Below are positions 1 through 25,806 of a DNA stretch of 25,806 nucleotides, in pieces. The DNA is from a virus. A model generated the notes under the pieces. The model ran no database searches and was not told where the DNA came from. It worked only from the letters and a program-made list of their open reading frames with translations. How positions within the stretch are numbered: position 1 is the stretch's first letter; each line of letters starts with the position of its first letter. A program made the translations under genes and the position numbers. The stretch lies in the IMG/VR virus record IMGVR_UViG_3300037502_002052, positions 1 through 25,806 of that record, one strand, 5' to 3'.

Positions 1-2
1 CC

Positions 3-146
3 GAGCTCGAGCACGAGGAGTTCATGGCGATGCTGGGTCGCGTCATGGATCGGGCCAAGGACCTCGGGATGGACGAGCACTTCATCAACCCGCTGACGGA
101 CATGATGAAGCGTCTCGCATCCAACGCACTTGAGCACCACGCTTAA
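3..146 (+). CDS. C-terminal fragment of an unidentified protein
   Basis: The window opens inside a plus-strand gene whose last 47 codons are visible and end in TAA at 144-146. The fragment is rich in charged residues and methionine and looks helical, with acidic and basic residues alternating. Codon third positions are mostly G or C, as in the other genes here. The start lies before the window. No motif allows a function to be named. It is read in the same direction as the next three small genes and probably belongs to the same transcription unit, with a 52-base gap to the next start. Confidence 0.6.
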   Translation, partial: ELEHEEFMAMLGRVMDRAKDLGMDEHFINPLTDMMKRLASNALEHHA

Positions 147-198
147 TCTCAACAGGGGCGGCGGCAACGTCGCCCCACTCACACAACAGGAGCACACT

Positions 199-486
199 AT
201 GACACAGTTCACTTTCCACACCGACCCGTCACACGGCTGGCTCGAGGTTCCCGTCGTGGACCTGATCGCCATCGGCTTCGCGCCAAGCGACTTCAGCGCC
301 TACAGCTACCGGCAGGGCGATGTCGTCTATCTCGAGGAAGACTGCGACGCGCCGGTCTTTATCCACACCTACGAGGCCAAGGTCGGCCCGCTGTCGGTGG
401 TCGAGAAGTACTCGCACTACACGCACTGGATCAGGTCGCTTCCTCGGATCGAGGTTATCGTGGACGACGGCGACCTGCCATTCTGA
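199..486 (+). CDS. Small hypothetical phage protein with an SSB-like acidic tail
   Basis: 95 residues. ATG at 199 is chosen over an upstream in-frame ATG at 130, because the upstream one overlaps the preceding gene and because AGGAG at 188-192 sits correctly in front of 199. No family is recognised. The body is rich in aromatic residues and contains no cysteine-rich or nucleotide-binding motif. The last residues are DDGDLPF, which resembles the acidic C-terminal tip of single-stranded DNA binding proteins (consensus DDDIPF) that docks replication partners. This is suggestive only. It sits in a short operon-like group with the genes at 535 and 743. Confidence 0.75.
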   Translation: MTQFTFHTDPSHGWLEVPVVDLIAIGFAPSDFSAYSYRQGDVVYLEEDCDAPVFIHTYEAKVGPLSVVEKYSHYTHWIRSLPRIEVIVDDGDLPF

Positions 487-534
487 CAACAACGCCGGGG
501 GCAGCGATGTCCCCGGCCCAACCCGGAGAACAAC

Positions 535-750
535 ATGACAACGATTACCAATCCTGCAGGACCAGAGGCGCAAGCGATGTTCCTGCGGCTGCACCTCGGG
601 CTGATGGCCAAGGGCCTCAAGCACAGCAAGATGTCGGGCACGGCGCTGCTCGGCAAAGTATCCGCACTGACCGGGCGGACCTACAAACGCGGTCAATACA
701 AACTGGCAACCGAAGACCTCAACAAACTCAAGGAGCAAAACAATGGCTAA
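535..750 (+). CDS. Small hypothetical protein
   Basis: 71 residues, starting at ATG 535 after a CCGGAGAAC ribosome-binding-like stretch 5-10 bases upstream. The protein is basic and probably helical, with many lysines in its middle (KGLKHSKMSG, TYKRGQYK) and a short charged tail. It may bind nucleic acid, but there is no diagnostic motif. Its end overlaps the next start by 8 bases, which indicates translational coupling with the 743 gene. A longer alternative frame at 507-1124 is a compositional shadow. Confidence 0.7.
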   Translation: MTTITNPAGPEAQAMFLRLHLGLMAKGLKHSKMSGTALLGKVSALTGRTYKRGQYKLATEDLNKLKEQNNG

Positions 751-1045
751 CCCCTTCGCAAAATCCCGCAAGACCGACGCACCCTACGCCATCTATCAGG
801 CACCGGGCGGATGGGAGTGGCGGGTCCTCAAGACCTACAAGGCACCCGCCAACGAGCTCAAGGACCGCTACGCCCGCTGGATGGTCGCGGCCAAGTCGGA
901 AAACACGTGGGGCGAGTTCGAGATGGGCGACACCTACGCCAACGAGATCATCACCTACGGCAGGCTCGTCGCAGCCACGCCGGAGTGGCTCGAGGCCCAC
1001 GGCAAGCGCTCCAACATCGCAGGCACCATCGAGCGCCTCGGCTAA
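743..1045 (+). CDS. Conserved-looking small phage protein, tryptophan rich
   Basis: 100 residues, with AAGGAG at 731-736 a few bases before the ATG. It contains the aromatic segments YQAPGGWEWRVLKTY and YARWMVAAKS, followed by GDTYANEI. I have the impression of a small uncharacterised phage family with a GWEWRVLKTY core, but cannot name it. It is the last gene of the first plus-strand group and is followed directly by a strong hairpin at 1051-1076. It is probably soluble: no signal peptide or membrane segment is visible. Confidence 0.8.
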   Translation: MANPFAKSRKTDAPYAIYQAPGGWEWRVLKTYKAPANELKDRYARWMVAAKSENTWGEFEMGDTYANEIITYGRLVAATPEWLEAHGKRSNIAGTIERLG

Positions 1046-1050
1046 GAACA

Positions 1051-1088
1051 GAGCGACCCGGGCAACCGGGTCGCTCTACGACCTTTTA
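1051..1088 (+). terminator. Rho-independent terminator candidate with GCAA tetraloop
   Basis: A perfect 11-base-pair stem (1051-1061 with 1066-1076) closes a GCAA loop of the stable GNRA class. It begins 6 bases after the stop of the 743 gene. The following T tract is short (CTTTT at 1083-1087), so termination may be incomplete or the hairpin may also protect the mRNA 3' end. Confidence 0.75.
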
Positions 1089-1092
1089 AAAT

Positions 1093-1156
1093 GGAGTGCG
1101 CTAGTCGCGCACAAGCCATCCTAGAAACGGAGCTCGCTAGTCGCTCGCAAGAGATC
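1093..1156. repeat. Two imperfect 28-base direct repeats
   Basis: 1093-1120 and 1129-1156 match at 22 of 28 positions without gaps and share the core CGCTAGTCGC. The first copy also contains the small inverted repeat GTGCGC/GCGCAC around the TAGTC centre. They lie just after the terminator in a 431-base region without a gene, and could be iterons or operator sites. No function can be assigned from sequence alone. Confidence 0.5.
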
Positions 1157-1238
1157 AGCGGGCCTCTTGCTTACGCACGAGACCCGCGGTCCTCGGCCCT
1201 CGTTCCTCGGGCCTCGGACGTGGAAAAAGCCGCGCGGG

Positions 1239-1322
1239 GCCGCAGAGCCGCAGAGCTTGCGCAATATATAAAAAGCGCGCCGGGCCGCAGAGCAATTAAA
1301 AAACCGCGCGGGGCCGCAGAGC
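1239..1322. repeat. CCGCAGAGC repeat cluster, left copy
   Basis: Four copies of CGCAGAGC (about 1241-1248, 1249-1256, 1286-1293, 1315-1322), each usually preceded by GGGC and separated by the AT islands. The same heptamer core CGCAGAG recurs about eleven times at 2283-2475, on the other side of the 1477-2199 gene. I found no comparable density elsewhere in the window. Confidence 0.65.
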
Positions 1323-1384
1323 CCCGGACCCCGGCCCCCGGACCGCTGCGCAATGTGACAAGCTCCGCGGACCGGGGGCCTTTT

Positions 1385-1416
1385 CACTTGTGCAAAACAA
1401 ACAAGTGTGCTAGATT
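1385..1416 (+). promoter_or_regulatory. Promoter with CACTTGT-N9-ACAAGTG operator
   Basis: An inverted repeat, CACTTGT (1385-1391) and ACAAGTG (1401-1407) with 9 bases between, overlaps a possible promoter: TTGTGC at 1388-1393, a 17-base spacer, then TAGATT at 1411-1416. The same inverted repeat with identical spacing occurs at 4075-4097 before another plus-strand unit. A repressor or activator dimer bound here would cover the promoter. It precedes the 1477 gene by about 60 bases. Confidence 0.5.
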
Positions 1417-1476
1417 TCTCTGGCATCGGGGCTTGAACCCCGGGCCTTTGGCAAACGGAAAAAGGAGAACGGCGAA

Positions 1477-2199
1477 ATGAAAAAGGGTCTTGGTACGCGG
1501 GCGGGGGAAACAATTTCGAAAGGCGTGATCTACCGGGGGCCGTCGCTGATCGACGGCGCGCCTATTGTGGTGGTCGCGGTCTATTCCAAGCGGAACAAAA
1601 AGACGGGCGGCATGGTTCAGACATACATCATTCGGGAAGATATCAACCCGCTTGAGGCCAGCAAAACCGGGGCCGATTTCTCAATCTGTGGCACTTGTGT
1701 GCACCGGGGCACACCAACGGCGGACCCGGCCGCAAAACAAGCAAAAGAGCGCGATTGCTACGTGCTGCTAGGGCAAGGGCCGCTAGTAGTTTTTCGCGCG
1801 TATCATCGGGGCGTCTACGGCGTAGCAGACCCGGCCGCTATCGGGCGCGGCCGCATGGTCAGGCTTGGAACCTACGGGGACCCGGCCGCCGTGCCGTCGC
1901 ATGTATGGGATGCGCTTTTGTCAGAAGCCGCAGGGTGGACCGGATACAGCCATCAATCGGGATATCGGCCAGAAATTGTCATGCAATCGGCCGACACCTA
2001 CGGGCAAGCGCTGATCTTCTGGCAAGCCGGGGCCCGCACGTTTCGCGTGGTGCAGAACGTCTCAGAAATCGATCCTTCCCGGGAAGTGCTTTGCCCGGCC
2101 AGCAAGGAAGCGGGCAAGCGCACGACGTGCGAAGCTTGCAAGCTTTGCGCCGGGCTTGCGACGCGCTCTCCTAAATCCGTTGCTATCGTGCAGCATTGA
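1477..2199 (+). CDS. Cysteine-containing phage protein of unknown function (DUF7227-like)
   Basis: 240 residues. ATG 1477 follows AAAAAGGAG at 1459-1467. Two cysteine groups stand out: SICGTCVHRG with a later DCYV, and near the C-terminus CPASKEAGKRTTC-x2-C-x2-C, both compatible with metal or iron-sulfur binding. The segment MVQTYIIREDINP followed by the SICGTC block resembles an uncharacterised phage/plasmid family that I remember as DUF7227; a profile search would settle this. The gene stands alone, with its own promoter/operator (1385-1416) and terminator (2243-2272), and is flanked on both sides by CGCAGAG repeats, like a moron-type cassette. No membrane segments are apparent. Confidence 0.8.
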   Translation: MKKGLGTRAGETISKGVIYRGPSLIDGAPIVVVAVYSKRNKKTGGMVQTYIIREDINPLEASKTGADFSICGTCVHRGTPTADPAAKQAKERDCYVLLGQGPLVVFRAYHRGVYGVADPAAIGRGRMVRLGTYGDPAAVPSHVWDALLSEAAGWTGYSHQSGYRPEIVMQSADTYGQALIFWQAGARTFRVVQNVSEIDPSREVLCPASKEAGKRTTCEACKLCAGLATRSPKSVAIVQH

Positions 2200-2242
2200 T
2201 TTGCCGCGCCGCGCCCATATCCGCCCGGGCGCGGCCACCTTG

Positions 2243-2272
2243 CCCCCGGCGCTTAGGCGTCGGGGGTCTTTT
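2243..2272 (+). terminator. Rho-independent terminator after the 1477 gene
   Basis: A 10-base-pair stem (2243-2252 with 2257-2266, one G-U pair) with loop TTAG is followed by TCTTTT. It serves the plus-strand cassette. The minus-strand nuclease gene ends inside this hairpin (its stop codon is at 2253-2255), so the two units converge on the same structure. Confidence 0.75.
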
Positions 2273-2690
2273 CCGTTCCACCCGCAGAGCGCAGAGCCGC
2301 AGAGCTCCGCTCAGCGTTGAGCCGCAGAGCATCGGCGCAGAGCAGGCGCAGAGCATCGGCCATGCTGTCAGACTCGATCAGCGCGGGGCCGCAGAGCAGG
2401 CCCGCAGAGGCCGTAGGAGAGGGCGCAGAGGCCCTCCATATTTTGACGTAGGGTGGGTGCGCAAAGCCGCAGAGCACGTATGAGAGGCCACCGCATGAAG
2501 CCTGCCGCGCGTGCCACGCGGCCTGCTGCGGGCGCAGAGAAACGCCATCTGTTTTCGAGGCTTTCAGTTCGACCCAAAAGCTCACCCCGGGGATACAAAT
2601 ATGCACGTCAGGAATACCGCCGCCGTGGCGGTTCTCAATCCTCGTCGCGTGACACTTCGGGGGCAGATATTTCCGCATATTTGCCCACAC
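2253..2690 (-). CDS. PD-(D/E)XK nuclease, VRR-NUC-like
   Basis: Starting from GTG at 2690 (ATG at 2678 is the alternative) it has 145 residues. The nuclease signature is clear: E19 in RIEN, GIPDV with D28, E41 and K43 in WVELK, then Q55 in a LRPQQAAW helix. This order fits VRR-NUC / Holliday-resolvase-like PD-(D/E)XK enzymes, which cut branched or damaged DNA and are common in phage packaging or replication clusters. The start overlaps the end of the small terminase gene by about 55 bases; ATG 2777 would overlap by 143 and is less likely. The last 50 or so residues derive from the CGCAGAG repeats and are probably not part of the catalytic fold. The stop lies in the terminator of the opposing gene. 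Confidence 0.75.
   Translation of the reverse strand: MWANMRKYLPPKCHATRIENRHGGGIPDVHICIPGVSFWVELKASKTDGVSLRPQQAAWHARQASCGGLSYVLCGFAHPPYVKIWRASAPSPTASAGLLCGPALIESDSMADALRLLCADALRLNAERSSAALRSAGGTEKTPDA
2283..2475. repeat. CGCAGAG repeat cluster, right copy
   Basis: About eleven copies of CGCAGAG or CGCAGAGC lie within 193 bases at irregular spacing, partly in longer units such as GCGCAGAGCATCGGC. Read on the minus strand they code for the C-terminal third of the nuclease, giving repeated ADALRL-type residues. Irregular spacing rules out a CRISPR array. Replication slippage or spread of a short mobile repeat could explain the cluster. Confidence 0.65.
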
Positions 2691-3276
2691 CTTTGCTTCT
2701 GGTCCGGCCACTGGGCACCTCCGTGTATTCGGCATCGACGATGAAAGCCTGCGGGTATTTCTGCTGCAACTCCGCAAGGCGGGCGGTGATCTGGTCGCGT
2801 GTCATCTGGTCGATGGTGTTGACGTTCTCGCGACGGTCAACCGTCAGGCCCCCGAGTGCCGATCTGATCTTCTCCGCGTTGATGGCGGCAGAAAACTGGC
2901 TGGCCTCTTCGGCCCCGCGTGACAGCTTGTACAGCCGTTCAAGCTGGCCGGACAGGCTGACACCGTACAGCCGCTCCTTCTCGTCCCGAAGCTGGGATAT
3001 GTATCGAGGGATGTGCGGGAAGGACGACCCGTTCAGAAGCTTGGTGGCGATATCGCTGGCAGCGTTGGGGCTGTACCCCGCCTGCCTCGCGCATTCGGTG
3101 GCCGTCAGCCTGCCTTCAACATACAGTTCGCAGAACGTGCGCTGCCTGACAGTAATCTCCCGGCCGTACTCTTCCTCAAGCTCAAGCTCGAAGGCGGACT
3201 TCAAGAGAGGGGCAGCATCGACCGTCTTGTCAAACTTCGCACGGGGCACAGGTCCCGGCTTTTTACGCTCGGCCAT
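2635..3276 (-). CDS. terS: Terminase small subunit
   Basis: 213 residues, ATG at 3276 with GGAGG just upstream on the minus strand. The segment ITVRQRTFCELYVEGRLTAT followed by AGYSPNAA and a KLLNGSS helix is the classic helix-turn-helix pattern of small terminase subunits, which recognise the packaging site and load the large subunit. The N-terminus is basic (MAERKKPGPVPR); the middle contains long charged helices suited to oligomerisation. It is followed on the same strand by the nuclease, but no large terminase subunit lies nearby, which is unusual because terS and terL are normally adjacent. The upstream region 3277-3733 may carry its promoter and possibly the pac site. Confidence 0.85.
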   Translation of the reverse strand: MAERKKPGPVPRAKFDKTVDAAPLLKSAFELELEEEYGREITVRQRTFCELYVEGRLTATECARQAGYSPNAASDIATKLLNGSSFPHIPRYISQLRDEKERLYGVSLSGQLERLYKLSRGAEEASQFSAAINAEKIRSALGGLTVDRRENVNTIDQMTRDQITARLAELQQKYPQAFIVDAEYTEVPSGRTRSKGVGKYAEISAPEVSRDED

Positions 3277-3350
3277 GTATCAACCTCCAACTTGTGGTAT
3301 TCCCACAACTCTACAGCGCCAAAAGCGGGCTGGCAAGGTGGGGCAAAGTC

Positions 3351-3610
3351 GAGTTTCCCTTATAGGCCCGTAGCTCCCAGCGTCATTTCAACCGTTTCAA
3401 CAACGCTCAGGGACAGGGCAGGGTAGAGAAGTTGCTGACTATTTCCGCTTGTTTGTAAAGCCGATACGTTCAAAAAACGTGTTTGTAAAGGCTGGAATCC
3501 CTTATTTATAAGGGTGAAATCCATAAATTTTACGCCAAAAGGTTTTTTTTCCTCCGATCAGCGTGAGCTTCACACTCACGCTGGAGTCCACGGCAGTATA
3601 AGGGAAACTC
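3351..3610. repeat. Perfect 14-base inverted repeat, arms far apart
   Basis: GAGTTTCCCTTATA at 3351-3364 recurs on the opposite strand at 3610-3597, so the two copies point towards each other. The core CCCTTAT also forms both halves of the palindrome at 3499-3514, giving four copies in mirror arrangement. Each outer copy points towards the transcription unit lying beyond the other one, as divergent promoter elements would. Confidence 0.7.
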
Positions 3611-3657
3611 GCGAAGCACCAAGGCCCGAGGCCCAAGAACCACCCCACCTCCCCCTC

Positions 3658-3691
3658 TTGACACAGAACCACGGATGTTTGTTAGTAACAA
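3658..3691 (+). promoter_or_regulatory. Promoter/operator candidate before the 3734 gene
   Basis: A consensus -35 box TTGACA (3658-3663) is followed by the small palindrome TTGTT-AGT-AACAA (3679-3691), which continues into GTGC. The AACAAGTGC end resembles the right arm of the operators at 1401 and 4091. The -10 box is poor, so activation or a different sigma factor may be needed. Confidence 0.4.
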
Positions 3692-3733
3692 GTGCAACAC
3701 AACCCTACAACCTAGACCCAAGGACCGCAGCCA

Positions 3734-4060
3734 ATGCTTCTCCTAATCTCCTCCGACCACCGCATCCCTGCCAGCAAGGCTTTGCGTCGTGCGCGTCTGG
3801 AGCATGGCGGCGACCTGCCTCCGCCTCCGGGCTTCACCCACACTATCGAGGTATCGGGCGACGATCCCACGTCTGGCTTTGGCGCTGTCTTGGACGCCAT
3901 GGTGGTGGGGGAGAGCGTGTTTGTCCCAGTGCCGAGAACCGAGGGGAACGGGCATCGGGCCCGGATCATGAGCGCGGCGCGTCGCAGGCAGGTTGCCGTG
4001 CTGACGCGGTCGGGCACTGAGGGCCAGACGTATGGCATGCGGGTCTGGCGCTTATCCTGA
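3734..4060 (+). CDS. Small hypothetical phage protein
   Basis: 108 residues, ATG at 3734 after AAGGACC (3720-3726). The layout LDAMVVGESVFVPVP, then RRRQVAVLTRSGTEG and a C-terminal GMRVWRLS, resembles a small recurrent phage family with a conserved GESVFVP and terminal RVWR. I cannot name it securely. The protein is basic in its second half and could bind nucleic acid. It is the first gene of the long rightward run, preceded by its own TTGACA promoter candidate and followed by a second promoter at 4065 that separates it from the rest. Confidence 0.7.
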   Translation: MLLLISSDHRIPASKALRRARLEHGGDLPPPPGFTHTIEVSGDDPTSGFGAVLDAMVVGESVFVPVPRTEGNGHRARIMSAARRRQVAVLTRSGTEGQTYGMRVWRLS

Positions 4061-4064
4061 CCCC

Positions 4065-4097
4065 TTGACACCCGCACTTGTTTATTTTACACAAGTA
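4065..4097 (+). promoter_or_regulatory. Promoter with CACTTGT-N9-ACAAGTA operator
   Basis: TTGACA at 4065-4070 is a consensus -35 box; 17 bases later lies TACACA (4088-4093). The inverted repeat CACTTGT (4075-4081) and ACAAGTA (4091-4097), separated by 9 bases, overlaps the spacer and the -10 position. This is the same element as at 1385-1407. It probably drives the 4131-9212 run and lets one DNA-binding protein control both units. Confidence 0.6.
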
Positions 4098-4130
4098 GCA
4101 CTTTCAACCTAAACCAAACGGAGAACCAGA

Positions 4131-4355
4131 ATGTCTGACAAGACGATCACTCTTACCATGTCTTTGCGCCATGCGCGCACTGTGCTCGACTGCATCGACG
4201 CCGACATGGACCTGAGCACTCACGAACGCCCCGACTATCAGGACATCGACGAGATGGCGCATTATCTGCGCCGCGCCGAGGCTCGGATGATGCTCAAGTT
4301 TGCCATTCAGGATGCTACCGAGGACCAAGAGCCGCGGACCGAGGAGGCTGTGTGA
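4131..4355 (+). CDS. Small acidic helical protein
   Basis: 74 residues, ATG 4131 preceded by CGGAGAACC. Acidic and predicted helical (MSLRHARTVLDCIDADMDL, MAHYLRRAEARMMLKFAIQ). No motif is recognised. It ends at TGA 4353-4355, whose last base is the first base of the next ATG, so the two genes are translationally coupled. It is the first gene after the 4065 promoter. Confidence 0.75.
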   Translation: MSDKTITLTMSLRHARTVLDCIDADMDLSTHERPDYQDIDEMAHYLRRAEARMMLKFAIQDATEDQEPRTEEAV

Positions 4356-4537
4356 TGACCCACTACAAACCATGCCCAGAATGCGAGGGCCAAGGAACGG
4401 TGCTCTACGAGCGCGTCTTCACCCACAACTACGGCCGCGACGTGGGCTTCATCGAGGAATACGAGGACGCCTGCGAAAACTGCGGCGGCACGGGGCAGAT
4501 CGAGGATGATGGATACGACGAAGAGGAGGACGAGTGA
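4355..4537 (+). CDS. Small zinc-ribbon protein with DnaJ-type cysteine motifs
   Basis: 60 residues. ATG 4355 overlaps the preceding stop; a GTG one codon earlier (4352) is possible. It contains CPECEGQG near the N-terminus and CENCGGTG further on, the two CxxCxGxG motifs of the DnaJ zinc finger, which should bind one zinc ion. There is no J domain, so it is a stand-alone ribbon as often seen in phage early regions, perhaps contacting host chaperones or nucleic acid. The tail is strongly acidic (DDGYDEEEDE). It ends in a TGATG overlap with the next gene. Confidence 0.8.
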   Translation: MTHYKPCPECEGQGTVLYERVFTHNYGRDVGFIEEYEDACENCGGTGQIEDDGYDEEEDE

Positions 4538-4770
4538 TGGCCAAGTGGGAACTGGACTGCACCGCCGAGAACCAAGGTCCGAGGCCCGGGGAAATCCGCG
4601 CGGTAAACTACGTGGACGGCTTCACCACGCCGGAGGACGCCTTTGGCAACAAGGGCTATCCCATGCCGCTGGTCAAGCACCGCATCGAGCAGTTCTGGGA
4701 TGGCAAGTGGGCACCCATCAAGGTCTACCACGACCCGGGGAACGGGAAGCTGGAGAGGATCAAGCAATGA
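4537..4770 (+). CDS. Small hypothetical protein
   Basis: 77 residues, ATG 4537 in a TGATG overlap with the upstream stop. The protein is rich in Pro, Gly, Trp and Tyr with little helix (for example YVDGFTTPEDAFGNKGYPMP, QFWDGKWAPIKVY) and looks like a compact beta domain. I do not recognise the family. One copy of the dispersed CCAAGGTCCGAGG motif lies inside it (4572-4584) and encodes NQGPRP. Its stop overlaps the next start by 4 bases (ATGA). Confidence 0.75.
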   Translation: MAKWELDCTAENQGPRPGEIRAVNYVDGFTTPEDAFGNKGYPMPLVKHRIEQFWDGKWAPIKVYHDPGNGKLERIKQ

Positions 4771-5642
4771 CCAAGGTCCGAGAGCCAAGCTCCGTTGTCG
4801 AGATGGCGGAGATGTGCCGGAAGGCGCAGTCTCTGGTAAAGAACATGGTAGGAGTGACAGAGGACGACATCGCCACGGCTGCAGACGTGTACAACGCACT
4901 GGGGGCATGCGACTTCTATCAACTTGATAACAATGTCGCTCGGGCGGTTGACCGGGTGTATGAGCAAACATACGGCGGGAAGACCACTGACGAAATTATC
5001 TTGGACGAGGACTGCCGCTTGCCGTCAGACATCTGCGCGTTCTGGTCTCCCGGCTCCAAGATATCTTTCACGGGAAGGGCGGACAACCTGCCGTTCATGT
5101 ACCTTGCCTTTGCCGACCCTGATGGATCAGGAAAGAACCTAGTCTTTCTCATATCCCCGTACTTTGGGGCCTTGTTTATGGGATCGTATCAGGTCGGTGT
5201 TGAGGAGCCCCTTCTTATTTCTGGCCTCACAGCCGGGGAGGACGAAGCGCAACAGCAAGTCCACACCATGAACGTCCTGACCGTCGCAACGATGTGTTCC
5301 CTCCTGAACCAGCCCTCGTTCACCAAGCGTGAGCCCGCAGGGTCGAGGCAGGAGCGCCGCGCTGCCAAGCGCAGCGGGGGCTACGCCACTGACGCATGGC
5401 ACAAGATCACGTGGAACATTGGCGAAGAGGTCAAGGCCAAGCTCACCCGCGACGAGCCTGTGCGCTGCATGCCCCTGCACTACACGCGGGGGCACTGGCG
5501 CAGGGCCGAGGAGGGCTGGAAGAATACCACCCAGCGCAAGGACGGCCTCTGGTATCAGTGGATTGAGGGCTTCTGGTCGGGGCACCCGGCCTTTGGCATC
5601 AAGAAATCGTATCACGCACCAAAGATGGGAGACGCAGCATGA
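4767..5642 (+). CDS. Hypothetical phage protein, about 290 residues
   Basis: 291 residues from ATG 4767 (ATGA overlap); an open frame extending back to 4506 is not needed. The N-terminal half is acidic and mixed alpha/beta, with a hydrophobic stretch LVFLISPYFGALFMGSYQVGV that is probably core rather than membrane. The C-terminal third carries RCMPLHYTRGHWRRAEEGW followed by WIEGFWSGHPAFGIKKSYHAPK, a pattern of His, Arg and Trp seen in an uncharacterised phage family with an HxxRGHW core. A linker rich in Arg and Ala (RQERRAAKR) separates the halves. Function is unknown; its position suggests an early gene. Confidence 0.75.
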   Translation: MTKVREPSSVVEMAEMCRKAQSLVKNMVGVTEDDIATAADVYNALGACDFYQLDNNVARAVDRVYEQTYGGKTTDEIILDEDCRLPSDICAFWSPGSKISFTGRADNLPFMYLAFADPDGSGKNLVFLISPYFGALFMGSYQVGVEEPLLISGLTAGEDEAQQQVHTMNVLTVATMCSLLNQPSFTKREPAGSRQERRAAKRSGGYATDAWHKITWNIGEEVKAKLTRDEPVRCMPLHYTRGHWRRAEEGWKNTTQRKDGLWYQWIEGFWSGHPAFGIKKSYHAPKMGDAA

Positions 5643-5812
5643 CAGACCGCACCCTCACCCCCGAAGTCTACGGCGACTTCGGGCTGTTCATGGAACAGAT
5701 GGGCCTGCGCCCGAAGCACATCGAAAATACTAAGACAACCCCCCAGTCTAAGGTTTATCCCAAAGAGGAGACCAGCGACTGGTACAAGCAAGGCAAGGAG
5801 TGCCCGTTTTGA
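5639..5812 (+). CDS. Short hypothetical protein
   Basis: 57 residues, from the ATG at 5639 overlapping the stop of the previous gene (ATGA) to TGA at 5810-5812. GGGAG precedes the start. Residues are mostly polar with several Lys and Thr; the end reads KQGKECPF. No family is recognised. The 4-base overlap at its start and the start-stop overlap with the next gene make it very likely to be a real member of the operon. Confidence 0.65.
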   Translation: MTDRTLTPEVYGDFGLFMEQMGLRPKHIENTKTTPQSKVYPKEETSDWYKQGKECPF

Positions 5813-6078
5813 CGAGCCATGAAGAGAAGACAAAGATGGTCGAGGCGGCGTTTGAGTGCCTGCCCGAAGACATGAAGCCGGACGAGTTGTCTGCCCTGCT
5901 TCTGACCGTTGTGGACGCCTACATGGGCGACGACAGGTCGGTTGCCCTGAGCTTGCTCTTGACCACGACTATGGTCTACGCCCGCTCGATTGGCATGCCC
6001 GACAAGAAGATGGCCATCGTCCTGCGGGGCGCGGCCGAACATTTAGAAGAACCAGAAACCAAGAAGAAAGTACACTGA
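5809..6078 (+). CDS. Small helical hypothetical protein
   Basis: 89 residues if translation begins at TTG 5809, which has AAGGAG (5795-5800) 8 bases upstream and overlaps the preceding stop (TTGA). GTG 5800 and ATG 5836 are alternatives. The protein is almost all helical with regularly spaced leucines (PDELSALLLTVVDAYMGD, ALSLLLTTTMVYARSIGM) and a charged tail ending KKKVH. No motif is recognised; it may act as a dimer or bind a protein partner. Confidence 0.65.
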   Translation: MTSHEEKTKMVEAAFECLPEDMKPDELSALLLTVVDAYMGDDRSVALSLLLTTTMVYARSIGMPDKKMAIVLRGAAEHLEEPETKKKVH

Positions 6079-6080
6079 CC

Positions 6081-6701
6081 ATGGAAAACGAACACGACAA
6101 GCGTCTTGCCTTCGATCTGGCGGACATGCGCGAGAGCGAGGTTCTCGTCTACTCTGTATCCTTCTCCGGCAACGCCTATGGCCGAGACATGAGCGGCAAG
6201 AACCAAGGCTCGATCTTCTTCCACAAGAGCCAGACGGAGATGTTTGACATCAAGCCCGGCGACACGATGCGGGTCCGCTACATCCCCAACTACGAGGATC
6301 GTCGGCAGGACGTGCCGTGGCGGACGATCTACATCTTCCCGACGCAGACCCATCATGAGGAGCGCGGGATCGCAGAGCTTGTGCCCGTGCCGCCCCCTGC
6401 GCCAGCACCTGTGGCAAAGAAAGGAGTCGAACCGACCGACCTGAAGGCCCAGATCGAGGCGCTGGTGCTGGAAGGGCAGGTGTGGACGAGCCGCGAGGTG
6501 TTCTACCAACTCTTCAAGCGCGACGTCGACTACAAGGTGGCCGAGGACAAACTCATTGCCGCCACAATCGGCAACCACCTTCGTTCGTTGTGTCGGGCCG
6601 GGAAGATGCACCGCATCGAGCTCTACCGTCAGGACATTGACAGCGCGCATGCCGTCTACTTCTCCGTCGATCTCGACGCGCTCAAGCCGGAGGGCTACTG
6701 A
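6081..6701 (+). CDS. Hypothetical protein with beta-barrel-like N-terminus and winged-helix-like C-terminus
   Basis: 206 residues, ATG 6081 two bases after the previous stop. Residues 20-90 are beta-rich (LVYSVSFSGNAYG, GSIFFHKSQTEMF, GDTMRVRYIP) and could form a small barrel. A Pro/Ala linker (VPVPPPAPAPVAKK) near residue 105 joins it to a helical C-terminal part (LKAQIEALVLEG, SREVFYQLFKRD, IGNHLRSLCRAGKMHRIEL) that reads like a winged helix-turn-helix. A nucleic-acid-binding role is therefore plausible but inferred. No catalytic motif is seen. Confidence 0.7.
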   Translation: MENEHDKRLAFDLADMRESEVLVYSVSFSGNAYGRDMSGKNQGSIFFHKSQTEMFDIKPGDTMRVRYIPNYEDRRQDVPWRTIYIFPTQTHHEERGIAELVPVPPPAPAPVAKKGVEPTDLKAQIEALVLEGQVWTSREVFYQLFKRDVDYKVAEDKLIAATIGNHLRSLCRAGKMHRIELYRQDIDSAHAVYFSVDLDALKPEGY

Positions 6702-6702
6702 C

Positions 6703-6921
6703 ATGTTCTTCTGGCGCAAGAAACAAGAGACCATGCCGCACCGCGACGTGCAGGCAGAGGCGGCACTGGGCATCAGCAACGCGGCGCAGGTGCTGCCGCC
6801 CAAAAGGTTTATGGACTTAGTTTACTGGGCCATTATGACCAACCGCCAGATCAGCACCGAGGACATGGACGCGCTGGCCAACCGACTGTCGCGCATCGCG
6901 TGGGAAAGGGGGCGGAAATGA
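6703..6921 (+). CDS. Small hypothetical protein
   Basis: 72 residues, ATG 6703 preceded by GGAGGG (6689-6694). It begins with a basic, aromatic stretch (MFFWRKKQE) and continues as a helical domain (FMDLVYWAIMTNRQISTEDMDALANRLSRIAW). No family is recognised. It overlaps the next start by 4 bases (ATGA at 6918), marking the beginning of a chain of coupled genes that runs to 9212. Confidence 0.7.
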   Translation: MFFWRKKQETMPHRDVQAEAALGISNAAQVLPPKRFMDLVYWAIMTNRQISTEDMDALANRLSRIAWERGRK

Positions 6922-7169
6922 GCAAACAGGTCAAGATCAAAAGCCTGATCTGGCGCGACGTGACCATCCCAGAAGGCGCAACTGGCGGCCTATGGCTCGT
7001 TGCATATAGCATCGTCGGCACATACGAACTGCACCGCTTTGACGACAAGGTTGGCGTGTATCTTGGGATGCCCGGCGGCATTGCGTTGGACGAATACGTT
7101 GACGTTCTGTCAGCCACCGATGCCGCTCAGGCGAACTTTGAGAATAAGGTCAGGAGTGTTTTGATATGA
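6918..7169 (+). CDS. Small hypothetical protein
   Basis: 83 residues, ATGA overlap with the upstream gene. Mixed beta/alpha with several Trp, Tyr and Val residues (SLIWRDVTIPEGATGGLWLVAYSIVG). It does not match a family I know. Its stop overlaps the next ATG by 4 bases. Confidence 0.7.
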   Translation: MSKQVKIKSLIWRDVTIPEGATGGLWLVAYSIVGTYELHRFDDKVGVYLGMPGGIALDEYVDVLSATDAAQANFENKVRSVLI

Positions 7170-7573
7170 TCGACATGACCAACAACCGAGTGCCGTATGG
7201 CCTGCTGACCGACGAGGAAAAGGCCGCGTTGCATGAGCATGAGGAGGCAGGTGGGGAGTTTGAGCGTTATGCCCCAGCAGACCTTGGCGGGTGGTGCTAC
7301 ACCCTCCCCGAATGGTGTGACGAAAGCATCTACCGCACCGTCCCCCTGCCCAAGACCCAAGACGTGATCGCATGGGAGAAGCTGCCTGATTGGGCTGAGT
7401 GGGTGGCGCGGGATATAGCTGGAGGCGTCTTTGGCTACGAGTTTGAGCCAAAAGGCCGAGACGAAAAATGGCTGGCGATGTCAAGATACCGCCGCATCGA
7501 CGACTTCCCCGGCATCGTGCAGGTCGGGACAGTGGGTTGGAAAGACAGCAAGCAGCGGAGGCCACGGGGATGA
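7166..7573 (+). CDS. Hypothetical phage protein, aromatic rich
   Basis: 135 residues, ATG 7166 in an ATGA overlap, with AGGAG at 7149-7153. It begins MIDMTNNRVPYGLLTDEEKAAL, a kind of opening repeatedly seen in small proteins of unknown role in phage early regions, and continues with several Trp-containing segments (WCYTLPEWCDESIY, LPDWAEWVARDIAGGVFGYEFEP). No catalytic signature is visible. A reverse-strand open frame across the same bases is its shadow. Confidence 0.75.
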   Translation: MIDMTNNRVPYGLLTDEEKAALHEHEEAGGEFERYAPADLGGWCYTLPEWCDESIYRTVPLPKTQDVIAWEKLPDWAEWVARDIAGGVFGYEFEPKGRDEKWLAMSRYRRIDDFPGIVQVGTVGWKDSKQRRPRG

Positions 7574-8112
7574 CTTGGGCTATATGCGAAGACTGCGGTT
7601 CTCTTGTAGAAGCAGAACTTACACACAACGGTGTTTGTCCGGTCGGTCATTATGTGCATTGCGGCTGGGGACACCAGCTATCGCCGGATGATCTAATCTC
7701 TGACGCAACGGCCATCGAAGCCCTGACCGAGCAACTCGAAGCCGCCCGTGCTGACGCCAAGGAGGCCGAGGCTTATGCGGAGGAGTTGGAGAAGGAGAGG
7801 GACCACTGGCAAGGTGTTGCCGGGCGAGAGGGTGTGTGCATGACTTGCCACGGCCCCAGAGGAGCGCCCGAGCCTTATGGCTGCTCGGACTGTTTGAACA
7901 CTGGCTATTGCGGCGAGTGGCACAACCAGATGCAGGAACTGCGGGAGAAGCTGGCGAAGGCGGTGGAGGCTTTGGGGCGGGCGAAAGCGTCGATTGAAAA
8001 TGGCGGCGGCGGAGGCGTTACAGACGTTGTTTGGCTCGATGACCCATGCCCTGAAACGCTGTGCGACTTCATTGACGCCACGCTGGCCGAGATTGAGGGA
8101 GAGAAGGGATGA
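7570..8112 (+). CDS. Zinc-ribbon and coiled-coil protein, Ea22-like
   Basis: 180 residues, ATG 7570 in a 4-base overlap. The N-terminus has CEDCG followed by CPVGHYVHC, a probable zinc ribbon. A coiled coil follows (IEALTEQLEAARADAKEAEAY and on), then a second cysteine cluster (CMTCHGPRG ... GCSDCLNTGYC), then a second helical part (LREKLAKAVEALGRAKASIE) and the ending TLAEIEGEKG. The alternation of helix and small cysteine modules resembles Ea22-type phage proteins, whose role is unknown. Its second helical part and its ending are shared with the 8300 gene, pointing to an internal duplication. Confidence 0.75.
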   Translation: MTWAICEDCGSLVEAELTHNGVCPVGHYVHCGWGHQLSPDDLISDATAIEALTEQLEAARADAKEAEAYAEELEKERDHWQGVAGREGVCMTCHGPRGAPEPYGCSDCLNTGYCGEWHNQMQELREKLAKAVEALGRAKASIENGGGGGVTDVVWLDDPCPETLCDFIDATLAEIEGEKG

Positions 8113-8303
8113 CCACCCCAGACAAACGGATGCACTTCCGCTGCGGCGTGTGCGAGAAATGCTTTAGCACCGAGGCCGTCTTCCCGATGGACGTGCGGAA
8201 GCTGACCAAGCTGGTGCGGGAAACCAAATGCCCGAACTGCGGGGCCGGGTCGAAGCGACTGTATCTGCGGGCAAATGTGAACATCGAGGAGGGGAAGACA
8301 TGA
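8109..8303 (+). CDS. Small zinc-ribbon protein
   Basis: 64 residues in a 4-base overlap with both neighbours. CGVCEKC near residue 12 and CPNCG near residue 42 make a four-cysteine ribbon (plus one extra Cys) likely to bind zinc. Basic residues around the second pair (GAGSKRLYLRANV) suggest contact with nucleic acid. No named family is assigned. Confidence 0.75.
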   Translation: MTTPDKRMHFRCGVCEKCFSTEAVFPMDVRKLTKLVRETKCPNCGAGSKRLYLRANVNIEEGKT

Positions 8304-8590
8304 CTGACGAAGAACTGGTGAAGCGGCTGCGAAACGCCAAGGCCACGCAAGATTTTAGGCACACGCTTGAGGATGAAGCTGCCGACCGCATCGAAGCCCT
8401 GACCGCCGAACTGGCGAAGGCGGTGGAGGCGCTGCGGGAGATTGCCTCCGAGGCGTCTGTGACTGTCCACACCCACAACAGGGGCGGCATCAACTACACC
8501 CGCATGTATGAAGATTGGCGCAAGCTGGCCGTGAAGCGCATCGACAAAGCCCGCGCCACGCTGGCCGAGATTGAGGGGGATAAGGGATGA
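8300..8590 (+). CDS. Ea22-like helical protein, partial duplicate of the 7570 gene
   Basis: 96 residues, ATGA overlap. It carries DRIEALTAELAKAVEALREIA and ends TLAEIEGDKG, matching the corresponding parts of the 7570 product; 20 bases around 7950 and 8411 are identical, as are most bases of the last 30. It therefore looks like a shortened paralogue without cysteine modules. The role is unknown; Ea22-like proteins are accessory early proteins in lambdoid and other phages. Confidence 0.75.
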   Translation: MTDEELVKRLRNAKATQDFRHTLEDEAADRIEALTAELAKAVEALREIASEASVTVHTHNRGGINYTRMYEDWRKLAVKRIDKARATLAEIEGDKG

Positions 8591-8766
8591 CCCTGAAAGT
8601 CATACCCGGCGCAGGCCAAAGGGCCGAGGACGTGACGGGCGAGATGGCAGATCGCATCAGAGAGGTGATCTACGAATACAGCGGGCGGGTGACGCTGGCC
8701 GCTGCCATTGGAGTGCTGGCTATCGTGCAGCATGAACTGATAATGGACCACGAAGATGCCCCGTGA
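8587..8766 (+). CDS. Short hypothetical protein
   Basis: 59 residues from ATG 8587 (ATGA overlap with the preceding stop) to TGA 8764-8766. It is largely helical, with a moderately hydrophobic stretch VTLAAAIGVLAIVQHELI that is a little short and polar for a secure membrane helix. No family is recognised. It overlaps the start of the next gene by 11 bases. Confidence 0.6.
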   Translation: MTLKVIPGAGQRAEDVTGEMADRIREVIYEYSGRVTLAAAIGVLAIVQHELIMDHEDAP

Positions 8767-8935
8767 CCCATCCAACAGCCCCGGCGCGAGAGCGTTGAGG
8801 CGGGCGGGCTACGTCAAATGCCCAGCATGGTGGCTGACACAGGAGCAGTTCGAGCTGCTGCAATACATGGCTCGGCAGAACCTGCCGGACATCAACCGTA
8901 TCAAACAAGAAGCAGAGGACCGGAATGGCTGGTAG
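8756..8935 (+). CDS. Short hypothetical protein
   Basis: 59 residues from ATG 8756 to TAG 8933-8935. It has a basic N-terminus (ARALRRAGYVK), then CPAWWLTQEQFELLQYMARQ, then an Asn/Ile-containing helix. The sequence looks like a small folded domain that could bind DNA, perhaps helix-turn-helix, but no certain match is known to me. It overlaps its neighbours by 11 bases on both sides, which supports a real gene in a coupled chain. Confidence 0.6.
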   Translation: MPRDPSNSPGARALRRAGYVKCPAWWLTQEQFELLQYMARQNLPDINRIKQEAEDRNGW

Positions 8936-9212
8936 GAAGATCATCACGCGCGACATGATCATTGCAGCGCGAGACAAGGGCTGGAGCGTGTCGCTGGCGG
9001 CTGCCCACTACGAAATGCACCGCAGTTCGATTGACGCTGCATGTGAGCGCTTCGGCATCATGCTGCCGCTCAGCAAGTACGCACCTACGATGCCGTCGAA
9101 GACGAAGCCCAAGCCGGACGAGCAGGCCAGTGACAAGAGGACCCCGGCCCTGTGGTCGTGCAGCCCCGCTGCCATCCAAAGAGCCCTTGAAGCCGCCGGA
9201 AAGCGCGGCTAA
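8925..9212 (+). CDS. Helix-turn-helix DNA-binding protein
   Basis: 95 residues, ATG 8925. The segment ITRDMIIAARDKGWSVSLAAAHYEMHRSSIDAACERFGI (residues 7-45) has the spacing of a homeodomain-like helix-turn-helix, with WSVSLAAAHYEMHRSSI as the turn and recognition helix. The rest is Lys/Pro-rich and probably disordered. It may be a transcription regulator of the early region, or a small terminase-like DNA binder. It ends the coupled chain; a structured non-coding segment follows at 9220. Confidence 0.75.
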   Translation: MAGRKIITRDMIIAARDKGWSVSLAAAHYEMHRSSIDAACERFGIMLPLSKYAPTMPSKTKPKPDEQASDKRTPALWSCSPAAIQRALEAAGKRG

Positions 9213-9219
9213 AAAGATT

Positions 9220-9306
9220 GCGAGGGGCGCACACGAAACCTGCGGTTTTGTCTTGGTCGAAGGTCAGACTGCGCTACGGCTCACCATCCACCATCGCGCC
9301 CCTCGC
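9220..9306. other. Intergenic structured element, 11-base-pair closing stem
   Basis: GCGAGGGGCGC (9220-9230) pairs perfectly with GCGCCCCTCGC (9296-9306) around a 65-base interior that contains a further small hairpin AAACC/GGTTT near 9237-9248. On the minus strand an 8-base-pair stem would stack on a CGCA/TGCG hairpin, superficially tRNA-like, but no anticodon arm can be drawn. It lies between the stop of the HTH gene and the promoter region of the 9391 gene, and could be a small RNA, a terminator-like structure or an operator. Confidence 0.4.
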
Positions 9307-9390
9307 GATACCCAAAACCGAAGAGCCTTGTTTCCTGCTCACAGGACAGCTATAACCCTGTCATAAGCTGCTTGTTGGAGGCTACACACG

Positions 9391-9591
9391 ATGGCCAATA
9401 AAGGTCTTGTCTTTCGGAATGTGGCCGTCCCCGAGGACGACCACAAACTTCTTGCCATCATCGCCGAGAAAGAGGACCGCTCTATGGCTCGGCAACTCGC
9501 CGTGATGATCCGCGAAAAGTACCGCGTGATTCAATCGGAAGAGGGTAGTACGGCGGAGGACATGGCGGCAGCTTCGGAAAAGAAACGATGA
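9391..9591 (+). CDS. Ribbon-helix-helix type DNA-binding protein
   Basis: 66 residues, ATG 9391 with GGAG about 10 bases upstream. The pattern of a short strand (LVFRNVAVP), then DDHKLLAIIAEKEDRSMARQLAVMIREKYR, is that of an Arc/MetJ-type ribbon-helix-helix protein, which binds operator DNA as a dimer of dimers. It is a candidate to bind the inverted repeats at 1385, 4075 or 11263, though nothing in the sequence proves that. It is separated from the upstream chain by 178 bases and faces the helicase unit, whose distal gene it overlaps by 110 bases at the 3' end. A GAGCGC/GCGCTC hairpin follows at 9592-9607. Confidence 0.7.
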   Translation: MANKGLVFRNVAVPEDDHKLLAIIAEKEDRSMARQLAVMIREKYRVIQSEEGSTAEDMAAASEKKR

Positions 9592-9796
9592 GAGCGCCGA
9601 GGCGCTCCCGGCACAGCTCCTTCAGCATGATCTCACAGAAGAACACCTCGAGCCCGCTGTAATAGCTCATGTGTTCGAGGGCATCGTCCCTCGTCCGATC
9701 CCCAAACTTGTACTCCAGCACAGCCTTCATGAACTGCCAGTGGGCCATGAGGTCGTCGCCTGTGATATTGTCCAGCTCGGCTAGAGTTTGAGCCAT
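9482..9796 (-). CDS. Small hypothetical protein downstream of the SNF2 helicase
   Basis: 104 residues from ATG 9796, overlapping the helicase stop by 16 bases. The first 75 residues look like a genuine helical protein (DDLMAHWQFMKAVLEYKFGD, ALEHMSYYSGLEVFFCEIMLKELC). The last 30, rich in Pro and Arg, lie over the 3' end of the opposing ribbon-helix-helix gene and may be a run-on tail. No function can be given; co-transcription with the helicase is likely. Confidence 0.6.
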   Translation of the reverse strand: MAQTLAELDNITGDDLMAHWQFMKAVLEYKFGDRTRDDALEHMSYYSGLEVFFCEIMLKELCRERLGALIVSFPKLPPCPPPYYPLPIESRGTFRGSSRRVAEP

Positions 9797-11235
9797 TCCA
9801 TCGCCTCCTCTCTGAGAACCTTCGCCCCGATGTCGATTTTGTTCCTCAATGCTGCCACAATCTTCTCGTCCACCGTCTTCTCCGTTATCAGGTCCACGTA
9901 GGTCACGGGGTTCCTCTGGCCAATACGGTGGACGCGATCTTGACTTTGCAGTCGATGCTCCAACGAGTAGTCGTTTGCGTAGTAGACCACGAGGTTAGCT
10001 TCGGTCAGTGTCAGACCATAACCTGCCGTCGCCGGGTTGCCCACGAAGAACCGAAGGGGATGTCCCGGGTTCTGGAAGTTGCGAACGATGTCGTTGCGCT
10101 CCTCGTCTGATGTCCCCCCGAAATAAGATGCTGCGGAACCTTCACCATATTCTTTGCGAAGCGTTTCGGTGATCGAGATGATGTCGTGCCGGAAGCGAGA
10201 CCAGACGAGGGCCTTTCCATCGTGCTCCTCGAGTATCTCGAGCAACGCCTCCATCCGATTGGACTTGAAGGTAATGATGTCCCCATCGTCCGTCTTGAGG
10301 TGGCCGGACAGCACCTGTTGCAGGCGGAGGAGCTGGGTTATCACGACGGGGGTGGACACCAACTCTGTCCCATTGATCAGGGTGAACGCCTCCTTCCTGA
10401 TCTCGTCGTACATCTTCTGCTGCTCGGGGGTCATGCTGACGTAGCGTGCGGTAAATGTTCGCTCGGGTAGGTCGAGGCACTCCTTCTTCAGGACTCGGTA
10501 GGAGAACCTATCAACTCGCTCACCCAGCTCCTCCAGATTGCGGTAGCCTATGATCTGTTCGAAGCTGTGCGCTCCCATCTTCCGCTTCTGCGTCACAGCG
10601 TACCGCCCTTGGAAAGCGTAGTAGCTGTCGCAGCCCAAGAGCCGAGGTCCGAGGAACTCGCATTGAGCGTAGATGTCCATGGGCGACTTGGTCACAGGCG
10701 ATCCTGTCAACAGCCGACGGTACTTGAACATCGAGGCGATCTTGATGAGGGCCTTGGTCCTCTTGGCTTTGTGGTTCTTGATGGTGGTCGATTCGTCGAT
10801 GCCGATCAGACCTCGGGCCCCGAACTTCTTGCCCAACCACTCGCCTGCCTGCTTGCCCTTGAGGGCAGAGAAAGCTTCGACGTTCATGACGAAGAGGGTC
10901 AGGCCCCCGAAGAACTTGCCGACCGACTTGATCTCGGCCTCTTGTTCCTTGTTCGCAGTGGACACCCAGCGAATCACCCGCTTCTCCAACTCGTCGGGCA
11001 TGTGCTCTGGGATTTCTTTCGACACCCAGTTGCGGTACACGCCTTTGGGTGCAATGATCAGGGCGAAGTCTATCTTGCCCTCGAGGTACAGGTTGCTGAT
11101 GGTGTCGATCAGCACCTTCGACTTACCAGTGCCCATCTCCATGAAGAATCCATAGGACTCCCGGTCGAGAGAGCGTTCGAGCGCCGTCACCTGATGGGCA
11201 TATGGCGTCGTCTTAAAATTCAGCTTGACAGTCAT
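9781..11235 (-). CDS. SNF2-family DNA helicase/translocase
   Basis: 484 residues. ATG 11235 is chosen because CGGAGGA lies just upstream on the minus strand; an earlier ATG at 11259 lacks this. Motif I is MEMGTGKSK (K38), motif II is GIDEST (D147, E148), motif III LLTGSPVTKSP, and motif VI QDRVHRIGQ near residue 445, the signature of SNF2-type superfamily 2 ATPases. Phage members of this type act as replication or recombination helicases that move on duplex DNA. The length is that of a bare core without accessory domains. It is divergently transcribed from the replication genes at 11311 and shares an operator-like palindrome with them. Confidence 0.9.
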   Translation of the reverse strand: MTVKLNFKTTPYAHQVTALERSLDRESYGFFMEMGTGKSKVLIDTISNLYLEGKIDFALIIAPKGVYRNWVSKEIPEHMPDELEKRVIRWVSTANKEQEAEIKSVGKFFGGLTLFVMNVEAFSALKGKQAGEWLGKKFGARGLIGIDESTTIKNHKAKRTKALIKIASMFKYRRLLTGSPVTKSPMDIYAQCEFLGPRLLGCDSYYAFQGRYAVTQKRKMGAHSFEQIIGYRNLEELGERVDRFSYRVLKKECLDLPERTFTARYVSMTPEQQKMYDEIRKEAFTLINGTELVSTPVVITQLLRLQQVLSGHLKTDDGDIITFKSNRMEALLEILEEHDGKALVWSRFRHDIISITETLRKEYGEGSAASYFGGTSDEERNDIVRNFQNPGHPLRFFVGNPATAGYGLTLTEANLVVYYANDYSLEHRLQSQDRVHRIGQRNPVTYVDLITEKTVDEKIVAALRNKIDIGAKVLREEAMEWLKL

Positions 11236-11310
11236 GGCATATCCTCCGATATACTGCATCTACAACAAGACGACTTGTTGATCAACCACAAACCTGAAGA
11301 GGATATACTT
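11236..11310. promoter_or_regulatory. Divergent intergenic region with CAACAAG/CTTGTTG palindrome
   Basis: A 75-base gap separates the helicase start (minus) from the 11311 start (plus). It contains CAACAAG-ACGA-CTTGTTG (11263-11280), an inverted repeat with 7-base arms made of the same ACAAG/CTTGT words as the operators at 1385 and 4075 but arranged the opposite way. Ribosome binding sites for both genes are at its edges (GGAGGA for the minus gene, AGAGGA at 11298-11303 for the plus gene). Confidence 0.5.
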
Positions 11311-11868
11311 GTGACCGACATCTTCGACGACATCTTCAGCGAAGCCGACGCGCTGTCAAACGTCAGCACCAGTGAGACGCGAAACCTGAGCGACCTCGTC
11401 CGCACGTTGCGGCAGGTGGACAAGGACATTGAGAAGGTGGAAGCCGACCTCAAGGCCTTGAAGCAGGAGCGTCAGAAGCTCACCACCGAACTGATCCCCG
11501 GCGTCATGGACGAGATGGGCGTTGACCGCCTCGACGTTGACGGCGTGGCTGTGACACGCAAGCTCATCGTGTCGGCCTCGATCTCGGAGGACAACCGCGA
11601 GAAGGCCTTCGGCTGGCTTCGCGACAATGGTCTGGACGACATCATCAAGAACGATGTGACGGTGTCCTTCGGACGTGGCGAAGACAACGCTGCCAAGAAC
11701 GCTGTCGGCATCCTGCGTGAGCAGGGCTTCGACCCCGAAATCAAGACCCACATTCATTCCCAGACGCTGAAGGCTTTTGTCAAAGAGCGTGTCGAGGGTG
11801 GCAAGCCCATCGATCTCGACATGTTTGGTGCATACGTCGTCAACGCTGCTGATATCCGGAGGAAATAA
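11311..11868 (+). CDS. Coiled-coil protein of the replication module
   Basis: 185 residues from GTG 11311, preceded by GAAGAGGA. A much longer open frame reaching back to 10567 is antisense shadow of the helicase. An N-terminal coiled coil (LVRTLRQVDKDIEKVEADLKA and on) is followed by a compact domain with DEMGVDRLDVDGVAVTRKLIVSAS and a C-terminal HIHSQTLKAFVKERVEGG. I have the impression of a recurrent phage protein that travels with the SSB-like gene, but it has no name I can give with confidence. A role assisting DNA replication or recombination is inferred from position. Its stop is 2 bases before the next start. Confidence 0.8.
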   Translation: MTDIFDDIFSEADALSNVSTSETRNLSDLVRTLRQVDKDIEKVEADLKALKQERQKLTTELIPGVMDEMGVDRLDVDGVAVTRKLIVSASISEDNREKAFGWLRDNGLDDIIKNDVTVSFGRGEDNAAKNAVGILREQGFDPEIKTHIHSQTLKAFVKERVEGGKPIDLDMFGAYVVNAADIRRK

Positions 11869-11870
11869 TC

Positions 11871-12656
11871 ATGACCACTGCTGTGGCAAAAGCCAACCAG
11901 ACCGCCCTGTCCAACGAAGTGATGGACGACATCTTCGGCATGGCGGGAGAGGGCGCAGCCTTCGACTCGTCCGAGATGCAAATCCCGTTCGTGCGTGTGG
12001 CGCAGTCCCTGTCTCCGCAACTGAACAAGAAGAAGCCCGAGTACATCGAGGGCCTGTCTGTGGGCGATGCGTACAACACGCTCACCGGGCAGATGTGGGC
12101 AGGCGAGAAGGGGCTGGTCATCATCCCCTGCTACCAGACCACGAAGTATCTGGAGTTTGTCCCTCGCGAGAGCGGCGGCGGGTTCCGGGGCGAGATCAAC
12201 GCCAACGATCCGATCCTGCAGCGCACCAGCCGCAACGGCAGCAAGGAAATCCTGCCGACAGGCAACGAGCTGGTGAAGTCTGACCAGCACTTCTGCCTGA
12301 TCGTTGACGAAGACGGCATGACCCAGCCTGTTGTGGTGGACATGAAGTCCACGCAGCTCAAGGTCTCGCGCCGCTGGAAGACGCAGATCGCCATGCAGAA
12401 GGTCAAGCACCCGACGACGGGTGCCATCATTACCCCGCCAGTGTTCGCTACGATGTGGCTCCTGACGACCACGGAAGAGACCAACGACAAGGGCGACTTC
12501 TACAACTGGTCCATCGAGAAGCTGGGTATGGTCGATACCCGTGAGCTTCTGCTTGAGGCCAAGAACTTCCGCGAGAGCATCATGCGCGGCGAGGTTAAGG
12601 CGCAAGCCGAGAACCACTCCGAGGGCGGTGGCCGAGACGATTCTATCCCGTTTTGA
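11871..12656 (+). CDS. ssb: Single-stranded DNA-binding-like protein
   Basis: 261 residues, ATG 11871. The first 200 residues form a beta-rich domain with many aromatic and basic residues (GLVIIPCYQTTKYLEFVPRE, QHFCLIVDEDGMTQPVVVDMKSTQLKVSRRWK, FATMWLLTTTEET), compatible with an OB-like fold. The C-terminus is acidic and glycine rich and ends DDSIPF, nearly identical to the DDDIPF tip by which bacterial and phage SSBs recruit partner proteins. It sits between replication genes. The fold is inferred, since no OB signature can be proved by eye; the tip is directly seen. Confidence 0.75.
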   Translation: MTTAVAKANQTALSNEVMDDIFGMAGEGAAFDSSEMQIPFVRVAQSLSPQLNKKKPEYIEGLSVGDAYNTLTGQMWAGEKGLVIIPCYQTTKYLEFVPRESGGGFRGEINANDPILQRTSRNGSKEILPTGNELVKSDQHFCLIVDEDGMTQPVVVDMKSTQLKVSRRWKTQIAMQKVKHPTTGAIITPPVFATMWLLTTTEETNDKGDFYNWSIEKLGMVDTRELLLEAKNFRESIMRGEVKAQAENHSEGGGRDDSIPF

Positions 12657-12659
12657 GCC

Positions 12660-12681
12660 TGAGGGGGCTTCGGCCCCCTCA
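12660..12681 (+). other. UUCG-capped RNA hairpin between ssb and primase
   Basis: TGAGGGGGC pairs with GCCCCCTCA around a TTCG tetraloop, an exceptionally stable RNA hairpin. No T tract follows, so it is more likely an mRNA stabiliser or partial terminator that adjusts expression of ssb relative to the downstream primase than a full terminator. Confidence 0.65.
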
Positions 12682-12704
12682 CCCACCCGCGCCCGGAGAA
12701 GACA

Positions 12705-14246
12705 ATGTCAAATGCCAGACGTCTTCTGCTTGCCTTTCAAGGCTCGGACTTGGCCCATGGACGAACGACCGTGGGCCGAGTTGCGAGAAACGGCAAGGCA
12801 GAAGCCAACAGTTATGTCATCCGTGAGGTGATGACGGAGGAGCACGTCGAGGCGCATCTTGCAGGCAAGCAGGGCGTCGGCGCGATCCCGATCAATTCGA
12901 AGAACGAGTGCTGCTTCGGGGCCATCGATGTCGACGACTACGACCTCGACCACAAGGCCTTGGCCACACGGATTAAGAACCAGAAGCTGCCGCTGATCCA
13001 GTGTCGCTCGAAGTCGGGCGGTGCGCACCTCTATCTGTTCTTGGACAACTGGTACCCGGCCGCCATGGTGCGGGAATACCTGACCGAGATGGCTGCCGTG
13101 CTGGGCTTTGCTGGCCGGGAGATATTCCCGAAGCAGGACAAGATACTGTTCGACCGTGGGGATGTGGGCAACTTCATCAACACGCCGTACTTTAACGCCG
13201 ACGCCACCGTGCGCTATGCCATCTCGGAGACGGGTGAGGCGCTGAGCTTGGAGGAGTTTCTCGACAAGGTGGAAGCCAGCCGGATTCCCATGTCGAAGCT
13301 CGAGATCGCCCCGCATGTGGAAGCCCGCGACGACCTGAAGGACTACCCGCCCTGTCTAGAGCAGATCATCCAGCAGGGTGTTGTCAACAGCTACCGCAAC
13401 ATCACCATGTTCAACATGATCGTGGCGCACCGTAAGGCCAGCCCCGAGGGGTGGAAGAAGCTGCTCGAGGAGAGCAACGCGCGGTACTGCGACGAGCCTC
13501 TCGGCGCGGAAGAGATTGTCACGCTGCAGAAGCAGCACGACAAGAAAGTCTACGGGTTCCAGTGCACAGCCCAGCCGCTCTGCAACTTCTGCAACAAGGA
13601 CCTCTGCCGCTCCCGCAAGTATGGGATCGGGGGCAGTGGCCCTGTCGAGTTCCCGAAGCTCACGGGCATGACAATCCTCAACTCGTCGCCCAAGATGTTC
13701 TTCCTCGACTACGACGGGCAGCGTCTCGAGCTGACATCAGAGCAGCTCTCCGTCCAGTCGGCCTTCAGCAGAGCCTGCGTTGAGCAAGTGGATAGGATGC
13801 CCCCGACGATCAAGCCCACGGAGTGGAACAAGTTGGTCAACGACCTCCTGTCCACTGCGATCAAGATCGAAGCCCCGCCGGAGCTGACGCTGCGCGGGCA
13901 GTTCGAGGACCTGATCAAGGAGTACTGCACGAGCAACATCAAGGCCATGGTCCCAGAGGAGATGGTCATGGGCAAGCCTTGGACGGACAAGGGCCTGACC
14001 AAGTTTACCTTCGGTGGTCTGGCCGAGTTCCTGAAGTTCCGCGGGTTCACCACGGTGACGCGCCCGCAGATACAAAACTTCATCCGAGACCTCAACTCGG
14101 GTGCTGCCTGCAATGGCCATCAGGCCGTGAAGAAAGAGGACGGCGCTCCCTCAACGATACGCGTGTGGTGGGTGCCTGCCTACAAAGAGTCCCATGTGGA
14201 CATGAGATCGGAGTCGAGACGTGAAGCAACCAGTATTCCCTTCTGA
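12705..14246 (+). CDS. DNA primase of archaeo-eukaryotic type (TOTE-like AEP)
   Basis: 513 residues, ATG 12705 after GGAGAAG. The AEP active site is visible: IDVDDY with D75 and D77, then CRSKSGGAHLYLF with H108, and a later FPKQDK ... GNFINTPYFN segment, matching the primase domain described in TOTE conflict elements and in many phages. A cysteine group (C287, C293, C296, C301, followed by RKYGIG) probably binds zinc or an iron-sulfur cluster. The C-terminal half is helical and may contact DNA. The protein ends SRREATSIPF, echoing the SSB tip. It synthesises primers for the family A polymerase encoded downstream. It overlaps the HTH gene by 26 bases. Confidence 0.85.
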   Translation: MSNARRLLLAFQGSDLAHGRTTVGRVARNGKAEANSYVIREVMTEEHVEAHLAGKQGVGAIPINSKNECCFGAIDVDDYDLDHKALATRIKNQKLPLIQCRSKSGGAHLYLFLDNWYPAAMVREYLTEMAAVLGFAGREIFPKQDKILFDRGDVGNFINTPYFNADATVRYAISETGEALSLEEFLDKVEASRIPMSKLEIAPHVEARDDLKDYPPCLEQIIQQGVVNSYRNITMFNMIVAHRKASPEGWKKLLEESNARYCDEPLGAEEIVTLQKQHDKKVYGFQCTAQPLCNFCNKDLCRSRKYGIGGSGPVEFPKLTGMTILNSSPKMFFLDYDGQRLELTSEQLSVQSAFSRACVEQVDRMPPTIKPTEWNKLVNDLLSTAIKIEAPPELTLRGQFEDLIKEYCTSNIKAMVPEEMVMGKPWTDKGLTKFTFGGLAEFLKFRGFTTVTRPQIQNFIRDLNSGAACNGHQAVKKEDGAPSTIRVWWVPAYKESHVDMRSESRREATSIPF

Positions 14247-14547
14247 GGCGGACGACCGCCTCTTGAGAGCTGCCGACGTGTGTCGGTGGCTGAACCTGTC
14301 GGAGTCCACTCTGTATAAGTGGATCAAGGAAAACAAGTTCCCGAAGCCCTACTCGCTGGGCGACGAGCAAGATCAAAACTCAGTGTCCCGGTTCTCCAAG
14401 AAGGAGATCGAGGATTGGCTATATGCAAGACCAAGAGGGAAGTTTCATGGAACAGAGAAAGCTGTTGCTCGGTCCCCCCGGGTGCGGAAAAACCCACAGG
14501 CTAATCTCGGAAGTGGAGATGGAGCTGGCTCGGGGGACGAGGCCTGA
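14221..14547 (+). CDS. Small AlpA/excisionase-type HTH protein
   Basis: 108 residues from GTG 14221, with GGAG upstream. Residues 12-55 (LLRAADVCRWLNLSESTLYKWIKENKFPKPYSL and on) are a MerR/AlpA-type winged helix-turn-helix as in excisionases and small phage regulators. The C-terminal tail is basic and then Gly/Ser-rich and overlaps the helicase gene by 101 bases in another frame, so its last 35 residues may be dispensable. It probably binds DNA; whether as a regulator or as a replication accessory factor cannot be told. It overlaps the primase end by 26 bases, which indicates coupling. Confidence 0.75.
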   Translation: MKQPVFPSEADDRLLRAADVCRWLNLSESTLYKWIKENKFPKPYSLGDEQDQNSVSRFSKKEIEDWLYARPRGKFHGTEKAVARSPRVRKNPQANLGSGDGAGSGDEA

Positions 14548-15973
14548 CGAGATCGCCGTCTTCTCCTTCACCCGCAAGGCTGTGGAGGAGGCGCGAGATC
14601 GGGCCTGTGCTAGGTTCAACCTGCAGCCCAAGGACCTGCCGTGGTTCCGCACCCTGCACTCCGCAGGCATGCGGATGCTGGGCCTCGCCGCCACGCAGAT
14701 CATGACGCAGGCGGATTGGCGCAACTTCGGCCGGGGACTTGGCCTCGACATCATCGGGACCAACGATCACTCTGCCAAGGATGGCATGATCATCGCGCAG
14801 ACGGTAGGCGGGGATAAGTACGTCGCCGCCATCGAGCGTTCGATCATGCGCTGCATTCCGCTCGAGCAGGAGTTCTCGGAAATGAACGACTGGTCCATGT
14901 CTTGGCCCATGCTCCTGAAGGTCGAGGCAGAGCTGGCCTACTTCAAGAGCACCTACAACAAGTTCTCGTTCGTGGACATGATCAACGAGGTCGTGGTGCA
15001 GGAGCTCCAAGGGCCGAGGCTTAAGCTCCTCGTGGTCGATGAGGCACAGGACCTGACGCCCTTGCAGTGGCGGATGGTGGAGCTCTTGGCCGAGCGGGCA
15101 GATCGGGTGATCTTCGCAGGGGACGACGATCAGGCGATCCACCGCTGGGCCGGGGTGAACGTCAAGCTGTTCATGGAAAGCTCCCGCAACATTGAGGTCC
15201 TTTCCCAGAGCTTCCGCCTGCCCAAACCTGTCTACGATGTCTGCGTGTCCCTGTCGGCGCGCATCCGCAACCGCCTGCCCAAGGAGTTTCATCCGGCCGA
15301 GCATGAGGGATCGGTGAGCAGGGTCATCGGGCCGCGCAACTTGGACCTCTCGACCGGGCGATGGATGGTGCTGGCCCGCACCAACAGCTACGTGCAGGAC
15401 TGGGCCCAGCGCCTGCGCAAGGACGGCTACATGTTCAAGCTCTACGGCCGCAACTCCGTGGACCCGAAGGTCTCCTCTGCCATCAAGGGGTGGCGGGCGC
15501 TGCAGCGCGGGGAGGCGCTGCCGCTGGCCACTATCAAGGCGCTCTACGAGATGCTGCCCAAGCAGGGGGATGCTGCGGCAGTGAAGCGCGGATCGGCCAA
15601 GCTCCTCGAGGCGCTCAGCCCGATGGAGAGCTACGACTACGACTATTTGGTGTCAGCCGTGGGCATGATCGCCCCACAGCAGCTCGATGCGCTTCGGGTC
15701 TTGAACCTCGGGGAGACCGAGGCGGAGTACATCCGGGGCCTTGAGCGCCGGGGTGAGGACATCTCGGGAGAACCCCGGATCACCGTGTCCACGGGGCATG
15801 CGGCCAAGGGCGGGGAGGAGGACAACGTCGCAGTCGATCTGTCGTCCACCAAGGCCTGCGTCAACACCGCCTTCCCCGACGACGAACACCGTCTGGCCTA
15901 TGTCATGGGCAGCCGGGCAAAGAAACACCTGTGCTTCGTGCACACAGACAAGGACTACCGCTATGTCGTCTGA
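14447..15973 (+). CDS. UvrD/Rep-type superfamily 1 helicase
   Basis: 508 residues from ATG 14447, preceded by AAGAGGGAAG; an in-frame ATG at 14423 is the alternative. Motif I is LLGPPGCGKT (K15), motif Ia FSFTRKAVEEA, motif II LLVVDEAQDLTP, motif III FAGDDDQAIHRWAG, motif V STGHAAKGGEEDNVAV and motif VI LAYVMGSRAKKHL, all in the order of UvrD-like 3'-5' helicases. It is shorter than bacterial UvrD (about 720 residues), as is usual for phage members. It is expected to unwind DNA at the fork or during recombination. It lies between primase and polymerase in the replication module. Confidence 0.9.
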   Translation: MEQRKLLLGPPGCGKTHRLISEVEMELARGTRPDEIAVFSFTRKAVEEARDRACARFNLQPKDLPWFRTLHSAGMRMLGLAATQIMTQADWRNFGRGLGLDIIGTNDHSAKDGMIIAQTVGGDKYVAAIERSIMRCIPLEQEFSEMNDWSMSWPMLLKVEAELAYFKSTYNKFSFVDMINEVVVQELQGPRLKLLVVDEAQDLTPLQWRMVELLAERADRVIFAGDDDQAIHRWAGVNVKLFMESSRNIEVLSQSFRLPKPVYDVCVSLSARIRNRLPKEFHPAEHEGSVSRVIGPRNLDLSTGRWMVLARTNSYVQDWAQRLRKDGYMFKLYGRNSVDPKVSSAIKGWRALQRGEALPLATIKALYEMLPKQGDAAAVKRGSAKLLEALSPMESYDYDYLVSAVGMIAPQQLDALRVLNLGETEAEYIRGLERRGEDISGEPRITVSTGHAAKGGEEDNVAVDLSSTKACVNTAFPDDEHRLAYVMGSRAKKHLCFVHTDKDYRYVV

Positions 15974-16256
15974 CCAGAAGAGAATCGAAATCTTGAAGCG
16001 CGCTGCCGAAGTGACTGGCGGGGAGCGGCAGGATTCCTACGGCCCTGTTAAGGACAACATGTCCACTATCGCCGAGTTCTGGAGCACGTACCTGACCGAG
16101 AGGAACGGTATCTATACCCCGCTCGACGCCTCGGACGCGGCGTGGATGATGGTCCTGCTCAAGGCCGCCCGCTCCCTGAACGGGGGCTATCACGAAGACA
16201 ACTATGTGGACGCGGCTGCCTATGCCGCCATCGCCGGGGAATGCGCCTGTGAGTAA
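15963..16256 (+). CDS. DUF6378-like phage protein
   Basis: 97 residues from ATG 15963, overlapping the helicase end by 11 bases. The pattern RIEILKRAAEVTGGERQDSYG, then IAEFWSTYL, then MMVLLKAARSL and DNYVDAAAYAAIAGE matches a small phage family I know as DUF6378, whose function is not known and which often accompanies nucleotide or replication genes. The helical layout with conserved D and E residues recalls nucleotide pyrophosphohydrolase-type folds, but that is only an analogy. It overlaps the polymerase start by 8 bases. Confidence 0.8.
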   Translation: MSSDQKRIEILKRAAEVTGGERQDSYGPVKDNMSTIAEFWSTYLTERNGIYTPLDASDAAWMMVLLKAARSLNGGYHEDNYVDAAAYAAIAGECACE

Positions 16257-19122
16257 AGACCGCTTCGACGTCAGCACGGACGACTTCCTGCTGAAGATGG
16301 ACCTGTCCAACCCGGACGTCGAGTGGTTCATGCCCTCCGAGTTTCCCGACCTAACGAACAATAGGACGATGGCCATCGACCTTGAAACGCGGGACCCGAA
16401 CCTGACCACCATGGGTCCGGGCTGGGCGACCAAGCATGGCGAGATCATCGGCATCGCCATCGCGGCCGGGGACTTCTCCGGCTACTTCCCCATTGCCCAC
16501 GCCAAGGGGCCGAACCTCGACAAGAAGGTGGTGTTCCGCTGGCTGCAGAAGCAGCTTGCGACGCCGCACATCACCAAGATCATGCACAACGCCAGCTACG
16601 ACTTGGGCTGGCTCATGGCCTCGGGGATCACGGTCCAAGGTCCGGTGATCGACACCATGCTGGTCGCCCCGCTCTTGGACGAGAACCGCCTGTCCTACCG
16701 CCTCGACCTGTTGGGCAAGGACTATCTGGGCATGCGCAAGGACGAGAAGGTCTTGAAGAGTGCAGCCGCAGAGTGGGGCATCGATCCGAAGGCCGAGATG
16801 TGGAAGCTCCCGGCCCGCTACGTGGGCGTCTACGCCGAGCAGGATGCGGTGCTGACGCTCAAGCTGTGGGAGCGGCTGAAGCCCATGCTCGAGGACCAGA
16901 GCCTGCTGTCGGTCTGCGATCTGGAGCACCGTGTGCTCCCTGTCGTCATCGACATGCGGATGCGCGGGGTTCGCGTCGATCTGGACAAGGCCGAGATCGC
17001 CAAGAAAGAGCTGCGCAAGAAGGCCGACGAGCTGGCCGCGTGGATCGCCAGAGAGTCCGGGGTCAAGGTCGATCCGTGGGCGGCCGCCTCGGTGCAGAAG
17101 ATGTTCGATGCCCTCGGCCTGCCCTACCCAAGGACCGAGGCCGGAGCGCCGTCGTTCACCAAGCAGTTCCTGCAGGCCATGGACCACCCGGTGGCCAAGG
17201 CCCTCGTCAACCTGCGCGAGATGGACAAGGCGGATAGCACCTTCATTGACTCTATCCTCCGTTTTCAGCATAATGGGCGCATCCATTGCGAAATGCACCA
17301 GCTGCGATCCGATGACGGAGGCACCGTCACTGGGCGCTTCGCTTCATCTCACCCTAACATGCAGCAACTACCTGCGCGCGATCCGTTTGTTAAGCAGCTC
17401 ATCCGTGGGTTGTTTATACCAGAGGATGGTTGCAGATGGGGGTCCTTTGACTACTCATCACAGGAGCCCCGACTGCTTGTCCACTTCGCAGCGAGCCATC
17501 CGGAGACGGAGCGGGATGCAATTGTTGCGCAGTACGTGGAGGGCTACGGCAGCGGAGACTTCGACTTCCACCAGATGACCGCTGATCTGACAGGCCTCAA
17601 CCGGAAGGCTGCAAAAACATGTATCGCGGAAGGTCAGCTTGTTCTCACGCACGTTGGTCTGGTTCCAATAGAGAAAATAACAGTAGATCATCTTGTATGG
17701 GATGGGGTAGAGTGGGTAGGCCACGAGGGTGTGGTGTACATGGGGGAAAAGGAGGTCATTACCTATGACGGGCTTACAGCAACGGCCGATCACGAAGTGT
17801 GGGTTGGACGAGAACGGACGCTTCCTTTCGGGGTCGCAGCATCCAGACTGGAAAGACTTTCTCGAACCGGAATTGGAGAACGCCCGGTTCGGCTCGTGGA
17901 CGATTGTTTCCCGGAAGATCGAAAGACGTGGCAAGCACATCTACGTGAGGGTGCGCTGCGACTGTGGGGCAGAGGACTGGAAGCTGCTCAACAACTTGCG
18001 CGAAGGAAAATCGACGGCCTGCCGTCCTTGCAGTACGCGGGAGCGGCACCGGAAGGCTGGCAATATGCTGGTGAACTCTCCGGCAGAGAAGTCTTTACAG
18101 GGGCGCATAACCGCGATCATGCAGCGCTGCACCAACCCAAAGGACAGGAACTGGAAGAACTACGGGGGCAGAGGGATACGCTTCAAGTTCTCGTCCTTGA
18201 AAGAGTGCGCGGACTACCTAATATCCTTGCACCCAGCAGAGGGTTGGAAGGGGTACGAGGTCGACAGGATAGACAACAACGGACACTACGAACCGGGGAA
18301 CTTGCGCCGTGTCACCTCGGCAGTGAACCTGCAGAACAGACGCAGGACAGTTTGGGTAGAGTATCTGGGCCAGAAGGTTGTTCAGGCGCATCTCTGGCAT
18401 CTGATCAAGACAGACCATCCGGACTTTTCGTTTGGTCCAGCGAAGGTTCGAACCCTGCTGGAACAGGGGATGAGACCAGAGGATATCCCGAGCTACGTCC
18501 GACACGGAAAGCGCGTGTCTACGACATTCGTAACGCCGGACCCCGCCATCGTTTCACTGTATCGGGACGCCTAGTACACAATTGTGGATTGGGCATCCTT
18601 TATGGCATGGGGAAAGGTAAGATGGCCCAGCAGCTTGGGATTTCTCTGGAAGAGGCCGCGTCCATTCTAAGCCGCTTTGATGACAAGGTGCCCTTCGTGA
18701 AGAAGCTGGCCACGCTGGCCTCGACGCGGGCAGATCGGGAGGGCAAGATTCGCACAATCGGCGGCCGCCTGTGCCGCTTTGATCTTTGGGAACCTGCCAG
18801 CTTCGGCTACAATAAGCCCATGAAGTACGACGACGCGCAGCGTGAGTACGGTGGGATGGGTCGCCTGAGACGGGCGTTTACCTACAAAGCCCTGAACCGT
18901 GTGATCCAAGGATCGGCTGCCGATCAGAACAAACTCGCCATGGCGCAGTGCTACGAGGAGGGTCTGGTCCCGCTCCTCACGGTGCATGACGAACTGTGCT
19001 TCAACGTGGAGACCGACGAGCAGGCGGCCCGGATCACCAAGATCATGGAAGAAGGGCTGTCCCTCAAGGTTCCCAGCAAAGTGGACCAAGAACTCGGCAA
19101 CAATTGGGGAGAGGCCGGATGA
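16249..19122 (+). CDS. polA: DNA polymerase A with intein (3'-5' exonuclease + polymerase)
   Basis: 957 codons from GTG 16249; after removal of the 321-residue intein the mature enzyme has 636 residues. The proofreading domain has D44/E46 (MAIDLET), N114 and D118 (HNASYD) and D199 (YAEQDA). The polymerase domain has TGRFASSHPNMQQLP, motif A with D401 (FDYSSQE), motif B interrupted by the intein after RKAAKT (R452, K456), QGSAAD, and motif C VHDE (D914). No 5'-3' exonuclease domain is present, as usual for phage enzymes. At the position equivalent to Phe762 of E. coli Pol I the residue is Leu (781 of the precursor). An ATG at 16204 is in frame but lies deep within the previous gene. It overlaps the next gene by 4 bases. 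Confidence 0.95.
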   Translation: MSKDRFDVSTDDFLLKMDLSNPDVEWFMPSEFPDLTNNRTMAIDLETRDPNLTTMGPGWATKHGEIIGIAIAAGDFSGYFPIAHAKGPNLDKKVVFRWLQKQLATPHITKIMHNASYDLGWLMASGITVQGPVIDTMLVAPLLDENRLSYRLDLLGKDYLGMRKDEKVLKSAAAEWGIDPKAEMWKLPARYVGVYAEQDAVLTLKLWERLKPMLEDQSLLSVCDLEHRVLPVVIDMRMRGVRVDLDKAEIAKKELRKKADELAAWIARESGVKVDPWAAASVQKMFDALGLPYPRTEAGAPSFTKQFLQAMDHPVAKALVNLREMDKADSTFIDSILRFQHNGRIHCEMHQLRSDDGGTVTGRFASSHPNMQQLPARDPFVKQLIRGLFIPEDGCRWGSFDYSSQEPRLLVHFAASHPETERDAIVAQYVEGYGSGDFDFHQMTADLTGLNRKAAKTCIAEGQLVLTHVGLVPIEKITVDHLVWDGVEWVGHEGVVYMGEKEVITYDGLTATADHEVWVGRERTLPFGVAASRLERLSRTGIGERPVRLVDDCFPEDRKTWQAHLREGALRLWGRGLEAAQQLARRKIDGLPSLQYAGAAPEGWQYAGELSGREVFTGAHNRDHAALHQPKGQELEELRGQRDTLQVLVLERVRGLPNILAPSRGLEGVRGRQDRQQRTLRTGELAPCHLGSEPAEQTQDSLGRVSGPEGCSGASLASDQDRPSGLFVWSSEGSNPAGTGDETRGYPELRPTRKARVYDIRNAGPRHRFTVSGRLVHNCGLGILYGMGKGKMAQQLGISLEEAASILSRFDDKVPFVKKLATLASTRADREGKIRTIGGRLCRFDLWEPASFGYNKPMKYDDAQREYGGMGRLRRAFTYKALNRVIQGSAADQNKLAMAQCYEEGLVPLLTVHDELCFNVETDEQAARITKIMEEGLSLKVPSKVDQELGNNWGEAG
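17749..17767 (+). promoter_or_regulatory. Shine-Dalgarno and start codon of the nested endonuclease
   Basis: AAGGAGGT (17749-17756) is a full anti-16S match, 8 bases before ATG 17765. In the polymerase frame the same bases encode the intein residues KEVITYD leading into block B. A GTG at 17729 is also in frame but has no such site. This decides the start of the nested gene and argues for independent translation. Confidence 0.85.
17765..18574 (+). CDS. HNH homing endonuclease nested out of frame inside the PolA intein
   Basis: 269 residues in the +1 frame relative to polA. Residues 41-48 (RFGSWTIV) open the usual core of phage HNH enzymes; CDCG (65-68) and CRPC (86-89) form a zinc site; GRITAIMQRCTNP (113-125) and YGGRGIRF (133-140) precede the HNH segment EVDRIDNNGHYEPGN (165-179), then NLQNRR (188-193). 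All are typical of stand-alone phage homing endonucleases that cut an unoccupied allele and provoke gene conversion. The C-terminal part (200-269) probably binds DNA. The start has a perfect ribosome binding site. The stop TAG falls in the codons for LV of intein block G. The first 40 residues are encoded by overprinting intein blocks and match no HNH motif. Confidence 0.9.
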   Translation: MTGLQQRPITKCGLDENGRFLSGSQHPDWKDFLEPELENARFGSWTIVSRKIERRGKHIYVRVRCDCGAEDWKLLNNLREGKSTACRPCSTRERHRKAGNMLVNSPAEKSLQGRITAIMQRCTNPKDRNWKNYGGRGIRFKFSSLKECADYLISLHPAEGWKGYEVDRIDNNGHYEPGNLRRVTSAVNLQNRRRTVWVEYLGQKVVQAHLWHLIKTDHPDFSFGPAKVRTLLEQGMRPEDIPSYVRHGKRVSTTFVTPDPAIVSLYRDA

Positions 19123-19331
19123 ACGAGCAAGAGATAAAGTGCATTGGTTTCAAGGACATGGACCCAATGCAGATTGCGGCGCTGACGAGGGTGATGGCGC
19201 ATGCCCTCAACCTCGCCGACGCCTACGGCGTGGAGGCTTTCGAAGAAGTCTTCGGGGACATCGACGAGATGGTGCAGCTGTTCGGGGCTCACGGGTTGAC
19301 CGTGGAGGTCAACCCGAAGTTTGATTACTGA
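19119..19331 (+). CDS. Small hypothetical protein at the end of the replication module
   Basis: 70 residues, ATG 19119 in a 4-base overlap with polA. It has an acidic, helical sequence (MDPMQIAALTRVMAHALNLADAYGVEAFEEVFGDIDEMVQLF) and ends with a short beta-like segment (GLTVEVNPKFDY). No family is recognised. It is co-translated with the polymerase and could be a small accessory subunit. Its stop at 19329-19331 overlaps the stop of the opposing virion gene by 7 bases, with a hairpin in the shared region. Confidence 0.7.
   Translation: MNEQEIKCIGFKDMDPMQIAALTRVMAHALNLADAYGVEAFEEVFGDIDEMVQLFGAHGLTVEVNPKFDY
19292..19316. terminator. Hairpin at the convergent gene ends
   Basis: CGGGTTGACC (19292-19301) pairs perfectly with GGTCAACCCG (19307-19316) around GTGGA, a 10-base-pair stem located inside the last codons of the 19119 gene. 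Only a weak T tract follows on the plus strand and none on the minus strand, so termination may be partial. Its place between two converging units fits a terminator or mRNA end protector. Confidence 0.5.
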
Positions 19332-22300
19332 CCCGAGATACGCTGTGCAATTTCCATATTCGCCATCTGCGATGCGAGGTCACCTCCGAGAAGGCTCGGA
19401 GACAAGGAGGCCCTATTCGCCGGTGCTGTCGGCAGCTGTGGTGCCGACGGTGCTGGCACTGAATCGAAGGCGGGGGGCGGCAGTGCCGCCCCTTGTGACG
19501 ACGAACTTCCGCTACCCCCGCCGCCGGGGAGAAGGTCCTCAAAGGGGTTTCTCGGGGCCGGTGCTGACGGAACAAGGTCGTCGAACATCCCGCCCGAAGG
19601 AACGGCGGTGCTTGGAGCAGCCTCTGCGGCAGGCTCTTCGGGGATGAGCTCCTGACGCATGCGCTCCCGCGTCATGCGGTTAAACTCTCGGACAGGTAGA
19701 TCAGAGGCAGGCGTAACCCGGTTGATCTTGTCGAACCGCTCCTGCATGCGGATATCCTTGAGCAGCTCCTCAGACGCACTGCCGGGGTAGAACTGACCAC
19801 GCATGATCATGTTCACCTCGTCCGCACCGAGCTTCGCTTCCTTGATTAGCTGCCGCCGGATGTCCTTGTCCGAAAGGCCCAAGGTCCGAGCTGCTTGGAT
19901 GTCTCCATAAAGCTTGACCTGTTCACGATACAGATTGTCGAGGTACTGGTTCCATGCGCCCAGCATCTCCTCGGCCGTGCGGTCGGGAGCGCGGATGATA
20001 CGGGTGGCGGCAGTCTTGGCGTCCTGACGGCGAGGCCCATACTCCTTGCCAGCAAACTGGAAGTCGCGCTTCAGGTTCAGCTCCATCGGAGTGAAGCCTG
20101 TCACAACGCGGGCGAACTCGGCAGGGAGGTTGAACTCTTCGCCCTGTGGGCCGGGGGTGTCGGTCATGGCGCGGGTGATCCGGCCCGGGCGGATGTCCCC
20201 GCCGCGAATCTCGACGATCTCTCGGGCGTAACCCGGCATGTAGGTGGCGCTCAGGTGGTTGATCGAGCTCAGCACCTTCTGGGACAGCGTGTCAGTCTCG
20301 TTGTAGACAACCGACCCTGTCAGGGTGCGACCCTCACGGCCAAGCAGGGCGCGGGGTAGCACGTCGAGGACGCGCTCGGTTGACATCGCTTGAGAGGAGA
20401 AGGGGTCGGCGTAGGACGTTACGCTGGCCCAGATGCCGTTCGTGATTTGTGTCATTTCATCTTTGCCAAGACGCTCGGCTTCGTTGTAGGCACGAATGCC
20501 AGCCACGGCCGGGTCGATGGCGAAGGCGTAGGGCAGAGTGTAGCTCAGGTTGATGTACTGGAGCCGTCCTTCCTGATCGTTGTCTGTCACGACGATGTCG
20601 TTACCTGCGAAGAACGCAGGAAGCTCGGCATACATCGCTTCCATCTGCTCCGGCGTTGTCCCGGTCGCCGCCATCGAGGCGCGGACGGCGGCCTTAGGGA
20701 TGACCCCTGCCACAGCCGTGTAGGCCAGAAGCCGCTGAGAACCCTGCGCGCGGATAGACCGCTCGAAGGCACGGGCGGTGTCCTCGCCAAGGCGCTTTCG
20801 AACCCGGTCGGATACGGTGAAGGACATCTCCTTCAGTCCGCGGTCGAGGATGTTGACAGAGTTGCGGATGTTCTCCGAGGCGAAGGACATAAAGTTACCG
20901 AAGACCGGGAACTTGTCGAGCTCACGGACGAACAGGCCAACGCGGTTGTAGATCGGGAACATGTCTTTGACCGCGTCCGCAGCCATGACTTCGAGCGGGG
21001 TCAGCTCGGGGTTCGCCTTGCTAGTGATGCGCTTGGCAAGGCCCTGATCCTGCATGTCCTCGAGAAGACCCAGAACGGGGCGGTTGAGCCCTGCGTCGGC
21101 AAAGGCCTTCATCAGCTTGTTCTGCTCCGACACCACGGCCACGCCCTTGAAGAACGAGTCCGAGTCCGAGTAGAGGCGCTCGAAGGCCTTCAGGAAAGGC
21201 ACCCAGCCCTCGGCCTTGGTGATGAGGTTGCGAAGTTTGCCGGACACAGCCAGATCGGCACCCGCATCTTTGTACTCCTGCAGCGCCTTGATCACGAGGC
21301 TGCTCTCGGTGACGCCGCTCAGGCTGATGACCTTGGACAGGCGCTCGAGGCCCTGCTCGTTCAGGCCATCAAGGTTCGTGGTGAACAGCTTGAAGACGTC
21401 GAAGACGTCAGTCGAGCGCCCGAGGTTCGCGGTCGCGGCAAGCATGGCCGTGTTGCCAAGGATGTTGCGCACTTGGCTTTCAGGGTTCGGAACGATGGTC
21501 ATCTTCTGCGAGAGACCACGCATCTGGGTCAGAATAGACAAGACCTCGTCGACCCCGGTCACGCCGATCCGCATCGGGGCGGTCAAGGCTTGGTATGTCT
21601 CAGGGGCAACGTAGATACCAGACAGGCTGCCATAGGCACCCGTGAAGATGTCGGAGAACTTGTCCGACTCGCCAAGCTTGAGGTAGCCGTTCTGGACCAG
21701 CTCGTCGGTGTAGCTGTCGATCACGTCCTGCATGCCGACCTGTCCAGCAAACTGAGCAGGAACGTCCGGACCAGCAGCCCCGGGGGCCGTGGTGCGGACG
21801 TTTAGCTCCTGAGCCCTCTGGATAAACGGCGAGACGTCGAAGTCGGTGAGCCCCGCAGCGGTGTCGGGAACCTGCACGAACAGCGGACGTAGGCCTTCGT
21901 TGATTTTCGGGATCGCATCAGCCAGAGACGCCACCATCCCGGAAGAAGACATGTTTTGGTAAAAGCGAAGAGCCTCGGTCGTCTTAGCCATGTCGCCAAT
22001 GGTCTGGTAGTACAACTCTTTCGGGTCGGTCACCTCGCCCAAGAGCTGACGCAGCTTCGGGGAGCTGTCTAGAATCGCCTCGCGAGGTGTCAGCAGAGTG
22101 GGCGTCAGCTTCAGGCGGGGCATGTCCTTTGCAAACAGGCCACCCTTGGGGTCCAGCTGCTGAGCCTTCATGCTGTCCAGCATCTTGCCGATGGCCGCCT
22201 TCGGGGTCAGGCCGTTGTTAATCGCCCCGAGCCCGATGTATTCGTTGATCTTGTACCGAGCCAAGGCCAGCGTCTCGGGGGTGGCGAAGCTCCCGACGTC

Positions 22301-23689
22301 CAAGTTCCGAGCGACCTCGGTAACAGCCTCCTCGTAGAGCTGCTTGTCCTTCCCCGTCAGGTCGATGTTTTTGTAGTAGCTAATCGGGTCCTTGTGCACC
22401 TGAAACGCCCGGCGCAGGAAGCCCTTCTCCGCCTGAGCGTGGTCGTTCATGGCTTTCAGCGCGTTCTGCAGGCGCACAGTCCTGTCCGCCCCCGGAAGCG
22501 CTGTCGCCAGCTCTCGCTCGACAGAGGTTATGAACTGCTCTCGGACCTTGTTCGACGTGTTGAGCAGACGGTCCGCTGCCTTAGACACATCCTCTCCATA
22601 CTTCGACATGTCCGGACCAACGCCTGTCAGGTAGCGGAACAGGTCCGCCTCCGCCTGCTTGGCGGTATCCTTTCCTTTGCCGAACAGGCGCAGCTTGCCA
22701 AGCGTGTTGTTCAGCGCCTGCTCGTACTCTCCGTAAGCCTTGATGCCCCCTGCCTCGGTGGCGTCGATGCGGGCAACAGTGTCCATCATCTCTTCGAAGA
22801 CGCGTGGGTCAGCCCCACCTGTGGGGGTCAGGTACTTGGTGCCAACGCGGCCGACAAACTTCGCCCCCGGAATCTTGCGAGCGGCAGTGCCAAGAAGGTC
22901 AAAGCCTGTGCGAATGCCCCGGGCGGCGGCAGAGCCAGCCTCCGTCCGTCCGATGGCCCCTGCCCCGGCACCAAGGCCGACAAGCGCCGTGTCAAACGCA
23001 GTGCTGGCAAGGCCCGCCTCGGCCCCTGAACGCAGCTTGTTGCGGATGCGGCGCAGTGCTTCCTCGCGCCCAGTCAGCCCGGTGTCTGCTTCGGTCTGGA
23101 GAGGGCCGCCAAGGTCGAACGTGTCGGATAGGGTTGCCCGACCGTCCGGAGTGAAGATGGTCTCGTACCCGGCGGCCGCGGCAGCCGTCGTTCCAATCAA
23201 CCCCGCGCGAGTGCTCAGGAGCGCCTGCCCGCGGGAGGTCTTTCCAAAGTTCTCGGCGGAGCGAAGAAACCTACTGGTGGAAGGCTTGACAACCTTTCCG
23301 ATCTTGGCAGCTTTGGCGGCACTGGACGCCCGCCCGAGCCAACCTGCAATTGGAATGAACCCAAGGCCAAACGCCGTGATGTCTTCAACAGCCTGCCCAA
23401 CCATGCCCTCAGGCTTGATCCCCGACTTCATCGACTCGAATGCTTCGGTAACGGGACGAGACGTGCTGGTGCCCAGCGCAAGATCAAGGCCTGCCGCGCC
23501 AAGTTCGGTCAGACCCTGAACAAGGCTGACCGGGGCGGTAATAATGCCGCGCCCAAGCTCTTCGCCAAAGTCCGCGGTGAACTCAAGGGCCGCCCCTAAA
23601 GACCTATCTCTAGGCACAAGATCGCCAAACGGGTTTCCGGCAGCCGCCTGCTGCGGGGCTGCAGGAATGAGGTCGTCGAACGCGCCCAT
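19325..23689 (-). CDS. Very large virion protein, probably an internal/ejected protein
   Basis: 1454 residues, ATG 23689 sharing its last base with the end of the upstream gene. It begins FDDLIPAAPQ with NPFGDLVP shortly after (residues 4-26) and repeats this pattern near the end (FDDLVP at 1369-1374, NPFEDLLP at 1381-1388). The N-terminal third has Gly/Ala-rich, amphipathic and hydrophobic helices (IITAPVSLVQGLTELGAAGLDLAL, AGLIGTTAAAAAGYETIF) and the rest is long helical segments. No lysozyme or transglycosylase motif is visible. Length, composition and position beside other structural genes fit the internal core proteins of podovirus-like phages, which pass into the cell with the DNA. The C-terminal 85 residues are Pro/Ser/Gly-rich and likely disordered. 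Assignment as virion protein is inferred. Confidence 0.75.
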   Translation of the reverse strand: MGAFDDLIPAAPQQAAAGNPFGDLVPRDRSLGAALEFTADFGEELGRGIITAPVSLVQGLTELGAAGLDLALGTSTSRPVTEAFESMKSGIKPEGMVGQAVEDITAFGLGFIPIAGWLGRASSAAKAAKIGKVVKPSTSRFLRSAENFGKTSRGQALLSTRAGLIGTTAAAAAGYETIFTPDGRATLSDTFDLGGPLQTEADTGLTGREEALRRIRNKLRSGAEAGLASTAFDTALVGLGAGAGAIGRTEAGSAAARGIRTGFDLLGTAARKIPGAKFVGRVGTKYLTPTGGADPRVFEEMMDTVARIDATEAGGIKAYGEYEQALNNTLGKLRLFGKGKDTAKQAEADLFRYLTGVGPDMSKYGEDVSKAADRLLNTSNKVREQFITSVERELATALPGADRTVRLQNALKAMNDHAQAEKGFLRRAFQVHKDPISYYKNIDLTGKDKQLYEEAVTEVARNLDVGSFATPETLALARYKINEYIGLGAINNGLTPKAAIGKMLDSMKAQQLDPKGGLFAKDMPRLKLTPTLLTPREAILDSSPKLRQLLGEVTDPKELYYQTIGDMAKTTEALRFYQNMSSSGMVASLADAIPKINEGLRPLFVQVPDTAAGLTDFDVSPFIQRAQELNVRTTAPGAAGPDVPAQFAGQVGMQDVIDSYTDELVQNGYLKLGESDKFSDIFTGAYGSLSGIYVAPETYQALTAPMRIGVTGVDEVLSILTQMRGLSQKMTIVPNPESQVRNILGNTAMLAATANLGRSTDVFDVFKLFTTNLDGLNEQGLERLSKVISLSGVTESSLVIKALQEYKDAGADLAVSGKLRNLITKAEGWVPFLKAFERLYSDSDSFFKGVAVVSEQNKLMKAFADAGLNRPVLGLLEDMQDQGLAKRITSKANPELTPLEVMAADAVKDMFPIYNRVGLFVRELDKFPVFGNFMSFASENIRNSVNILDRGLKEMSFTVSDRVRKRLGEDTARAFERSIRAQGSQRLLAYTAVAGVIPKAAVRASMAATGTTPEQMEAMYAELPAFFAGNDIVVTDNDQEGRLQYINLSYTLPYAFAIDPAVAGIRAYNEAERLGKDEMTQITNGIWASVTSYADPFSSQAMSTERVLDVLPRALLGREGRTLTGSVVYNETDTLSQKVLSSINHLSATYMPGYAREIVEIRGGDIRPGRITRAMTDTPGPQGEEFNLPAEFARVVTGFTPMELNLKRDFQFAGKEYGPRRQDAKTAATRIIRAPDRTAEEMLGAWNQYLDNLYREQVKLYGDIQAARTLGLSDKDIRRQLIKEAKLGADEVNMIMRGQFYPGSASEELLKDIRMQERFDKINRVTPASDLPVREFNRMTRERMRQELIPEEPAAEAAPSTAVPSGGMFDDLVPSAPAPRNPFEDLLPGGGGSGSSSSQGAALPPPAFDSVPAPSAPQLPTAPANRASLSPSLLGGDLASQMANMEIAQRISGQ

Positions 23690-24975
23690 TAGAGTTTCTC
23701 CGGATCAATCCCCATGGCTTGGAGGCGCTCTCTGACAGCGGCCTCATCAGCCCCGGCGTTAAGTGCCGCACGCGCCGAGTTTAGAACATCTTCCTCAGTC
23801 TGGGTAGGCCCTTCTGTCCCCGTTGCAGCCGGAGTAGACATGCCCTCGAACGGCGACCCGACGAGCTGGTCTGGCGAATAGCTCCGACGGATGAGGTCAA
23901 GGGCCACTTGGTCTGCGTAATCCTCGCGGGACATGCCTTCCGGAATCTCGAGGTCCATCTCCCCGGCGTTCATGACCGACTGATAGGCGTCTTGGTAGGC
24001 GTCGACCGGATTACGGTAGGCCCGAGAACCGTTGTCATCGGACGCCTTGCGATTGGCCGAAGCCTGCGCCTCAAGCTGCGCAAGCTGCAAGGCCCGAGCA
24101 TCGCGAACACGGCGCTCTTCGGTATCCCGTGCAGCCTCCAGACCAACCAGCATGCCTCGGGCGATATTCTCCGTAGCACGTGCGGAGGTTCCCGCAGCAA
24201 TCGCCGCACCAATGATGCCGCGGTTCAGGGTATCGATGTTCTTCTCGTAGGCCGCCGGGTCACCGGTCAGGCTCTGATAGATCGAGGCAAGATCGTTCTT
24301 GGTATCGCCGCTCGGCTCAAAGCCGGTCGCCTTGGCCGCGTCAACAACCTCTTCGGCGGTCTTCTCTGGGGCCTGTTCGTCCACCTTCTTCGCAAGCTCC
24401 TCGGCCCGCTTGACCACGGACGGCGGCAGGGGGTTTTCACGCTGGTAAGAACCGGCGGGCTTTGAAACGTCCACCGACCGGACAGTGGAAGGGCCGATCC
24501 CGATACCCCGGTTAGGGTTTGGACGCGAGGTAGGTTGCTCCGTCTCCGACGCAGCGGAAGAGCCGCCCATCGTGGGCAGCATGTTGATCAGACCACCGGC
24601 GAAAAACCCGGGGACAGCCTGAGCCGGAGCCGCTTGAACCGACTGCGGAACCTGCGGCGGCATGAACGGCTGGGCCATCATCGGCTGCTGCATCGGCATA
24701 CCCATCGGCTGCGCCATCATAGGCTCACCCATCATGGGTTGCTGCATCGGCATCCCCATCATCGGCTGGGCCATCATGGGTTGCTGCATCGGCATTGGAG
24801 CCTGCGGTGCGGGCATGGCCATAGACCCAAGGCCCGAGGGCCGCGGAGCTTGTTGCGCGGTCTTCATGGCCTCGGCCATCAGCTCCTCGGAGCTGGCCAT
24901 AATCCCACCCATGCGGCGAAGCTCGTCGCGGGCAGAAGACTTTCGGAAGAGTTTCCGGTTGTAAACACCCGACAT
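23689..24975 (-). CDS. Probable virion protein with Met/Pro/Gln repeats
   Basis: 428 residues, ATG 24975. The N-terminus (MSGVYNRKLFRKSSARDELRRMGGIMASSEELM) is of a kind I associate with phage structural operons of marine type. Residues 52-110 are an almost pure Met/Pro/Gln tract with three copies of MPMQQPMM (61-68, 75-82, 93-100). A short hydrophobic segment follows (VPGFFAGGLINMLPTMGG). The rest is acidic and helical with Ala-rich stretches (IIGAAIAAGTSARATENIARGMLVGLEAARDTEE). It lies immediately upstream of the giant virion protein in the same direction, touching it by one base. Internal or head-tail junction protein is a guess. Confidence 0.7.
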   Translation of the reverse strand: MSGVYNRKLFRKSSARDELRRMGGIMASSEELMAEAMKTAQQAPRPSGLGSMAMPAPQAPMPMQQPMMAQPMMGMPMQQPMMGEPMMAQPMGMPMQQPMMAQPFMPPQVPQSVQAAPAQAVPGFFAGGLINMLPTMGGSSAASETEQPTSRPNPNRGIGIGPSTVRSVDVSKPAGSYQRENPLPPSVVKRAEELAKKVDEQAPEKTAEEVVDAAKATGFEPSGDTKNDLASIYQSLTGDPAAYEKNIDTLNRGIIGAAIAAGTSARATENIARGMLVGLEAARDTEERRVRDARALQLAQLEAQASANRKASDDNGSRAYRNPVDAYQDAYQSVMNAGEMDLEIPEGMSREDYADQVALDLIRRSYSPDQLVGSPFEGMSTPAATGTEGPTQTEEDVLNSARAALNAGADEAAVRERLQAMGIDPEKL

Positions 24976-24976
24976 G

Positions 24977-25806
24977 TTATGCTCCGCTTGGGTTCATCAA
25001 GGCTCCGAGGATGCCGCGACCGCCGCCGTACTGCTGGCCAAACGAGCCGAGGTTCATGGCTGTACCGATGATCCCAGACACCGGGCTCGGTGTCGGGACG
25101 CTGGTCACGCCAAGTGTCTGCGACGTCGAGGGAACACCTCTGAAAATGTCGGACATATACGAGAACCGTTGGAAGGGTTCGTAGGCCGCCTCGATGGCGT
25201 TGGCCCGCTGCACATCGTACTCGGCCTGACGCTGCCCCTGCTCGAGCGAACCGACGTTGAACAGAGCGTTGACGTCGCGCTGCCCTGCCGCCTGTGCCGC
25301 CTCGCCGAGAGCCGCCTGCGAAGTTCCAAGACCTTGGAAAATCTGCGCAGCCTGCTGGCCACGCTGCATCTGGTTCTCGAAGACGTTCTGAGCCTGCTGC
25401 TGTGCGCCAGTAAAGGCGGCAGAGCGAAGCTGCGCACCGGTGCGGGCCTGCTGGTCCATCACGTTGCGGGCAAGCTCTTGTTCCGCCACGGCCTGACGCG
25501 AACCACCAAAGGCCCCCGCCTGCACGGCCGAAGCCCCGACACGCTGGCGCTCGATGTCACCCTGACGGGCGATCTCCCGCTGCTGTGTTTCAATGACCTG
25601 CTCTACGAAGGGGTCGTAGTAGGCACGGTACGACATCGGATCGAACGCGCCAGTGGAACCCGCCACTGCCCCGACACCTTGCTGCAGGGTCTGCGTCGCC
25701 TGCTGCATCATCGGGCCGTATGCGCCAATGCCTTGGACAGCCATCTCCGCGGCACGACGCTGCGTGTCGGTAAACGGCATGATCTCGGCTTGAGGCACAC
25801 CACCCT
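24977..25806 (-). CDS. Probable virion protein, 5' end outside the window
   Basis: At least 273 residues, with an in-frame GTG at 25798, but the frame is open to the window edge, so the true start probably lies outside. It is rich in Gln and Ala: long helices such as FVEQVIETQQREIARQGDIERQ and LRSAAFTGAQQQAQNVFENQ, with GAFGGSRQAVAEQELARNV in the middle and a Gly/Ser/Pro-rich C-terminus ending GGGRGILGALMNPSG. Such proteins are common next to internal core proteins in podovirus-like phages. It ends one base before the start of the 428-residue gene. No enzymatic motif is visible. Confidence 0.7.
   Translation of the reverse strand, partial: GGVPQAEIMPFTDTQRRAAEMAVQGIGAYGPMMQQATQTLQQGVGAVAGSTGAFDPMSYRAYYDPFVEQVIETQQREIARQGDIERQRVGASAVQAGAFGGSRQAVAEQELARNVMDQQARTGAQLRSAAFTGAQQQAQNVFENQMQRGQQAAQIFQGLGTSQAALGEAAQAAGQRDVNALFNVGSLEQGQRQAEYDVQRANAIEAAYEPFQRFSYMSDIFRGVPSTSQTLGVTSVPTPSPVSGIIGTAMNLGSFGQQYGGGRGILGALMNPSGA

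Follow-up and report, generated by a model that had tools for sequence, protein, structure and literature searches.

A palindromic candidate operator recurs at presumed promoters of an uncultured phage and its relatives, with a small ribbon-helix-helix-like protein as the likeliest regulator

Small ribbon-helix-helix (RHH) repressors are known from phages, as in Arc of phage P22, which uses an operator of ~21 bp; P22 is temperate, and Arc acts at one control region. In other phages, one protein serves many dispersed sites, as do C1 of P1 and gp71 of mycobacteriophage L5, both of which act in lysogenic immunity. Beyond phages, the RHH repressor RelB of Escherichia coli recognizes TTGT-type hexads ([A/T]TGT[A/C]A) in relO, where two 12-bp half-sites are bound by two dimers and no spacing between the half-sites is tolerated (PMC2812701, available text). 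In the archaeal Sulfolobus virus SIRV1, the strongest SvtR site is described ~80 nt from the promoter elements (PMC5569661, available text). The CC-licensed PMC literature, searched for an RHH repressor that acts on early promoters in a lytic phage and for the motif described below, gave nothing on point.

Here we analyze a stretch of 25,806 nt, the whole of which we call the window (IMG/VR virus record IMGVR_UViG_3300037502_002052), together with related phage records and loci. As far as the available text on relO goes, the candidate system would resemble RelB in pairing an RHH-type repressor with TTGT-type hexads and two dimers, and differs from it in that RelB carries out toxin-antitoxin autoregulation of one operon. 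SvtR, in the portion of its description available, belongs to an archaeal virus and has a different consensus, whereas the candidate sites here lie within presumed promoters. One SvtR-like trait, sites at several other viral promoters, is seen here for a candidate binder, with five sites in the window and others in two relatives (G001 and G004).

One palindrome at five places in the window

A 23-bp palindrome, ACTTGT-N9-ACAAGT with a TTGT/ACAA core, occurs five times in the window, at 1385, 3289, 3672, 4075 and 11272. The original prediction had noticed the inverted repeat at 1385-1407 (CACTTGTGCAAAACAAACAAGTG) and 4075-4097 (CACTTGTTTATTTTACACAAGTA); both are present, the final base of the second departing from a perfect palindrome. 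Their 9-base spacers had been called unrelated, which does not hold, because the reverse complement of the 1385 copy (CACTTGTTTGTTTTGCACAAGTG) is identical to the 4075 copy at 20 of 23 positions. The half-site read at 3679-3693 belongs to a longer copy, 3672-3694, that has three mismatches. The dyad described at 11263-11280 exists, but the conserved element is 11272-11294, which is kept in five relatives in which the CAACAAG half of that dyad is altered (L007, L008, L009, L010 and L051). The copy at 3289-3311, ahead of the terminase small-subunit gene, had been overlooked.

The spacing of the arms is close to invariant. Across 138 sources (137 loci plus the window, ~1.6 Mb, partly overlapping), 7-base arms with at most one mismatch gave 25 matches at a spacing of 9, three at 12 and none at the ten other spacings within 4-15. 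Before relatives were used, a count of the plain pattern on both strands of the window, with up to three mismatches, gave 13 matches versus 3.87 expected, a number equaled by 2 of 100 shuffles. With a symmetric scoring matrix built from 17 sites of relatives, the five window sites score 36.8, 31.2, 18.9, 13.8 and 12.6 bits, all above the top of 20 shuffles (8.9), and the next window candidate reaches 5.3. For the window, this matrix scan does not count as independent evidence, because its training set held, via close relatives, sequences identical to the 4075 and 3289 copies and one sequence a single base off the 1385 copy. The copies at 3672 and 11272 were absent from that set, and G004 and the records fetched by RHH homology are independent of it. 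Over the 137 overlapping loci, 100 sites score at least 15 bits, compared with 1, 2, 1, 4 and 2 for five column-permuted palindromic matrices. A search for other repeated palindromes in 12 loci found no arm word more than twice.

All five window copies are wholly non-coding, in a window that is 8.6% non-coding by our gene list (chance, ~3e-6), and all lie at presumed promoters, as had been claimed for the first two. Many copies away from promoters, which the original prediction had named as evidence against a regulon, are thus not what the window contains. Read by eye, the copies that we label A, B, C, D and F, and a further promoter site, G, outside the window, overlap a -35, a spacer, a -10 or a start region; a promoter scanner gave 1 versus 3.2 in shuffles, no excess. 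The left arm of site A (1385-1407) supplies a presumed -35, TTGTGC (1388-1393), followed after 17 nt by TAGATT (1411-1416), upstream of a 240-aa ORF on the plus strand (ORF A, 1477-2199; phrog_2554, 3.9e-61). Site B (4075-4097, 36.8 bits) comes after TTGACA (4065-4070) and lies over the presumed -10, TACACA (4088-4093), of an operon starting at 4131, the first ORF of which spans 4131-4355 (plus strand). The weaker site C (3672-3694, 13.8 bits) also follows a TTGACA (3658-3663), upstream of an ORF at 3734-4060. Site D (3289-3311) ends 12 nt ahead of the start of the terminase small-subunit gene (2635-3276, minus strand; PF03592, 5.7e-10; phrog_51, 6.2e-15), covering the last four bases of the -10 in a TTGCCA-N17-TAGAGT pattern (3336-3308, minus strand). 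Site F (11272-11294, 12.6 bits) occupies the divergent promoter region between an SNF2-type helicase gene (9781-11235, minus strand; PF00176, 7.9e-19; phrog_62, 1.2e-119) and 11312, and its core, TTGATCAA (11278-11285), permits a -35 reading in either direction.

Conservation across relatives

The same genes carry sites in relatives, including distant ones whose records were fetched by RHH homology alone (L263-L265). Of 38 upstream regions of ORF A (not dereplicated), 22 have a site A with at most two mismatches, placed 83-102 nt ahead of the initiation codon; the starts in L087-L102 were set by offset, many off an ATG, and absence of the site there is uncertain. The site B arrangement is repeated in L064, L068, L070, L072 and L076, the first two of which also have an identical copy of site C; site C is not among the listed matrix matches of G001. 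Equivalents of site D stand 7-10 nt before the ATG of the terminase small-subunit gene in L263, L264, L265, L267 and L268 (scores of 16.0, 15.8, 4.1, 10.3 and 9.3, respectively), and none was found upstream of this gene in L269. Aligned copies of site F, all with two arm mismatches, occur in L004 (G001), L007 (G002), L008 (G003), L009, L010 (G004) and L051. By matrix score, four sites of G001 (A, B, D and G) lie above the best of 20 shuffles, and its site F lies below; in G004, A, B and G lie above, D lies below, and F, with its two arm mismatches, is not among the 12 best matches.

Some matches fall elsewhere. One in G001 (24117; exact 6-base arms, 8.2 bits) is inside a 1150-aa ORF, one in G004 (12128; 12.0) is mostly within an ORF, and listed ORFs contain those at 12650 in L267 (19.3, exact arms) and at 18761 and 18286 in L266 (14.2 and 12.6). 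We take such scattered matches in relatives, mostly within ORFs, and a further matrix match at 19932 in G002 (12.9), as due to chance or undecided; they count against perfect specificity. A scan of IMG/VR with ACTTGTTG-N5-CAACAAGT returned 20 stretches of 32 to 66% G+C, which were set aside after the ORFs of three of them (L153, L160 and L170) revealed no common gene.

The DNA itself shows that the sites exist, where they lie, how constant they are and what they occur with. Altogether, the constant spacing of the arms, the placement of the sites and their retention among relatives lend good support, at the level of sequence, to the phage regulon with a shared operator that had been predicted.

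Candidate regulators

Which protein binds the sites? We favor one phage-encoded repressor, most likely the 66-aa RHH-like protein encoded at 9391-9591 (plus strand), a reading to which we assign a probability of roughly 0.58. Of the regulators proposed originally, this one is the best candidate; a search of G004, which carries sites, did not find the HTH protein at 8925, and the one at 14221, which is AlpA-like, stays as its rival. The 66-aa protein matches PF07878 (RHH_5) with an E value of 0.006 and 16.7 bits, under the cut-off of 26, so we call it RHH-like by pattern and not a Pfam member; its match to phrog_3180, an Arc-like repressor, has an E value of 0.096. A low-confidence monomer model (pLDDT 70, pTM 0.48) has helices at residues 15-27 and 30-62, no assigned structure in residues 1-14 and no strand called, and it gave no PDB fold match at an E value of ≤0.001. 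PDB sequence searches with RHH and AlpA profiles returned nothing useful. A tblastn search of 50,697 phage records at E up to 0.1 found nothing for the 66-aa protein; relatives are encoded in 239 IMG/VR stretches, of which the best 80 were fetched, and its alignment has 38 members.

Like the window, every one of the five records that have an exact-arm site (G001-G004 and G021) contains the RHH gene. It also occurs in G005-G007 and G022, which have no site at one mismatch or fewer, so its presence alone does not imply sites. The strand residues FRNVAV are unchanged in relatives of G005 and G007, whose helicase promoter has another sequence, and 10 of 48 loci of at least 10 kb without an RHH match still hold a site of at least 12 bits. 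Between the centers of the outer arms lie 15 bp, a distance that we judge unusual if the outer arms alone are read and that counts against the RHH model.

For a second SvtR-like trait, an operator in the regulator's own promoter, the picture is mixed. Of 38 regions upstream of the RHH gene, nine carry a site at p ≤ 0.02 and 29 do not; seven of the nine sites share one register, between -55 and -65 relative to the predicted start. The same threshold is reached upstream of 0 of 21 AlpA, 0 of 27 Pol, 0 of 27 gp34 and 2 of 22 primase genes. The site is clear in some distant relatives, and in L190 and L202 (close relatives of each other) it sits between TTG..., 17 nt and TATAAC. In the window the equivalent site H (9325-9347, GCCTTGTTTCCTGCTCACAGGAC) is degenerate, with three arm mismatches and a nonsignificant p of 0.11, in a presumed promoter made up of TTGTTT (9328-9333), 17 nt and TATAAC (9351-9356).

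The same operators might instead be bound by the 108-aa AlpA-like HTH protein (14221-14547, plus strand), which we regard as an unlikely alternative, though the strongest of them. This protein clearly belongs to a DNA-binding family (PF05930, 8.3e-11; 42 bits, cut-off 21) and was found in 17 of 22 records, nearly matching the 19 of 22 for RHH. Its presumed recognition helix differs in clades with a different helicase promoter, as kinship alone would also produce. Against it, none of the 21 AlpA upstream regions reaches p ≤ 0.02. The position of the gene inside the replication operon, between and overlapping the primase and UvrD-type helicase genes, suggests another role; the protein was not found in G001 and G024, both incomplete records, G001 lacking ~2 kb just there.

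An activator or a two-way switch in place of a repressor is less probable still. AvtR, a viral RHH protein, acts in both directions, as activator and as repressor, according to the available text of PMC5569661. Here the operator position varies relative to the presumed -35 and -10, within the polymerase footprint, and a repressor fits better because the sites reach into the -35, the spacer, the -10 or the start region. We see little chance that a host transcription factor binds the sites, the phage having borrowed a host operator: the presumed promoters are of host type, but the motif is common to phages of 45 to 60% G+C, and the full palindrome, ACTTGTTGA-N3-TCAACAAGT, has nine exact matches in unrelated groups of a 257-Gb genome collection, versus ~4 expected at equal base use by our estimate; this comparison covers exact sites. 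RHH proteins act in partition of known plasmids, but centromere-like sites of a phage-plasmid are very improbable here, given sites dispersed at promoters and no ParA-type ATPase (PF13614) found in five records.

Proposed repression and its wider meaning

The favored RHH-like repressor would block host RNA polymerase at several promoter units, the placement of the sites over presumed promoter elements implying a geometry of occlusion. The units shut off would be the operon after 4131 (site B), ORF 3734 (C), ORF A, the terminase small-subunit gene (D), the divergent replication block (F) and promoter G. Two dimers of the protein probably sit on the palindrome, and the weaker site H probably lets the protein hold down its own gene as well. 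The likely purpose would be to switch off early and middle genes as infection proceeds. What we infer is that the sites serve repression, which protein binds them, which genes are early, and when and to what end the switch acts.

Integrase (PF00589) and HTH_3 (PF01381) are absent from the matches in all five records searched, two of them >55 kb and none shown complete; HTH_3 had no match at an E value of ≤1 in G000-G004, and the resolvase family was likewise not found in the five. The combination that marks lambda-type immunity, an HTH_3 repressor and an integrase in the genome, therefore appears in none of these five records. Compared with Arc, there are several dispersed sites here, with no integrase, resolvase or HTH_3 found. 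The likeness to P1 C1 and L5 gp71 is that of one protein, here a candidate, at many dispersed sites; those proteins serve lysogenic immunity, whereas no gene of the families just named was found here.

The candidate operator is carried by a family of uncultured bacterial viruses. More tentatively, and at somewhat less than even odds, an apparently virulent uncultured lineage may be run by one autoregulated RHH repressor, with TTGT...ACAA at nearly every early or middle unit and without lysogeny. Temporal clusters have been reported for a remote relative, pelagiphage HTVC027P (TerS 32.9% identical over 70%), in a paper whose available text does not contain the term promoter (PMC12753301). In archaeal viruses, anti-defence genes have been tracked down through a shared regulatory sequence (PMC11065993, available text). 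Such a search by shared operator could be tried here too, on ORF A and on the genes that start at 3734 and 4131. In uncultured phages, the operator offers a signature, at the level of sequence, of a transcription programme; if the tentative reading is true, it would flag early genes across many environmental phages and could help to find host-takeover and anti-defence genes.

A 23-bp palindrome at non-coding positions

The original prediction named two inverted repeats, at 1385 and 4075, with two looser variants, and suggested a phage regulon. Both repeats are present as stated, but their spacers, given there as unrelated, prove to be related. Reversed, the repeat at 1385 shares 20 of its 23 bases with that at 4075, which makes the element a 23-bp palindrome (ACTTGT-N9-ACAAGT) with an A/T-rich, partly conserved middle. 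We built a symmetric matrix on 17 distinct sites of relatives; no locus from the window or from the related virus records G001 and G004 was used for training, but close relatives contributed sequences that are the same as sites B and D of the window. The information peaks at TTGT and ACAA. In the window, the matrix scored sites B (4075-4097) at 36.8 bits, A (1385-1407) at 31.2, D (3289-3311) at 18.9, C (3672-3694) at 13.8, and F (11272-11294) at 12.6; the next-best score was 5.3, and the maximum over 20 shuffles was 8.9. All five sites are wholly non-coding by our own gene list, which leaves 8.6% of the window non-coding.

In the following counts the events are not independent, because loci overlap and share ancestry: across 1.6 Mb, 7-base arms with at most one mismatch gave 25 matches at a spacing of 9, three at 12, and none at any other spacing within 4-15, and 137 loci held 100 matrix sites of at least 15 bits versus 1, 2, 1, 4, and 2 with five column-permuted palindromic matrices. 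We consider the sites very likely to be operators, with an estimated probability of roughly 0.93.

Sites in near and distant relatives

The window, a complete IMG/VR record of 25,806 bases, is probably a genome fragment, as G001 (55.9 kb) extends past both its ends. In G001, where 20 shuffles reached at most 14.5, sites A, B, D, and G (a further site outside the window, preceding an ORF of family phrog_419) score higher and F (12.6) scores lower. In G004, where the 240-amino-acid ORF under site A (ORF A, 1477-2199, + strand) is 68% identical, B, G, and A exceed the maximum shuffle score (16.5) and D (13.1) does not; site F there has two arm mismatches and lies outside the 12 best matrix matches. 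Identical copies of site C occur in two relatives (L064 and L068). Site A lies 83-102 nt upstream of ORF A in 22 of 38 listed upstream regions (not dereplicated). Among the 16 without it, 13 come from phages with ORF A identity of at most 62%, and in L066 the contig end falls just inside the site; the site was also not seen before the 77% identical ORF A of L071 and L079.

Records fetched by homology to the ribbon-helix-helix (RHH)-like protein alone carry sites at apparently the same genes, assigned by position and eye except for the terminase small subunit (2635-3276, - strand, under site D in the window). Sites in L263 scored 20.5 before an early-type gene, 16.0 at the terminase gene, and 3.1 in front of ORF A; those in L264 scored 19.6 and 15.8, and those in L265 12.6, 4.1, and 8.5. 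An alignment check placed the terminase ATG 7-10 nt past the site end in L263, L264, L265, L267, and L268, and found no terminase site in L269. The L263 site at 3355 is overrun by an ORF with a non-ATG start. Related terminase small subunits occur in just four records of the phage collection (two pelagiphages, Phage DSL-LC04, and phage 023Pt_psg01; 31 to 35% identity); the SNF2-type helicase under site F (9781-11235, - strand) is more widespread, at no more than 50% identity among the matches listed.

Other features were also noted. Some relatives have paired sites 277-294 bp apart in the site G region, beyond the far side of ORF A (L071, 22 and 299; L074, 1968 and 2245; L063, 233 and 527). 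Many copies of GCAGAGC flank ORF A on both sides (1230-1330 and 2280-2480), and similar tracts lie upstream of its counterpart in some relatives. In G001, the gene for the large terminase subunit is directly preceded by a 1150-amino-acid low-complexity ORF with AAADKAAAEKAA and GTGTGT tracts (L142, 970-4422). An in-frame insert of ~320 amino acids (17617-18681), missing in G001 and G004, interrupts the family A DNA polymerase ORF (16204-19122), with C-IAEGQLVLT near its start, a TATADHEVW block, and FTVSGRLVHN before a C. Its ends resemble those of an intein, although neither an intein nor an endonuclease domain was detected with Pfam.

Position of the probable operators and likely repression

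Promoter elements at sites A-D, F, and G were assigned by eye. The left arm of site A supplies the presumed -35, with the -10 after the right arm. At B and C, the operator covers the presumed -10 and follows the start of TTGACA by 10-14 bp, and at D the operator overlaps the -10 end. The presumed -35 lies within the operator at F and at G in G001, and overlaps the left arm of G in G004. These hexamers are statistically unsupported, as a promoter scanner found one promoter-like site in 13 kb versus 3.2 in shuffles. Such varied positions inside the polymerase footprint are consistent with a repressor, and the regulator likely represses. SvtR of SIRV1 has a similar arrangement and RelB a similar TTGT-type recognition, both as resemblances only.

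The candidate regulator and its own promoter

The original prediction proposed three regulators. The HTH protein at 8925 was not found in G004, and neither HTH_3, integrase, resolvase, nor ParA family PF13614 was found in G000-G004. The RHH-like protein (66 amino acids, 9391-9591, + strand) is present in the window, G001-G007, G021, and G022; it was not found in G008-G010, G011-G020, or G023, the last being uninformative, since the G023 record covers only part of a close relative. Sites with at most one mismatch occur in five of nine RHH-bearing records (G001-G004 and G021; not G005, G006, G007, or G022) and, singly, in two of 14 without it (G012 and G015). Among loci of 10 kb or longer, a site of at least 12 bits accompanies 17/30 with RHH versus 10/48 without (Fisher p 0.0016, with overlapping loci and confounding kinship). 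The AlpA-like HTH protein (108 amino acids, 14221-14547, + strand) co-occurs to nearly the same extent, and Pfam and fold matches of the RHH-like protein both fall below threshold. On balance, we lean toward the RHH-like protein as the candidate binder. Several of its relatives (L182, L185, L188, L204, L205, and L226) have an N-terminal RGRP or GRPK stretch resembling an AT-hook; L204 comes from G005, a record without a site at one mismatch or fewer.

Upstream regions were compared with shuffles keeping base composition only. At p≤0.02, sites preceded RHH genes in 9 of 38 distinct regions, seven of them at -65 to -55 from the predicted start. Other site-bearing genes gave 12/35 (helicase), 7/54 (ORF A), and 4/19 (terminase, whose starts are misplaced in distant clades); controls gave 0/21 (AlpA), 0/27 (DNA polymerase), 0/27 (gp34), and 2/22 (primase). 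The top RHH-promoter sites, in L190 (15.6) and L202 (15.1), precede genes for nearly identical RHH proteins. Also before the window RHH gene, an inverted repeat at 9220-9306 (GCGAGGGGCGC ... GCGCCCCTCGC) is conserved in L004 and L006 and almost fully in L007. The window RHH promoter itself carries CTTGT-N9-ACA (within 9325-9347), with a degenerate right arm, and alone is not significant. A weak operator of its own, combined with strong operators elsewhere, would allow the repressor to persist.
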